The notes under the pieces were generated by a model. The model saw only the letters and a program-made list of their open reading frames with translations. It was not told where the DNA came from and searched no databases. DNA of 56,353 nucleotides from Syntrophaceae bacterium (GTDB lineage: Bacteria > Desulfobacterota > Syntrophia > Syntrophales > Smithellaceae), in contig PLMQ01000064.1 of the NCBI GenBank assembly GCA_003142535.1, positions 1 through 56,353 on the forward strand, read 5' to 3'. Position 1 is the first letter of the stretch; each line of letters starts with the position of its first letter. The position numbers and the translations under genes were made by a program. Below are positions 1-56,353 of the stretch, in pieces.

Positions 1-39
1 TAAGGGTGGAGCTAAGCGGTGGCATGCGGTTGCTGGGAC

Positions 40-149
40 GCGGAGCGTATAACCTAATAACCTAACCACCTGAAGGTGGCAAGAGGTCACGAGAGGTCAC
101 AAGTCGGAATTGGTTTCCAACGCTTGTTTTGGGTTCATACCCGTGATTT
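40..149 (-). repeat. Family 1 intergenic repeat, copy H
   Basis: On the minus strand the copy opens with the family's left edge (AATCACGGGTATGAACCC at 132-149), then a segment with CCAATTCCG, and then degenerate versions of the 18-bp unit (GTGACCT-type motifs, one interrupted by a CCACCTgaAGGTGG hairpin). It follows the stop of the flavodoxin-like gene by about 130 bases and has that gene's orientation. The far end runs towards the window edge. Nothing else is recognised in bases 1-40. Confidence 0.7.
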
Positions 150-222
150 TCTTTCACCACAGGCTTCCTTTTCCACATTATACCAGATATTACCTTGCAG
201 GATGAGCAGCCATCCAAAATTA

Positions 223-243
223 GTTTCATCAACTTTATGAAAC
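223..243 (-). terminator. Possible terminator hairpin after the flavodoxin-like gene
   Basis: A 7-bp perfect inverted repeat (GTTTCAT / ATGAAAC) lies about 45 bases after the stop codon. On the minus strand it is followed by TAATTTT, so the U-tract is weak. It may be a weak intrinsic terminator or only a 3'-end stabilising hairpin. Confidence 0.3.
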
Positions 244-286
244 AGATAAAATTAAATTCATTTTCAGCTGAATTGGATCTTGTTTC

Positions 287-955
287 TCAGTTCCAGTTAA
301 GCTTGTCCCAATATTCATATTCATGGGTCCACTCGTCTTTGTTGAGTTTCACCAAATCTTGAAAATACTTCCTGTTGTCCTTGAATCTTTTCCTCTGTTT
401 TACATAATTTTTCTTTTCCCTGATATTATCTGTCAGGGTTGCTCCAAGTATGAAAGCCTTTGTCTCAGCATTTACGAAGGCTTTTATTCCTTGTCTTACG
501 GAAACACCGGTGCCGCCGGTAATGAAAGAACCGAAGTTGAGCATGATCCCATTTAGGTAATCCATAACCTGTTTGTATTGCCCGGTGCCCCCCGATGCAG
601 CTATATTAACCGTGTATTTACGAGTCAATAGTTGACAGTGAACAGCATCGGCCATGCGATCAAGCAGAGTCTTCATTTGGGCAGTGACGGAGTGGAAGTA
701 GTTGGGTGAACCCATAACCAGACCATCAGCTGATAGTATCTTCTTGTAGAGAGTCTGGAGATCATCCTTTTTTACACACTTACCGGTCTTATAACAGATT
801 CCGCAGGCATTACAATATTCCATCTTCAATTTGCAAAGGTCCACTAGTTCGACAATAGCGCCTTTAGAGTTTGCCCCATTAAGAGCGGCTTGGACTAGTT
901 TACGCGTTTGACTTTTAGAACCTCTGGGGCTGGCATTAATACCGAGTATCTTCAT
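287..955 (-). CDS. Flavodoxin-like NADPH-dependent FMN reductase / iron-sulfur flavoprotein family
   Basis: The protein starts MKILGINASPRG, which is the FMN phosphate-binding loop of the NADPH-dependent FMN reductase fold. It then has a Cys-rich stretch (YCNACGICYKTGKC, about residues 47-60) typical of iron-sulfur flavoprotein relatives, and GSPNYFHSVTAQMK, which matches the second flavin loop. It probably moves electrons from NAD(P)H or ferredoxin to an unknown acceptor in the cytoplasm. The start at 955 is chosen because GGAGGT lies seven bases upstream; an ATG 30 bases further out has no such site. The C-terminal 60 residues are basic and unrecognised. The gene stands alone on its strand, upstream of a family 1 repeat. 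Confidence 0.85.
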   Translation of the reverse strand: MKILGINASPRGSKSQTRKLVQAALNGANSKGAIVELVDLCKLKMEYCNACGICYKTGKCVKKDDLQTLYKKILSADGLVMGSPNYFHSVTAQMKTLLDRMADAVHCQLLTRKYTVNIAASGGTGQYKQVMDYLNGIMLNFGSFITGGTGVSVRQGIKAFVNAETKAFILGATLTDNIREKKNYVKQRKRFKDNRKYFQDLVKLNKDEWTHEYEYWDKLNWN

Positions 956-1050
956 TTGTTTAACCTCCGAATAATGTTTCTGCATTCCCGACTGTGCGTG
1001 AATGACAGCTAATAATTTATATTGTTATAATCGGCTTCCGTCTTTAGTGT

Positions 1051-3957
1051 TCAAGGCTGTTCGGCAGCTACCCGGGCCACTGTTTCGATAGCAATCGCCG
1101 CAATTGCCGAACCATAGTCAAGATCAATGTTGGCCATGGTGTCCTGACTATCGTGATATCCTTGGCGGCTGATGTCGTAATATTCCATGAATAGTACTAC
1201 GGGAATTCCCGCATCCGAGAAGATTTGACCGTCGGTGTTGTAAAGCGTACTCAGAGGGTCGCGAGACAGTCTTACCTGACCATCCAGCTTCGGGTGCAGA
1301 GCGATTTCCGGTATACTGTCCCCGTCTGGACTGCGCTTCCCCTGTTCCCGCCTGAGAGGCATCGAGTGTTTATTCCAGGCATCGGTGCAGGTATTCCAAA
1401 TTTCATTAGCGATATGTGCCTGGTAGGCTAAACGTATCGCTTCCGGGCTGGCTCCCGGCGATATCTGAAATTTGTATGGGTGCGCTTCATTGTTGTGCGC
1501 AATCATGTCCAGCACAAAGGCTCCCTGAATTTCAGCTTTCGACAAGTCATATTTTTCACCATTTGGTAGATTTAATTTCAATGTCTTTTCCGCAATCTGC
1601 TGGCAGAGATGACGAGAACCGAGGCTATCAGAAGGAAATTCTTCACCAGTCAGGTGTATAAGCCAGATATCACAGGCCAGCTTTCCTTTTCGGCTCAGAT
1701 CACAAAATATTGGTGCGGCGCGCATCAATGTGGCCGTAGCCGAGTGGTTATCATCAGCGCCTGCGGAGGCAATACGGGCGCCGGAGCCACCTCGATCCTT
1801 GTAATAAATATCTGCCCTGTAAGCTGTATCATAATGATCCACCATAATGACGGCTCTTTGCCGGTTGCGTCCCGGAATGACCATCATGAGGTTCCGCTCA
1901 TGGGCAAGCCCATCCTGATTTTTCACCCAGCCTCCCCACCAGTCAAAGTCAAAATCGGTTTTCCAATTAAAGGGAAGATCACCCGCAAGTGCTTTCCCTT
2001 GCATTCCTTGCTCATCTATAACTCCTCTGTAATAGGCAAGAAGATAATCACCCAGAGCTTCCAGGTCTCTTTCATGATGTTTGAGTTTCTTTTGAGTTAT
2101 AGCATCCAGGATACAATCAGAATTGGCTTTATTGAGATATTTTCCGTCAGATAGATAGCAAATATCTTTCCAGTATTGGACTTCAAAGGAGCGCAGAGCA
2201 CTGCCGCTGAAAGTCAGGGATACTGACAACACCTTTTCACTGGAAGAATGATGTTGTTTTTTCTCCTCAGCAATCAAATCACGAAGTTGATCGCCAAGGC
2301 ATTGTCCCTGTTCGTTATGATCGTCACTACCACGCAATGATTTCAACCAATCATCAAGCGTTTTATTTCCCGGCAGCATCAAAATTTGTCTGGCGAAAGA
2401 ATAAGGCAGCTTTTCTTTGCCAAGATTTTCGCGCGCGGCCAGCAAATTCAGAACTCTAGTAATTGTCTTATGCTCGTGTGTTCTATCTTTAAAAAGTTCT
2501 ATGACTGTTTGAGCGATGCTCCTTTTGTCAAAGCAGGGCCAAAGTTCGATAGGATGATCAAGGGCAGGATACTCTGCGTCGTAAGCAGTGAAATATCCCT
2601 TAAGTACATCGGGCAAAACAACTGGTTTTTCTTCATGGGGCGGAAGGTATGCTACCACAGGACGATGCCAGTAAATTTGATGCGATTCAACGATCAGTGG
2701 AGGATATTGAAAGCGGTATCCGAACAAGCCTCCTTGTTTGATGACTTCCAGGGCAGTCTTGATCTCCGTTTTAGTCGCCTTCGGACCATTGAGCAGCAGT
2801 TTGTGGTTCTGAGTCCAAAGCTGGCTGTTACGCGCCATGGGCTTTCCATATAGATTCAGGTCATCGGACTCTGTGCTGAAAAGTACATGAAGGATATGAT
2901 CCAAACGGCCGGGGATTGCAAGTTCATCCTCATAACGATGCACTTTTGCTCCCCGGTGGGTACGCCGGTAGGTACTTCTTAGCGGGCCGAAGTCTTCATG
3001 GGGTGACGGATTGTCGCGAGATGGCAGGTGAATCCATCCTGATTGCGGAACTCTAAGCCCGTAAGGAGCTTCATGACGTTCCACAAGATTTAAAAGGGGA
3101 ATCTGGTTGGACATGAATAGTTCGCTTTGCATTTGCTGGTAACCCGGGACGCCCCAGAAAAGCAGGCTGCCCGGAAAGGGCAGCAAGTGGATGCTTCCAT
3201 TAAAATAAGCTTTTTTTACCGTTTCCGGAAGAGTCCCGAAAGGCTCAAAACTAAGGAGATACTTTACCCCTTTTAAATCCATCCCGTCAGTCCAAAGGAA
3301 TGGCGATGTCCACATTGGCCGGAGTGCTTTTTGCGGGTCTCCTTTACTGGCAAAAATACGGAAACCAATTTGTAGGAGATCAGCCAGGCTGTGGCAAGAG
3401 TCACCATATGCCGTATTCAGGATGGATTGTATGAAGTCTGTGACTCTTTCCGGTGGAATCTCTTCTTTCTGAGATGTAAAAAAACTTTTCCAGAATGATC
3501 GAAAAGGTCCTTGTTCACTTGCGCCAAAAAACGTCCAGCGTTTCCTGCCTTTGTCATCCTGCGTCAAGGACAGGGCCAGAGGAAGAATAATGACAAGCGG
3601 TTCATGTCTTAATGTTTTTGCCTTTTGTGCCAGTTCATCAGGCCAATAGGGGTTGTTGATTAGTTTGTTCCTGGACAGGCCTTCAGCAGGATTCCCTTCG
3701 ACCAGATGAGTTAATGCGTTTAAGATTTGGTGGGCGATATTTTCCAAACCTGGTTGCAGTTCAAAAGCCTCTTCAAACTCTGTGATAGGAAATTTCAGGG
3801 GGACATCTTTTTGGAAAAACCCTTTTGTCTTTCCATCAAGCTCAAGGCAAGCGAAATGAACCGGCGGCATATACTCGGAATAGGCCATGAGGGGGTACTG
3901 GCTATATTGTTTAAATGAGCAACTTTCTATAAGACTACTTTTTCCCGTAAGAGACAT
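1051..3957 (-). CDS. Very long M28-family metallopeptidase-like protein
   Basis: This is a 968-residue protein. Only the last ~270 residues are recognisable: they carry the co-catalytic zinc ligand pattern of M28 aminopeptidases, namely VDHYD (H708, D710), AGADDN (D735), TGEEFPSDS (E772, E773), LDMIAHN (D817) and GYHDSQDT (H935). All expected metal and base residues are present, so it should be an active Zn peptidase. The first ~650 residues match no family I know and contain no signal peptide or membrane segment. The start at 3957 has AAGGAA at good spacing; the longer frame to 4017 does not. Ordinary M28 enzymes are 300-500 residues. The gene appears monocistronic. Confidence 0.75.
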   Translation of the reverse strand: MSLTGKSSLIESCSFKQYSQYPLMAYSEYMPPVHFACLELDGKTKGFFQKDVPLKFPITEFEEAFELQPGLENIAHQILNALTHLVEGNPAEGLSRNKLINNPYWPDELAQKAKTLRHEPLVIILPLALSLTQDDKGRKRWTFFGASEQGPFRSFWKSFFTSQKEEIPPERVTDFIQSILNTAYGDSCHSLADLLQIGFRIFASKGDPQKALRPMWTSPFLWTDGMDLKGVKYLLSFEPFGTLPETVKKAYFNGSIHLLPFPGSLLFWGVPGYQQMQSELFMSNQIPLLNLVERHEAPYGLRVPQSGWIHLPSRDNPSPHEDFGPLRSTYRRTHRGAKVHRYEDELAIPGRLDHILHVLFSTESDDLNLYGKPMARNSQLWTQNHKLLLNGPKATKTEIKTALEVIKQGGLFGYRFQYPPLIVESHQIYWHRPVVAYLPPHEEKPVVLPDVLKGYFTAYDAEYPALDHPIELWPCFDKRSIAQTVIELFKDRTHEHKTITRVLNLLAARENLGKEKLPYSFARQILMLPGNKTLDDWLKSLRGSDDHNEQGQCLGDQLRDLIAEEKKQHHSSSEKVLSVSLTFSGSALRSFEVQYWKDICYLSDGKYLNKANSDCILDAITQKKLKHHERDLEALGDYLLAYYRGVIDEQGMQGKALAGDLPFNWKTDFDFDWWGGWVKNQDGLAHERNLMMVIPGRNRQRAVIMVDHYDTAYRADIYYKDRGGSGARIASAGADDNHSATATLMRAAPIFCDLSRKGKLACDIWLIHLTGEEFPSDSLGSRHLCQQIAEKTLKLNLPNGEKYDLSKAEIQGAFVLDMIAHNNEAHPYKFQISPGASPEAIRLAYQAHIANEIWNTCTDAWNKHSMPLRREQGKRSPDGDSIPEIALHPKLDGQVRLSRDPLSTLYNTDGQIFSDAGIPVVLFMEYYDISRQGYHDSQDTMANIDLDYGSAIAAIAIETVARVAAEQP

Positions 3958-4102
3958 ATTCGTTTCCTTATCCCGGTGCATTAAGGTGAAGATAACTATC
4001 TGGTTATAATAAAGCAATGATGATCTTAAGATAGATCTATAATAACATATTCAGTATTTTAAGCTCAATAATTAGTTTAACATAAATCAGGAGGCTTTTT
4101 TA

Positions 4103-4130
4103 TTGACAGGACGGTATATTGCCTTATATT
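4103..4130 (+). promoter_or_regulatory. Sigma-70-type promoter for nifU-nifS-cysE
   Basis: A perfect -35 box TTGACA (4103-4108) is separated by 16 bases from TATATT (4125-4130). Transcription would start near 4137 and give a leader of about 195 bases before nifU. The leader holds a perfect hairpin and a fragment of the family 1 repeat. Confidence 0.55.
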
Positions 4131-4177
4131 ATTGAAAAGAGATTGCATTTAAAAGGAAATAATTTTAATTAAATAAA

Positions 4178-4198
4178 AGCTTCTTTAATTAAGAAGCT
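4178..4198. promoter_or_regulatory. Perfect 8-bp inverted repeat in the nifU leader
   Basis: AGCTTCTT and AAGAAGCT are separated by five bases, downstream of the inferred nifU promoter. No U-tract follows, so it is not an ordinary terminator. It may be an operator or a leader RNA hairpin. Confidence 0.35.
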
Positions 4199-4231
4199 AG
4201 TAATCAAATCCTCATGCGATTCCTATTCTAG

Positions 4232-4270
4232 ATTCCGGCTTTCGTAACCTAAAGGTCACAAGACCGGAAT
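4232..4270 (+). repeat. Family 1 repeat fragment (one 18-bp unit in a hairpin)
   Basis: ATTCCGG and CCGGAAT (4232-4238 and 4264-4270) enclose one AACCTAAAGGTCACAAG unit. This is the minimal hairpin module of the family 1 repeats. It lies in the 374-base gene-free stretch 3958-4331, in the nifU leader; no small gene is seen in that stretch. Confidence 0.65.
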
Positions 4271-4331
4271 GACGGAAAAGGGACAAGTTGCATTTTATAG
4301 GACTGATTTAATTTAGCGGTAAGGAGTATTT

Positions 4332-5156
4332 ATGTGGGAATATACGGACAAAGTTAAGGAACACTTTCTCAATCCGCACAATGTCGGGGAAATCGAAAAT
4401 CCGGACGGCGAGGCGGAAGTGGGTTCTCTGGCCTGCGGCGACGCTCTGAAGCTCACCTTTAAGCTAGATGAAAACAAGAAAATTAAAGAGGCTAAATTCA
4501 AAACTTTCGGCTGTGCCAGCGCCATTGCCACCTCTTCAGCATTGACGGATATCATCAAAGGGATGACTCTGGAAGAAGCCCTGAAAGTATCCAATCAGGA
4601 TATCGCTAATTATTTGGGCGGATTGCCGCAGGAAAAAATGCATTGCTCTGTTATGGGTAAACAGGCGCTAGAAAAAGCGATTGAAAATTATAAAGGCGCG
4701 CCATCCACAGAACCCGGAGCAAAAATAATTTGTGAGTGTTTTGGAGTTACCGATAAAGAGATTGAACGGGCTGTCCGGGAAAATAATCTCTCGACAATTG
4801 AGGATGTGACCAACTACACTAAAGCGGGCGGCGGCTGCGGCAGGTGTCATGATGCCATCCAGCAGATTATTGACACTGTAAGAAGTGAGCCCAAATCTTC
4901 GGCACAGCCTCAGCTGACCAATATTCAAAAAATCCGTATGATTGAGGAAACGATCGAGCGCGAAATACGGCCATCTCTGAAGCATGACGGCGGTGATATT
5001 GATCTCATTGATGTTGTCGGTAACCGGGTAATCGTGGCGACAAGAGGCGCCTGTGCTGTCTGCCAGGCATCCGATATTACGCTGAAGCATTTTGTGGAGC
5101 AAAGGCTCAAAGAACTTGTTTCGCCGGACATTACGGTTGAGGAGGCATCCAAATGA
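4332..5156 (+). CDS. nifU: NifU iron-sulfur cluster scaffold, full three-domain form
   Basis: NifU receives sulfur from NifS and builds iron-sulfur clusters. All three domains are visible. The IscU-like N-domain has C35, D37, C61 and C105. The central BFD-like [2Fe-2S] domain has CxC (C134, C136) and CxxC (C169, C172). The C-terminal NifU domain has CAVC (C241, C244). At 274 residues it is the usual length. The start follows AAGGAG. It overlaps nifS by four bases (ATGA). No nitrogenase genes are in view, so a housekeeping assembly role is as likely as a role in nitrogen fixation. Confidence 0.95.
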   Translation: MWEYTDKVKEHFLNPHNVGEIENPDGEAEVGSLACGDALKLTFKLDENKKIKEAKFKTFGCASAIATSSALTDIIKGMTLEEALKVSNQDIANYLGGLPQEKMHCSVMGKQALEKAIENYKGAPSTEPGAKIICECFGVTDKEIERAVRENNLSTIEDVTNYTKAGGGCGRCHDAIQQIIDTVRSEPKSSAQPQLTNIQKIRMIEETIEREIRPSLKHDGGDIDLIDVVGNRVIVATRGACAVCQASDITLKHFVEQRLKELVSPDITVEEASK

Positions 5157-6334
5157 AGACTGTTTATCTCGACAATAACGCAACAACTCAGGTAGCGAAA
5201 GAAGTTTTAGAATCAATGCTTCCTTATTTCAGTGAATACTACGGCAATCCTTCCAGCATGCATACTTTCGGCGGCCAGGTGGCACAAAAAATTCGGGTCG
5301 CCCGTGAACAGGTGGCCGCTCTTATTGGAGCATCTCCTGATGAAATTATATTTACCAGTTGCGGCACAGAAAGCGATAATGCAGCTATCCGTTCGGCTCT
5401 GGCGATACGCCCGGATAAAAAACACATTATCACCAGCCGCGTGGAACATCCGGCCATACGGGCACTGTGTGCCCATCTGGCTACGCAGGGGTATCGAATA
5501 ACCGAACTACCGGTAGATAAAAATGGGTTGCTGGACCTGGAAAATCTGGATAAAAGCTTGACGCCGGATACGGCCATAGTCAGTCTGATGTGGGGCAATA
5601 ATGAAACCGGCGTAATTTTTCCGGTAGAAGAGGCCGCGGCAATGGCCCATGAAAAAGGTGTTCTGTTTCATACAGATGCCGTCCAGAGTACCGGTAAAAT
5701 TCCCATCTACCTGAAGAATAATGCAATTGACATGCTTTCCATCTCCGGCCACAAGTTGCATGCGCCCAAGGGCATCGGTGTTCTCTATATCCGTAAAGGC
5801 ACCAAGTTTTCGCCGTTTCTTATCGGCGGGCATCAGGAGCGGGAGCGTCGCGGCGGAACGGAAAATACGCCCAGCATTGTGGGCTTGGGCAAGGCCTGCG
5901 AACTGGCGGCCAAAAACATGGACAAAGAAAATAAAGAGGTGAAACGCCTGTGTGATAAGCTGGAGAGAGAATTACTGAAGAGAATTCCGCAGAGCCGCGT
6001 AAATGGTGACACAGCCAATCGCCTGCCCAATACTACAAATATCAGCTTCGAGTTTGTTGAAGGGGAAGCGATATTGCTTTTGATGAATGAACACGGCATT
6101 TGCGCTTCTTCCGGTTCCGCCTGTACTTCCGGTTCCCTGCAACCGTCGCACGTATTGCGGGCAATGGGTGTGCCGTTCACGATGGCGCATGGTTCCATCC
6201 GATTCAGCTTGAGCATTTACAATACCGAGGCGGAAATTGATTTTGTTATCGAAAAAATGCCGCCGATAATTGAGCGACTGCGCAGCATGTCGCCTTACTG
6301 GAATACGTCACAGCAAACCTGTAAAAGCCAATAA
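5153..6334 (+). CDS. nifS: NifS/IscS-type cysteine desulfurase
   Basis: This PLP enzyme takes sulfur from L-cysteine and passes it as a persulfide to NifU. The PLP lysine is in SGHKLHAPKG (K201) and the persulfide cysteine in SSGSACTSGS (C324), the short-loop arrangement of group I desulfurases. N-terminal YLDNNATT is typical. It has 393 residues, normal for NifS. It is translationally coupled to nifU through an ATGA overlap. The stop codon TAA abuts the left edge of a family 1 repeat (CGGGTATAAAC), after which comes cysE, whose product supplies the cysteine precursor. Confidence 0.95.
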   Translation: MKTVYLDNNATTQVAKEVLESMLPYFSEYYGNPSSMHTFGGQVAQKIRVAREQVAALIGASPDEIIFTSCGTESDNAAIRSALAIRPDKKHIITSRVEHPAIRALCAHLATQGYRITELPVDKNGLLDLENLDKSLTPDTAIVSLMWGNNETGVIFPVEEAAAMAHEKGVLFHTDAVQSTGKIPIYLKNNAIDMLSISGHKLHAPKGIGVLYIRKGTKFSPFLIGGHQERERRGGTENTPSIVGLGKACELAAKNMDKENKEVKRLCDKLERELLKRIPQSRVNGDTANRLPNTTNISFEFVEGEAILLLMNEHGICASSGSACTSGSLQPSHVLRAMGVPFTMAHGSIRFSLSIYNTEAEIDFVIEKMPPIIERLRSMSPYWNTSQQTCKSQ

Positions 6335-6568
6335 CGGGTATAAACACCAAAAGTTTGTTGAAGTGTATTATACCCCTGCTTACACGGGATAATTCGACAA
6401 GCAAACTTCAGCGCACTTCGTTTCTGAAGTTTGGGTCTCATTACCCTCCGCTTTGCGGGATTGCGAAGTCCACCGTAGGTGGATTCAACTAGCCAATTCC
6501 GACTTGTGGCCTTTAGGTTACTTGTGACCTTTAGGTTATGCGCCATGCTTACGGAATTGGAATTTCAC
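6332..6568 (+). repeat. Family 1 intergenic repeat, copy A (nifS-cysE spacer)
   Basis: This near-complete copy fills the spacer. It has the left edge at the nifS stop, the block with TTATACCCC and CCGCTTTGCGGGATT, a hairpin TCCACCgtaGGTGGA, then a 9-bp stem CCAATTCCG (6493-6501) / CGGAATTGG (6552-6560). The stem encloses two 18-bp units on the minus-sense reading ACTTGTGACCTTTAGGTT (6502-6519, 6520-6537; the first has one change). The right edge reads GGAATTTCAC, a mutated form of the usual GGAGTTTCAC, and cysE has its own AAAAGGAG ribosome site just after it. Confidence 0.85.
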
Positions 6569-6590
6569 AACAAAAGGAGTATAAGAATTA

Positions 6591-7577
6591 ATGAAACGTC
6601 AACCGGCAAAAAAGCAATGCAAAACAAGTATCGAATCCACAAAACTTGCTAGGTCCGATATTCCTGATATTGTTAATGGAATTGTTGCCTCTTGCAATAA
6701 GGACGGCTGTTTCGACCATGTCAGCGCCGAACCGATTCCCAATCGGGATGCAATTATTACCATTCTGCGTCATGCCAACCGCATTCTTTATCCCGGTTAT
6801 TTTATACAAACGAGGCTTGATCAGACTAATGTAAAGTATTATCTGGGGCAGGAGGTTAGTGAACTTTTTGAAACTCTTTCTCAGCAGATAATTCTGGCAA
6901 TTCGGCATGACTGCATACGTCATAATCAACCCTGTATAAAATGTGAGGAGTTGGGGCAGGAGATAACGATAACATTTCTTCAGCATCTGCCGGAATTGCG
7001 CCAGATGCTGGCGAAGGATATCCGTGCGGCCTACGGGGGCGATCCGGCGGCAAAGGGATATGATGAAATAATCTTCAGCTATCCGGGTCTGCGCGCCATA
7101 ACTATTTACCGCATTGCCCACAGGCTTCATCACCTCGGGGTGCCGCTGATACCGCGGATAATGGCGGAATACGCACACAGCCGTACAGGAATTGATATTC
7201 ATCCGGCAGCCGATATCGGAGAGAGTTTTTTTATTGATCATGGGACCGGCGTTGTCATCGGTGAGACGGCATCCATCGGTAACAGTGTGCGCATCTATCA
7301 GGGAGTTACGTTAGGAGCGCTGTCGCTGAGTAAGGCGGATTGTAAGCGTCTGCGTAATCAGAAGCGTCATCCGACGATCGAAGACGATGTTATCATTTAT
7401 GCCAATGCTACTATATTAGGCGGTCAGACTGTTGTCGGTGCCCGCTCCGTCATTGGCGGCAATGTGTGGCTCACTCATTCTGTGCCGGCGGATACGGAAG
7501 TGTTTATCGAGAAACAAGACCTGATCTTTGGCGAAAAGCAGTATAAAAAACAGGCGGTGAAAAAGGGCTTTAAATAA
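6591..7577 (+). CDS. cysE: Serine O-acetyltransferase
   Basis: It makes O-acetylserine from serine and acetyl-CoA, the first step of cysteine synthesis. The C-terminal half is a left-handed beta-helix of hexapeptide repeats (IHPAADIG, GVVIGETASIG, VTLGALSLSK, TILGGQTVVGARSVIGG), with the conserved DIHP and DHGTGVVIGE segments at the active site. The N-terminal ~180 residues are the helical region of the longer, 300-residue class. The start follows AAAAGGAG. It lies behind nifU-nifS, separated by a family 1 repeat, which fits a cysteine-to-cluster operon. Confidence 0.92.
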   Translation: MKRQPAKKQCKTSIESTKLARSDIPDIVNGIVASCNKDGCFDHVSAEPIPNRDAIITILRHANRILYPGYFIQTRLDQTNVKYYLGQEVSELFETLSQQIILAIRHDCIRHNQPCIKCEELGQEITITFLQHLPELRQMLAKDIRAAYGGDPAAKGYDEIIFSYPGLRAITIYRIAHRLHHLGVPLIPRIMAEYAHSRTGIDIHPAADIGESFFIDHGTGVVIGETASIGNSVRIYQGVTLGALSLSKADCKRLRNQKRHPTIEDDVIIYANATILGGQTVVGARSVIGGNVWLTHSVPADTEVFIEKQDLIFGEKQYKKQAVKKGFK

Positions 7578-7590
7578 AGGGTTAATAGTG

Positions 7591-7932
7591 ATGGACAAAT
7601 TGAAAGAAATATCCAGAAAACGCAAAATAGCGCACAAGAAATTACTTGATCTGGATTCCAAAGTTTATAAGGCATTTCTGGAATTGGAAAAAGCGACTTT
7701 TTCGGATGGAGCTCTATCCAAGAAAAATAAGGAATTGATTGCCGTCGGTATATCAGTAGTGAAGAACTGTGAATCATGTATGCAATGGCACATCGAGCAG
7801 GCAGCTAAGAGCGGTGCCACAATGCAGGAAGTGCTGGAAGCCGTAGAAGTGGGCATTGAGATGGGTGGCGGTCCGGCCACGGTCTCAGCGCGGTTTGCGC
7901 TTGATGTTATGGAAGATTGTTTTGGAAAATAG
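7591..7932 (+). CDS. Carboxymuconolactone decarboxylase / AhpD-like protein
   Basis: A 113-residue all-helical protein with CESCMQWHIEQA (the CxxC of the AhpD-type peroxidase family with a following histidine) and a Gly-rich end (EMGGGPATVSARFALD). Family members act as alkylhydroperoxidase-type thiol reductants or as decarboxylases. The CxxC favours the redox role. It starts 13 bases after cysE; a GTG directly before the ATG is an alternative start. Position in the cysteine operon agrees with a thiol-related job, which is inference. Confidence 0.85.
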   Translation: MDKLKEISRKRKIAHKKLLDLDSKVYKAFLELEKATFSDGALSKKNKELIAVGISVVKNCESCMQWHIEQAAKSGATMQEVLEAVEVGIEMGGGPATVSARFALDVMEDCFGK

Positions 7933-7960
7933 TTATAATGGTTTTATATCAAAGGTGAAT

Positions 7961-8650
7961 GTGAGAAGGTATATCCGCCCCATTTTAGGGCTTCTCATTA
8001 TCACCACGATAGTATTAGTCTGCTGGTATTTTAATCTTGTCTCGTATATCAATTTAGAGAAGATTCGCCAATGGGTTGATGCGGCAGGTTCTTTCGGCCC
8101 CATAGCCTTTATCGGTTTATGTATAGCCGGAGTATTACTGCATTTGCCGGAACTGATACTCATCGCTATTGGCGGCATTTTATTTGGCAGCGTTAGAGGA
8201 TTTATCTATGGCTGGATAGGTTCTATTGCCGGCTCGACAATTACTTTTCTCTTTGTGCGCTACTTTATGAAAGATGTATTTCAAAGAAAAATTGCCAGCC
8301 GTTTTAAATATCTGCAAAGCATTGATGAGCACTTCGTGAAGCATGGATTCAAGACTATGCTGGTTTTGAGACTGTTTCTTTTTATGTCTCCGCCGGTTAA
8401 TTGGTTTATTGCGGTAACACGAGTAAGGTTTTCTCACTATTTTGCCGGGTCAATGCTCGGCATAATTCCCGGTGTCGCCATAACCGCCTATGCCGCCGAT
8501 AACATCGCTGGGGTTAAGTCTTTTGGTGATTTAATAACGTCGCAGCATATTATAGCCGTGTTGTTGATTATTGTTTTGCTTGCCATTACCAGTATTGCCG
8601 CGTGGAAAATATTGAGAAATGATTCAGGCAGAGCAGGTCTCAATGAATAA
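7961..8650 (+). CDS. TVP38/TMEM64 (DedA-like, VTT domain) membrane protein
   Basis: This integral membrane protein has a first helix at about residues 8-27, then the VTT-domain signature region (LPELILIAIGGILFGSVRGFIYGW, split across a helical hairpin) and RLFLFMSPPVNWF, and closes with two further helices. Family members are proposed lipid scramblases or small-molecule exchangers. The frame is open back to 7856 inside the preceding gene. I prefer GTG at 7961, which follows AAAGG and lies after the upstream stop; ATG at 7904 would overlap the neighbour. About 229 residues. Confidence 0.8.
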   Translation: MRRYIRPILGLLIITTIVLVCWYFNLVSYINLEKIRQWVDAAGSFGPIAFIGLCIAGVLLHLPELILIAIGGILFGSVRGFIYGWIGSIAGSTITFLFVRYFMKDVFQRKIASRFKYLQSIDEHFVKHGFKTMLVLRLFLFMSPPVNWFIAVTRVRFSHYFAGSMLGIIPGVAITAYAADNIAGVKSFGDLITSQHIIAVLLIIVLLAITSIAAWKILRNDSGRAGLNE

Positions 8651-9095
8651 ACATCATTCCATCCAATTCGAAAAATTTGAAGAAAAAGATGTAAAAGAGG
8701 TTTTGGAATTTTGGCAATCAATCCCCGGCATCTATTTACACCAAAATGGCGAAGACTCAGTGGAAGGAATAATTCAATATTTGCGGAGAAATCCGGGATT
8801 TAGCCATGTTGCCAAGGCTGAAAACAGGATTATCGGGGCATTAATGTGCGGCCATGATGGGAGAAGAGGGCTTATCCATCATCTGGGTGTTGATCAAAAT
8901 TATAGAAAAATGGTAATAGCGAAAAAATTACTCGATCTCTCCCTAGAAAAGCTCAGATCAGTCAATATTCGAAAATGCGTAATATTTGTTTTGAAGGGAA
9001 ACAAGGAAGCAAAAAAGTTTTACGAACATCTCGGTTGGGTTAGCGAACAAAAAGCCGATATTTATTCGCTGTTGCTCAATATAAATATAAAATAA
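8643..9095 (+). CDS. GNAT-family N-acetyltransferase
   Basis: A 150-residue GNAT-fold protein. The acetyl-CoA-binding core is visible in HHLGVDQNYRKMVIAKKLLD, a motif A in which the usual Q/RxxGxG/A reads NYRKMVIA, followed by NKEAKKFYEHLGW, the typical C-terminal motif B. The substrate cannot be told. The ATG at 8643 overlaps the stop of the membrane protein gene by eight bases, so it is the last gene of the nifU operon. The altered glycines of motif A may weaken cofactor binding. Confidence 0.8.
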   Translation: MNKHHSIQFEKFEEKDVKEVLEFWQSIPGIYLHQNGEDSVEGIIQYLRRNPGFSHVAKAENRIIGALMCGHDGRRGLIHHLGVDQNYRKMVIAKKLLDLSLEKLRSVNIRKCVIFVLKGNKEAKKFYEHLGWVSEQKADIYSLLLNINIK

Positions 9096-9263
9096 AGGTT
9101 ATTTTTTCACATTTATTCTCCCCATAAGTAGGGCAAATCATGTTTTTCCTGCCTGCCGAAATGACCATAACTGCTTTTGCTTCAGCGATTAAAATTGATT
9201 CCCATTATCAATCAAAAATCAAAGGCAGAGACGCCGCATAAGTATCATCTGTACTGTTCAGCT

Positions 9264-11816
9264 TCACTTTTGTGGAGAGGGGACATTTTTCCGCAGCAGC
9301 TCGGCAAACTGCTCGGGCACAATAGGCTTGCTGAAGTAATAACCCTGCATCTCGTCACAGGAATGGTCCTTTAAGAAGTCCATTTGTTCTACCGTTTCCA
9401 CACCTTCGGCCACGACGGTAAGACTTAGAGTCTTGCCCATGGCAATAATCGCCTCGGTAATCGCTTTGTCTTCAGCATCTAGCGGGATGTTGCGGATGAA
9501 TGATCTGTCCACTTTCAGCGTATCAATGGGGAAGTGCTTAATCTGGGCAAGAGATGAGTAACCGGTGCCGAAATCGTCGATAGCAAGACGTACACCCAAA
9601 TTCTTGATTTTGGTTAACACGGCGATCATGCGTGAGGGGTTATGCATTACCATGCTTTCGGTAATTTCCAACTCCAGCAGGTTTGGCGCCATACCGGAAT
9701 CATCCAGGGCTTTTTTGATATCTTCTATTAGGAATTCATCCATAAGTTGGCGCAAGGACAAATTTACCGCCATGCAGACAGGGGGAAGACCAGCGCGCTG
9801 CCAGGCAACATTTTGCGCACACGCAGTTCTAATTACCCACTTGCCGATGGGTATGATTAGCCCGGATTCTTCGGCTATCGGAATGAATTGCGTGGGTGTT
9901 ACGGTGCCAAGGTAGGGATTCTGCCAACGCAGCAGAGCCTCCACGCCTTTAATCACGTTCGTTTTGAAGTCAACTTGTGCCTGATAATGCAAAGAGAGCT
10001 CATTGCGCTCCAGCGCAAAGCGCAGGTTTGTTTCGATCGATTGACGTTCTAACGATTTTGATTGAATATCTTCGGAGTAGAATTGGTAATTGTTCTTACC
10101 TTCCTCTTTGGCCTGATACATGGCTATATCGGCATTTTTCATCAGGGCTTGCTCTTCTTTTGCATCCTTTGGAAACACGCTGATGCCGATGCTCGCCGTT
10201 ACGCGACATTCTTCATTCATAATATTTACAGGTTTGATGACAACGGAAAGTATTTTGCCGGCCACTGTTTCGACTTGGCTTAAATCGCTAAATTCCTCAA
10301 TCAATATTACAAATTCGTCTCCTCCCAGGCGGGCGACAACATCAACTGCCCGCAACGTTTGCTTCAAGCGCACAGCGATTTCCTGCAGCAGTTGATCGCC
10401 TGCATCGTGGCCCATGGTATCATTGACAATTTTGAAGCGATCCAGATCGATGAAAAAGACGGCAAGCTGCCGCTGATAGCGCTGCGCGCCATGGATGGCG
10501 TGGTTTAACAGTTGGCTGAACATCAAACGGTTGGGTAGTCCGGTCAGGGCGTCGTGTGTGGCCATATGCTGAATCTGCTCTTCGGCGTGTTTGCGCTCAG
10601 TGACATCACAAGTGGTTCCCCGGAACCCAATATTTTTACCTGATGAATCTTTTCGTAATGATACAGATGCTTCAATGGATCTTTTTGTCCCATCTTTTCT
10701 TATAATCTGCCAATCGACTCCTTTGGTGGGTTTCCCTGTTCTGTAGACTTCATTAAAAGTCTGGAAAAGTTTTTTTGCATTCTCTTTATCTGCATATTGC
10801 CGATTATTCATGCCCATTAATTCCTCTTTGGGGTACCCCCATATTTTGCACATGGAATCATTAAAAAAGGTGAGATTGCCGGCAATATCTGCTTCGTAAT
10901 AACCATCTTCGATATCTTCCAATACGGTCCGATATTTTTCTTCGCTTTGGCGCAGGGCTTCCTGAGCGGCTTTTCTCTCCGAAATATCACGGATGGTAGA
11001 CTGCAGATATTTTTTACCTTTGATTTCCAGAAGATTTAAAGTAACGTCCGTATCAACTAACGTTCCATCGAGCCTCTTATGAACCAACTCATAGGGACGC
11101 CTTTCCCGGTGCAGGGCTTCCTTGATTCTTTCCAGACCATATTCGGGTGTCAGCTGACCATTGGGTTGCTTTTCCGGCCAGAATTCCGAGGGAGAGTGTC
11201 CGATGACCTGTTCTTTGGTACCACGGAAAAGCTCCAAGGTGCTTTTATTACAATCGATGATTAAATTACGGTCCATCAGAATAATGGCATCGATAGCGGA
11301 ATCAAAAAGGGCGCGATACTGGATTTCATATTGGTGCAAGGCTTCCTGAGCGGCCTTTCTTTCAGAAACATCGCGAATAATTGATTGCAGGTACTTTTTC
11401 CCTTTGATTTCAAAAATATTTAAAGAGATATCGGTATCAACCAATGTTCCGTCAACGCGTTGATGGGTGAGTTCAAAGGGACGGCGTATCTTTTGGTGTA
11501 TTGTTTCTCTAATTATTGACAAGGTATATTCAGTTGTTAATTGGCCGTTAGGCTGCCTTTCCGGCCAGAATTTAGCAGGTATTTGTCCGACAATTTCTTC
11601 CCTGGAACAGCGGAACAATTCCTCAGTTCTTTTGTTACAGTCAAAGATCAAATTACGATCCATCAAGATTATGGCGTCATTGGCGGAATCAAAAAGGGCG
11701 CGATATTGGATTTCATATTCTTTCTGAAGGCCATCGGCGGTGGAGATCTTTGCTGTTTCTCTTTCCATCTCTTTGATTTTTCCTTCCAGTTCCTGGTAAG
11801 TAGGTTTATCCGGCAT
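9264..11816 (-). CDS. Triple-PAS GGDEF-EAL cyclic-di-GMP signalling protein
   Basis: The order is a short coiled N-terminus, PAS1 (residues ~34-160), PAS2 (~163-290), PAS3 (~291-410), GGDEF (~420-580) and EAL (~595-845). The cyclase motif GGDEF (498-502) is intact, with an inhibitory RxxD site (RAVD, 489-492) five residues before it. The phosphodiesterase motif EALLRW (from 626), DDFGTGYSSL and EGVE are intact, so both activities are possible. No membrane segment is seen, so it should be a cytoplasmic sensor. PAS1 and PAS2 are nearly the same sequence. The ATG has GGGAGG well placed upstream. Confidence 0.95.
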   Translation of the reverse strand: MPDKPTYQELEGKIKEMERETAKISTADGLQKEYEIQYRALFDSANDAIILMDRNLIFDCNKRTEELFRCSREEIVGQIPAKFWPERQPNGQLTTEYTLSIIRETIHQKIRRPFELTHQRVDGTLVDTDISLNIFEIKGKKYLQSIIRDVSERKAAQEALHQYEIQYRALFDSAIDAIILMDRNLIIDCNKSTLELFRGTKEQVIGHSPSEFWPEKQPNGQLTPEYGLERIKEALHRERRPYELVHKRLDGTLVDTDVTLNLLEIKGKKYLQSTIRDISERKAAQEALRQSEEKYRTVLEDIEDGYYEADIAGNLTFFNDSMCKIWGYPKEELMGMNNRQYADKENAKKLFQTFNEVYRTGKPTKGVDWQIIRKDGTKRSIEASVSLRKDSSGKNIGFRGTTCDVTERKHAEEQIQHMATHDALTGLPNRLMFSQLLNHAIHGAQRYQRQLAVFFIDLDRFKIVNDTMGHDAGDQLLQEIAVRLKQTLRAVDVVARLGGDEFVILIEEFSDLSQVETVAGKILSVVIKPVNIMNEECRVTASIGISVFPKDAKEEQALMKNADIAMYQAKEEGKNNYQFYSEDIQSKSLERQSIETNLRFALERNELSLHYQAQVDFKTNVIKGVEALLRWQNPYLGTVTPTQFIPIAEESGLIIPIGKWVIRTACAQNVAWQRAGLPPVCMAVNLSLRQLMDEFLIEDIKKALDDSGMAPNLLELEITESMVMHNPSRMIAVLTKIKNLGVRLAIDDFGTGYSSLAQIKHFPIDTLKVDRSFIRNIPLDAEDKAITEAIIAMGKTLSLTVVAEGVETVEQMDFLKDHSCDEMQGYYFSKPIVPEQFAELLRKNVPSPQK

Positions 11817-12018
11817 TACATCTTTCCTCCCTCACAAAAATAAGCAATGTATAGGCGGTTAGAGTGAGTATGAGAGATAAATAAATCTTTAGAATAAATA
11901 AAACTAAAACAAATTGCCGCCCAAAAAAAAGCCAAATACATAATTTCTTTCTGCTAACTTTATCAGATAATTTTCCCATAGGCAAAGAAAATAATGCCGC
12001 TGTGACGATTATGATCAA
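11806..12018 (-). pseudogene. Probable remnant of an MFS transporter
   Basis: A 70-residue frame reads SLPMGKLSDKVSRKKLCIWL, which resembles the loop between helices 2 and 3 of major facilitator proteins (GxLaDrxGrkk), flanked by hydrophobic stretches. Nothing resembling the rest of a transporter lies on either side: a terminator precedes it and the GGDEF-EAL gene starts inside its last codons. It looks like a decayed fragment. A chance hydrophobic frame cannot be excluded. Confidence 0.35.
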
Positions 12019-12020
12019 AT

Positions 12021-12043
12021 AAAAAACAGGCGGATAAGCCTGA
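12021..12043 (-). terminator. Intrinsic terminator after the MOSC gene
   Basis: On the minus strand CAGGC-TTATCC-GCCTG is followed directly by six T. It lies 40 bases past the MOSC stop codon and would end the regulator-nadA-metX-metW-ridA-MOSC run. Confidence 0.8.
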
Positions 12044-12082
12044 TTTTATAAAGTCGGGGTAGGGGAGAAGGATTTGCATAGA

Positions 12083-12523
12083 TTAGAGATTTTCGCAAAT
12101 TGTTATATTATCGCCGATGCTGATTGTTCCTGCGGTCAGCACGCGGGCAAAAATTCCTTCTCTGGGCATGACGCAATCGCCCACGGCGTAAAAGATAGCG
12201 CAGGGCTTGGGGCACTCTTTGCCGATTTTCGTTATTTGCAATAAAACATTTTTTCCTACCTGTAATTTTGTCCCCAGAGGCAAAGTATAAAGTTCTATCC
12301 CTTCAGTGGTAAGATTTTCGGCAAAATCTCCATACTGGACATTAAGCCCCTTTTGTCTGATCTTCTCAATGCTCTCTGAAGCTAAAAGGCTGATCTGGCG
12401 CAATTCTGTTCCGGCGTGGGCGTCATGCTCCAGTCCATAATCAAAGAGTGCGGTGCAGGAATTGACATTATGCTTTTTCACACTTTTTCCGGTACTTATA
12501 TTGACTGATAAAATTTTCCCCAT
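12083..12523 (-). CDS. MOSC-domain protein
   Basis: A stand-alone MOSC domain of 146 residues. It shows GDFAENLTTEGI near the middle, KIGKECPKPC with the conserved sulfur-carrying cysteine region, and MPREGIFARV near the end, all hallmarks of the family. MOSC domains bind or carry sulfur for molybdenum cofactor sulfuration or act in molybdate-enzyme and N-hydroxylated substrate reduction; the partner here is unknown. The nearest upstream Shine-Dalgarno, AGGAG at 12 bases, lies in a family 1 repeat (GGAGTTTCAC at 12530-12539). Confidence 0.85.
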   Translation of the reverse strand: MGKILSVNISTGKSVKKHNVNSCTALFDYGLEHDAHAGTELRQISLLASESIEKIRQKGLNVQYGDFAENLTTEGIELYTLPLGTKLQVGKNVLLQITKIGKECPKPCAIFYAVGDCVMPREGIFARVLTAGTISIGDNITICENL

Positions 12524-12529
12524 TTGTTT

Positions 12530-12697
12530 GTGAAACTCCTATTCCGAAAGAGCAGCGCATCGGAATTAGTAAGTTGTAATGAGACCCAAACTTCAGAAAC
12601 AAAGTGCGCAACCTAAAGGTCACAAGCTGAAGTTTGCTGGTCGAATTATCCCGCAAAGGGGAGGGTATAATACCCATTTGGGGTTCATACCTGTGAT
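12530..12697 (-). repeat. Family 1 intergenic repeat, copy B (ridA-MOSC spacer)
   Basis: On the minus strand the left edge AATCACAGGTATGAACCCC encodes the last residues and the TGA stop of ridA. Next come GGGTATTATACCC, the CGGGATAATTCGACCAGC block, one 18-bp unit (12610-12626 on the plus strand as AACCTAAAGGTCACAAG) and the stem ending CGGAATAGGAGTTTCAC just before the MOSC gene. The copy therefore touches the stop of one gene and the ribosome site of the next. Confidence 0.85.
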
Positions 12698-13074
12698 TTA
12701 TTCCTGACGGCTATGGCCTCAATTTCTATAGGTACGCCTTTCGGCAGGTTGCTCACGGCGATTGTGGAACGCGCCGGAGGTTCTTCCGGAAAAAATTCGG
12801 CGTAGATTTCGTTGACGACAGGAAAATCAGCAATGTCTTTTAAAAAAATAGTTGTTTTTATGATATCGGCCATTGTTAATCCGGCAGCGAAAATTATTGT
12901 TTGAATATTGTTCAAAACTTGTCTTGTAGCAATTTTAATATCATGGATAATTTCAGAGGTCACGGGATTAATGGGTATTTGTCCGGATAAAAAAATTAAG
13001 CCGTTAGCTTCTACGGCTATAGAATAAGGCCCGACCACAGGCAGTTTATTGGAGGCAATTATTTTCTTTCCCAT
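12685..13074 (-). CDS. ridA: RidA/YjgF/UK114-family reactive enamine deaminase
   Basis: RidA hydrolyses reactive enamine/imine intermediates made by PLP enzymes such as threonine dehydratase and cysteine desulfurases. The 129-residue protein has GPYSIAVEANGLIFLSGQIP at the start, ILKTTIFL-type central strand, and PARSTIAVSNLPKGVPIEIEAIA at the end, with the catalytic arginine in PARST. The start at 13074 is internal to a longer frame and matches family length. It overlaps the end of metW by a few bases upstream. Its last residues (SQV) and stop come from the edge of a family 1 repeat. Confidence 0.9.
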   Translation of the reverse strand: MGKKIIASNKLPVVGPYSIAVEANGLIFLSGQIPINPVTSEIIHDIKIATRQVLNNIQTIIFAAGLTMADIIKTTIFLKDIADFPVVNEIYAEFFPEEPPARSTIAVSNLPKGVPIEIEAIAVRNKSQV

Positions 13075-13081
13075 GTCATAT

Positions 13082-13684
13082 TCATCTCTGTTTGTAATCA
13101 TAATCATGTCTGGTAATAACAAACAGCGCGTTTAGAGCAAACAAATTGGGCAGAAATTTCACCAGATTTGCTTTCCCCAAAAAATATTGCTGCTCAATGT
13201 TTATGCTTTTTTTACGGCAATAGTCAATAAAATCCTGTATCGTTAAAAAACGGATGTTCGGAGTTTCAAACCAGTAGTAGGGGAGAGCTTCATTAATCGG
13301 AGTTTTTCCGCTTATTAACAAAGTTAAACGGGCTTTGATATGGGCAAAATTAGGAAAGCCGACAATTACCCGTTTCCCAACCCGCAGGGATTCCTGAATG
13401 ACAAAATCAGCTTTCTTTATTTCCTGCATGATCTGATTTAAGATAACATAATCGAATGATTGATCGGGATAGTCCACAAGGCCGCTTTCAATATCACCCT
13501 GCAGCACAGTTAAGCCGTTTTCCACACATTTTTGCATTTCTTCATCATTCAATTCGATACCCTGAACCAGAGCATTTTTCTTTTGAGTGAGCAGGGAAAG
13601 CAGCTCGCCGTTACCGCATCCTAAATCCAGGACATGGGCATTTTCGGTGATTATCTGAGTAATTATCTGATGGTCTATTTTCAT
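13082..13684 (-). CDS. metW: MetW-like methyltransferase-fold protein
   Basis: MetW proteins go with MetX in methionine synthesis, usually as a partner that activates homoserine acetyl- or succinyltransfer. Visible are the SAM-binding motif VLDLGCGNGELL, FDYVILNQIMQE, VGFPNFAHIKARL and PYYWFETPNIRFLTIQDF, which are typical of MetW. The start at 13684 has GGAG eight bases upstream; that GGAG is the right edge of family 1 repeat copy C. The longer frame to 13717 only reads through the repeat. 200 residues, the usual size. It lies directly after metX on the same strand. Confidence 0.93.
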   Translation of the reverse strand: MKIDHQIITQIITENAHVLDLGCGNGELLSLLTQKKNALVQGIELNDEEMQKCVENGLTVLQGDIESGLVDYPDQSFDYVILNQIMQEIKKADFVIQESLRVGKRVIVGFPNFAHIKARLTLLISGKTPINEALPYYWFETPNIRFLTIQDFIDYCRKKSINIEQQYFLGKANLVKFLPNLFALNALFVITRHDYDYKQR

Positions 13685-13686
13685 TC

Positions 13687-13914
13687 GTGAAACTCCAATT
13701 CCGAAAGCGCAGCGCATAACCTAAAGGTCACAAGTAACCTAAAGGTCACAAGTAACCTAAAGGTCACAAGTAACCTAAAGGTCACAAGTCGGAATTGTTA
13801 AGTTGAATCCGCCTGCGGCGGACTTCGCAATCCCGCGAAGCGGAGGGTATGATACCTAGCAGCGCGCTTGCGACATGTTTCCAAAGCTTGCTTTGGGGTT
13901 TATACCCGTGATTA
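13687..13914 (-). repeat. Family 1 intergenic repeat, copy C (metX-metW spacer), the fullest copy
   Basis: On the minus strand: left edge AATCACGGGTATAAACCCC, hairpin CCAAAGcaagCTTTGG, the ATACCCTCCGCTTCGCGGGATT block, hairpin TCCGCCgcaGGCGGA, stem CAATTCCG, four 18-bp units, stem CGGAATTG, and right edge GGAGTTTCAC. The last GGAG sits eight bases before the metW ATG. The orientation follows metX-metW transcription. Confidence 0.9.
13718..13789. repeat. Four perfect tandem 18-bp units inside copy C
   Basis: AACCTAAAGGTCACAAGT is repeated four times without a change (13718-13735, 13736-13753, 13754-13771, 13772-13789). Each unit contains the small inverted repeat ACCTaaAGGT. Other family 1 copies have one or two units, so the number varies between copies. 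Confidence 0.98.
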
Positions 13915-13948
13915 TGAATTATTTCCTGTTATATCCTTTTCAATAAAG

Positions 13949-15070
13949 TCAATCGAGGCTTACATTAGCCAGGAAATTTCTAATCAGCCGTGTTTCATCT
14001 TCAATCTCAATCAGAAATGCATCATGCCCGTAAGTTGAATTTAAATCAAAATAAGTAGTGTAAGCGTGCTTTCTCTTCAAAAGACGGACAATATCCTGAG
14101 ATTGATGTGTCGGATATAGCCAGTCCGACTTGAAGGAAATTACCAGAAACCGGATATTTGTCTTTCTAATGCCGGGCATGAATTTATCGCCGGAAAGATC
14201 GAAATAATCCATTGCCTTGGTAATATAAAGATAAGAGTTGGCGTCGAATCGTTTGACAAAATTATAGCCACGATAACGTAAATAACCTTCCACTTCAAAA
14301 TCGTCAATGAACTGGAAACTTAAATTATCATTTTTCAATTTGCGGGAAAATTTCTCCTCCATGGATTGATCGCTCATAAACGTGATATGCCCGATCATCC
14401 GCGCAACAGCCAGTCCTTTTTCCGGTTGGCCGTGTTCATAATAGCTGCCGCCGAGCCACGCCGGATCAGCCATAATTGATTGTCTAATGACTTCATCGAA
14501 AGCGATTTGCTGCGGTGAATGTTTCAAGGCTGTGGCAATGGGAATTGCCGCAACTAATTTATCAGGATATTTAGAAGCCCATTGTAAAACATGCATTCCG
14601 CCCATTGAACCGCCGATTACGCAGAACAGTTTCTCGATGCCGAAGAAATCAATCAAATGTTTCTGGGCGTCCACCATGTCTTCAATGGTAATGACGGGAA
14701 AATCTAGGGCATAAGGTTTGCCCGTTTCGGGATTGATGGAAGAAGGTCCGGTACTGCCCATACATCCGCCGATGACGTTGGAACAAATAATAAAATAAAG
14801 ATTTGTGTCCAGCGCCTTACCGGGGCCGATCATATCATCCCACCATCCTGCGGCTTTGTCTCCCTCATGAAAACCGGCAGCGTGGGCGTCTCCGGAGAGG
14901 GCATGACAAACAAGTATCGCATTGGACTTCGCGTTATTTAAAGTCCCATACGTTTCATAAGTCAGCGTTACCGGTGCCAGATGGCGTCCGGATTGCAGTT
15001 GTAAGGCTGCTGGTGGTTCAGCAAATGAAAAATATTGTGTTTTGACAATGCCGATGGATTTATCGCTCAT
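13949..15070 (-). CDS. metX: Homoserine O-acetyltransferase (MetX family)
   Basis: It acylates homoserine in methionine synthesis. This is an alpha/beta-hydrolase of 373 residues with the nucleophile in VIGGSMGGMH (S155), the oxyanion segment CHALSGDAHA, an aspartate in SDWLYPT and the histidine in YGHDAFL near the C-terminus. SNVIGGCMGSTGP is the MetX signature. The start MSDKSIG at 15070 fits the family better than an ATG 39 bases upstream. It is followed by metW, the usual pairing. Acetyl versus succinyl specificity cannot be read with certainty. Confidence 0.93.
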   Translation of the reverse strand: MSDKSIGIVKTQYFSFAEPPAALQLQSGRHLAPVTLTYETYGTLNNAKSNAILVCHALSGDAHAAGFHEGDKAAGWWDDMIGPGKALDTNLYFIICSNVIGGCMGSTGPSSINPETGKPYALDFPVITIEDMVDAQKHLIDFFGIEKLFCVIGGSMGGMHVLQWASKYPDKLVAAIPIATALKHSPQQIAFDEVIRQSIMADPAWLGGSYYEHGQPEKGLAVARMIGHITFMSDQSMEEKFSRKLKNDNLSFQFIDDFEVEGYLRYRGYNFVKRFDANSYLYITKAMDYFDLSGDKFMPGIRKTNIRFLVISFKSDWLYPTHQSQDIVRLLKRKHAYTTYFDLNSTYGHDAFLIEIEDETRLIRNFLANVSLD

Positions 15071-15091
15071 AATTATTTCTTTCCGGGTTTC

Positions 15092-15121
15092 TAGAACAAG
15101 GGGTTGCAACCCCTTGTTCTA
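15092..15121. repeat. 30-bp perfect palindrome between nadA and metX
   Basis: TAGAACAAGGGGTTG and its exact reverse complement meet at 15106/15107 with no loop. It fills most of the 58-base gap between the nadA stop and the metX start. Neither side has a run of T, so a standard terminator is unlikely. It could be an operator, an RNA processing hairpin or a repeat of another family. Confidence 0.9.
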
Positions 15122-15128
15122 ATGCTCA

Positions 15129-16034
15129 TTAAGCAATTTTCAGCATTCTTTCAATGGACGTTCTTGCTTTGTCCATTGTCTCCTGCGGCACTGTAATTTC
15201 ATGTGTCATATCTTCCAGTGACCACAAAACTTTTTCCAGGGTAATTTTTTTCATATTCGGACAAATGGCTTTATCCGATGCCGGATAAAAAAACTTTTCC
15301 GGATTTTCTTTTTGCATCCGGTGAATTATGCCGATTTCCGTGCCAATTATGAATTCCTTGTCCGGAGTATTCTTTACGTATTTGCACATTCCTTCGGTAG
15401 AAGTGACAATGTCCGCCAGCGCCGTTAATTCCGGTGTGCATTCCGGATGGACGATTACTTTAGCCTGCGGATGTTGCTCACGGGCGCGCAAGATATGTTC
15501 CGGTATAATGCCGGCGTGAGTCGGACAATAACCGCCCCAGATGACAAAGTTGTGGCCAACCTTGGAAGATACATATTGAGCTAAAAATTTGTCGGGGACA
15601 AAAATTATTTCTTTATGAGTTTCCAAAATGTGCCGCACCATTTTTTCCGCATTGGCTGATGTACAACAATAGTCGCATTCCGCCTTTACCGCAGCCGATG
15701 TATTGACGTAACATAAAGCTACCGCTTCCGGGTGCTTAGCTTTTAGCTCTTTCAAGCCGTCTGAATCAATCATATCGGCCATCGGGCAGCCGGCATTTTT
15801 ATCGGGCAGTAAAACTATTTTCTGCGGCGATAATATCTTGGCTGTTTCGGCCATAAAATGAACACCGCAAAATACTATTATATCGGCATTCGTGCGCGCT
15901 GCTTCGATACTCAAGCCCAATGAATCGCCAACGAAATCGGCTATATCATGAATTTCAGGAAGCTGATAATTATGAGCAAGAATTACGGCATTTTTTTCTT
16001 TTTTTAATTTTTTAATTTTATCGGCTATTCCCAT
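15129..16034 (-). CDS. nadA: Quinolinate synthase A
   Basis: It condenses iminoaspartate with dihydroxyacetone phosphate to quinolinate in NAD synthesis. The [4Fe-4S] ligands are C83 (NAGCPMADM), C170 (WGGYCPTH) and C258 (AICPNMKK). Also typical are ILAHNYQLPEI, GDSLGLS, FCGVHFMAETAKIL and HPECTPE. It has 301 residues, the usual size. It follows the Rrf2/IscR-like gene by 13 bases; an iron-sulfur sensing regulator next to an oxygen-sensitive cluster enzyme is a sensible pairing. No nadB or nadC is in view. Confidence 0.95.
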   Translation of the reverse strand: MGIADKIKKLKKEKNAVILAHNYQLPEIHDIADFVGDSLGLSIEAARTNADIIVFCGVHFMAETAKILSPQKIVLLPDKNAGCPMADMIDSDGLKELKAKHPEAVALCYVNTSAAVKAECDYCCTSANAEKMVRHILETHKEIIFVPDKFLAQYVSSKVGHNFVIWGGYCPTHAGIIPEHILRAREQHPQAKVIVHPECTPELTALADIVTSTEGMCKYVKNTPDKEFIIGTEIGIIHRMQKENPEKFFYPASDKAICPNMKKITLEKVLWSLEDMTHEITVPQETMDKARTSIERMLKIA

Positions 16035-16047
16035 AATCAGTAATCAA

Positions 16048-16506
16048 TTATTCCTTTTTCTTGTTATTGGCAACACTCTTAGCATTATTTTTTAATTTTT
16101 TCTTCTTAAGTTTAGCAAGCTCGGCGATAGTAATATTCTTTAAAGTCTCACGAATTTTATCTCCTAAAACGCGCCAGATATCTCTGGTCGGGCAGATGGC
16201 TGCGCGGTTGCATGTTGCCGGTTGCTGCACACAGCGGACAAGGCACATTTCTCCTTCCAGGGCTTCCACAATATCGCACACAGTAACATTCCCCTGTTCT
16301 TTGGCCAATCTATAGCCGCCATGAGCTCCGCGCGATGATTTTATTAAACCGGCAGCGCGTAGAGGGATGACTATCAAGCTTAAATATTTTTCCGATATAT
16401 CTTCGCTCGCGGCAATATCTTTTAGAAAAAGTGATTGTCCCTGCGGCGCATAAGCCAGCGCTGTCATAAAGCGAACGCCATATCTTGATCTTGTGGATAG
16501 TTTCAT
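16048..16506 (-). CDS. Rrf2-family (IscR-like) transcription regulator
   Basis: The N-terminal winged helix (KLSTRSRYGVRFMTALA, then SLIVIPLRAAGLIKSSRGAHGGYRLA) is typical of Rrf2 regulators. Four cysteines cluster at about residues 86-105 (CLVRC, then CNRAAIC), as in IscR, where three cysteines hold a [2Fe-2S] cluster. The C-terminus is a lysine/asparagine tail. It has 152 residues. The start at 16506 gives the conserved MKLST. It leads the nadA-met run, has its own promoter, and could sense iron-sulfur status or cysteine; which of the two cannot be told. Confidence 0.88.
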   Translation of the reverse strand: MKLSTRSRYGVRFMTALAYAPQGQSLFLKDIAASEDISEKYLSLIVIPLRAAGLIKSSRGAHGGYRLAKEQGNVTVCDIVEALEGEMCLVRCVQQPATCNRAAICPTRDIWRVLGDKIRETLKNITIAELAKLKKKKLKNNAKSVANNKKKE

Positions 16507-16545
16507 AACTTTAAGCCTAACTAGCAATCACTATCTAATCAGTAG

Positions 16546-16574
16546 TAATTAATTCAGCGAATGCTTTTTGTCAA
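16546..16574 (-). promoter_or_regulatory. Promoter of the Rrf2-family gene
   Basis: On the minus strand TTGACA (16574-16569) is followed after 17 bases by TAATTA (16551-16546). The start would be near 16540, giving a leader of about 35 bases. The divergent Dabb gene has a weaker TTGACT at 16605, and GACT/AGTC half-sites at 16607-16610 and 16625-16628 faintly recall an IscR-type operator. Confidence 0.5.
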
Positions 16575-16674
16575 GCGTAAATAATAATTTTCTCCAGATA
16601 AAACTTGACTAATAAGCAGACAAAAGTCTAAAAAATAAAAGCACAATAAACGACATTACAAATGGAGGGTGGCA

Positions 16675-16962
16675 ATGTTAAAACATCTCGTCTTGCTGAA
16701 ATTTAAGGAGTCGGTTACCGATGAACAAAAAGATGACTTGGAGAAATCGCTGTTGGCCTTGCCGAAAGTGATAAAAGAAATAAAAGGTTATGAATGTGGC
16801 AGTGATTTACGCCCTATTAAGACATTTGATTTTGCACTCGTTTCTACATTTGATGATTTCGCAGCAATGAAAATTTATCAGGTTCATCCTGATCATGTAA
16901 ATGTCTTGACTAAAGTCAGAAATTTAAGCGTCCGGATTGAAGCCGTTGATTTTGAGTTCTAA
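16675..16962 (+). CDS. Dabb-domain (stress-responsive A/B barrel) protein
   Basis: A 95-residue ferredoxin-like fold protein beginning MLKHLVLLKFKESVTDEQ. It has the conserved LKHLVLLKF strand, a central GYECGSDL turn, FALVSTFDD and the YQVHPDHV histidine motif of the Dabb family. These form dimers, and their function in bacteria is mostly unknown. ATG at 16675 has GGAGGG five bases upstream. It is divergent from the Rrf2-family gene. Its stop codon TAA runs into the first bases of a family 2 repeat. Confidence 0.85.
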   Translation: MLKHLVLLKFKESVTDEQKDDLEKSLLALPKVIKEIKGYECGSDLRPIKTFDFALVSTFDDFAAMKIYQVHPDHVNVLTKVRNLSVRIEAVDFEF

Positions 16963-17059
16963 TACCATTTCGCGCTCGAAGGCTAACTTTGTTGGCAGAA
17001 CCTGCCTGGGGCAGGGAACCCCGTCGCATGCTCGGGCGTGCCGGGTCGTCGGCTTCCTG
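16962..17059 (+). repeat. Family 2 (MITE-like) repeat, decayed copy
   Basis: It begins ATACCATTTCGC, the terminal repeat of this family, and then has the conserved core GGCTAACTTTGTTGGC (16981-16996) and GTCGTCGGCTTCCT (17046-17059). About 49 bases containing a CCTGCCtggGGCAGG hairpin separate the two core parts, which are adjacent in the other copies. No right terminal repeat is found, so this copy is broken. Confidence 0.7.
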
Positions 17060-17066
17060 TTTGATA

Positions 17067-17127
17067 GTTCAATCTTGCAGATTGAACCAAGAATTATTGT
17101 TTTGGAGCAATCAACATGATTGCTCCA
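17067..17127 (+). terminator. Two strong hairpins after the Dabb gene
   Basis: GTTCAATCT/AGATTGAAC (17067-17075, 17079-17087) is followed by a T-rich stretch ending TTGTTTT. Then TGGAGCAATC/GATTGCTCCA (17103-17112, 17118-17127) forms a second, 10-bp stem. Either or both could end transcription of the Dabb gene, or of the amidohydrolase gene from the other side. Confidence 0.5.
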
Positions 17128-17196
17128 GCTTTAGAGGTTTAAAATACGGAACTTCTGCAATAAAGATAAAGCTATGTTGTCTCCGGAATAGAAAAA

Positions 17197-18429
17197 TCAT
17201 AATTTATATAGTTTTTGCGCGTTGTCCCGCAATAGTTTGCGGGCAATAACCATGGCTGTATTTTCATCGATTATGTCGTCGGCAATCATGCTTGCCAAGG
17301 CAATATATACGGCATCACGTCCGACTTTGGAGCCGACATAAATATAACGTTCACCCCATAATACATCGGAACCATACATAATCTTATCCCAAAGTGCCGG
17401 CTTTTCCAGCCACTTTCTCAGAGTAGTTGCGAGTATGCGGGGATGATTCTGGAATACCATCCGGCCGGAAAAATCCAGGTAAATATTATTCGGCATCAGC
17501 CCGCCGGCCAGCGCCATCAATTCCGCATGATCATAACGCGGATAGCCGCCATGCAGGATAACTATTTTGGCTTTACTGACAATCGGATCACGGATCATTT
17601 CCGCAAGATTAAGACAATCCAGATATTCAATGCAAGCATCCATTAACGCGAAATGCCATTGTACCGGCAGATTATAATCGATGCTTTTGCGCATTATATG
17701 CCAGACCAGCAAATCCTGCAGGCGTATATAAGCTGAAGTTTCGCCTTTCCTGGCACGTTCAAACAACAGCTGGCCTTCCAGTTCTTCTACTTTCTCGCAA
17801 TATGTGCTGCGGATATAGGCAATAAAGAATTTGAAGCCGACTGCGCCTTTTTCTACGAAATTGTCCAGCACTTTATCCACGAATTCGAGGTATTCTGTAA
17901 AGCCTTTCATAGAAAAACCATATTTAACTTTAATAATTTTTAACATGTGAGTGAAAGCGGCGAGTACAGAACTGGACAGGGGGCCACGGGATGTCAGGTA
18001 AGTGTTGTCAAAGGGAAAGAGGAGCGGATCAACCGAGGGAATGAATTTAATTCTCGGTTTATTCTTTAAATCATCATGCAAAAAAGAATTGGCGATAAGA
18101 GTTTCCACGCCTGCGGCATCCATTGCCTTATCAATCAGATGTTTTAAATTATTACGCTGTTGGTCATATTCTCTGACCAGATCATCTTTTTTGCCGGGAT
18201 CGTTGATGTCCTGCCTGCTGAATCCATAAATTTTCTCGTAAGCTTCATAATGTGCTTCTCTTAAATAGGGGAAGCCGTTACTGGTTTCTTCAGGATGGCG
18301 ATAAGGATCTATGGCGATGATAAGTCTATTTTCCGGCGGAAAGTTTTCGAAATAGCCGGCGAATCCGGGATGTCCATGCTGGTCGATTAATTGAATATTA
18401 TCTATAAACTCTCGCAATTTGTCCGTCAT
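17197..18429 (-). CDS. Amidohydrolase-family (PF04909-like) metal-dependent hydrolase
   Basis: A TIM-barrel amidohydrolase of about 410 residues. Metal-ligand motifs are DQHGHPG (HxH after strand 1), WHFALMDA (strand 5 His), LHGGYPRYDH (strand 6 His) and YGSDVLWGERY (strand 8 Asp). It resembles the 2-pyrone/ACMSD-type amidohydrolase 2 group and glutamine-synthetase-linked amidohydrolases. The substrate is not evident. GGAGG sits six bases before the ATG at 18429 and directly abuts the other ATG at 18435, so 18429 is preferred. It stands alone on its strand. Confidence 0.82.
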   Translation of the reverse strand: MTDKLREFIDNIQLIDQHGHPGFAGYFENFPPENRLIIAIDPYRHPEETSNGFPYLREAHYEAYEKIYGFSRQDINDPGKKDDLVREYDQQRNNLKHLIDKAMDAAGVETLIANSFLHDDLKNKPRIKFIPSVDPLLFPFDNTYLTSRGPLSSSVLAAFTHMLKIIKVKYGFSMKGFTEYLEFVDKVLDNFVEKGAVGFKFFIAYIRSTYCEKVEELEGQLLFERARKGETSAYIRLQDLLVWHIMRKSIDYNLPVQWHFALMDACIEYLDCLNLAEMIRDPIVSKAKIVILHGGYPRYDHAELMALAGGLMPNNIYLDFSGRMVFQNHPRILATTLRKWLEKPALWDKIMYGSDVLWGERYIYVGSKVGRDAVYIALASMIADDIIDENTAMVIARKLLRDNAQKLYKL

Positions 18430-18509
18430 ATCCATCCTCCCTCAGTGTTGGAGTGCTTTATGACAATATGCCCAACACTTAATCTGCGCAGATGCTATAG
18501 CTCTAATAT

Positions 18510-19091
18510 TTACTGGTTACGGACGACTTCAGCAATATATTCGGCAATCATCCTGCCTAAATCATAAGGCAGCGAGCGATCAGAGCCGACAGCCGGAGAA
18601 GCGATGTAGGCATTATTGGCCGTGGATATTTTTTTTTCGCGGACTGTCCGGCGTGAGGCGGCATCAATTAACTGCACATCAACCGCCATTTCCGAGTTGC
18701 CGGTAAATGTCCCGTCCAATGTCCGTGCCGTGCCGCTGAACATTCTTAAAGTAATTACAGTAGTTCTGATAATCAGAGCGTCTTCTTCACGCGAAGCACT
18801 TAAGCGAGCCTTTTGGATTGTCGTAATCGAACTTTTTCTTAAAAGCTCATTCATGGCCGTACTTTCACAGGCCGTAGTGATCTCAGGATAATCTTTTTCC
18901 AGGTTGGGATCAATTTCGAATTTTTGAAAAATAATCTTTCTATATTTTTTCCCGATAGGCGTATCTTTTCTCAAATCCGCATCTTCGAAAGATCGGATAG
19001 TTCCCAATCCGCTGCAGGAAAGACTGAAGATAAGAAATATCAAGATTAAAACACATAAAAAACAGTTGCTGAATCTTACATTCTTGATCAT
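18510..19091 (-). CDS. Putative outer-membrane-type lipoprotein (DUF4410-like)
   Basis: A 193-residue protein starting MIKNVRF, with a hydrophobic segment and lipobox LSCSG, so a lipid-modified cysteine near residue 26 is likely. The rest (FQKFEIDP, then TTVITLRMFSGTARTLDGTF and AVDVQLIDAASRRTV) resembles DUF4410 proteins, which are small periplasmic-facing lipoproteins of unknown role. I use the start at 19091 because GGGTGA precedes it and the longer frame would overlap the divergent dac gene. Its neighbours are peptidoglycan enzymes. Confidence 0.75.
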   Translation of the reverse strand: MIKNVRFSNCFLCVLILIFLIFSLSCSGLGTIRSFEDADLRKDTPIGKKYRKIIFQKFEIDPNLEKDYPEITTACESTAMNELLRKSSITTIQKARLSASREEDALIIRTTVITLRMFSGTARTLDGTFTGNSEMAVDVQLIDAASRRTVREKKISTANNAYIASPAVGSDRSLPYDLGRMIAEYIAEVVRNQ

Positions 19092-19257
19092 GGCGATCAC
19101 CCGATAATAATAAAGTCTATAAATTTGTAGTTTTGGCAGTGTACTGTAAATTTCTATAATATAATTTTGATAAAAACAACTACAAAAGGTCAATAATTTG
19201 TTGTTGATATTGGGAAGGTAAATTGTTAAATTGAAACCGGTATTTAAGGAATGATTA

Positions 19258-20124
19258 ATGGTAAATATCAAAAAATACTGCTTTTTGTTATTGCTGCTGC
19301 TGATTTTCTTGCCTGCAGTGGCATCAGGTGCGCATAGATCAAAAACACATTTTTCTCCATTGAAGGCCGCATTGCTGGTAGATGCCGATAGCGGCAGGGT
19401 TCTTTACGAGCATAACTCGGGCAGACTTACTCAGCCGGCCTCACTTTCCAAAATCCTTACTCTTTATCTGATTAATGAGGACATCAGTGCGGGGAAAATC
19501 CATCTTTCGGATGCTGTCAGGATAAGTGCCAAAGCCGTTAATACCAATGGCCAGAAAATGTTATATGAGGAGGGTAGAGAAGTTCTCCTGGATGATCTTA
19601 TCAAGGGAATAGCAATCTTTTCCGCCAATGACGCTGCGATTGCCGTAGCCGAGTACGTGGAAGGAAGCGTCGGTAAATTTGTAGAGAGAATGAATGCCAA
19701 AGCCAGAGAATTAGGCATGCTGCACAGCAATTTTGTTAATCCTCATGGGCTTCCTGATAAAAGACAGTTAACTACGGCGCATGACATTTGTATTCTTTCC
19801 CGTGAGTATTTGCAACGTTTTCCCGATACTCTGCACATTCACTCTATCCATTATTTCCGGTATAATTCTGTGACTCAGGAAAATAGTAATACTCTTCTCA
19901 AAGACTGCCCCGATGTGGACGGTTTAAAAACAGGTTTCGTGCGCGCGGCTGGTTATCATTTAGTGGCTACAGCCAAAAGAGGGGATATACGCCTTATTGC
20001 TGTTGTTCTAGGCGCGAAAAACCCTAAAGCTCGCGCCTATCAAACTAAAAAGCTTCTGGAAAGCGGTTTTAGAATAATCGGCGAAAAGAGGCCCCGTGCG
20101 CCTCATTCACTGATTGGCGCCTGA
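19258..20124 (+). CDS. D-alanyl-D-alanine carboxypeptidase (S11, PBP5/DacF-like)
   Basis: A periplasmic penicillin-binding protein that trims the terminal D-Ala from peptidoglycan stem peptides. A signal peptide covers about residues 1-24. The three active-site motifs are all present: SxxK at S62-K65 (ASLSK), SAN at 122-124 (FSAND) and KTG at 224-226 (LKTGF). At 288 residues it lacks the C-terminal beta domain and amphipathic anchor of PBP5, so it may be soluble. Its 3' end overlaps the convergent lytic transglycosylase gene by 18 bases. Confidence 0.93.
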   Translation: MVNIKKYCFLLLLLLIFLPAVASGAHRSKTHFSPLKAALLVDADSGRVLYEHNSGRLTQPASLSKILTLYLINEDISAGKIHLSDAVRISAKAVNTNGQKMLYEEGREVLLDDLIKGIAIFSANDAAIAVAEYVEGSVGKFVERMNAKARELGMLHSNFVNPHGLPDKRQLTTAHDICILSREYLQRFPDTLHIHSIHYFRYNSVTQENSNTLLKDCPDVDGLKTGFVRAAGYHLVATAKRGDIRLIAVVLGAKNPKARAYQTKKLLESGFRIIGEKRPRAPHSLIGA

Positions 20125-21300
20125 AGATGGCATTGTCATAATAGGTTTTTCCGGTGTTCCGTTTTTGCTGTTGATGTTTTCCAGTTTGAATGATTTAGAA
20201 AAAATAATCAGCTTATCGCCGGGAGAAACTTTCTTGCCATTGTTTATCCCGTTCCAGATCATTATCGCTTTTACCGGTACGTTAAAATGGGCGGAAATAT
20301 TTGATAAATTGTCACCCTGCTTGACGATATAAATACGCTCTTTTTTCTCGGTAAGCCATTGTTGTAAAAGACTTTCATAGCGTTCATGGAATCCACCCGC
20401 TGATCCTTTAGGAATCATAATCTGCCATCTGCCTGCCGGTATGTAATAGTTTTTTATATGTGGATTGAGGTCTTTGATTATTTTAAAATATGTTTTCGCG
20501 GCCTGAGCAACTATATGAATCGGTACAGGCTGAGAAGCGGAAATTTCCACGCTGTCGAACGGTATTTGCTGATAAAGATCTTCTTTGGAGAGAAAAAATC
20601 CGTATTTTCCCGGATTGGACATAATCATCTTGACCGTCAAAATGCGGAAGATATATCGTTGTGTTTCCTGCGGTAAGTATAGTTGATAATAATTATTTAC
20701 TTTCTGCACCAGAATATCAGTTCTTAAACCTTCCTCTCCCATGTTATAGGCGGCGGCGGCCAATGTCCAGGAACCGAAAAGAGTATAAAGCTCTTTTAAA
20801 TAAGTTATTGCCTTTTGAGTGGAAGTGAAGAAATTGCGGCGTTCATCAATATCGGAATTTATCTCCATGCCGTATTTACTGCCGGTGCTTTCGATAAACT
20901 GCCAGTAACCGACTGCCCCTTTATTCGATGTTGCGTGCGGTTTTAAAGCGCTTTCGGCAATGGCGATATATTTTAAATCGTCAGGCATAGAGTTCTCTTT
21001 CAAAACTTTTTCAATATGAGGAAAGTAACGATTGGCGCGCTTGAGCCATAATATGATGGCATCGTTATTGTCTAGAGCGAAAAGCAATTCCCTTTCCAGC
21101 CTCTCTTTTATTTCTGCCTCATGCAAAGGGACGGCTTCGCCGCAGAAATCCAATTGCTTGTCAATTTTGAGCGAATTAATCAGTTCCTGGCGAACCGAAC
21201 TTGATTGTTGTGATGAAAATATACTTTCCTGGGCTCCAGCACTGGGGAGAAAGATAGTTAAACTGAAAATTACTGCGGTAAACCGATACATTTGTTTCAA
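20107..21300 (-). CDS. mltD: MltD-like membrane-bound lytic transglycosylase with LysM domain
   Basis: It cleaves the glycan backbone of peptidoglycan. A signal peptide (1-23) is followed by a lysozyme-like SLT domain (~80-235) with IAIAESALKPHATSNKGAVGYWQF, whose glutamate is catalytic, and AAAAYNMGEEGL. A single LysM domain (YIVKQGDNLSNISAHF, ~322-367) binds glycan. E. coli MltD has two LysM domains. The start is TTG at 21300, chosen because GGGAG lies eight bases upstream, while the next ATG (21291) would be 17 bases away from it. Convergent with the carboxypeptidase gene. Confidence 0.9.
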   Translation of the reverse strand: MKQMYRFTAVIFSLTIFLPSAGAQESIFSSQQSSSVRQELINSLKIDKQLDFCGEAVPLHEAEIKERLERELLFALDNNDAIILWLKRANRYFPHIEKVLKENSMPDDLKYIAIAESALKPHATSNKGAVGYWQFIESTGSKYGMEINSDIDERRNFFTSTQKAITYLKELYTLFGSWTLAAAAYNMGEEGLRTDILVQKVNNYYQLYLPQETQRYIFRILTVKMIMSNPGKYGFFLSKEDLYQQIPFDSVEISASQPVPIHIVAQAAKTYFKIIKDLNPHIKNYYIPAGRWQIMIPKGSAGGFHERYESLLQQWLTEKKERIYIVKQGDNLSNISAHFNVPVKAIMIWNGINNGKKVSPGDKLIIFSKSFKLENINSKNGTPEKPIMTMPSSGANQ

Positions 21301-21378
21301 AATTTAAACTCCCATCAATTCTAGGTTCTTTTATACTAAGTTAGGTGTGGTTTTGTCAAATGTTTCCGGTGGGCTTAA

Positions 21379-22074
21379 TTATTTAGGCGCTTTATGGTAG
21401 CCGGCCTTGATGGCTGTCTGTTCAGAATGAAATATTACCCGATGATGTTTTTTGACTTTCTTATAATATTTCATTCCCGGAAGATAATAAATTTTGGTAT
21501 CTCTATTGCCTATAACAATGATTTTCCTTGGTTTTAGTTTAGTATTAGGATTCTTTTTTACGGCTGGCGATTTCGGTTTGACCGGAGCCTTTTGCGGATT
21601 AAGCTCCAGTGCCCTCTGATAATCAATTTCCGCATCTTCGTTGTTTCCTAAAATTCCGCAAACATGGCCGCGTTGAAAATAAGCATCCTCGAGCCGTGGA
21701 TTCAAATCCAGGGCTTTGTTCAGGTCGCGTAGGGCGTCTTCATATTTTCCTGATTCCGTATAGGCAATACCGCGCTGGAGATAGACTTTCGCATAGGCAG
21801 GTTTAAGTTCAATAACACGGGTGAAATCAGCAATTGCTTTTTGTTGATCTTCTAGAGAAACATGTATTTTGCCGCGTTGCAAGTAAGCTTCGGCATCATT
21901 GGGATTATCTGCTATTGCCTTATTGAGTTGCTGCAGAGCCTCTTGACGTTTATCCGTATTTTGTGTTGGGAGAGACTTCTGGCTGGCGGTATTTTCATTG
22001 TCTGCAGCAATTACTAAATTAAAATTAATCAGAAAGAGAAGCGCGAAGAAAAAATAAATTATAACTCTTTTCAT
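21379..22074 (-). CDS. Secreted TPR protein with an Ada-like C-terminal module
   Basis: A signal peptide (1-23) leads to three clear TPR units (EAYLQRGKIHV, KVYLQRGIAYTESGKYEDAL and DAYFQRGHVCGILGNNEDAE, about residues 60-160). A Lys/Pro linker follows, and then a C-terminal module GNRDTKIYYLPGMKYY with FHSEQTAIKAGYHKA. The end resembles the metal-binding module found in Ada-type and nuclease-linked proteins (GNxxSKxYHxPxC, AxxxGYxxA), but the usual cysteine is methionine. The ATG overlaps the stop of the upstream HAMP gene by four bases. It probably works with that membrane protein and the pilin-like protein in the envelope. Confidence 0.75.
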   Translation of the reverse strand: MKRVIIYFFFALLFLINFNLVIAADNENTASQKSLPTQNTDKRQEALQQLNKAIADNPNDAEAYLQRGKIHVSLEDQQKAIADFTRVIELKPAYAKVYLQRGIAYTESGKYEDALRDLNKALDLNPRLEDAYFQRGHVCGILGNNEDAEIDYQRALELNPQKAPVKPKSPAVKKNPNTKLKPRKIIVIGNRDTKIYYLPGMKYYKKVKKHHRVIFHSEQTAIKAGYHKAPK

Positions 22075-22691
22075 GCGAGGTTCTTCCTATGGTTATTATT
22101 TTCCGGTATCCGGAAATAACCAAGGCTTTTGCTGACATATTCGGCGTCTGCTTTAATGATCTCCAAAGATTTTTCAATTTTTTCTTTCGTTGCCGGATCG
22201 CTGACATCAATAACAATGCTTTCCAGATTGTCTTTAAGGTTTTTATGATCATCCGTTACGCGCTCAATAATCCTGGCCAGTCCGGCAATCATTTCATTAA
22301 TATGTTCGCATTCCTCTTTCAAATAATCATGTTTTCTAATACGTACTTTCTGGCTTAAATTACCCTCAGCGATTCTGGCGAATGTGTTGGTAAAATTAAC
22401 CAGTGGACCGCAAATGCGGTGGGTGATAATTAATTGATAAATGGCAAACAGAGTAAAAACAATGATAAGCGCGGGAACAATTTTCTTAGCGATAGCCAGA
22501 AAATTCCGGGCGGCAACGTATTGCACCTCGATATTCGTAGGGAAAATCATATCATTGATCAGAGGATAAAATACAATACATAAAATCACCAGGGTGAAAC
22601 AGATCATGTAAATTATGCTATAAGCCATAATTCTTAATTGCAGGTCCTTATCGACGATAAAATTAAAAAATCTGCGGCCACTGTGTTCCAT
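22071..22691 (-). CDS. Two-helix HAMP-domain membrane protein without output domain
   Basis: A 206-residue protein with membrane helices at about residues 22-46 and 70-92, a short periplasmic loop between them and a HAMP domain starting HRICGPLVNFTNTFARIAEGNLS. A helical tail ends the protein, with no kinase, cyclase or methyl-accepting domain. It resembles the membrane half of a chemoreceptor or kinase. It is two bases after the pilin-like gene and overlaps the TPR gene (ATGA), so the three are one operon. Confidence 0.8.
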   Translation of the reverse strand: MEHSGRRFFNFIVDKDLQLRIMAYSIIYMICFTLVILCIVFYPLINDMIFPTNIEVQYVAARNFLAIAKKIVPALIIVFTLFAIYQLIITHRICGPLVNFTNTFARIAEGNLSQKVRIRKHDYLKEECEHINEMIAGLARIIERVTDDHKNLKDNLESIVIDVSDPATKEKIEKSLEIIKADAEYVSKSLGYFRIPENNNHRKNLA

Positions 22692-22693
22692 GT

Positions 22694-23128
22694 CTATTTT
22701 GTCCTTTCCGTAATTTTCCCGCTGGAAAAATCATACATGTAAATTATATTTCCCCTCCTATGGCTTGATTCAATTCTTAAAGGGGATTTAGGTGTAGAAC
22801 CATTACCGGCAACGATTTCTATTTTTATACCGTTAGTCGGAGTGAAACTAAAATTACCCAGGTAAAAAGGGTCTGTCAGATTTTCTTCGATAAAATCCCC
22901 GGCAGTTCCTAAATAAACGGAGTGAGTAGCGTAGTAATCCTTCTGCGCCTGAACAAAGTATTGTAAATCATGTTTGGCGATAATATTATATGCTTTTAGT
23001 GTGTAATAGTGAAAAGAGAAAACGGCTATACCAGCTAAAACAGCTATTATAGCCACCACTCTGATCATCTCATTTAATGTAAAACCGCTTTCCGAGGAAC
23101 GATTAATGTGTTTGTTAAGTATATTCAC
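22694..23128 (-). CDS. Type IV prepilin-like protein
   Basis: The N-terminus ESGFTLNEMIRVVAIIAVLAG is a class III prepilin signal: cleavage by a PilD-type peptidase after G15 would leave F16 as residue +1 and E20 as the conserved +5 glutamate. A globular domain of ~100 residues follows, unlike major pilins. It could be a minor pilin or pseudopilin. The start is GTG at 23128, preceded by AGGG. A perfect palindrome AACCCAATTGGGTT lies 32 bases upstream (23160-23173) and may be an operator. First gene of the pilin-HAMP-TPR operon. Confidence 0.82.
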   Translation of the reverse strand: MNILNKHINRSSESGFTLNEMIRVVAIIAVLAGIAVFSFHYYTLKAYNIIAKHDLQYFVQAQKDYYATHSVYLGTAGDFIEENLTDPFYLGNFSFTPTNGIKIEIVAGNGSTPKSPLRIESSHRRGNIIYMYDFSSGKITERTK

Positions 23129-23321
23129 TGGCGTTATCCCTAACTAACTAATTAATTACAACCCAATTGGGTTTGAAGTATAGAAAAAAGAATCTTCTTT
23201 GTCAACAAATGGGAAAAAGAATTTTAGGTATTTAAAAATGATAATATGAATAATTATTATCTGCTATTATTAATGTTTGGGCTTGATGTTCTGCAAAAAA
23301 TTAAATAAAAGTAATTCTCCT

Positions 23322-24848
23322 ATGGAAAAGAAAAATTTATTTACTTTAAAAGATTTCAAAAACATCAGAACTTTGGGTTTTGATGCCGGTGATTTGCAAA
23401 AACAACTCGCCATTTACAGGCAGGGTGCCAGTTACTTGAAATTGGATCGTCCTTGTACGGTTGGTGATGGAATTATTTCCATTAGATCTGGGCAAAGAAA
23501 AAGGTTAATTGAATTTTATGAAAAAACAGCGGGCAAATATAAACTAATTAAATTTATTCCGGCTTCCGGCGCCGCGAGCCGCATGTTTGCCAATTGGTTC
23601 CCTGTAATGGAAAAAGGCAGCTTTGGATCTGCTGTTTTTGATAGAAAATTCTTCCGTGATTTAGCGAAGCTACCGTTTTCCCCCCTGATAAAAAAGGACA
23701 GAAAAGGGCAAAAACTACTTGCGAAAAAAAAAATAAAGGGATTGCTGGAATTTATTTTGGAAAAGGGTGGATTAAATTTCGGAGCACTGCCCAAAGCGTT
23801 AATTCCTTTTCATCGTTATTTTTCAGGAGAAACGCGCACCGCGTTGGAAGAGCATCTGGATGAAGCTGCGCAATATCTGAGTGACAGAAAAAATATTTGC
23901 CATCTGCATTTTACCGTGTCTTCTGAATATAAAAAGGATGTGGCTAAATATGTAAAAGCGGTGGCGGATAAATACGAGAAACTATGTGGCGTAAAATTCA
24001 GGATATCTTATTCTGTTCAGTCACCAGCCACAGACACAATCGCTGTTGCCGAAAATAATCTGCCGCTGCGCGATGAGGCAGGCAGGCTGATTTTCCGACC
24101 GGGTGGTCATGGCGCGCTCTTGGCCAATCTGAACAGACTTAATGCCGATTTTATTTTTGTAAAAAACATTGATAATATCGCGCCCCGGCCGCTGCGGGGA
24201 AAAAATCTGCCGTATAAAAAGCTGCTGGGCGGCATCGCTTTTAAAATCAGGGAAGATATTCTGACAATTTTATGTAAAATGGAAAAAGAAGAGCTCTCCG
24301 CCGCCGCTATTGAAAATATTACGAAGTATTGCTCCGAGACGATCAATATCGTTTTTCCCAAGGGCATGGCCAAGCTAGCCAAAAAGAAAAAAATATCAAT
24401 GATTTTTTCGGCTTTAAACCGTCCATTGCGAGTTTGCGGTGTGGTGAAAAATGTAGGAGAACCGGGCGGGGGGCCTTTCTGGGTGGCAGAGAACAATGGT
24501 ACGCAAACGCTACAGATTGTCGAAAGAGGACATATTGATAAAAGTAAGCCGAAGCAGTTGGCAATCTGGTCACAGGCGAAATATTTCAACCCGGTAGATA
24601 TGGTTTGTTGCATCAAAGATTATCGGGGAGAAAAATTTAATCTCGATAAATACGTAAATAAGGATGCCTATTTGATATCGCCGAAAAATGAAAAAAGAAT
24701 CAAGCTCAAAGCCTTGGAGCTGCCCGGTCTCTGGAATGGCGGCATGGCTTACTGGAATACTGTGTTTGTCGAACTGCCACTGATTGTTTTCAATCCGGTG
24801 AAGACGGTTTATGACCTGCTACGTCCAGAACACAGAACGGCCTCTTAA
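23322..24848 (+). CDS. DUF4301-family protein
   Basis: About 508 residues with the DUF4301 landmarks: FIPASGAASRMF, HFTVSSEYKK, RPGGHGALLANLN, FIFVKNIDN, RPLRVCGVVKNVGEPGGGPFWV and LPGLWNGGMAYWNTVFVE. The GAASRM and GGHGA segments recall nucleotide-sugar pyrophosphorylases, so a nucleotidyltransferase-like fold is plausible, but no activity is known to me. The start is unsure: MEKKNLF at 23322 fits family length yet has no Shine-Dalgarno, and the frame is open to 23277. The last codons and TAA lie within the inverted end of a repeat element. Confidence 0.8.
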   Translation: MEKKNLFTLKDFKNIRTLGFDAGDLQKQLAIYRQGASYLKLDRPCTVGDGIISIRSGQRKRLIEFYEKTAGKYKLIKFIPASGAASRMFANWFPVMEKGSFGSAVFDRKFFRDLAKLPFSPLIKKDRKGQKLLAKKKIKGLLEFILEKGGLNFGALPKALIPFHRYFSGETRTALEEHLDEAAQYLSDRKNICHLHFTVSSEYKKDVAKYVKAVADKYEKLCGVKFRISYSVQSPATDTIAVAENNLPLRDEAGRLIFRPGGHGALLANLNRLNADFIFVKNIDNIAPRPLRGKNLPYKKLLGGIAFKIREDILTILCKMEKEELSAAAIENITKYCSETINIVFPKGMAKLAKKKKISMIFSALNRPLRVCGVVKNVGEPGGGPFWVAENNGTQTLQIVERGHIDKSKPKQLAIWSQAKYFNPVDMVCCIKDYRGEKFNLDKYVNKDAYLISPKNEKRIKLKALELPGLWNGGMAYWNTVFVELPLIVFNPVKTVYDLLRPEHRTAS

Positions 24849-24980
24849 AATTGCCAGATACTGGCTCCCACCTTTAGGTGGCGTTGCGCTGCGGACTTTC
24901 GTCATTGCGGCGTATGTCAAAGATACGCCTCATTCCGAAGGTCTTGCGCGTCTTGCCTCTGACGATTTTAAGAGGCCGTT
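24836..24980. repeat. 145-bp element with perfect 16-bp inverted ends
   Basis: AACGGCCTCTTAAAAT (24836-24851) and its exact reverse complement (24965-24980) enclose 113 bases. The inside has two more hairpins, CCACCtttaGGTGG and GGCGTATgtcaaagATACGCC. The left end covers the last residues and the TAA stop of the DUF4301 gene. This is either a small non-autonomous mobile element or a long 3' hairpin. Confidence 0.8.
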
Positions 24981-24992
24981 AGAGGCCTTTTT
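24970..24992 (+). terminator. Terminator after the DUF4301 gene
   Basis: AAGAGGCC-GTTAGA-GGCCTTTT pairs over eight positions with one G-U pair and ends in a run of six T. It overlaps the right inverted end of the 145-bp element, so the long-range hairpin and this terminator compete for the same bases. Confidence 0.65.
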
Positions 24993-25007
24993 TGCATTTG
25001 ATATTCA

Positions 25008-25982
25008 TCAGATAATCCAATGCTCGCAATCTTCTTTTGCCGCCGCCTGAACAGAGATTTCCGCTAAATTATCGCCTTTTTGATAAATAACTTTTGCTTC
25101 GCCGTCCGGAGGCGCGTCACTGTAGCGGACACAGAGAGCCGCCGCTGTGAGCAGGACATCTGTATCGCCGCCGTAAGGGATGATTACCTGTGGCCCGGGA
25201 AAATCAGCCATAAACAATACATGGTCATCATTTGTTGTGAGTGATTGGAGAGTATCGTTATCGGCGCTGTTGCGCCCTACGATTATTTTGTAGTTATCAC
25301 CGATACGAAAATGACGGCCGTATTTCAGCAATTCTATGTCGCGAATTGTTTTATCTTCATTATGGGTAAATAAATCTCGCAAGCGTCTGGTGAACATGAC
25401 GTCCGTCAGCAGGCAACCGCCCGCCGGCGGTGCGTAATCTTTGATACCAAAATCGGCGGCCAGTTGCATTTGCGATTTACGGCCGCGTCCCGAAATCGCC
25501 AGCAATTGAGCACGGTCAATTTTGCCTTCTCTTTCCGCTTTAATCGGCTCCAGAAGTTGTGCGCTCAGCGGGCGTAAAATATAATCGGCATAGCCGGAAT
25601 TTTTAGCGACAACAAAGAGTGATTGTTTGCCTTGAGACATCGGGCGCTGGCCTAATACTTCTCCGGTTATTATAAAATCAGCACCGGTTTCTTCCATCTT
25701 TTTCCCGGCTATTTTCAGCATCAGTGTATGGCAATCAATGCAGGGGTTCAAGTTCTTGCCGTAGCCGTAACGCGGTGATTTAAGCATGACCAGATGTTCG
25801 GCAGTTATGTTTTCCACAATCAACGGCAGACTAATTTGCTGCGCGGCGGCTTGCGCTTTTTTCGCGTTGAAAAAAGGAGTTTCAAATGTCAGACATAAAA
25901 CATCAATATTTTGGCTGCGTACAACTGCCGCGGCCAGCATGCTGTCCAGGCCTCCGGAAAAAAGCGCAATTGCTTTCACCAT
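25008..25982 (-). CDS. PP-loop ATPase, MnmA/ThiI-like sulfurtransferase family
   Basis: The N-terminal PP-loop (LFSGGLDSML, residues 8-17) adenylates a substrate, as in tRNA thiolation enzymes. NPCIDCHTLM (~80) and APPAGGCLLTD (~190) carry the cysteines expected for persulfide chemistry in MnmA-like enzymes. The C-terminal ~110 residues (GRHFRIGDNYKIIVGRN, then FPGPQVIIPYGGD) form a separate domain resembling the NFACT-R/DUF814 type. It is shorter than MnmA and lacks its usual tRNA-binding middle. Probably RNA sulfur modification, with the exact base unknown. AGGA precedes the ATG. Confidence 0.75.
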   Translation of the reverse strand: MVKAIALFSGGLDSMLAAAVVRSQNIDVLCLTFETPFFNAKKAQAAAQQISLPLIVENITAEHLVMLKSPRYGYGKNLNPCIDCHTLMLKIAGKKMEETGADFIITGEVLGQRPMSQGKQSLFVVAKNSGYADYILRPLSAQLLEPIKAEREGKIDRAQLLAISGRGRKSQMQLAADFGIKDYAPPAGGCLLTDVMFTRRLRDLFTHNEDKTIRDIELLKYGRHFRIGDNYKIIVGRNSADNDTLQSLTTNDDHVLFMADFPGPQVIIPYGGDTDVLLTAAALCVRYSDAPPDGEAKVIYQKGDNLAEISVQAAAKEDCEHWII

Positions 25983-26020
25983 AGTAACATATCCTTCGGT
26001 TCATTCAGTATTGTACAAAC

Positions 26021-26057
26021 AATAATGCGCTCCGAAAAGCAAATGGAGCGCATTATT
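26021..26057 (-). terminator. Strong hairpin after the LysM gene
   Basis: A perfect 13-bp stem (AATAATGCGCTCC / GGAGCGCATTATT) with an 11-base loop lies between the LysM gene and the PP-loop gene. On the minus strand it is followed by GTTTGT, a weak U-tract. It probably ends or attenuates the upstream transcript. Confidence 0.6.
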
Positions 26058-26085
26058 CAATCAATCGTAAAGAAATTATTAATTC

Positions 26086-27819
26086 TTAATAACGGGCAAT
26101 GTTAGCCGACCATGATTCCTGCAAAAGGCCGCGCAAGCTTTGGTCAATATCAAAATCAATAACGTATATATCCTTATCCGTCTTTATCTTTGTACCGTTA
26201 AAGCTGAAATTAAATGGAGCGTAATTTTTATCGATGCCGGAAAAGGTAAAATAGCCGGAAGCAAAGGAAATATTAAACTTTCGTAAAATATTTTCCATAA
26301 TAGCTTTGGGTGAATCAGCATCGGCAACAAAGATCAATTCATATTTGGCTTGCGTCAGAACATTGATAAATTGCTGGGGCATGCTGTGCGAATAAATAAC
26401 ATATTGCTTTTCAGCGGTATCAACCAGAATATCAGCCTTTATGGATAAATCCAATCCATTTTTTGCCTTATCGAATACTTTGATATCGGCATCTTTATAC
26501 GCAGTAAACCCTAAATAGGTAAGCAGGGCATAAGAGAATTCTTTGGCTGATGTTACAGGGAAAACCGGCATCGGGGGCAGTGAATATATTTCTTCTGGTT
26601 TTCCGGTAATGCCCGTTTCCGAATCAATTTCTGTAATGATTAAGCCGTTATTCTGGGCATAGTTTTTTATCGCTTTGGGAAGCAGTGAGTAACTTTCGGG
26701 GATAAGGAAACGTAATCCCTGAAGCGGCTTACCATCTTTGGAATCGGTTCTGACAATTACCCAGTCCACGAAAAGTTCAATAGGGGGAAGCTTGCCAATG
26801 GTTATCGGGGATTCTTTTCTGACCATGCTATATGTTTTAGTAGTAGCAATAAGCTTTTTCAAAATAGCGATGACATCATCTTTTTTATCAACTTCCACAA
26901 GACGGAAGTTTTTCCAGTTTTCCCTGATCATCTTTTTTAAATCGGCGCTGACACGATTTTCCAGATCCAGAAATACTGTAGTATTATCATCAAATTCAAT
27001 GACAGGAATTTTTGTACAATCAATAGTAACCTGTCCTGTTTTGGGAATGGGGAGATAGTAATTGCCTGTCGAAGTTACTGAACCCTTCATCTGAGTAATA
27101 ACATGTTTAATCACGGCGAGACGCGCTTCCGGCGGCATGACTACTTTATCTTTTATTTCTATTACTTTCTCCGGCTGAGCCTGGCTTTCTGCGGATTTTA
27201 CGGCAACCTGCTCATCATCTTTCATCTCTTCCGGAGCTTTAACAAATACGGTTTTGTCAGGCAGTTTGATTACTTGTCCGTAATAAATTTTGTCCACATT
27301 GGCGATGCGCGGATTCATTGATTTGATGATATTCAGTGTTTTTCTGATATCGGTTTTAATTTTCAGTTCCCGATGAATGATTCTTATTAAGCTATCGCCC
27401 TTTTTTATCTGATAATTTTGAAACTCGCCGGTTGAAGTTGAAGTGCCTTGAGTTGTTTCGTCCTTTAACTCCGTTAACTCCTTTGACTCTTTTGGTTGTT
27501 CATTGTTATAAATATCTTTTCCGGGGATGACCAGCAACTGTCCCGCATGAAGATTATTCAAGTTCTCTACATCCGGATTAAGTTCCTTAATAGTGCGGTA
27601 AATATCAGGAATATCAGCCTCGGTGATGCCCGGAATCCTTTTAATGATAGCCGATATAACGTCACCTTTTTTAACAATGTATTTATGAAGATTTTGCCTG
27701 GAAACAGCCGTTTTTTTCAGAGTTATTTGAGCCGTATCTTCCTTGGCTGCAACCGGCTGGCAAATGAAGGTTGCAACAAAAACAAAGGCAATCAATGCCC
27801 ACATATACCATTTAATCAT
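26086..27819 (-). CDS. Secreted two-LysM protein of unknown function
   Basis: A signal peptide (1-24) is followed by two LysM domains (KYIVKKGDVISAIIKRI, ~45-100; YQIKKGDSLIRIIHREL, ~136-188), both ending in LxVIPG/IKLPD. The remaining ~380 residues are unrecognised; they have no membrane helix or enzyme motif that I can see. It should sit in the periplasm bound to peptidoglycan. The start follows GGGGGAG. The downstream hairpin separates it from the PP-loop gene, and the DUF1385 gene lies 152 bases upstream on the same strand. Confidence 0.72.
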   Translation of the reverse strand: MIKWYMWALIAFVFVATFICQPVAAKEDTAQITLKKTAVSRQNLHKYIVKKGDVISAIIKRIPGITEADIPDIYRTIKELNPDVENLNNLHAGQLLVIPGKDIYNNEQPKESKELTELKDETTQGTSTSTGEFQNYQIKKGDSLIRIIHRELKIKTDIRKTLNIIKSMNPRIANVDKIYYGQVIKLPDKTVFVKAPEEMKDDEQVAVKSAESQAQPEKVIEIKDKVVMPPEARLAVIKHVITQMKGSVTSTGNYYLPIPKTGQVTIDCTKIPVIEFDDNTTVFLDLENRVSADLKKMIRENWKNFRLVEVDKKDDVIAILKKLIATTKTYSMVRKESPITIGKLPPIELFVDWVIVRTDSKDGKPLQGLRFLIPESYSLLPKAIKNYAQNNGLIITEIDSETGITGKPEEIYSLPPMPVFPVTSAKEFSYALLTYLGFTAYKDADIKVFDKAKNGLDLSIKADILVDTAEKQYVIYSHSMPQQFINVLTQAKYELIFVADADSPKAIMENILRKFNISFASGYFTFSGIDKNYAPFNFSFNGTKIKTDKDIYVIDFDIDQSLRGLLQESWSANIARY

Positions 27820-27971
27820 ACATCTCCCCCTATCCAGAGAGTAAAAAATAATATAATAATATAAATAAATACTTCAATTGATATTAAAAGTCAAATACTT
27901 ATATAGCAATGAATTTAAAAATTTGAAGAGAAAAGAATTGCTAGGCTACTTGAGCAGACGAGTCTCAAGTT

Positions 27972-28850
27972 TTATACAACTTTTTTCATCGCGGCTATGG
28001 CCACCTCGATTTGATCATCGGAAGGTTCTCTGGTGGTTATTTTTTGCAGCATTAATCCCGGCCAGCTTAATAATTGAATCCATTTCCAGTTGCCATGCTT
28101 TCCGGTGAAGCGGATAGCCTCATAAGATATACCGGAGACAACCGGAAGCAGAATGATTTTATAAAGCACCCTTTGCAGAAAATCAGGGCGGCCCAGAAGA
28201 GAAAAAACAAGAATGGAAACAATCATCACAAAAAGAATAAAGCTTGTGCCGCAGCGTGGATGCCGTGTGGAGAATTTTTTAACATTTTCCACTGTTAGTT
28301 CCTGACCATGTTCCCAGGCGAACACGGTTTTATGTTCTGCCCCATGGTACATATAAACGCGCCTCATATCTTCCATGAACAGCGTGGCGCAAAGAAAGCA
28401 AAGGAAAAGGCCCAGGCGAATACAACCCTCCAGGATATTTAAGAGAAGCAGATTGGGGACAAACGTTTTTAACTTCGTGAAGAAGAAAGCCGGAACAACT
28501 ATAAAGAAAAATATGGCAACGGTGAAACTGATGATGAAAGAGAGAGTCGTTTCCCATCCTCGGGGCTTTCTTTCTTCTTCCTGCAACGCCACCTCTGCTG
28601 AAAACATAAGGCACTTTATGCCGACAAACATCATTTCGAATAAAGTTATCGTTCCGCGGATAAACATTAATCCGAGCACCTTGTAACGTTTGGTTAGCGG
28701 TATATATTCCCGTTCCTGAAATACGATTTCTTTCTTCGGATTTCTCACGGCTGCGGCAATTTTATTGCCGTGCCGCATCATTACACCTTCAATGAGGGCT
28801 TGACCACCGGCGATATCTTCAGGATTTGGTTTATTCGACATTTTATTCAT
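27972..28850 (-). CDS. DUF1385-family membrane protein
   Basis: The start GGQALIEGVMMRHG is the hallmark of DUF1385. The protein has about four membrane segments (near residues 60-80, 100-125, 135-155 and 205-225) and the conserved RVYMYHGAEHKTVFAWE and RHPRCGTSFIL motifs, whose histidines, glutamate and cysteine suggest metal binding. The function of the family is unknown to me; in other genomes it often lies beside ribosome or prfA genes, which are not seen here. Two ATGs nine bases apart could start it. Confidence 0.88.
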   Translation of the reverse strand: MNKMSNKPNPEDIAGGQALIEGVMMRHGNKIAAAVRNPKKEIVFQEREYIPLTKRYKVLGLMFIRGTITLFEMMFVGIKCLMFSAEVALQEEERKPRGWETTLSFIISFTVAIFFFIVVPAFFFTKLKTFVPNLLLLNILEGCIRLGLFLCFLCATLFMEDMRRVYMYHGAEHKTVFAWEHGQELTVENVKKFSTRHPRCGTSFILFVMIVSILVFSLLGRPDFLQRVLYKIILLPVVSGISYEAIRFTGKHGNWKWIQLLSWPGLMLQKITTREPSDDQIEVAIAAMKKVV

Positions 28851-28914
28851 CCATCTTCATTATTTTGTGGCGCTTTATTATAGCATTTGGGCAGGCCTGT
28901 CAAACGATGATTTC

Positions 28915-29036
28915 TACCATTCCGCTTTCTTCGGCTAACTTTGTTGGCTGCGTCGTCGGCGTCCTCAACGTATTATTAAATACGCCTGCGGTGCCTCCTC
29001 CTTGCCGCCTCGTTATCCTTTGAAAGTGAAATGGTA
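28915..29036 (-). repeat. Family 2 MITE-like repeat, complete copy
   Basis: The ends TACCATTCCGCTTTC and (reverse complement of the right end) TACCATTTCACTTTC match at 13 of 15 positions. Length is 122 bases. The core GGCTAACTTTGTTGGCTGC and GTCGTCGGCGTCCTCAACG matches, in reverse, the copy at 48405-48526. A central CGTATTattaAATACG hairpin makes the whole element an imperfect foldback. The rest of the gene-free stretch 28851-29251 shows only the terminator near 29210. Confidence 0.85.
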
Positions 29037-29209
29037 TTTATTTCTTGAGAGTTTACCAAAAACTTCAATATTTCTTATTCCGGCTTTTGCGGATGTTTGA
29101 TGTAAAAAATAATTAAGATCAATTACCACGATACTCTCACTGTCACTTATACCTGCTCAGTGACTGATATTCATAATGACTGTTGATTACATATTAAAAG
29201 CAAGTTACG

Positions 29210-29242
29210 AAAAAATCACCCGGAGCGAAGCGATCGGGTGGA
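29210..29242 (-). terminator. Intrinsic terminator of the nuclease-like gene
   Basis: On the minus strand CACCCG (29240-29235) pairs with CGGGTG (29222-29217), with an inner CGCTTCG turn, and ends in ATTTTTT. It lies just beyond the stop codon at 29252. Confidence 0.8.
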
Positions 29243-29251
29243 TTGATTTTG

Positions 29252-30499
29252 TTAGACATTTTCATATGGCGATCTTTGGTATATTAACCTCGTCGCAAGC
29301 TCAGCTCTGGCAAGATTATGGTCATTTGAATACTTTAATCTGTCTTCTTCGCTCAAGTTGGGCAACAACAAGGATAGTTCAAAAAAAGAGAACTCAGTCT
29401 TTGCGCCGTCAATTACTATATCAAGTACCGTGTGTTCGGGCTCCTGCGGCTCAAGATTCCACGATTCAAGCATATCCCTAAACACTTTTTCATCCCATCC
29501 TAAAAGAGTTCCTTCGGGTAGGATTACTTCCTTGCGGAAATTCAGAATTTTAGGCGGTATCTCCCTCTCGTCCCTCACGGCGCCTATATGAAGTACCTGC
29601 TGTAGTTTCTTGAAAGCTTCTACAGAACGTCCATGTAATTTTTCGTTTACCGCAAAATATGATGAGAATCGCGTGATGCACTGGTTAGGATTTAAAACTA
29701 ATGCTGGAATGTGTATCTGTAGCCAAGTCAGTAGCAAATTCTTCTGCCTCAGCGCAAAGCCACTTTTGATAACTTCGGCGTCTATTTTCTTTAACTGATC
29801 TTGTATTACGTCCTTGGTATGATCGGCGGTCAATCCTAACGTCAATCCATTAAACTTAAATGCAACTTTTGTAACATCGATGGCTATAACGCCAAACTCA
29901 CGAGGTACAAGTGTGAACCGTGCAAGTCTAGCCTTTAGTTGTTTCTTTGCTTCTTTTAATCTTTTGTTGAGCGCACCAGAACTCGTCACCCTTTTACACT
30001 CGACAAAGTAAGTTGTTCGATCATGAGTTGCGACTATATCAGTCCGATTAGACATATCCACTGAATAACCAGCCTGACAGAAATAGCTTGCAATACGCAG
30101 TTCAAACTGAGTATTCCTAGACGACGAGTCTTGATCTAAAGCTGCAAAGTCTCTGCCACCCACTACCTCAATTAATTTCTTCTCAACATCCTTCGGAAGA
30201 TGCTTTTTTAGTCCCTTTAATATCCACATAATCTCGTGTGCTTCCCTAAGCACATATAACTCGAGGTCCTGTGGATTATTAAATTTTTTCCCACTAATTC
30301 CTTGGAATATCCTATCCTCGTCATGAGATCCCTCAACTAATGACTCATAATAACTCTGGTATCTCGCTATTCTTGTGCCAGAAACTTTGATGCCGAGGGA
30401 TTCCACTAGTAAAATAAATTCTTTGAGATCGTCTAGATGGTCTTCATAGTTTAAACCGGGAATTTCTTGATTTGGAATTGGATAGCTTCTTTCAGCCAT
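29252..30499 (-). CDS. Lone PD-(D/E)XK nuclease-like protein
   Basis: A 415-residue protein. Its middle part (about residues 129-175) reads TQFELRIASYF, then NRTDIVATHDRTTYFVECKRV: a conserved glutamate, an aspartate followed by a beta hairpin and ECK, the core of PD-(D/E)XK nucleases as in Mrr- or RecB-like restriction enzymes. The N- and C-terminal parts are unrecognised. It has its own terminator and repeated operator-like motifs upstream, and no partner gene. Codon use looks plainer than its neighbours, so horizontal arrival and a defence role are possible. The start has only a weak GGCGG. Confidence 0.6.
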   Translation of the reverse strand: MAERSYPIPNQEIPGLNYEDHLDDLKEFILLVESLGIKVSGTRIARYQSYYESLVEGSHDEDRIFQGISGKKFNNPQDLELYVLREAHEIMWILKGLKKHLPKDVEKKLIEVVGGRDFAALDQDSSSRNTQFELRIASYFCQAGYSVDMSNRTDIVATHDRTTYFVECKRVTSSGALNKRLKEAKKQLKARLARFTLVPREFGVIAIDVTKVAFKFNGLTLGLTADHTKDVIQDQLKKIDAEVIKSGFALRQKNLLLTWLQIHIPALVLNPNQCITRFSSYFAVNEKLHGRSVEAFKKLQQVLHIGAVRDEREIPPKILNFRKEVILPEGTLLGWDEKVFRDMLESWNLEPQEPEHTVLDIVIDGAKTEFSFFELSLLLPNLSEEDRLKYSNDHNLARAELATRLIYQRSPYENV

Positions 30500-30534
30500 G
30501 ATACCGCCAGTTATCTATGCCATAACAATTAATA

Positions 30535-30677
30535 TACCAACTTGGTATTTTCCGATTTTTTGTTATCTTCATACTCTCTTTAAAAACGAATGAAAAGAAA
30601 AAAATGCATAAAAATCAACGTAAACCAACTTTTGCTACTTGGTATTTTACGGTAATAAAGACCTAATGCCAAGTTGG
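30535..30677. promoter_or_regulatory. Operator-like repeats upstream of the nuclease gene
   Basis: Three related motifs lie within 143 bases: TACCAACTTGGTATTTTCCG (from 30535), ACTTGGTATTTTACGG (30637-30652) and the palindrome CCAAGTTGG followed by TAAAATATGG (30669-30687). The first has an ACCAA/TTGGT inverted repeat, and the second also pairs with an ACCAA at 30624. A repressor controlling the nuclease gene could bind here. No regulator gene is adjacent. Confidence 0.5.
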
Positions 30678-30733
30678 TAAAATATGGTAAAATTGACAAG
30701 AGCGCACACCCGTGCTTATCAACGTACATCTAT

Positions 30734-31924
30734 TTATCTAGCACTCTGGAAATCGTCGCGCATCAATTCCCGTGCAATAATCATCCGGCGGATTTCCGAT
30801 GTTCCGGCGCCAATATCCCAGAGCTTTTGATCCAGATAATGGCGCGATACGGGGTATTCCGTGCAGTATCCGTAGCCGCCGTGAATCTGAATCGCATCTG
30901 CGGCTATTTTGGTGCCCATCTCACCGCAGTAGAGAAGCGCTGCTGCCGCCATACGGTCGAGGTCAGTTCCTTTGCCGCCTTTCTTGTTTTCCAGCGCATC
31001 GCAAAAAGCGGCAGCCCTGTAAGCCATTAATTTGGAAGATATGTAACCGGTGTACATGTTGGCCAGCTTTTCCTGAATCATCTGGAAAGAGGCAATCGGT
31101 TTACCGAATTGAATTCTTTCTTTAGCGTATTTAATCGAAAGTTCCAGGCATGCCCGCTGAGAGCCCAAACTGCATCCGCTGAGAGTGATTCTTTCCGTGC
31201 AGAGGCCATTGGTCAGTATAGCTACACCGCGGTTCAAACCGCCGATGAGATTTTCTTCCGGCAGTTCCATGTCTTCAAAAGTAAGGAGCCCTGTCGGCGA
31301 TGTTCTCATTCCCCATTTCTTAATCTTTTCGCAGTAAAATCCCTTTGTTTTCTTCGGGAAGAAAAAGAATGTTGATATGCCGCGTGATTTTTTATCCGGA
31401 TCGGTTTTGGCATAAAAAACCATCACGTCGGCAACAGGGCCGTTAGTGATGAATGTTTTGCTGCCGTTGATGATGTATTTATTGCCTTTTTTGATCGCCC
31501 TTGTCGACATACTCATGGCATCGGATCCGGCATTGGGCTCGGTGATGCCCAGACAGCCTATATATTCTCCGTTGCATGCTTTCGGTAAAATTAATTTTTT
31601 TTGCTCATTAGTTGCATTGCGGCGGAAATTGTCAAAGCAAAGCGTTTGACTGGCGCCAACGGACATGGCCAGGGCATTGCTGACCCGTCCGATAGTTTCG
31701 TAAACGAGAAGAGTTTCTACATAACCTAAAGCGGCGCCGCCGTATTCCTCTTCAAAGGCAACGCCGTTAACTCCCAGTTTGCCCAGTTCTTTAAAGAGAT
31801 TCGGAGGCATCTCGTCTTGCTCATAGAGCTTCTCCATTTGAGGCTCCAGCCAGGTTGATGCCCAGCGCCAGACGGTTTCTTCCAGCATAATCTGCTCTTC
31901 ATTAAAATCAAAGTTCAATGACAT
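30734..31924 (-). CDS. Acyl-CoA dehydrogenase, isovaleryl-CoA dehydrogenase-like
   Basis: FAD enzyme that oxidises acyl-CoA to enoyl-CoA. Typical stretches are ITEPNAGSDAMSM, GSKTFITNGPVADV and IHGGYGYCTEYPVSRHYLD. The position that carries the catalytic glutamate in short- and medium-chain enzymes is GAGTSEIRR here, as in isovaleryl-CoA dehydrogenase, and a glutamate in CTERITLSG matches that enzyme's alternative base. So branched-chain acyl-CoA is the likely substrate. The start at 31924 follows AGGAG; the longer frame only reads through a repeat. 396 residues. No electron-transfer flavoprotein genes are adjacent. Confidence 0.9.
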   Translation of the reverse strand: MSLNFDFNEEQIMLEETVWRWASTWLEPQMEKLYEQDEMPPNLFKELGKLGVNGVAFEEEYGGAALGYVETLLVYETIGRVSNALAMSVGASQTLCFDNFRRNATNEQKKLILPKACNGEYIGCLGITEPNAGSDAMSMSTRAIKKGNKYIINGSKTFITNGPVADVMVFYAKTDPDKKSRGISTFFFFPKKTKGFYCEKIKKWGMRTSPTGLLTFEDMELPEENLIGGLNRGVAILTNGLCTERITLSGCSLGSQRACLELSIKYAKERIQFGKPIASFQMIQEKLANMYTGYISSKLMAYRAAAFCDALENKKGGKGTDLDRMAAAALLYCGEMGTKIAADAIQIHGGYGYCTEYPVSRHYLDQKLWDIGAGTSEIRRMIIARELMRDDFQSAR

Positions 31925-31950
31925 GGCAATACTCCTAAAAGAGATTATTT

Positions 31951-32008
31951 GTGAAACTCCAATTCCGCGAAGCGGAGGGTAATGAGACTCAAACTTCAAT
32001 TTGCGACG
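31951..32008 (-). repeat. Family 1 repeat, short copy G
   Basis: On the minus strand: GAAGTTTGAGTCTCATTACC, CCGCTTCGCGG, then AATTGGAGTTTCAC ending 26 bases before the acyl-CoA dehydrogenase start. Only the right-hand part of the family is kept. The gene uses its own AGGAG nearer to the ATG. Confidence 0.75.
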
Positions 32009-32077
32009 GCTCAAGTATCTAGGAAAACAATGCCTGATAATAAATATTATTTCAAACATTTCTTTTTAATTTGGTTA

Positions 32078-32105
32078 TTGCAAGAACGGGCTTCAATGAT
32101 ATAAT
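32078..32105 (+). promoter_or_regulatory. Sigma-70-type promoter for the small protein-HD-lipoprotein-mscL genes
   Basis: TTGCAA (32078-32083), a 16-base spacer and a perfect TATAAT (32100-32105). Transcription would start near 32112, about 26 bases before the next ATG. Confidence 0.6.
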
Positions 32106-32137
32106 GAATATGCTTTAGAAGAAAAGGGGGAAGTAAA

Positions 32138-32356
32138 ATGGCGGCAATGGATTCATCAAACGCTTTTATCAAGGAGTATCAGGATCGTTTTGAAAAGAAA
32201 TTAAAAGAAAATGAGATTGTTCTTTTGGAACACTGGAAAGAGCAGCTCGACAAAATTGCGAGTATGAGGCCGGACAGTATGGCTTCGCTGCAAATGCAGG
32301 TTAAGAAAACGTCGGAGATGATGGCTAATAGAATCAAGGTGTTAAAGAAGGAATAA
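32138..32356 (+). CDS. Small helical protein of unknown function
   Basis: A 72-residue charged protein predicted to be almost all helix (AFIKEYQDRFEKKLKENEIVLLEHWKEQ split by a short turn, then LQMQVKKTSEMMANRIKVL). A strong AAGGGGG ribosome site precedes the ATG. Its stop is one base before the start of the HD-domain gene, so the two are translationally linked. I recognise no family. Confidence 0.75.
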   Translation: MAAMDSSNAFIKEYQDRFEKKLKENEIVLLEHWKEQLDKIASMRPDSMASLQMQVKKTSEMMANRIKVLKKE

Positions 32357-32357
32357 G

Positions 32358-32939
32358 ATGGATAGCATTGCAAATTTTTTATTTGAAGTGGGAATGCTCA
32401 GCAAGACGCCGCGCAGCGGATACCAGTTTTTGGGCAGCGGCAAAGAATCGGTAGCCGAGCATGTTTTACGCACTGTTTTTGTCGGTTACGCATTATGTAA
32501 AATGGATCCATCCCTTGATGAGTTTCGCGTCCTGAAAATGTGCGTGCTCCATGATCTGCCCGAAGCGCGCACTGGCGATATGAATTATGTCAATAAAAAA
32601 TATGTTGATGTTGATGAAGAAAAAGCAGTGCGTGAATTAACTGAACATCTTTCTTTTGGCAGTGATATTAAGTCTTTCATTGATGAGTTTAACAAAAAAG
32701 AAACAAAAGAAGCTCTGGCAGCGCGGGATGCCGATCAAATTGCTCTTATCCTGCAATTAAAAGAATATGGTGATTTAGGCAATAAGTATTCGGAAGAATG
32801 GATCAGCTTTGCCAGACAGCGTCTCAGCACCGATACCGGAATGAAATTGGCTGATAGGATTATTCAGACTGATTCATCAAGCTGGTGGTTTAAAGAGAAG
32901 GGTGATTGGTGGGTTAATGGCAGCAATAAAAAATTATAA
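32358..32939 (+). CDS. HD-domain phosphohydrolase (YfbR/HDDC2-like)
   Basis: The metal-binding HD signature is complete: H in SVAEHVLRT, HD in VLHDLPEARTGD and D in RDADQIALIL. Size (193 residues) and order match the 5'-deoxynucleotidase-like YfbR/HDDC2 group, which hydrolyse nucleoside monophosphates. It lies in a four-gene run with a small helical protein, a lipoprotein and mscL. The physiological substrate is inference. Confidence 0.88.
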   Translation: MDSIANFLFEVGMLSKTPRSGYQFLGSGKESVAEHVLRTVFVGYALCKMDPSLDEFRVLKMCVLHDLPEARTGDMNYVNKKYVDVDEEKAVRELTEHLSFGSDIKSFIDEFNKKETKEALAARDADQIALILQLKEYGDLGNKYSEEWISFARQRLSTDTGMKLADRIIQTDSSSWWFKEKGDWWVNGSNKKL

Positions 32940-32957
32940 TATAAGAGTGGTGATTTG

Positions 32958-33404
32958 ATGAAATCCAAAACATATACATTCTTTCTGTTAGCAGTTCTTT
33001 TCATTGTTGTAATGAATGCTGTCTCCTGCGGGACGAAATTCGGGCAAATTATTATAGCTAAGCCCGATGAATACAGGCACACTTATGAGGCCAAGGAGAA
33101 AGTCACCCTCAGAGCGATTGCCCAGGTGTTCAAAGATAAGGTTATGGGCAGCAACATTAAAATTGACCGGGAAAATAAGAGGGTGGAAACCGATTATATT
33201 ATTCAGGGCGAATGGCGGACTAAAAGCGTAGCTACCGTTAAGAAAATAAACTGGAAAGAAAGTGAAGTTGTTCTTTCGGTGATTACGGAGAAAAAAACGG
33301 ATAATGGCTGGGAAATGAGAAGATTGCTGGAGAAAGAGCAATATGCTTCATTATTCGACACCATCGAGTTGAAGATATATGAGGAAATGTCAAAAATAGA
33401 ATAA
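32958..33404 (+). CDS. Putative lipoprotein
   Basis: A 148-residue protein with a hydrophobic N-terminus ending in a lipobox (NAVSCGTKFG, Cys near residue 24). The mature part is rich in charged beta-strand segments (VTLRAIAQVFKDKV, RVETDYIIQGEWRT, SEVVLSVITEKKT). No family recognised. TTG directly before the ATG is an alternative start. Starts 18 bases after the HD gene. Confidence 0.72.
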   Translation: MKSKTYTFFLLAVLFIVVMNAVSCGTKFGQIIIAKPDEYRHTYEAKEKVTLRAIAQVFKDKVMGSNIKIDRENKRVETDYIIQGEWRTKSVATVKKINWKESEVVLSVITEKKTDNGWEMRRLLEKEQYASLFDTIELKIYEEMSKIE

Positions 33405-33438
33405 ATTATAAAGTATATGATCAGTGAAAGAGATGAAA

Positions 33439-33852
33439 ATGGAAATAACTAATAAAATGAGTTCAATTGTCACTGAGTTAAAGAATTTTGTCTTCAAAGG
33501 AAATGTTGTTGATCTCGCCGTGGGTGTCATTATCGGTTCAGCTTTTGGAAAGATAATAGATTCATTGGTAAAGCATCTGATTATGCCCATCGTCAGTGTG
33601 ATTTTACCGGGGCAGCAGAATTATCTTGCCTGGAAATGGACAATCAATAACAAAGACATACCTTATGGATTATTTATCGGGGAGATTGTCAATTTTTTTA
33701 TCATTGCGCTGGCTTTGTATTTCTTTATTGTCAAGTTTTTAGGCTGGGTTATGAGAGCAAAAAAAGAAGAAACTGCCACAGTTGTGCCTGCCCCGACTAA
33801 GGATCAGGAACTGCTGACAGAGATTCGGGACTTACTAAAGAAAAGCAGTTAA
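33439..33852 (+). CDS. mscL: Large-conductance mechanosensitive channel
   Basis: It opens under membrane tension to release solutes at osmotic downshock. The pore helix FKGNVVDLAVGVIIGSAFGKI is almost the family consensus, and the second helix is LFIGEIVNFFIIALALYFFIV. The C-terminal bundle helix ends DQELLTEIRDLL. About 137 residues, the usual length. I choose ATG 33439 because AAAGAG lies six bases upstream; ATG 33433 and GTG 33424 are also in frame. Confidence 0.93.
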   Translation: MEITNKMSSIVTELKNFVFKGNVVDLAVGVIIGSAFGKIIDSLVKHLIMPIVSVILPGQQNYLAWKWTINNKDIPYGLFIGEIVNFFIIALALYFFIVKFLGWVMRAKKEETATVVPAPTKDQELLTEIRDLLKKSS

Positions 33853-33977
33853 ACACATACGACCCAGCAAATTCCGCTACCAGCCGGCAGGAGAACTTCA
33901 ACTATTTACATCGGCAAGCATTTCCAGCTCTAAGATATTAGCCATCGGAAAATTAATAATCAACTGAGGAGATCATA

Positions 33978-34070
33978 ATGGAAGCTTTTATTGATCCGCT
34001 GCCCAAAATTTCCGTGGGCGTGAATAAAAGAACCGGATTGCCACTACCATATGCCGTGATTTCGCGATAA
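33978..34070 (+). CDS. Possible 30-residue small protein
   Basis: An ATG with an excellent GAGGAG ribosome site six bases before it opens a 30-codon frame, starting MEAFIDPLPKISVG and ending PYAVISR. No homologue is known to me. It lies in a 499-base stretch without larger genes, upstream of a promoter-terminator pair. It may be a small protein, a leader peptide or the head of a lost gene. Confidence 0.35.
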   Translation: MEAFIDPLPKISVGVNKRTGLPLPYAVISR

Positions 34071-34137
34071 CAGAAGGTGGCAGTTAATGTGTCTGAAAAT
34101 TCCACAGATTCTCGAAGGAAGGTCAAACATAATTTCC

Positions 34138-34167
34138 TTGACAAAACTAATTAAGCTTTGGTAAGAA
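34138..34167 (+). promoter_or_regulatory. Promoter of the candidate small RNA
   Basis: A perfect TTGACA (34138-34143) is followed after 18 bases by TAAGAA (34162-34167). The predicted start is near 34174. Confidence 0.4.
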
Positions 34168-34173
34168 AAAATC

Positions 34174-34259
34174 ACGCTTGGATCCTAGAAGGACTGAGAC
34201 GGAAGGTATAAAAAAATTGGAATTATAAAGCCTCTCGTCCAGCGACGTGGGGCTTTTTT
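34174..34259 (+). ncRNA. Candidate small RNA of about 86 bases
   Basis: The stretch runs from the predicted start of the 34138 promoter to a strong terminator at 34228-34259 and has no open frame of use. It matches none of the RNA families I can recall (6S, SRP, tmRNA, common riboswitches). It might instead be a leader for panC, but the terminator would then need to be regulated. Confidence 0.3.
34228..34259 (+). terminator. Strong intrinsic terminator upstream of panC
   Basis: AAGCCTC pairs with GGGGCTT (one G-U pair), extended by an inner CGTC/GACG stem with CAGC loop, then six T. One of the best terminators in the window, yet no clear gene ends just before it. Confidence 0.85.
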
Positions 34260-34260
34260 A

Positions 34261-34337
34261 ATGAGACTCAGATTTCAGAAACGAAGTATACTGAAATCTG
34301 TAAGTCGAATTATCCCGCGTAAGCGGGATTGTTACGC
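34261..34337 (-). repeat. Family 1 repeat, partial copy F
   Basis: On the minus strand it reads AATCCCGCTTACGCGGGATA, ATTCGACTTACAG, and ATTTCAGtatacttcgtttCTGAAAT ending GAGTCTCAT, the middle block of copies A and B. Left and right edges and 18-bp units are missing. This is the one copy that opposes the neighbouring gene (panC). Confidence 0.7.
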
Positions 34338-34351
34338 ATGGTTGTGTAAAA

Positions 34352-35209
34352 ATGATAATTATCAATTCCATAGCCGAAATGCAATCTTACGCGGAATCTC
34401 TGCGTCTGCAGGGTAAGAAAATTTCCTTTGTCCCGACAATGGGCTATTTTCACGAAGGCCATCTCGCTTTGATGAGAGAAGCCAAAAAGATGGCTGATTG
34501 TCTTGTCGTCAGCATTTTTGTAAATCCTACTCAATTTGGGCCCAAGGAAGATTTATCCAAATATCCCCGTGACTTTGAGCGTGATTCCCAAATGGCCCAA
34601 AGTGTTGGTGTGGATGTGATTTTCTTTCCGTCCAATCAAGAAATGTATCCGGAAAATTATCAGACATATGTAAACGTAGAAAAAGTAACTCAAAATTTAT
34701 GCGGCTTATCCCGGCCGGGTCATTTTCGCGGTGTGACAACCATCTGCACAAAACTCTTCAACATCGTTAAACCGCATGTCACCGTTTTCGGAAAAAAAGA
34801 CTTCCAACAGTTTATTGGAATTAAACGTATGATTACCGATCTGAATCTTGATATTCACATAATCGGTTTACCGACGGTACGTGAAGCGGATGGGCTAGCA
34901 ATGAGTTCCCGCAATGTTTATTTGAAGGCAAATGAGCGACCATCAGCCCTACAATTAGTGGCTTCACTAAAATTAGCCCAGAAACTATATGATAATGGGG
35001 AAAGAAAATCAGCGGCAATAATGGATGAAGTGATAAAGTTAATTAAAAGCGCCCCCTATACCGATATTGATTATGTTAAAATATGCGATACAAATACTAT
35101 TGCCGATATTGATATAATCGCTGGCGAGGCTGTGATATCATTAGCCGTAAAGGTAGGGTCGACGCGCCTTATAGATAACCACGTTTTTGGTGAAAAACTG
35201 AATGCATAA
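34352..35209 (+). CDS. panC: Pantoate-beta-alanine ligase
   Basis: It joins pantoate and beta-alanine with ATP to give pantothenate, the coenzyme A precursor. Family landmarks are [54 protein letters not shown] and MSSRNVYL. 285 residues, the usual length. It is followed at 30 bases by panD, which makes its beta-alanine. No panB is in view. The start has no strong ribosome site; the repeat fragment and terminator lie just upstream. Confidence 0.95.
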
Positions 35210-35238
35210 ATATGCAGGTTAAAGGAGTATTAAAGACT

Positions 35239-35604
35239 ATGCAAAGATTCATGTTAAAATCAAAAATTCACCGGGCCACGGTAACGGATGCCGATCTGCA
35301 TTACGAGGGGAGCATTACGATTGATGAAAAACTGCTCGAAGAAGCAAACATGGCGCTTTATGAAAAAGTGGCCATATACGATATCGATAATGGTGAGCGA
35401 TTTTCCACCTACATTATTAAAGGAAAACGTAATTCCGGGACAATATGTCTCAATGGAGCTGCTGCCCGTAAAGTGGCAAAAGGAGATTTAATCATAATTG
35501 CCACGTATGTACTCGTCGATGATCAAGAAACAAAAAAATGGAAGCCAAAATGTGTTCTGGTTGATGAAAAGAATAAAATAAAAAAAGTTAAATTACAGGT
35601 ATAA
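35239..35604 (+). CDS. panD: Aspartate 1-decarboxylase
   Basis: It makes beta-alanine from aspartate. The pro-enzyme cuts itself between G and S in [11 protein letters not shown] to form the pyruvoyl cofactor; the flanking tyrosine and SKIHRATVT are also conserved. About 121 residues from ATG 35239, which follows AAAGGAG at 11 bases; an upstream ATG (35212) lies before that site. The last residues (LQV) and TAA stop are encoded by the left edge of family 1 repeat copy D, much as in ridA. Confidence 0.94.
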
Positions 35605-35818
35605 ACTCCAAATCAAACTTTGAAAACCGATTCCACGGCAAGTTGCAGGGTATTATATCCATGTTTATACGGGATAATCCGGCGAACAAACTTCAATTCG
35701 CTTCGCCCGACATGTGCCGGACTTCGCTTTCGGAATTGGAGTTTCACTACCGCCGCTTATGCGGGATAGTTCAACTTGCCAATTCCGCTACGCTTTGCTT
35801 TCGGAATTGGAGTTTCAC
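35594..35818 (+). repeat. Family 1 repeat, copy D with two right edges (panD-metK spacer)
   Basis: The left edge TTACAGGTATAAACTCC supplies the panD stop. Middle blocks follow (GGGTATTATATCC, CGGGATAATCCGGCGAACAA). GCTTTCGGAATTGGAGTTTCAC occurs twice, near 35729-35756 and at the end (35797-35818), so this copy looks like a fusion or partial duplication. The 18-bp unit is absent. It lies about 205 bases before metK. The gene-free stretch is 35605-36024. Confidence 0.8.
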
Positions 35819-35943
35819 TAATAAATCAATAATATTGATGTGTAAATATAAAGAAATATATTAATAAAATTCAAAATAAAGTCTCTATTGTTCAATCAAG
35901 TTTATTTAATTAACATAAAACCTATTATCTATGAAAAAAGGAT

Positions 35944-35973
35944 TGAATTAAAACACGCATATGTGTTAATTCA
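35944..35973. promoter_or_regulatory. Inverted repeat upstream of metK
   Basis: TGAATTAAAACAC (35944-35956) pairs imperfectly with GTGTTAATTCA (35963-35973) around GCATAT; a second small repeat ATTCGACCGAAT lies beside it (35973-35984). Both are 40-80 bases before metK and could bind a regulator of the SAM cycle. I see no SAM or SAH riboswitch fold here. Confidence 0.35.
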
Positions 35974-36024
35974 TTCGACCGAATTTCAATAATGATTATA
36001 AAATAAATATAGGGAGATATAAGC

Positions 36025-37203
36025 ATGCAGATTACTTCGGAAAGTGTAAAAATAGGCCATCCGGACATAGTTTCCGATTCCATTGCCGCAAATATTATTG
36101 CCGCAATTCTTCAAGAAGAGAACAAAATATGTATGGATATTAACTGTATGCCGCATTGCGGTATAGAAGTATTTTTAGGCAAAGGACTTTGTGTTGTCGG
36201 TGGCGAAGTTTCCACAAGAATATACATTGATATTGAAAAAAACGTTCGGGAAACTGTCCTGGGGATTGGTTATCGCGATTCCGCTTTAGGCCTGAATGGA
36301 AACTCCATGGGCATACTCAACGCTATAATTCCGCAATCACCTGATATTAATATTGGCACCAGAGCAGATTTAGGCAAGCATAAGGAAATAGGGGCCGGCG
36401 ATCAAGGTATTATTTACGGCTTTGCCTGTGATGAAACTCCTGAATTACTGCCACTTCCCTACGTTTTGGTCAATAGAATGATGCGTGCTTTTGAAAACTG
36501 CGGCAATCCGATATTTGCACCGGATGGAAAAGGGCAGGTTACTATCGACTATGACGCCCACTTTCGACCGAAAAGAGTCGCCACAGTCTTAATGTCGAAT
36601 GCCATTGATTATCGCCAGGTGCCGGATAAGTTTCGTTCATCAATAGAAGAGCAGGCGCGGCAAATAGCCATGGATTGTTTAAATAGCTGGGTTGATGATA
36701 AAACAAAATTTCTTTTCAACCCGACAGGCGAATGGCAGGCAATTAATTCCTGTTCTGCGGCTGATTCCGGTGTTACCGGCCGCAAATTAGTAGTCCAATT
36801 GTACGGCGGTTATCCGGGCGCTCAACTGGGTGGCGGCGCAATTGTTAATAAGACACCGGAAAAGGTGGATTGTTCCGCGGCCTTCGGCTCCCGCTATGTA
36901 GCTAAAAATATTGTCGCCGCCGGTCTGGCCACAAAATGTTCTGTGCAACTGGCCTACGCCATCGGAATGGCACAACCGATTTCGATTTATGTAAATACTT
37001 TTGGAACGGGAGTTGTACCCGATGAAAAAATTGCTGTGGTGATCAATGATGTATTTGATCTTACACCCAAAGGTATGATTGATAAATTTGATATGCTCAA
37101 AGGCGATATATATAAGAAACTGCCGAAAACATTATTCCTGGATATGAATTATCTCTGGGAAAAAACTGATAAAGTTGCTGCGCTCAAGAAAGCAGTAAAA
37201 TAA
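36025..37203 (+). CDS. metK: S-adenosylmethionine synthetase, divergent
   Basis: It makes SAM from ATP and methionine. Conserved: ITSESVKIGHPD (catalytic His), GAGDQGIIYGFA, the lysine in DGKGQVTIDY, DSGVTGRK, and both lysines and the aspartate in NKTPEKVDCSAAF. Unusual: HPDK is HPDI, and the second signature GGGAFSGKD reads GGGAIVNKT. The active-site residues I can place are otherwise kept. 392 residues, close to normal. The start has AGGGAG. It is followed 29 bases later by ahcY, which removes the by-product of SAM-dependent methylation. Confidence 0.9.
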   Translation: MQITSESVKIGHPDIVSDSIAANIIAAILQEENKICMDINCMPHCGIEVFLGKGLCVVGGEVSTRIYIDIEKNVRETVLGIGYRDSALGLNGNSMGILNAIIPQSPDINIGTRADLGKHKEIGAGDQGIIYGFACDETPELLPLPYVLVNRMMRAFENCGNPIFAPDGKGQVTIDYDAHFRPKRVATVLMSNAIDYRQVPDKFRSSIEEQARQIAMDCLNSWVDDKTKFLFNPTGEWQAINSCSAADSGVTGRKLVVQLYGGYPGAQLGGGAIVNKTPEKVDCSAAFGSRYVAKNIVAAGLATKCSVQLAYAIGMAQPISIYVNTFGTGVVPDEKIAVVINDVFDLTPKGMIDKFDMLKGDIYKKLPKTLFLDMNYLWEKTDKVAALKKAVK

Positions 37204-37232
37204 ATATATTCAAATATTAATTTGGAGGAATA

Positions 37233-38657
37233 ATGGCATTTCTGGAAGTTGATAAATCTATAAAATATAAAGTTGCTGATCTTTCGCTGGCGGGGTGGGG
37301 TCGTAAAGAGATGCAACTGGCGGAAAACGAAATGCCCGGGCTGATGGCTGTGCGCAAGAAATACGGCAAGCTAAAGCCGCTGAAATGTCTGAAGATAATG
37401 GGCAGCCTCCATATGACCATACAAACCGCGATGCTTATTGAAACGCTGCAGGTACTGGGAGCGGATTTGCGCTGGGCATCCTGCAATATATTTTCTACAC
37501 AAGATCATGCGGCAGCGGCGATAGCCAAAAAAGGTTCGGCGGCGGTCTTTGCCTGGAAGGGCGAAACACTGGAAGAATACTGGTGGTGCACAGAACAGGC
37601 GCTGACCTGGCCGGATGGTTCCGGTCCTGATTTGATTGTTGATGACGGCGGTGACGCTACTCTATTAATCCATCAGGGTGTAAAAATTGAAAATAATCCA
37701 AAAATTCTGAAAGAAAAAATAGATAATAAAGAATTTAAAATTGTTATTTCCAGAATAGAAAATTATTTAAAGAGAAATCCCGAAAAATGGCGTAATGTTG
37801 CCGCCAATATTCGCGGAGTTTCCGAGGAAACGACTACAGGTGTGCATCGCCTTTATCAGATGCAGGAAGCGGGAGAGCTTCTGTTTCCAGCCATCAACGT
37901 AAATGATTCCGTAACCAAATCGAAGTTTGATAACCTCTATGGTTGCCGGGAATCTCTGGTGGATGGAATAAAAAGAGCGACTGATATCATGGTTGCCGGT
38001 AAAATAGTTATTGTTTGCGGCTACGGTGATGTCGGTAAAGGCAGTGCCCAATCCATGCGAGGATTCGGCGCCCGTGTGATTATTACCGAAATTGATCCAA
38101 TTTGCGCACTGCAGGCAGCAATGGAGGGATACGAAGTTAAAACACTGGATGAAATGGCGCCTATCGGCGATATATTTGTAACTGCTACCGGTTGTTGCGA
38201 TTTAATTACGGGCCGACATATGGAGATGATGAAAGATGAAGCGATTGTCTGCAATATCGGCCATTTCGATAGCGAAATTGACATGCATTATCTGGAAAAC
38301 AGTAAATTATGCAAAAAGGAAAATATCAAACCGCAGGTTGATAAATGGAAACTCAAATCAGGCCGTTCCATTATTATTTTAGCCGAAGGCCGCCTGGTTA
38401 ATTTGGGTTGCGCGACCGGCCATCCCAGTTTTGTAATGAGCAATAGCTTCACCAATCAATGTCTGGCCCAGATCGAACTGGCCACTAAGAAATACAAAGT
38501 CGGCGTTTATACATTACCTAAAAAACTGGATGAGGAAGTTGCGCGCCTGCATCTGGACAGGCTGGGGGCGACTATTACCAAACTAACAAAAAAGCAATCC
38601 GTATATCTGAATGTTCCCGTAGAAGGGCCATATAAACCGGATTACTATAGATATTAA
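37233..38657 (+). CDS. ahcY: Adenosylhomocysteinase
   Basis: It splits S-adenosylhomocysteine into adenosine and homocysteine using bound NAD. Landmarks are [54 protein letters not shown] (catalytic lysine and aspartate), [13 protein letters not shown] for NAD and the end KPDYYRY. 474 residues, the long bacterial/eukaryotic form. GGAGG precedes the ATG. Forms an operon with metK, and its homocysteine product returns to the methionine pathway. Confidence 0.97.
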
Positions 38658-38694
38658 AACAAGACATAACAAAATTATTTATTCGTGAAACTCC

Positions 38695-38842
38695 AATTCC
38701 GAAAGCAAAGCGTATAACCTGAAGGTCACAGGTCGGAATTGGTAAGTTGAACAATCCCGCGAAGCGGAGGGTATATAATACCCCGCAGCAAGCTTTGGAA
38801 TCGGTTTCCAATGCTTGCTACGCTAGGGGGTTCCCGTGATTA
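38695..38842 (-). repeat. Family 1 repeat, copy E (between lptG and ahcY)
   Basis: On the minus strand: AATCACGGG edge 11 bases after the lptG stop, a GCAAGCATTGG...CCAAAGCTTGC hairpin region, CCGCTTCGCGGGATTG, stem CCAATTCCG, one diverged 18-bp unit (ACCTGTGACCTTCAGGTT), stem CGGAATTGG and GGAGTTTCAC. The orientation follows lptG, but the right edge faces the 3' end of the convergent ahcY and serves no start codon. Confidence 0.85.
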
Positions 38843-38852
38843 TTACACCACA

Positions 38853-39932
38853 CTAGCTGCGCACCTTAAGGAATAATAAAACGGCGGCAGAAGAAAATAT
38901 TATATTGGCAGCCCAGGCGGCAAGAAGTGCCGGCAGGAGTCCCGAGCGGCCTAAAGACATGCTGAAGGCATGGACAATCCAGTATGAAACACCGATAAAA
39001 ATTCCAATTCCGATACTTTGCATAATGCCGCCTCCGCGTTCTGAACGCAGAGAAAAAGATATGCCAATGAAGACTAAAATCAAAGTAACAAAAGGCATTG
39101 CTAGTTTCCCATATAAATCAACAATATATCTTGTTGCATCATGACCCTCTATCTGAATTTTCTTAACGTATTTTCTGAGATCAAAATACCCCATTTTATC
39201 CGCATCTTTTTGAATTATTTTAAAATCATCCGGTTTTTCAGGAAGGTCGATAATTCTTTGTTTATCCCATTCCAGAACAGGTATATTATTGGCGTCAAAG
39301 CGGGTGATCATTAAATTATAAAATATCCATTGGCCGTTTTTCCATTCGGCGCTTGCCGCATCAATACGCCGTTCGAGGGTAAAATTAGGAGTAAGATAGT
39401 TAATGGTCACACCATGTATGGAATCTTTAGTGACATCAAACATTTCAAATTTATATATAGCGTTACGGCTGCGATACCAGATTTCATTTTGCTTGAAGAA
39501 TCCCATTGATTTTTGCTTTTGCACATCCACTTTTATAACATATTCCGCTTTTTGTATCGCAGCCGGAGTTATCATTTCGCTGAAATAAAATAAGCAAATG
39601 GAAACGATTGCCGCAAAGATAAGAGCGGGAAAAGCAATACGGTAAAGGCTGATGCCGTTAGCCTTCATGGCGGTAATTTCGTTGAATTTGGAGAAAGTGC
39701 TGTAAGTCATCAATGTTGCCAAAAGAACGGCAAACGGCAAAACAAGCGAGACAATTATGGGAATGGAGAATAAGAAATACGAAGCCATCTGTATTACATT
39801 AGCATGATTGCTGAGAAACATTCTGATTTTCTCAAAAAAATCGACAATCAGATAGAGTACGATGAACGTTATACTCGTGATAAAGAAAAATTTGGCGAAT
39901 TCTTTTATTATGTATTTATCGAGCAGTCTCAA
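38853..39932 (-). CDS. lptG: Lipopolysaccharide export permease LptG
   Basis: One of the two membrane subunits of the LptB2FG transporter, which pulls LPS from the inner membrane. It has the YjgP/YjgQ layout: three N-terminal helices (to ~115), a periplasmic beta-jellyroll (~130-260) and three C-terminal helices. MTYSTFSKFNEITAMKANGIS is the cytoplasmic coupling segment for LptB. 359 residues. It lies 17 bases after lptF. The LptF/LptG assignment rests on gene order and similarity. Confidence 0.9.
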   Translation of the reverse strand: MRLLDKYIIKEFAKFFFITSITFIVLYLIVDFFEKIRMFLSNHANVIQMASYFLFSIPIIVSLVLPFAVLLATLMTYSTFSKFNEITAMKANGISLYRIAFPALIFAAIVSICLFYFSEMITPAAIQKAEYVIKVDVQKQKSMGFFKQNEIWYRSRNAIYKFEMFDVTKDSIHGVTINYLTPNFTLERRIDAASAEWKNGQWIFYNLMITRFDANNIPVLEWDKQRIIDLPEKPDDFKIIQKDADKMGYFDLRKYVKKIQIEGHDATRYIVDLYGKLAMPFVTLILVFIGISFSLRSERGGGIMQSIGIGIFIGVSYWIVHAFSMSLGRSGLLPALLAAWAANIIFSSAAVLLFLKVRS

Positions 39933-39949
39933 TGCAAATCATCCGTTCT

Positions 39950-41098
39950 TTATAATTTATGCCATAAGTATATTTTTGCAATATGTAGAGGAGATATTTC
40001 TTTATAGGCCATATAAAAGAGATATATACCCAGTACGGCAAAGAATAAGTTGGGAGTCCAGACACCTACTGCGGGAGAAAGCCTGCCGGTTTCCACAAGG
40101 GCTTCACCGCCAATGCGCAAAAGGTAGTATGCTGAAACAACAATCAAGCCTAAGGAAAATCCGCGTGATTTTGCCGCACGGTGGCTTTTTATTCCCAGAG
40201 GCAGTGCAAGGATGGCAAAGAAAATACAAGAAAGAGGAATGGAAAATTTCTTATGAACTTCAATAGCCAGTTCGCTGATAGCCGCTTCATCAAGCCCCGG
40301 CTTTCTCATTTTGTTTAAAAGCTCGCTCATGGTCATATCCGTACTGCTCTTGGATTCTTCATTTAAACTGGTAATAACGCCTGCCAAGTTAAGATTAACA
40401 TCGTAAGTCTTGAAGTCAATTTTGCGGTAATTTTTCAAGTCCCGGCTTACCGTATGGATGGATCCGTTTTCCAGTCGAAGTTTTACCGTCATTGCTTCCA
40501 TATCGGAAACAAGATAAGCTTTTTTGGCGATAATTGTATTCGGTTCATCGGTGATTCGGTCATCGGATAAAATGACGCCTTCCATGTAATTGCCATCAAC
40601 AGGAATTTTTTCCGCGTAAAGCAGGATTCCCTTAAAATCGGCATTGAAGACTTTCTCTTTGATGCCGACACTGGCATTTTGCTGAGCTATATCGAAAATC
40701 AGGCGTTTGGTGGCAAAATTGCTCTGAGGAACAAGAAAATGGCTGATGATGATTGTAAAAATAAAAGTAAGAAATGAGGCAATTGCCACAGGGTAATATA
40801 TTTGCAATAAGCTGATGCCGGAAGCCTTAAGTGCTGTAATTTCATTATCCGCGGAAAGTTGCCCCATAGCAATAAGAATGGATATGAGCAGGGCAATAGG
40901 AATGGTAAACATCATAAAAGAAGGCATGAGAAAGATAATAAGCTTAGCTATTACAAAAACACTAATCCCTTTATTAACCATCAAATCCATGATTTGCAGT
41001 ATTTTCCCCATCAACAAAACAAACGTCAACACAAACAATATAAGTATGAACGGAATGGCGATTTCTTTAAAAATATAGCGGCTGATTATTTTACTCAT
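39950..41098 (-). CDS. lptF: Lipopolysaccharide export permease LptF
   Basis: Partner of LptG, with the same layout: helices at ~12-32, 48-75 and 95-118, a periplasmic domain to ~275, then IPLSCIFFAILALPLGIKSH and two more helices. LSADNEITALKASGISLLQIY is the coupling segment. 382 residues. First gene of the lptF-lptG operon and divergent from the LPS-modifying glycosyltransferase operon, with about 200 bases between them for the two promoters. Confidence 0.9.
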   Translation of the reverse strand: MSKIISRYIFKEIAIPFILILFVLTFVLLMGKILQIMDLMVNKGISVFVIAKLIIFLMPSFMMFTIPIALLISILIAMGQLSADNEITALKASGISLLQIYYPVAIASFLTFIFTIIISHFLVPQSNFATKRLIFDIAQQNASVGIKEKVFNADFKGILLYAEKIPVDGNYMEGVILSDDRITDEPNTIIAKKAYLVSDMEAMTVKLRLENGSIHTVSRDLKNYRKIDFKTYDVNLNLAGVITSLNEESKSSTDMTMSELLNKMRKPGLDEAAISELAIEVHKKFSIPLSCIFFAILALPLGIKSHRAAKSRGFSLGLIVVSAYYLLRIGGEALVETGRLSPAVGVWTPNLFFAVLGIYLFYMAYKEISPLHIAKIYLWHKL

Positions 41099-41307
41099 TT
41101 AATTTATTTCTTTTTTCTTTAAAAAATAACACGTATTAACAAAATTTCTCAAGCAAAACATGAAAGCAATGTGCAGAATCCTTATATCACGATACAATGC
41201 AATGTATGTTACATTATATCAACAAATTATTCAGCAATGATTTGTTGACAGTTGACGGCAATTTGCCTATATTTTCGAAAATTTCATTTCCGGGAGAGAG
41301 AAAACCT

Positions 41308-42537
41308 ATGAAAGTTGATACCATGCGCTGGATTGATTATTATGTCGGCGTCCCTCTATGCTTTCTGGGTTCCATTTGTTATAAATTTATTCTACTGGTA
41401 AAAAAGCGTAACAAAGAAACGCCCCGAAATATCCTTTTCATAGAATTATCAGAAATGGGTAGCGCTATTTTAGTTGACCCGGCGATGAGAAAATTGCAGA
41501 GAGAAATAAGGGCCAATATTCATTTTGCAATTTTTAAAAAAAACAAGCCCAGCCTTGATTTGCTGAAAACAGTTCCTCAAGAAAATATTTACACTATCCG
41601 TGAAGACAGTATGCCGGCCTTTGTGCTCGATACAATAAAATTATTTTTCTGGACGCGCAGAAGAAAAATTGATTCCGTAATTGACTTGGAACTCTTCTCG
41701 CGCTTTACTGCACTGCTTGCCGGATTTTGCGGCGCTCCTGTTAAGGTTGGTTTTCATGCCTATTATAATGAAGGGCTTTATCGCGGCAGTTTCTTGTCAC
41801 ACAAGGTTGCCTATAATCCGCACATTCATATTGCAAAAAATTTTATTGCGCTGGTGAACGCCCTGCTTGCCCGTACCGAAGAAATTCCCTATTCGAAAAC
41901 ACAAATTGCTGATAAAGAAATTTCACTGGTAAAGGTACAAGTATCGGCAGCGGAAAAACAATCGGTTATCGATATTATCCGCAGTTGCCATAATGAGTAT
42001 ACTCCGGAAAAACATAAGATCATTTTAATCAATCCCAATGCCAGTGAATTGTTGATTCAGCGCCGCTGGCCGCCGCAGCATTACATTCAGTTAATAAAAA
42101 AGATTCTTGCTGAATGTTCAGGTGCAATTATTTTGATTACGGGCGATCCACGGGAAAGTGAAGAAGCGCAGCAACTCAAAGAAGAGGTAAAATCAGATCG
42201 CTGTGTTAACTTTGCGGGGAAAGTGACATTTGCGCAACTCCCACTGCTTTATAGTGTATCGGAATTCATGATTACCAACGATTCCGGACCGGGGCATTTT
42301 GCCGCCGTTACGGAAATGCCCACTTTTGTTATTTTTGGTCCGGAGACACCGGCTCTTTATGGCTCTCTGGGAAAGACAACGCCGATCTATGCTGGTCTGG
42401 CCTGTTCACCATGCGTCAGCGCCGCCAATCATAGAAAAACAGCCTGCAAAGATAATGTCTGCCTGCAGGTAATTAAACCGGAACATGTTTTTGCAGCCAT
42501 TAAACCCAACCTGGATAAGATTAATGCTGAAAGATAA
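41308..42537 (+). CDS. Glycosyltransferase family 9 (LPS heptosyltransferase-like)
   Basis: GT-B glycosyltransferase of the WaaC/WaaF type, which uses ADP-heptose or similar for LPS core. Landmarks are NILFIELSEMGSAILVDPAM at the start, ILINPNASELLIQRRWP for the donor site, NDSGPGHFAAVTEMPTFVIFG and a Cys-rich end (CSPCV, ACKDNVC). 409 residues. I start it at 41308, where GGGAG lies 12-15 bases upstream; the frame is open to 41197. It overlaps the next gene by 14 bases and heads the lipid A operon. Confidence 0.87.
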   Translation: MKVDTMRWIDYYVGVPLCFLGSICYKFILLVKKRNKETPRNILFIELSEMGSAILVDPAMRKLQREIRANIHFAIFKKNKPSLDLLKTVPQENIYTIREDSMPAFVLDTIKLFFWTRRRKIDSVIDLELFSRFTALLAGFCGAPVKVGFHAYYNEGLYRGSFLSHKVAYNPHIHIAKNFIALVNALLARTEEIPYSKTQIADKEISLVKVQVSAAEKQSVIDIIRSCHNEYTPEKHKIILINPNASELLIQRRWPPQHYIQLIKKILAECSGAIILITGDPRESEEAQQLKEEVKSDRCVNFAGKVTFAQLPLLYSVSEFMITNDSGPGHFAAVTEMPTFVIFGPETPALYGSLGKTTPIYAGLACSPCVSAANHRKTACKDNVCLQVIKPEHVFAAIKPNLDKINAER

Positions 42538-43966
42538 ATATAAGATTTTTTACCTCATAGGATTCTTTGCTATTATCCGGCTTGTTGTTGCGCCTTTGTT
42601 TGGGTTGGGTGTGGATGAGGCCCATTATGTTTTATATGCCAGGTATCTTGACTGGAGCTATGTTGACCATCCGCCGCTGGTCGGCTGGGTGCATTTCCCT
42701 TTTTTTTATCTTTTAGGCACAAATGAATTCCTAGTGCGTCTTCCGGCCATTTTGCTTTTTACTCTTACATCATATTGTGCTTATCTTTTCATGTTCCAAA
42801 TTACCGAGTCTATAAAAATTTCTCTGCTGGCAGTGCTTGCTCTGAATTGCTCGTTCATTCTCAATGTGCTCGGCCTAATGCTTTTGCCGGATTCTCTGCT
42901 GTTGTTATTTATATTTTTGCTTATTTTCCTTGCCGAAAAAATTGTCCGCACAAAAAAACCGTTTGATTATATCTTGCTGGGACTGATTTTAGGGATGATG
43001 GGACTTGCTAAATATACATCCATTTTGCTTGTTCCACCTCTGATAATCTTTTTCCTGATAAAAAAACGTTACGATATAATATTTTCTCCTTATATGTTTC
43101 TAACGGCATTTATTGCCGTTATTCTAATTTCGCCGGTAATTTATTGGAATTATACACACGACTTCATCAGCTTCCGCTATCAAAGCGGCCATGTTTTCGG
43201 AACTCTGGCTGCCAGCGCCGGGAATTTCACAGCCTCGATTGCCGCACAGTTTGGAGCATACAGTCCTTTCTTGTTTTTGGTCGCCTTTTATGGTTTTTTT
43301 CGGTCGATGCATTCTCGCAATGATTATGTGCGCCTGTCGGTTTTATTTGGCGGTACGATAATATTGTTTTTTTTCTTTACTTCCTTATCCGAAAGAACAT
43401 TGCCACATTGGCCCAGCATTTTTTATTTGCTCTTTATTCCGATAGGAGCATATGAATTAGCCCTCGCTCAGGAAAAATGGAAAAAGAATTTTCTCTATCT
43501 TGCTATTGGCGTAAGTTTGATCTTGATGTTATTTGCCTATATGGAGGTTGCCGGAAAATTCTTTACATTTCCTGATTACAAATCGCCGTTTCGCGATATT
43601 TATGGCTTTTCAGAGATTACAAAGAAAGCGGATGAAATTATAAAAAAATCAACCACAGAAAAAACAGCAATCGCCGTAACCAACTGGACGATGGGCAGCC
43701 GCACGATGTATTACAGTTTGCCCTATCATCATGAGATATTTGTCATTGACCAGCGCAAAGATCAGTTTGATGTCTGGCAGAAAAATGAGCCGCTGGGATA
43801 TGATCTTCTTTTTGTTAATACATATTTTCATGAACTGAATATTGAAAAATATGTCCGTTGCACTTCCGTGGAGAACGCGGGGAAAATAGATATAATACTC
43901 AATGGTGCGAAAGTTGATACTATTGAATATATTTGGTGCCATAACTACCGGGGAGTTAAATTTTGA
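42524..43966 (+). CDS. GT39-type membrane glycosyltransferase (PMT_2/ArnT superfamily)
   Basis: About 480 residues with some ten membrane helices. The first periplasmic loop has GLGVDEAHYVLYARYLDW and HPPLVGW, the acidic catalytic loop of polyprenyl-phosphate-sugar transferases. A soluble C-terminal periplasmic domain follows (~370-480). It resembles but is distinct from the ArnT downstream, so it may add a second sugar to lipid A or core. ATG 42524 overlaps the GT9 gene; its last base pairs share TTGA with the start of the PAP2 gene. Confidence 0.83.
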   Translation: MLKDKYKIFYLIGFFAIIRLVVAPLFGLGVDEAHYVLYARYLDWSYVDHPPLVGWVHFPFFYLLGTNEFLVRLPAILLFTLTSYCAYLFMFQITESIKISLLAVLALNCSFILNVLGLMLLPDSLLLLFIFLLIFLAEKIVRTKKPFDYILLGLILGMMGLAKYTSILLVPPLIIFFLIKKRYDIIFSPYMFLTAFIAVILISPVIYWNYTHDFISFRYQSGHVFGTLAASAGNFTASIAAQFGAYSPFLFLVAFYGFFRSMHSRNDYVRLSVLFGGTIILFFFFTSLSERTLPHWPSIFYLLFIPIGAYELALAQEKWKKNFLYLAIGVSLILMLFAYMEVAGKFFTFPDYKSPFRDIYGFSEITKKADEIIKKSTTEKTAIAVTNWTMGSRTMYYSLPYHHEIFVIDQRKDQFDVWQKNEPLGYDLLFVNTYFHELNIEKYVRCTSVENAGKIDIILNGAKVDTIEYIWCHNYRGVKF

Positions 43967-44580
43967 AAAAACGATGGATTGCCGCGTATGTTTTTGCTGC
44001 ATGTTTATTGCTGACTATATTATCATATTTTTTCTGGGATATTCCCATTACCAAGTATTGCCGGACATTGAGCCGCTCAGTTATCGACATTGCCGAGATT
44101 ATAACCACTCTGGGAATTACCACATGGTATCTGATAGCAAGCGCAGTACTGTATTTGTTTTTTAGATTCATTTATAAAAACAAACTGCAATCAATGCGTT
44201 CCCTTTTTATATTCTGTTCTTTAAGTATTTGCGGAATATTAATTATTTTAATCAAATGGGTTGCCGGACGTTATCGCCCTGTAAATTTATTTAATAATGA
44301 CCTTTTTGGATTTGATTACTTTGGTGTCGGTTATGAATTAACATCCTTTCCTTCCGGCCATGCGCAGACAATTTTTACTCTGGCTACTGCTTTAACATTA
44401 ATTTTTCCGCGTTGGGGAATTCCACTCTTTATTGTTGCCGCGGCAGTAAGCATCAGCCGGATAGTTTTAACCTCTCATTATTTGAGCGATGTGATTGCCG
44501 GAGCGGGTATCGGAATACTATTTACACTGGCCATAAAATATTATTTTGACCAGAGAAAAATCGAACTGACGCGGAAATGA
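43963..44580 (+). CDS. PAP2-family lipid phosphatase (LpxE/LpxT-like)
   Basis: A six-helix membrane phosphatase. The three PAP2 motifs are intact: KWVAGRYRP, FPSGHAQT and SRIVLTSHYLSD. In this setting it may remove or transfer a lipid A phosphate, or recycle undecaprenyl pyrophosphate released by the glycosyltransferases. 205 residues. The start codon is TTG at 43963: GGGAG lies seven bases upstream, no ATG in frame is near, and the TTGA overlap with the preceding stop couples the two genes. Confidence 0.87.
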   Translation: MKKRWIAAYVFAACLLLTILSYFFWDIPITKYCRTLSRSVIDIAEIITTLGITTWYLIASAVLYLFFRFIYKNKLQSMRSLFIFCSLSICGILIILIKWVAGRYRPVNLFNNDLFGFDYFGVGYELTSFPSGHAQTIFTLATALTLIFPRWGIPLFIVAAAVSISRIVLTSHYLSDVIAGAGIGILFTLAIKYYFDQRKIELTRK

Positions 44581-44599
44581 TTCTCTAAGGAAAAGTTAG

Positions 44600-46270
44600 A
44601 TGCAAAAAAGGTATATTTTATTTCTCATACCATTAATCCTTTATATAGCGTTACTCCCGACAATGCCGCAAATGGAGCCGGATGAAGCGCGTTACAGCCT
44701 TATTGCCAGCGCTATGAATGAATCCGGTAATTATATTACGCCGCATATCAAGAATGTCATTTATCTAGAGAAACCGCCGCTGGTATCCTGGGTAACGGCA
44801 ATATTTTTCAAGATATTTGGTGAAAGCGATTTTTCCGCTCGTCTTTTTGTCGCGCTGTGCGCGTGGGGCTGTATTTTGCTTGCTTATTTTATAGGCCGGC
44901 ATTTCCGTGATGAAAAGACAGGCCTTTATGCGGCAATGCTTCTAACCATTTCATCATTTCATTTTGTATTAGGCAGGATAAACATTCTGGATATGCCGTT
45001 GACATTTTTTATCTGTTTAGCTATTTGGCTAGGTTATCTCGCTTTAAAAAAACAAAACAAAAAATATCTATTTTATTTATTTTATTTTGCCTGCGCCCTT
45101 GCCTTTTTAACAAAGGGCATTATCGGCGTGGTCTTTCCCTTTGGCATTTTGATTATCTGGCTAATTTGGACTGGCCGGTGGCGTCAAATATGGAAGTTGT
45201 TTTCACCAATTGGAATATTGGTATTTCTGATAGTTGTTTGTCCCTGGCTGATTATGGCTCAAAAGGAAAATTCTGATTTCCTGTGGTTTTTCTTTGTCCG
45301 CGAACATTTCCTACGTTTCACCACAAAAATGCACGGCAAGACAGAGCCTTTTTATTTCTACCTGCCAATAATCATCGGCGGTATCTTACCCTGGGTTGTT
45401 TATTTAATCAAAGCCTGGAAGAATAAATATATTGCAGATTCATTATTCAGTAGAGATGAAAATAAATTGCTGATTGTCTGGCTTTTATTGATTTTTATTT
45501 TTTATACTATTTCTTCATCCAAACTTCCAACATACATTGCTCCCATGTTTCTGCCGCTGGCACTTTTTGCGGGTTGTATCTTTAAAAAGTATGAAGAAGA
45601 AATACAATCGGGAACCGTTAATTGGAAAAAGCATCTTTACCGAATTGCTTTAATTCTGCAATCACTAATAGTAATTGTTGCTTTATTACTCCCACCGATC
45701 TTTAAGAAATATTCAGATGCGGAAAAGGGTCTGGTAATTATGACATCCAATTACTGGTGGCTATACATCATCATACCGGTAATAGTCCTTGTTCTTATGA
45801 CTTTCCTACCAGACTTGATTTATAAGAAATTTAAGAAAGGCTGGTTTTTCAGTATATATGTGTTTTGCGCAATATTGCTGGGTAGCATACTTTTTCCGCT
45901 GAATGATTTTCTAGCACCTTACCGCAGCGCTAAAGTAACAAAAGAAGCAATTGCTGTGCATGTGCCGCCAGACCAGGACTTATATCAATACAGAGTTAAT
46001 TTTTATGGTATCGACTTTTATAATAGAATAAGGACGCCCATCGTCGAAGATTTCGGCGAATTATCAGAGGGCATTGCCAAGATGACAGAGAAAGAAAGAA
46101 AACATTATTTTCTCTCTGTGGAAGATTTTTTTAAGTTGTGTGCAGAAAAAAAAGATATATATTGCATTACTCAACACAACGAAAAATTAAGGCAAATTAG
46201 GCAAAGATTTCCCAAAGCAGAAGTTCTCTGGGATAATAAAGCGTTTTATCTGCTACATATTAAAAATTAG
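44600..46270 (+). CDS. arnT: Undecaprenyl-phosphate Ara4N transferase-like glycosyltransferase
   Basis: ArnT moves 4-amino-4-deoxy-L-arabinose from its lipid carrier to lipid A in the outer leaflet of the inner membrane. It has MEPDEARYSLIASAM (acidic loop 1), EKPPLVSW, FLTKGIIGVVFP, FVREHFLRF and KLPTYIAPMFLPLA, all matching ArnT. 556 residues with about twelve helices and a C-terminal periplasmic domain, as in the enterobacterial enzyme. It starts 19 bases after the PAP2 gene and precedes arnB. Confidence 0.9.
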   Translation: MQKRYILFLIPLILYIALLPTMPQMEPDEARYSLIASAMNESGNYITPHIKNVIYLEKPPLVSWVTAIFFKIFGESDFSARLFVALCAWGCILLAYFIGRHFRDEKTGLYAAMLLTISSFHFVLGRINILDMPLTFFICLAIWLGYLALKKQNKKYLFYLFYFACALAFLTKGIIGVVFPFGILIIWLIWTGRWRQIWKLFSPIGILVFLIVVCPWLIMAQKENSDFLWFFFVREHFLRFTTKMHGKTEPFYFYLPIIIGGILPWVVYLIKAWKNKYIADSLFSRDENKLLIVWLLLIFIFYTISSSKLPTYIAPMFLPLALFAGCIFKKYEEEIQSGTVNWKKHLYRIALILQSLIVIVALLLPPIFKKYSDAEKGLVIMTSNYWWLYIIIPVIVLVLMTFLPDLIYKKFKKGWFFSIYVFCAILLGSILFPLNDFLAPYRSAKVTKEAIAVHVPPDQDLYQYRVNFYGIDFYNRIRTPIVEDFGELSEGIAKMTEKERKHYFLSVEDFFKLCAEKKDIYCITQHNEKLRQIRQRFPKAEVLWDNKAFYLLHIKN

Positions 46271-46285
46271 AAAGAAGGATGATAA

Positions 46286-47437
46286 GTGAAAATCAGGAAA
46301 GAGTTTCTCCCCTTCAGCAAGCCTTCCATCGGTGAGGGCGAAATAAATAAAGTTGTGGCCTGTTTAAAATCAGGGTGGATTACGACAGGCGCACAGGCCA
46401 AAGAGTTTGAAGATGAATTCTGCAAACTCACCAATGCCACACAGGCAATTGCCCTGAATTCAGCTACAGCCGGAATGCATATTACACTATCGGCGTTGAA
46501 CATCTGCCTGGGTGATGAAATAATAACGCCGTCAATGACGTTTGCCTCTACGATAAATATGATCGCTCTCCGCGGTGCAACACCGGTATTTGTGGATATT
46601 GATTATGGCACATTGAATATTAATCCGGATTTGATTGAAGAGAAAATTACAAAAAAGACAAAGGCGATTATTCCGGTGCATTTTGCCGGGGCCCCGGCAG
46701 ATATGGACAAAATAAACAATTTGGCCCGCAAATATAATCGGACTGTTATCGAAGATGCCGCTCACGCCGTGGGCACATATTACAAAGGCGTTCACGCCGG
46801 AGGCTTCGGCCATATTGCCATTTTTTCATTTCATCCGATAAAAAACATTACAACGGGTGAAGGCGGTATGATTACTCTTAATGACAACGAGATGGAAAGA
46901 AAACTGCGTTTATTGCGTTTTCATGGAATTGAAAGAGATGCCTGGAAAAGATACGGCAAGGGTGGCAATCCGGCTTATGATATTGCCGAGCCGGGTTATA
47001 AATATAATTTACCGGATTTACTGGCGGCTTTAGGTTTGGCGCAATTGGAAAGATTGCAGGAATTCAATAAGCGCCGCAGTTACCTGGCAAAATTATATAG
47101 TGAGGGGCTGAAGGGTGTTTCCGGTCTTGATTTACCGCAGGTTCCGGAATATGATCACATTCATGCTTGGCATTTGTTCATAGTTAAAGTGTTGGCGTTA
47201 GACCGCGATAAATTCATGACCAGGCTTGCTGATTACAATATCGGGTACAGTTTACATTTTCCGCCTGCTCATTTATTGAAATATGTTCAGGAAAAGTATC
47301 CCGTAAAAAAGGGCTTTCTTGTCGAAACGGAGAGAGCAGCGGACAAAATAATATCGCTCCCGCTGTTTCCCAATATGCAAGATGATGATGTTCAATATGT
47401 ATGTGAAGCTATAAAGGAGATATTTAAAAATGGCTGA
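46286..47437 (+). CDS. arnB: UDP-4-amino-4-deoxy-L-arabinose aminotransferase
   Basis: PLP enzyme that turns UDP-4-keto-pentose into UDP-Ara4N with glutamate. The PLP lysine is K186 in FHPIKNITTGEGGM, with PVHFAGAPADM and IEDAAHAVGTYYKG as in ArnB and other sugar aminotransferases. 383 residues. Start is GTG with AAGGATG upstream. It overlaps arnC by eight bases. The adjacent arnA parts and arnD make the ArnB assignment firm among similar DegT-type enzymes. Confidence 0.92.
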   Translation: MKIRKEFLPFSKPSIGEGEINKVVACLKSGWITTGAQAKEFEDEFCKLTNATQAIALNSATAGMHITLSALNICLGDEIITPSMTFASTINMIALRGATPVFVDIDYGTLNINPDLIEEKITKKTKAIIPVHFAGAPADMDKINNLARKYNRTVIEDAAHAVGTYYKGVHAGGFGHIAIFSFHPIKNITTGEGGMITLNDNEMERKLRLLRFHGIERDAWKRYGKGGNPAYDIAEPGYKYNLPDLLAALGLAQLERLQEFNKRRSYLAKLYSEGLKGVSGLDLPQVPEYDHIHAWHLFIVKVLALDRDKFMTRLADYNIGYSLHFPPAHLLKYVQEKYPVKKGFLVETERAADKIISLPLFPNMQDDDVQYVCEAIKEIFKNG

Positions 47438-48374
47438 TAAAACACAAGTGTCAGTTGTCATCCCTGTCTATAATGAAGAGGCAAATCTGCCCGCATTGAT
47501 AGACAGGTTAATACCTGTAATACGAGGATTAGGAAAGAGTTTCGAAATAATATTGATTGATGACGGCAGCAGCGATAATTCACTCGCCCTTTTAAAAGAA
47601 TATTCTCAACAGGAGCAAATAAAAATTGTGGAGCTGACCAGGAACTACGGCCAGCATGCAGCAATACTGGCGGGCTTTTCCGTATGCAGCGGCGATATCG
47701 TCATAACGATGGATGCCGATTTGCAAAATCCGCCGGAAGAAATTCCACGGCTTATTCAAGTCATGGAAGAGGGTAGTTATGACGTTGTCGGTACCATTCG
47801 CAAAGGCCGCAGGGATTCCTTCTTGCGCATCCTGCCCTCCAAACTGGTAAATATGGTTGCCCGAAAAATTACCGGCGTCAGTATGAACGACTGGGGTTGT
47901 ATGCTGCGGGCATATCGCCGTCCCGTAGTGGAACGCATGATAGAATGCCATGAGCATGCTACTTTTATCCCGGCGCTGGCCACAGTTTTCGGTAAACGTA
48001 TTACGGAAATTGAAGTAGGACATGAGGAGCGTCACGGCGGGAAATCAAATTATCCTCTGGGAAAATTAATTAATCTGCAATTTGATCTGGTTGCATCTTT
48101 TTCAGATTTCCCCATTAAGCTGATTATGTATGGCGGCATATTAATGTCCTTCTTGGGTGTTTGTTTCGGCGCAGTGTTGGCAATTGCCCGGTTGGCTTAT
48201 GGCGCTATCTGGGCGGCAGAGGGCGTCTTTACATTGTTTGCAATTTTGTTTGTCTTTGTCGGTCTGCAATTTTTTGCGCTGGGCGTAATCGGCGAGTATA
48301 TCGGTAGAATCTATCTGGAAGTGCGCAAGCGTCCAGAATATGTAATTGAACACATTCATGCAAAATCATCGTAA
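47430..48374 (+). CDS. arnC: Undecaprenyl-phosphate Ara4FN transferase
   Basis: GT2 enzyme that puts formylated Ara4N on undecaprenyl phosphate on the cytoplasmic side. VSVVIPVYNEEANLP, LIDDGSSDNS, TMDADLQNPPEEI and ERHGGKSNYPLGKLINLQFD are conserved. Two C-terminal helices (~235-265 and 272-298) anchor it. 314 residues. The next gene, the formyltransferase, is 150 bases away because a family 2 repeat lies between them. Confidence 0.93.
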   Translation: MADKTQVSVVIPVYNEEANLPALIDRLIPVIRGLGKSFEIILIDDGSSDNSLALLKEYSQQEQIKIVELTRNYGQHAAILAGFSVCSGDIVITMDADLQNPPEEIPRLIQVMEEGSYDVVGTIRKGRRDSFLRILPSKLVNMVARKITGVSMNDWGCMLRAYRRPVVERMIECHEHATFIPALATVFGKRITEIEVGHEERHGGKSNYPLGKLINLQFDLVASFSDFPIKLIMYGGILMSFLGVCFGAVLAIARLAYGAIWAAEGVFTLFAILFVFVGLQFFALGVIGEYIGRIYLEVRKRPEYVIEHIHAKSS

Positions 48375-48404
48375 AATAATTACGTATTGGGAGAAAATCA
48401 GTTG

Positions 48405-48526
48405 ATACCTAGTTGCATTCAAAGGATAACGCGACGGCAAGAAGGAGGCGACGAGGCGTATTTTACATACGTTGAGGAAGCCGACGACGAAGCCAACAAA
48501 GTTAGCCAAAGAATGCGGCTTGGTAT
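48405..48526 (+). repeat. Family 2 MITE-like repeat at the arnC-arnA junction
   Basis: The ends ATACCTAGTTGCATTC and (right end reversed) ATACCAAGCCGCATTC match at 13 of 16 positions. Length is 122 bases, the same as the 28915 copy, to which it is inverted. Its final AT forms the first two bases of the ATG of the arnA formyltransferase. The reading frame is open through the whole element, and a GGGAG with TTG (48402) lies just upstream. Confidence 0.85.
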
Positions 48527-49445
48527 GAAAACTGTTGTCTTTGCCTATCACAACATGGGGATTGCCGGCTTGGAAGCATTAATGCGGCACGGTTATGATA
48601 TTACGGCCGTGTTCACCCATGAAGACGACCCTGATGAAAATTGCTGGTTCGGTTCAGTAAAGAATTGGGCGGCACAGAAGAATATTAATACATTCACAAC
48701 CGAAGATATAAATTCCCATGAATGGATGGAAAAAATCAACGGGCTGAAGCCGGATTTCATTTTTTCTTTTTATTATCGCAAAATAATCAACAGTAAAATA
48801 CTTACAATTCCGAAGATGGGCGCTTTTAACCTTCACGGATCACTATTGCCAGTTTACCGGGGTCGTTGCCCTGCTAACTGGGTTATTATCAACGGCGAAA
48901 AGGTAACCGGCGTAACATTGCACTATATGATTGATAAACCTGATGCCGGAGATATAGTGGGACAAAAAGAAGTTGCCATTGCATCAACCGATACGGCCAA
49001 AACACTGTATGACAAATTATGTGGGGCGGCAAATTTGCTTTTGGATGAATTGCTGCCGCAGATGAAAACAGGCCGCATTCCAAATCGCAAGCAGGATTTG
49101 GCGGCAGGCAGTTATTATGGCGGGAGAAAGCCGGAAGATGGACGCATTGACTGGAATAAGTCGGCAGAGGAGATATACAATCTGATTCGCGGTGTCACCG
49201 AACCTTATCCTGGTGCTTTTGCGTTTTTAGATAATGATGACAAAATTATTATCTGGTGGGCTGAACCGGTAGTTTCAGAAGACGCCGGTATTTCGGGTAA
49301 AATGATTATTGTAAATAAAGAAGTCCTTGTGCAAACAGCTAAAAATGCTATAAAGCTTTTCGATATTGAAGTTGATGGAAAACGCATAAAAGGCGAACTT
49401 ATCAGCAGTTATTTTAAGAACGGGAAGGTAACAGTGCTCAAATGA
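48525..49445 (+). CDS. arnA: UDP-Ara4N formyltransferase (ArnA N-terminal half as a separate protein)
   Basis: It formylates UDP-Ara4N with 10-formyl-tetrahydrofolate. From ATG 48525 the protein begins MKTVVFAYHNMG, just like E. coli ArnA, and the catalytic residues fall at the same numbers: N102 and H104 (FNLHGSLLP) and D140 (PDAGDIV). 306 residues, equal to the ArnA N-terminal domain. This ATG has no clear ribosome site. A TTG at 48402 does (GGGAG) and would add 41 residues encoded by the family 2 repeat. It overlaps the next gene by four bases. Confidence 0.92.
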   Translation: MKTVVFAYHNMGIAGLEALMRHGYDITAVFTHEDDPDENCWFGSVKNWAAQKNINTFTTEDINSHEWMEKINGLKPDFIFSFYYRKIINSKILTIPKMGAFNLHGSLLPVYRGRCPANWVIINGEKVTGVTLHYMIDKPDAGDIVGQKEVAIASTDTAKTLYDKLCGAANLLLDELLPQMKTGRIPNRKQDLAAGSYYGGRKPEDGRIDWNKSAEEIYNLIRGVTEPYPGAFAFLDNDDKIIIWWAEPVVSEDAGISGKMIIVNKEVLVQTAKNAIKLFDIEVDGKRIKGELISSYFKNGKVTVLK

Positions 49446-50476
49446 AAATCTTAATTCTTGGTGTGAACGGATTTATCGGACATCATCTCATCAACAGAAT
49501 ATTGTCAGAAAAGAAAGACTGGACGGTTTATGGAATGGATCTGGGTTCCGACCGTCTGGGCAATGCTCTCCATGACCCGCGTTTTCATTTTTTAGAAGGC
49601 GATATCGGCATCAATAAAGAATGGATAGAGCTGCAAATTAAAAAGAGCGATGTCGTCATCCCGCTGGTGGCTATTGCCACACCAAAAATGTACGTAGAAG
49701 ACCCGATTGCTGTTTACAATCTTGATTTTGAAATGAACGTCAATATCATCAAACAATGCGTCAAATATCATAAAAGAGTTGTGTTCCCTTCAACCTCGGA
49801 AGTCTATGGAGCGTGCACCGATCCGGAATTCAAAGAAGATGAAAGTTTTCTAGTTGTCGGTCCCATCAATAAAGAACGCTGGATTTATTCCTGTTGTAAA
49901 CAGTTAATGGACCGGGTAATTTATGGTTACGGGACAAGAGGCCATCTGGAATTTACACTCTTTAGGCCGTTTAACTGGGTTGGGCCACGGCTTGATTCTC
50001 TCTATGCTGCAAAGGAAGGAAGTTCGCGTGTCGTTACGCAATTTATTGCCGAACTGCTGATGAATAGGCCGATAAACCTTGTTGATGGCGGAATGCAGAA
50101 GCGATGTTTTACCTATGTTGACGACGGCATTTTCGCATTGATGAAAATTCTGGAGAATAAAAACGATATTTGCAAAAACCAGATTATCAATATCGGCAAT
50201 CCAGCCAATGAATGCTCAGTGAAAGAATTAGCTAATATTCTAAAGAAGCTCTTTCAGGAACACCCGGAACATAAAAAAGACAAAAGTTATTCCGAGATAG
50301 TGGATATCTCCGCTGCTAATTATTACGGCAAGGGGTATCAGGATATTTACACGCGCAAGCCCAGCATTGAAAAAGCCAGAAAACTATTAAATTGGGAACC
50401 GAAAATCGGCCTGGAAGAATCCATGCGGCTAACGCTCAATTCGTTTTTAGAAGAAAATAAAGATGTAAACATTTAG
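49442..50476 (+). CDS. arnA: UDP-glucuronate C4 dehydrogenase/decarboxylase (ArnA C-terminal half as a separate protein)
   Basis: Short-chain dehydrogenase that oxidises and decarboxylates UDP-glucuronate to the 4-keto-pentose used by ArnB. NAD motif GVNGFIGHHL, PSTSEVYG with the conserved acidic/serine residues, YSCCK (YxxxK), NWVGPRLDS and YQDIYTRKPS (the proton-donating arginine in ArnA) are present. 344 residues. In enterobacteria this is fused to the formyltransferase; here the two genes overlap by ATGA. Confidence 0.93.
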   Translation: MKILILGVNGFIGHHLINRILSEKKDWTVYGMDLGSDRLGNALHDPRFHFLEGDIGINKEWIELQIKKSDVVIPLVAIATPKMYVEDPIAVYNLDFEMNVNIIKQCVKYHKRVVFPSTSEVYGACTDPEFKEDESFLVVGPINKERWIYSCCKQLMDRVIYGYGTRGHLEFTLFRPFNWVGPRLDSLYAAKEGSSRVVTQFIAELLMNRPINLVDGGMQKRCFTYVDDGIFALMKILENKNDICKNQIINIGNPANECSVKELANILKKLFQEHPEHKKDKSYSEIVDISAANYYGKGYQDIYTRKPSIEKARKLLNWEPKIGLEESMRLTLNSFLEENKDVNI

Positions 50477-50494
50477 TAACTTTTCCACTATATC

Positions 50495-50514
50495 ATTCCG
50501 ACGGAAGTCGGAAT
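50495..50514. repeat. REP-like hairpin between arnA and arnD
   Basis: ATTCCGAC-GGAA-GTCGGAAT is a perfect 8-bp stem with tetraloop, followed by CCAG. It looks like the common short REP-type palindromes of the ATTCCG...CGGAATCC kind. A single copy is seen in the window. It lies in the 76-base arnA-arnD gap. Confidence 0.6.
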
Positions 50515-50552
50515 CCAGTATAAAAAACAAATTTCAATTCCGGACTTATCTA

Positions 50553-51410
50553 ATGGGAACACTCGGCCTAAAAATTGATGTCGATACCTATGAGGGCATG
50601 AAACAGGGCGTGCCCCGTCTTTTGCAAACATTAAAAGAATTCAATTTAAAAGGAACTTTCTTCTTAAGCATCGGGCCGGATAATTCCGGCCGGGCCGTTC
50701 TGCAACTAATCAAGAATCCATTGTTTCTGAAAAAGATGATGCGGACAAATGCCGCCTCGCTCTATGGCTGGAAAACCGCACTCTATGGAACTCTGCTCCC
50801 CGCTCCGATGATTGCGCTATCTTTCCCGGATATTGTAAGGGAAATAATTGCCGCCGGGCATGAAGTTCAATTTCATGCGTGGGATCATCGTCGCTGGCAG
50901 GATGATTTACCTCACAAATCGGAAAAGTGGATTCGCCAGTGGTTTACCAAAGGCATTGCCGGTTTTGAAAAATTAACCGGCCAGAAGCCTACAGCTTTTG
51001 GGGCGCCTTCATGGCTTATTAATTATCGAACGCTGGAAATAATCAAAGAACATAAATTTGAATATCTGAGCTGCACGCGCGCGCAAGCGCCATTCATCCA
51101 CGAAATTGCCAATGTTCTGGAGATACCATCGGACCTGCCTTGCTTTGAAGAAATAGACAAGCAAAGGGCTGTAGCAATTATTACCGATTTGATTAAGGAC
51201 GGCGGCATTCACGTTTTGCCGGTTCATGCCGAAGTGGAAGGCGGCATCTTCAACGAACAATTCAAGGAACTTCTCCAACATGCTCTGGATATGGGTAACT
51301 CCATAGTGCCTTTAAGAGAAATCAAATCTAAGTTGGTGCTGCAAAATATTCCGGTACGTAAATACCAAATGGAATTACTCCCCGGACGACACTCGGCATG
51401 TGCTGTGTAA
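50553..51410 (+). CDS. arnD: 4-deoxy-4-formamido-L-arabinose-phosphoundecaprenol deformylase
   Basis: Polysaccharide-deacetylase-fold enzyme that removes the formyl group from the lipid-linked sugar before flipping. It aligns with ArnD throughout: LGLKIDVDTYEGMKQGVPRLL, FLSIGPDNSGR, RTNAASLYGW, FHAWDHRRWQDD (metal histidines) and VHAEVEGG near the end. 285 residues against ~296 in E. coli. The ATG has no clear ribosome site. Last gene of the arn set; arnE, arnF and ugd do not follow. Confidence 0.92.
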   Translation: MGTLGLKIDVDTYEGMKQGVPRLLQTLKEFNLKGTFFLSIGPDNSGRAVLQLIKNPLFLKKMMRTNAASLYGWKTALYGTLLPAPMIALSFPDIVREIIAAGHEVQFHAWDHRRWQDDLPHKSEKWIRQWFTKGIAGFEKLTGQKPTAFGAPSWLINYRTLEIIKEHKFEYLSCTRAQAPFIHEIANVLEIPSDLPCFEEIDKQRAVAIITDLIKDGGIHVLPVHAEVEGGIFNEQFKELLQHALDMGNSIVPLREIKSKLVLQNIPVRKYQMELLPGRHSACAV

Positions 51411-51524
51411 AAACCACAAGAGCACGAGTTTAATGTATCTGGTTAGTGAGGCGTGAAAGTATTACGAACGATTGTGGACATCGTGACAATTTAGTGCGAT
51501 TCTAGAAATGGTTTTGCTAAAAAG

Positions 51525-52238
51525 CTAACTGCCGAGAAGTAATTTTATCGATGATCCTAACACAGCTTTTACTAACAGCCAAAATTTATCTGCATTTGAT
51601 GCAGATACGCCAATAGCGATTGCCAATGATGATAATACGCCAATTAAAGTGTAGAGCCAATCTTTTTTCCCCTGACGTTCAATACACGCATACAGGTAAG
51701 TAAATTTCTCTTTTATTATTTTTATATTCTCATCAGATTTTCCATAATCTTCTATAACCTTATGCTCTAGTATTTTAAGTTTACTTTTTATTGCATGAGC
51801 CTCTTCAGCGGTTATTGGCTCATTATCTTTAAATTCTTCATAATCGAATGAATATCCAGATTTAATGTTTTGCATATCTAGCCATAAGTCTGGTGTATTT
51901 AACTCTGCGGATATTTTCTTCCCCCAATTACTTAATTGTTTGAGAAATTCAACCCATGACACATTATATCCTTTTTCTTTACCGTTTGTTATACCCATAG
52001 GGAAAGCAACATATATCCATCTATCTGCCGATCCATTAAAATAAAAGAAAAAAGTATTCCCATCATAGTCCAATATAAGTGCAATACCACCTCCATCATC
52101 ATCGTTGGCACTATTATAGGCTCTGTATTTAGAGGCATTGGTTAGCCATTTTATTTTTCTAATAACAGCTTCATCAATTCCAGATGATACGAGAGTACTA
52201 TACATTTCGTTTTTTTGAGTTTTTAACAACGAATTCAT
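51525..52238 (-). CDS. Unrecognised protein with C-terminal membrane segments
   Basis: A 237-residue acidic, AT-rich gene. The N-terminal part has a beta-rich stretch (GGGIALILDYDGNTFFFYFNG), the middle is a charged helix (EEAHAIKSKLKILEHKVIEDY) and the end has a hydrophobic hairpin (WLYTLIGVLSSLAIAIGVSA and WLLVKAVLGSSIKLLL). No family recognised. GGAG five bases before the ATG supports translation. It opposes arnD and has no operon partner; base use differs from the flanking genes, so recent arrival is possible. Confidence 0.65.
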   Translation of the reverse strand: MNSLLKTQKNEMYSTLVSSGIDEAVIRKIKWLTNASKYRAYNSANDDDGGGIALILDYDGNTFFFYFNGSADRWIYVAFPMGITNGKEKGYNVSWVEFLKQLSNWGKKISAELNTPDLWLDMQNIKSGYSFDYEEFKDNEPITAEEAHAIKSKLKILEHKVIEDYGKSDENIKIIKEKFTYLYACIERQGKKDWLYTLIGVLSSLAIAIGVSASNADKFWLLVKAVLGSSIKLLLGS

Positions 52239-52367
52239 TTTTGCTCCGGGTTAATAATTAACATACGAACTTTGCTTTTTCCTCTATTTATTATTAATTT
52301 ACCATAGCTTCTTTTTTCATGAAAGGCAAAATGTTTCAAAAAAATGAAAAATTTATTTGTTGATAAT

Positions 52368-53609
52368 TTATATTTCTTTCATCCAATCCTTGCCACCCAG
52401 TATTCGTGCAACGAGGATACTGGAAACATTATCACCAACGGCGTTTACCATCGTCGCGGGAGCGTCAACAATGGTCCCGATCATTGTGACAATAGGGAAA
52501 GCCTCCGGAGGAAAGCCATAAACGGAAATGATCAAGATTTCGCCAATCATTCCGCCGCCGGGGATGCCGCTTACCACAGCTCCCACCAGCAGACCAATAC
52601 CAATGGCTGTAGCAATAGTTTCCCATCCGAAAAAATTCATCTGAAACACGCCAAACAAAAAGGCTATCTTTAAAATAGCGGCAAGACATGAGCCTTCCAT
52701 GTGCATCGTTGCGCCGACAGGAATGACGAATTCGCTGATGTCTTGAGGTACGCCGGTTTTATTGGCAGCTTCCAGATTAAGGGGAATTGTCGCCATACTG
52801 CTGCCGGTAGCAAAAGCCGTAAGCGCCGGTGGAATAATATTGCGCCAGAATCTCTTTACTCCTTTGCTCTTGGCGGCAATAAAAACATAGAGAGTATAGG
52901 CGATAAAAAAATACAAAATTGCTGTCGGGTAATATATAATCATGGCTCGGGCGTAAGCGCCCAGCAGTTCCGGCCCAAAGACGCCGACTAGATAGGCAAA
53001 ATATGCGCAAAGACCGATCGGCGCATAATACATGATCAAAGAAATAACTTTCATCATGACTTCACTGGCGGAAGTTAAGAAGCTGGCAAAAATCTTTCCC
53101 CGAACGCCAACCGCGGAAGTGGCGAGCCCCAGCAGGATGGAGAAGATGATGATAGCCAGCATGTTCTTTTTGGATAAGAGATCGGCAAAATCACTAACCG
53201 TAAAAGCCTTGACGATTTGTTCGGAAGCGCTGATATGTTCAGGATTAACTCCAGCGCCCAGCGCGATTTTCACACCGGCCGCCGGCGGATAAAGCACAAC
53301 GCCGATGACCATGACTGCCGAAGCAATCAGTCCGGTGACAATAAATACAAAAATCATAGCCGATAATATCTTCCCCAGACGCCGGAGGTTGGTCATTCCC
53401 GCAACGGCGGAAGATATGGAGAAGAAGACGAGGGGCACAATTGCGGTAAAGAGCAGATTAAGGAAAATATCGCCGAATGGTTTGAATACGGCAGCATCTT
53501 TTTTGTAGATGATCCCCAGAAGCGATCCGATGATTATGGAGATAATCAGGATAATCGAGAAGCCGTAGGATTTAAATAAAAGAGGTAATTTAATTTTCAT
53601 ATTACTCAC
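52368..53609 (-). CDS. Dicarboxylate/amino acid:cation symporter (DAACS/SLC1 family)
   Basis: Eight-helix SLC1-fold transporter of 413 residues. It shows the HP1 serine-rich tip (ATGSSMATIPL), GATMHMEGS in place of the usual NMDGT segment, the HP2 region SGIPGGGMIGE and VDAPATMVNAVGDN in helix 8. The arginine that binds acidic side chains in aspartate/glutamate carriers (DRxRT) is absent, so the substrate is probably neutral or of another kind. The start overlaps the stop of the dipeptidase gene by ATGA. Confidence 0.85.
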   Translation of the reverse strand: MSNMKIKLPLLFKSYGFSIILIISIIIGSLLGIIYKKDAAVFKPFGDIFLNLLFTAIVPLVFFSISSAVAGMTNLRRLGKILSAMIFVFIVTGLIASAVMVIGVVLYPPAAGVKIALGAGVNPEHISASEQIVKAFTVSDFADLLSKKNMLAIIIFSILLGLATSAVGVRGKIFASFLTSASEVMMKVISLIMYYAPIGLCAYFAYLVGVFGPELLGAYARAMIIYYPTAILYFFIAYTLYVFIAAKSKGVKRFWRNIIPPALTAFATGSSMATIPLNLEAANKTGVPQDISEFVIPVGATMHMEGSCLAAILKIAFLFGVFQMNFFGWETIATAIGIGLLVGAVVSGIPGGGMIGEILIISVYGFPPEAFPIVTMIGTIVDAPATMVNAVGDNVSSILVARILGGKDWMKEI

Positions 53610-54373
53610 TCAATCACAAAATCGAAATAAGTGTCCGGATAAGGTTCGTTCTTCAGCGTATAGTGCCACCACTCCTTATCATAGTTCTTAAATCCGTGCT
53701 TTTCCATGAGTGCTTTGAGAAGAAGCCGGTTGGTTTTTTGTTTATGGCCTATGTTGAAACTTGCCGTGTGCGAAAGTTCATCAAAACAATCAAAGCCGGT
53801 TCCCATATCAATACTGTTGTCGCCGAAGCGATTAGGGGCAGGCAGATAACATTCGTATAATTTCTGCCCCGGAGTATATTCCGGCTGGCCGGGGGCAGGT
53901 AAGGGGATAATAGTCAGATCAATGGTGCTGCCGCGGCTGTGGCCGGATTTGCTGTCAATATAGCCATCCTTAAAAAGATTTCTTTTATCAATACCAGGGT
54001 AAAATTCTTTTTTTGTTTTGGTATTTTCAATTTCTGTCGCCCAGCGGACAAAATGATTAACAGCCCGTTGTGGTCGGTAGCAATCATAAATTTTCAGCGA
54101 TAGGGAAAATTGAACTAGCTCTTTTTGCACTCCAGCCAGAGCTCCCGCAGCTTCTCTCGTCAGTATGCATTTGGGAGCGATATAGCCTTCAATTTTTTCT
54201 CCCACAAAGTTATGATAACCGAAATAACGAATATCAAGTTGGATATCAGGAATTACTTGTTTGATATCAACAAACATCTCCGGCATTTTATCTGCACAAT
54301 AGGCAGAAACCGAAAATTGTGGAAAGTATAGGACGCTGCAAAGTAAAGCGGCAAATAATAATTTTGTTTTCAT
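53606..54373 (-). CDS. D-Ala-D-Ala dipeptidase, VanX/DdpX-type (M15D), exported
   Basis: Zinc dipeptidase that hydrolyses D-alanyl-D-alanine. A signal peptide (1-26) makes it periplasmic, unlike VanX. Catalytic residues are visible: R100 in CYRPQRAV, H145 and D152 in SGHSRGSTIDLT, E234 and H237 in EWWHYTL. 255 residues. It is coupled by ATGA overlaps to the L,D-transpeptidase gene before it and the symporter gene after it. No van ligase or regulator genes are present, so wall salvage is more likely than vancomycin resistance. Confidence 0.9.
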   Translation of the reverse strand: MKTKLLFAALLCSVLYFPQFSVSAYCADKMPEMFVDIKQVIPDIQLDIRYFGYHNFVGEKIEGYIAPKCILTREAAGALAGVQKELVQFSLSLKIYDCYRPQRAVNHFVRWATEIENTKTKKEFYPGIDKRNLFKDGYIDSKSGHSRGSTIDLTIIPLPAPGQPEYTPGQKLYECYLPAPNRFGDNSIDMGTGFDCFDELSHTASFNIGHKQKTNRLLLKALMEKHGFKNYDKEWWHYTLKNEPYPDTYFDFVIE

Positions 54374-55107
54374 TTAAGAAAATTCTCCATTTTATATTCA
54401 TTTCCCATAATTATTAGCGGTCTTGCTGTTGGATCAAGCCATTCGAGAATTCTGATGATATTATCTTCGGAAACGGCGACACATCCCTCCGTGGTCACGT
54501 CCTTGCCTCTCCAGATATGAAAGAAGATAGCGCTTCCATATCCTTTAATTACAGGGTTTGTATTATATTCTATTACTATCCCATATTTGTAGAGGTTATC
54601 AGAACGCTTCATTTTCTCATAAGACACAGCGCGCGTCGCCATTTTTTTGACCCAGCGATTATAATCAGTGGCATTCACATCATCGATCCACAGATCATCA
54701 GCTAAAGCCTGTCGGTAAGGCATTTTTGTAACTATAATATCATCATATCCAAAAGTCAGTTGGAGGGGAAAAATGCCGGAAGGGGTTTTGCCATCGCCCT
54801 CTCTCTTTTCGCCCGGTGGAGCAAACCCGTTTTTCCCAGCAACAGCGTCAAGGGGACCGAAAACTGTTTTCCATTTGCCATCTTTTCTTTCCAGAGCATA
54901 GACATTTGTTTCCGTGAAGAATAGTAATGAATAATTAGTTGCCAAAAGAATCTGTGTAGATTTATTTGTTTCGCGTTCTAAGTAATTATTAGGCTCTTCC
55001 GCATCGGCCTCGCTGATCGCAGAAGAAGAGAAGCACAAATATATCGGAATAAGAGCCAGTAGAATGGTAATAGCTTTGATTAATATAAAAGTTTTATTGA
55101 TCTTCAT
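54370..55107 (-). CDS. L,D-transpeptidase (YkuD domain, YafK-like)
   Basis: Periplasmic cysteine transpeptidase or L,D-endopeptidase acting on peptidoglycan stem peptides. A signal or membrane segment covers residues 8-30. EGDGKTPSGIFPL and the catalytic pair H197 (FFHIWRG) and C209 (TTEGCVAVS) are typical; the spacing follows HxxxxxxxxTxGCV. 245 residues. First gene of a three-gene overlapping operon with the D-Ala-D-Ala dipeptidase and a symporter. Confidence 0.9.
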   Translation of the reverse strand: MKINKTFILIKAITILLALIPIYLCFSSSAISEADAEEPNNYLERETNKSTQILLATNYSLLFFTETNVYALERKDGKWKTVFGPLDAVAGKNGFAPPGEKREGDGKTPSGIFPLQLTFGYDDIIVTKMPYRQALADDLWIDDVNATDYNRWVKKMATRAVSYEKMKRSDNLYKYGIVIEYNTNPVIKGYGSAIFFHIWRGKDVTTEGCVAVSEDNIIRILEWLDPTARPLIIMGNEYKMENFLK

Positions 55108-55311
55108 AAATATAATCGCTTTTTTGTATTGTTTTAAAGTAAAGGCAAGGCTTTTTCAATGTAAAAGATTCAGCCAGTACATTTATTTTAATTTGATTGA
55201 CATAAAAAGAGCAAATCAGTATAAGGATATGCACAAATATTACGAGAAACTGGCAACAGCCTCTCGCATATCACCCAAACTGTTTTCAGTAAAAAATCAA
55301 TTCAAATTTTC

Positions 55312-55340
55312 TTGACATGTTGTGCCACTAAAGGCATATC
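55312..55340 (+). promoter_or_regulatory. Possible promoter of the biotin carboxylase gene
   Basis: TTGACA (55312-55317), 17 bases, then CATATC (55335-55340). The -10 box is imperfect. The start would be near 55347, about 50 bases before the ATG. Nothing else is seen in 55108-55311. Confidence 0.4.
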
Positions 55341-55398
55341 TGCATATGAAATTGATGATAATTGAGGAATTGTAAGATTAAAGACAAGGATGGAAAGA

Positions 55399-56353
55399 AT
55401 GGCGGTAAAACAAAAGAAGATAAAAAGAGTATTGATAGCAAACAGGGGCGAAATTGCTTTACGGATTATTCGAACAGTAAAAGAGCTCGGTCTCGAAGCC
55501 GTTGCCGTTTATGAAAAGCCGGATTCAGAAGCATACTATATCCGCCTGGCTGATGACGCCATAATGATTGGTGACAGGCCGCGTAAAGAATATTTGGATA
55601 TCGATAAGATAATTTGGGCGGCTCGCAAAAGCGGTGCTGATGCTATCCACCCGGGTTACGGATTTCTTTCCGAAAACGCCGATTTTTCCGCAGCCTGTGA
55701 AAAAGCTGGAATTATCTTCATTGGTCCACCTCCTCAGGTAATCCGCGATATGGGCAATAAAGTCGTTGCCCGAAAAATTATGGAAAAAGCAAAAGTGCCG
55801 ACCATTCCTGGAACAGGAGACCTTGCTTCCGGTGATGCCGGTATTGAGCTGGCCACTGCTTTTGCTAAAAAACATGGCTATCCCTTGATGCTTAAGGCTT
55901 CAGCAGGCGGCGGCGGCCGTGGTATCCGTAAAGTTATAAATGAAGCGGAACTAAAAATGCAACTGCCCCTAGTGCGGGCGGAAACACGTTCTGCCTTTAA
56001 TGATGAAAGTATTTATATTGAGAAATGCATAGAATCACCGCGCCATATAGAAATCCAGATATTAGCTGATCAGCACGACAATATTATTCATTTAGGGTCG
56101 CGTGACTGCTCGATTCAACGCCGTCACCAGAAGTTGTTAGAGATCGCTCCGGCTGATTTACCAGCTAAAGTTATGGATGCGATGTATACGGCGGCAATCA
56201 AGGGCGCCCGTGAAGCTGGTTACGTTAATGCCGGTACCGTGGAATTTCTTGTCGATTCGATAACGAATGAGTTCTGGTTTATGGAGATGAATACCCGCCT
56301 ACAGGTTGAGCATACTGTAACCGAAGAACTGACCGGAATTGACATTATCCGTC
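55399..56353 (+). CDS. Biotin carboxylase subunit (acyl-CoA or pyruvate carboxylase), 3' truncated by the window
   Basis: ATP-dependent carboxylation of biotin. The reading frame from ATG 55399 stays open to the edge (318 codons). Visible are KRVLIANRGEIALRIIRT, HPGYGFLSENADF, the ATP-grasp glycine loop KASAGGGGRGIRKV, SRDCSIQRRHQKLLEIAP and FMEMNTRLQVEHTVTE. The missing end should hold ~130-180 residues. AccC, pyruvate carboxylase A and propionyl-CoA carboxylase subunits look alike in this region, so I give no symbol. AAGG precedes the ATG. Confidence 0.93.
   Translation, partial: MAVKQKKIKRVLIANRGEIALRIIRTVKELGLEAVAVYEKPDSEAYYIRLADDAIMIGDRPRKEYLDIDKIIWAARKSGADAIHPGYGFLSENADFSAACEKAGIIFIGPPPQVIRDMGNKVVARKIMEKAKVPTIPGTGDLASGDAGIELATAFAKKHGYPLMLKASAGGGGRGIRKVINEAELKMQLPLVRAETRSAFNDESIYIEKCIESPRHIEIQILADQHDNIIHLGSRDCSIQRRHQKLLEIAPADLPAKVMDAMYTAAIKGAREAGYVNAGTVEFLVDSITNEFWFMEMNTRLQVEHTVTEELTGIDIIR

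Follow-up and report, generated by a model that had tools for sequence, protein, structure and literature searches.

The window analysed here is a stretch of 56,353 nucleotides from a Syntrophaceae bacterium (assembly GCA_003142535.1, contig PLMQ01000064.1), in which the minus-strand genes metX and metW are separated by a gap holding a composite repeat of several hairpins (Table 1). The metW product was matched by the Pfam MetW model (E = 6.8e-64), and translation of metW likely starts at position 13684, with the GGAG of the composite as its ribosome-binding site. The longest metW reading frame, 13082-13717 on the minus strand, begins within the repeat hairpin. This hairpin has arms of 9 bp and contains a tandem array that is free of NN assembly gaps. 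A sequence search located four perfect tandem copies of AACCTAAAGGTCACAAGT at 13718-13789, as the first-pass annotation of this DNA had reported, and TRF called the array at 13717-13789 with 100% matches and 4.1 copies. Alignment of insertions set the register of the unit to TAACCTAAAGGTCACAAG, which gives the array the bounds listed in the table.

Table 1. Features of the composite repeat between metX and metW and other unit-bearing or empty sites in the window
Feature	Position	Strand	Basis or remark
Three-level nest of units, TAACCTAA [ TAACCTAA [ CCACCTGAAGGTGGCAAG ] AGGTCACGAG ] AGGTCACAAG	about 50-103	+	recursive nest parsing
Single unit in an unrelated hairpin upstream of nifU, TTCCGGCTTTCG[unit]ACCGGAATGAC	4245-4262	+	
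Two tandem units in a metW-type host hairpin	6503-6538	-	one unit with a mismatch
Single unit (CAACCT...) in a different hairpin, CAAACTTCAG...CTGAAGTTTG	12609-12626	+	
Whole composite repeat, several hairpins, GTGAAACTCC...ATACCCGTGATT	13687-13913	+	between metX and metW; ends approximate, ~227 nt
Host hairpin 5' arm, CAATTCCGA	13696-13704	+	sequence, loop-ladder analysis
Host loop, AAGCGCAGCGCA, with units at its 3' end	13705-13716	+	sequence
Four identical 18-nt units, TAACCTAAAGGTCACAAG (insertion register)	13717-13788	+	sequence, unit and nest parsing
Host hairpin 3' arm, TCGGAATTG, flush with the last unit	13789-13797	+	sequence
metX	13949-15109	-	
metW-type host hairpins without unit (empty sites)	35722-35825	-	
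Single unit TAACCTGAAGGTCACAGG in a metW-type host hairpin	38715-38732	+	

Nine units with at most three mismatches were found in the window, against 0.03 expected from shuffled sequence. They had been assigned to a single repeat-hairpin family, and for the copy at 6503 both the family and the number of units (two) agree with that assignment, although one of the two units carries a mismatch. The units at 12609 and in the nifU leader at 4245, however, lie in two other, unrelated hairpins, and this was the first sign that mobility belongs to the unit and not to the host hairpin. The nest near the beginning of the window was missing from the first-pass annotation.

The unit is an 18-nt mini-hairpin comprising a 6-bp stem, a 2-nt loop and a 4-nt tail. 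On the strand opposite to the one described earlier, it consists of a 4-nt tag of the form C-N-N-G (mostly CTTG, CGCG, CCTG or CGTG) and the stem TGACCT/AGGTTA, or compensated variants of it, around a TT or TC loop. The tails CAAG, CGCG, CAGG, CGAG, CGGG and CACG seen on the plus strand correspond to the tags CTTG, CGCG, CCTG, CTCG, CCCG and CGTG, respectively. An A-C mismatch on the plus strand of the commonest stem class, TAACCT/AGGTCA, becomes a G-U pair on the other strand, and in folding predictions the tag strand was the more stable (-2.9 against -1.1 kcal/mol); for these two reasons the unit was read as tag-stem-loop-stem on the tag strand.

Exact matches to TAACCTRAAGGTCACRMG numbered 130 in the 2.93-Mb genome (70 contigs), and the reversed pattern gave none. 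Unit arrays, nests and the unit grammar were scored in 1.22 Mb (42%) of the genome, read in stretches. A generic grammar, NNN-CCT-NA-AGG-NNN-YRNG with pairing rules, returned 130 intact units in this portion compared with one in the reversed control. The compensated stem classes were TAACCT/AGGTCA (82), CCACCT/AGGTGG (15), TACCCT/AGGGCA (15), CCACCT/AGGTGA (6), TAACCT/AGGTTA (5) and TCACCT/AGGTGA (3). At up to three mismatches, 132 unit arrays were found, comprising 119 single, 8 double, 3 triple and 2 quadruple arrays; NN assembly gaps lie inside some repeats, so unit numbers at sites other than metW may be off. Sites were intergenic in 102 of 105 cases, without preference in orientation relative to genes (32 versus 27) and with a weak bias towards the G-rich strand (61 versus 33 sites, p = 0.005).

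Units were also found within units. Wherever one unit interrupted another, it did so after base 8, between the loop and the 3' arm; this held for all 31 cases in the window's genome and all 8 in relatives. No nested insertion fell at any of the remaining 16 internal positions. The 39 cases at one position of 17 may not all be independent, as whole complexes may have been copied with their host by recombination. Recursive removal of nested units resolved 171 units into 116 outermost sites, with nesting to depth 1 (85 sites), 2 (23), 3 (6) and 4 (2).

A fixed entry point was likewise seen in the host hairpins. The two common host types have an empty loop of 14 nt (36 and 24 cases), and filled loops measure 32, 50, 68, 86 and 104 nt, that is, 14+18k; 38 of the 54 longer loops fall on this ladder, where 1/18 is expected. 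The unit immediately precedes the host's 3' arm when read on the TAACCT strand; read on the tag strand, it immediately follows the 5' arm. Relatives carry the unit in other host hairpins, such as GGGAACGGTCGCGA[unit]ACCGTTCCC, CATTCCCGCGAA[unit]TGCGGGAAT and GATTGTGCGGGGA[unit]ACAATC, and empty versions of some of these exist. Among 110 sites in relatives, a perfect stem of at least 6 bp with its 3' arm flush at the insert was present at 28, where swapped flanks give an expectation of 1.9, while a perfect 6-bp stem was missing at 75; the mirror arrangement, with the stem flush on the 5' side of the insert, occurred at none of the 110. A fold test recovered the stem-loop placement at 43% of sites in the window's genome and 31% of those in relatives; for displaced positions the figure was 8-9% (8.7%). 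Not every site follows the rule: the frequent host CGTA^TTAGTAATACG holds the unit near the end of the 5' arm instead of before the 3' arm, and Desulfobacula units that are followed by TAA lie outside obvious hairpins, some of them within genes.

The metX-metW gap was short in 29 syntenic relatives and contained neither unit nor composite, which indicates that the whole ~227-nt element arrived in the lineage of the window. Tandem neighbours were identical in 8 of 14 pairs, compared with 0.18 for random pairs of units (p = 0.001). The recent local expansion suggested by the first-pass annotation is thus supported, and repeat insertion and slippage are both compatible with it. The number of units was confirmed to vary, from one to four in tandem among sites. 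A pair of orthologous histidine kinase genes from two MAGs of the Desulfobacula lineage (L067 and L294) share 71% identity and have unit numbers exactly one apart: the unit, carried in frame as NLKVTR, is present once in one gene and twice in the other. Unit number therefore changes between species.

Of 51 genomes from the window's family (Smithellaceae-like, Syntrophales), 43 contained the unit pattern; the carriers by name include Smithella and Syntrophaceae MAGs. The pattern was also present in 3 of 104 other genomes of the class sample. No genome outside the family carried it in a phylum sample of 395. Among the matches listed in a scan of named genomes were Desulfobacula and other Desulfobacterales, Methylococcaceae and one Syntrophomonadaceae MAG, with at least 54 copies in the top genome; the scan demanded the pattern, so this list of carriers is incomplete and favours close matches. 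The unit occurs in other phyla without the composite repeat. In Desulfobacula, TAA comes after most units, and some units are read in frame in genes as NLKVTR. Seven viral contigs (L050-L056) carry the unit, mostly with TAA after it, as in Desulfobacula. Named phages and plasmids gave no match to a three-unit query. In a Methyloglobulus genome (L285), TGCCCTTTAGGGTACAAG follows a normal unit and represents the hairpin flipped with the CAAG tail kept.

The description of a variable unit confined to one hairpin family is therefore too narrow: the mini-hairpin is dispersed, nests in itself, and occurs in hairpins unrelated to one another and in other phyla. Its dispersal, compensatory stem changes, fixed entry point and nesting can be read directly from the sequence. 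We consider that the 18-nt unit is probably a REP-like mobile mini-hairpin that enters other hairpins, and itself, at the stem-loop junction. Spread could also have been passive: the units would then be long-standing components of the composite, whole copies of which multiplied by recombination or gene conversion, and replication slippage alone would have altered the number of units. The excess of identical tandem neighbours and the many units held in copies of two composite host types agree with such a history, as do the NN assembly gaps within repeats, which mark the composites as repetitive. It is nevertheless unlikely: the unit sits in many unrelated hairpins, other genera included, and in other phyla where the composite is lacking; the nested units all occupy one internal position; and slippage is unable to nest one type of unit in a different one.

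If the unit is a mobile mini-hairpin, new copies would be expected to enter host hairpins extruded in single-stranded DNA, where a structure-specific single-strand DNA enzyme would nick the stem-loop boundary. Each inserted unit would supply a new loop in which later units could nest, and further units placed beside an inserted one would produce tandem arrays such as the four at metW; these arrays may grow through repeat insertion or replication slippage. More tentatively, the unit may represent a minimal class of mobile DNA, an 18-nt hairpin that recognises the shape of a stem-loop junction and not a target sequence, and that has spread across phyla by means of an enzyme other than Y1, IS110 or RVT_1.

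Candidate enzymes were judged by co-occurrence, by which a lost enzyme or one of another family would escape. No RVT_1 reverse transcriptase was matched in the window's genome, the unit-richest, and IS110 transposases (PF02371) had no match in unit-rich genomes such as G071 and G007; unit number does not track them. With the enzyme named, the same explanation would assign movement of the unit to a Y1 (HUH) tyrosine transposase of the REP-associated type, by analogy with the role proposed for TnpA-REP in moving REPs. The short tag 5' of a small TY-loop hairpin does resemble REPs (PMC3733652), the weak strand bias points the same way, and the window's genome has two Y1 genes, one of which ends some 40 bp away from a two-unit composite. 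However, the tag is neither GTAG nor CGTC; the second Y1 gene (4332-4658 in stretch L164, contig C1) has around it several copies of a REP-like repeat of another kind, AGAACAAGGGGTTGCAACCCCTTGTTCT; and across the 51 genomes of the family, unit number showed no correlation with Y1 transposases (Spearman 0.21, p = 0.13), and some of the unit-rich genomes had no Y1 match (genome G012, for example, has 35 units). Movement of the unit by a Y1 enzyme is accordingly given only a small chance.

At metW itself, the array appears to be a passenger in the composite repeat, with a longer metW-leader hairpin as its predicted effect. The suggestion that units lengthen an RNA hairpin in steps is borne out in folding predictions, in which the leader hairpin goes from -17.0 kcal/mol with no unit to -52.4 with four. 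The predicted exposure of the metW ribosome-binding site (GGAG and AUG) was the same with 0 to 5 units, so that the simple folding model predicts no effect on translation initiation. The position of the array in the metW leader and the hairpin stability that each unit is predicted to add would suit units selected as binding sites or as RNA control elements of the adjoining genes. Such a role is very unlikely given this constant exposure, the lack of conservation at metX-metW in the 29 relatives, the unbiased orientation relative to genes and the absence of Rfam matches in the window at the curated gathering score. The proposal that a protein binds the ACCTaaAGGT palindrome likewise found no support. 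Another reading is templated addition in the manner of a telomerase: once a 3' end had been freed at the stem-loop junction, a polymerase or reverse transcriptase would extend it by copying a template of 18 nt, and so make tandem units. This would account for the fixed length of the unit, for the perfection of the tandem copies and for the position of the unit on the tag strand, immediately behind the 5' arm, where nicking would expose a 3' end. It is highly improbable, as the unit-richest genome has no RVT_1 match and the coexisting unit types with compensated stems would require several templates.

Among known systems, REPs are the closest, and the unit is regarded as belonging to the same broad kind. 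It shares with them a short hairpin with a 4-nt tag on the 5' side, a TY loop, high copy number, intergenic location and compensated stem variants, and some REP families have been reported inside palindromes (PMC3733652). It differs in length (18 nt, against 20-40 for REPs), in its C-N-N-G tag, in a copy number that does not track Y1, and in having a fixed point of entry, the stem-loop junction, which it uses in itself and in many unrelated hairpins. When compared with the features that define REPs, the unit forms a hairpin from a palindrome and is both abundant and extragenic (130 exact copies; 102 of 105 sites intergenic), but has no GTAG or CGTC tag. It was not filed as a REP because this defining tag is lacking and the link to Y1 is inconclusive.

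Other elements resemble the unit in single respects. Yeast mitochondrial GC clusters and organelle double-hairpin elements are also small mobile hairpins, which merge into larger ones, and one of them is likewise of 18 nt (PMC4478555); they are organellar and GC-rich, have AG or ACT direct repeats, and are not known to nest in themselves at a fixed offset. VNTR and microsatellite arrays share perfect tandem units of varying number, whereas the present units mostly stand alone at scattered sites, and many are nested. The palindromic elements of Rickettsia, Wolbachia and Methanocaldococcus lie in frame in genes and are far longer than 18 nt; the Desulfobacula unit resembles them in being carried in frame (NLKVTR) in one or two copies, but in the window's genome the unit is almost wholly intergenic. 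The composite around the array, a mosaic of intergenic hairpins, recalls MITEs and bacterial interspersed mosaic elements, but apart from its stem the 18-nt unit lacks terminal inverted repeats, and a constant target duplication is likewise lacking.

Several identities were rejected. Insert boundaries in Smithellaceae-like hosts are ambiguous by at most 1 nt, without a constant target-site duplication, which argues against a MITE. CRISPR was dismissed because the units abut, nest or stand alone, with no unique spacers of similar length. The unit resembles the anticodon-to-T-arm segment of a tRNA; ARAGORN, however, predicted no tRNA over the unit at 37 loci, and the nearest tRNA-like segment has three mismatches. 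PARCELs are 75-nt coding repeats (PMC2996958), unlike the unit. A search of open-access text for the unit sequence or NLKVTR returned nothing relevant, and text searches over a collection of open-access papers found no description of such an element.

The unit bears on how REP-like palindromes multiply. Entry is confined to a single base position in the unit, the number and nesting order of units form a record of each insertion, and at 18 nt the whole unit fits into one oligonucleotide for testing. If insertion is indeed directed by shape, it would offer a route for the stepwise growth of structured intergenic DNA and RNA in bacteria, and could account for the nested-hairpin mosaics that genome annotations usually pass over.

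Other repeats were observed in the course of the analysis. A small hairpin of about 21 nt, CCCGGC-nn-ATGCYGGG with CGAAG, occurs in the loops of type-1 hosts (for example L165:10615) and itself carries units. A second long interspersed repeat (GCTAACTTTGTTGGC...CGTCGTCGGC...ACGTAT) is present in the window at 28915-28973, 48467-48525 and 16955-16996; elsewhere in the genome the GCTAACTTTGTTGGC repeat carries the unit at CGTA^T, close to the 5' arm. Long direct repeats at 10918-11719 of the window lie in the gene for a PAS-GGDEF-EAL protein and are probably its repeated PAS domains.
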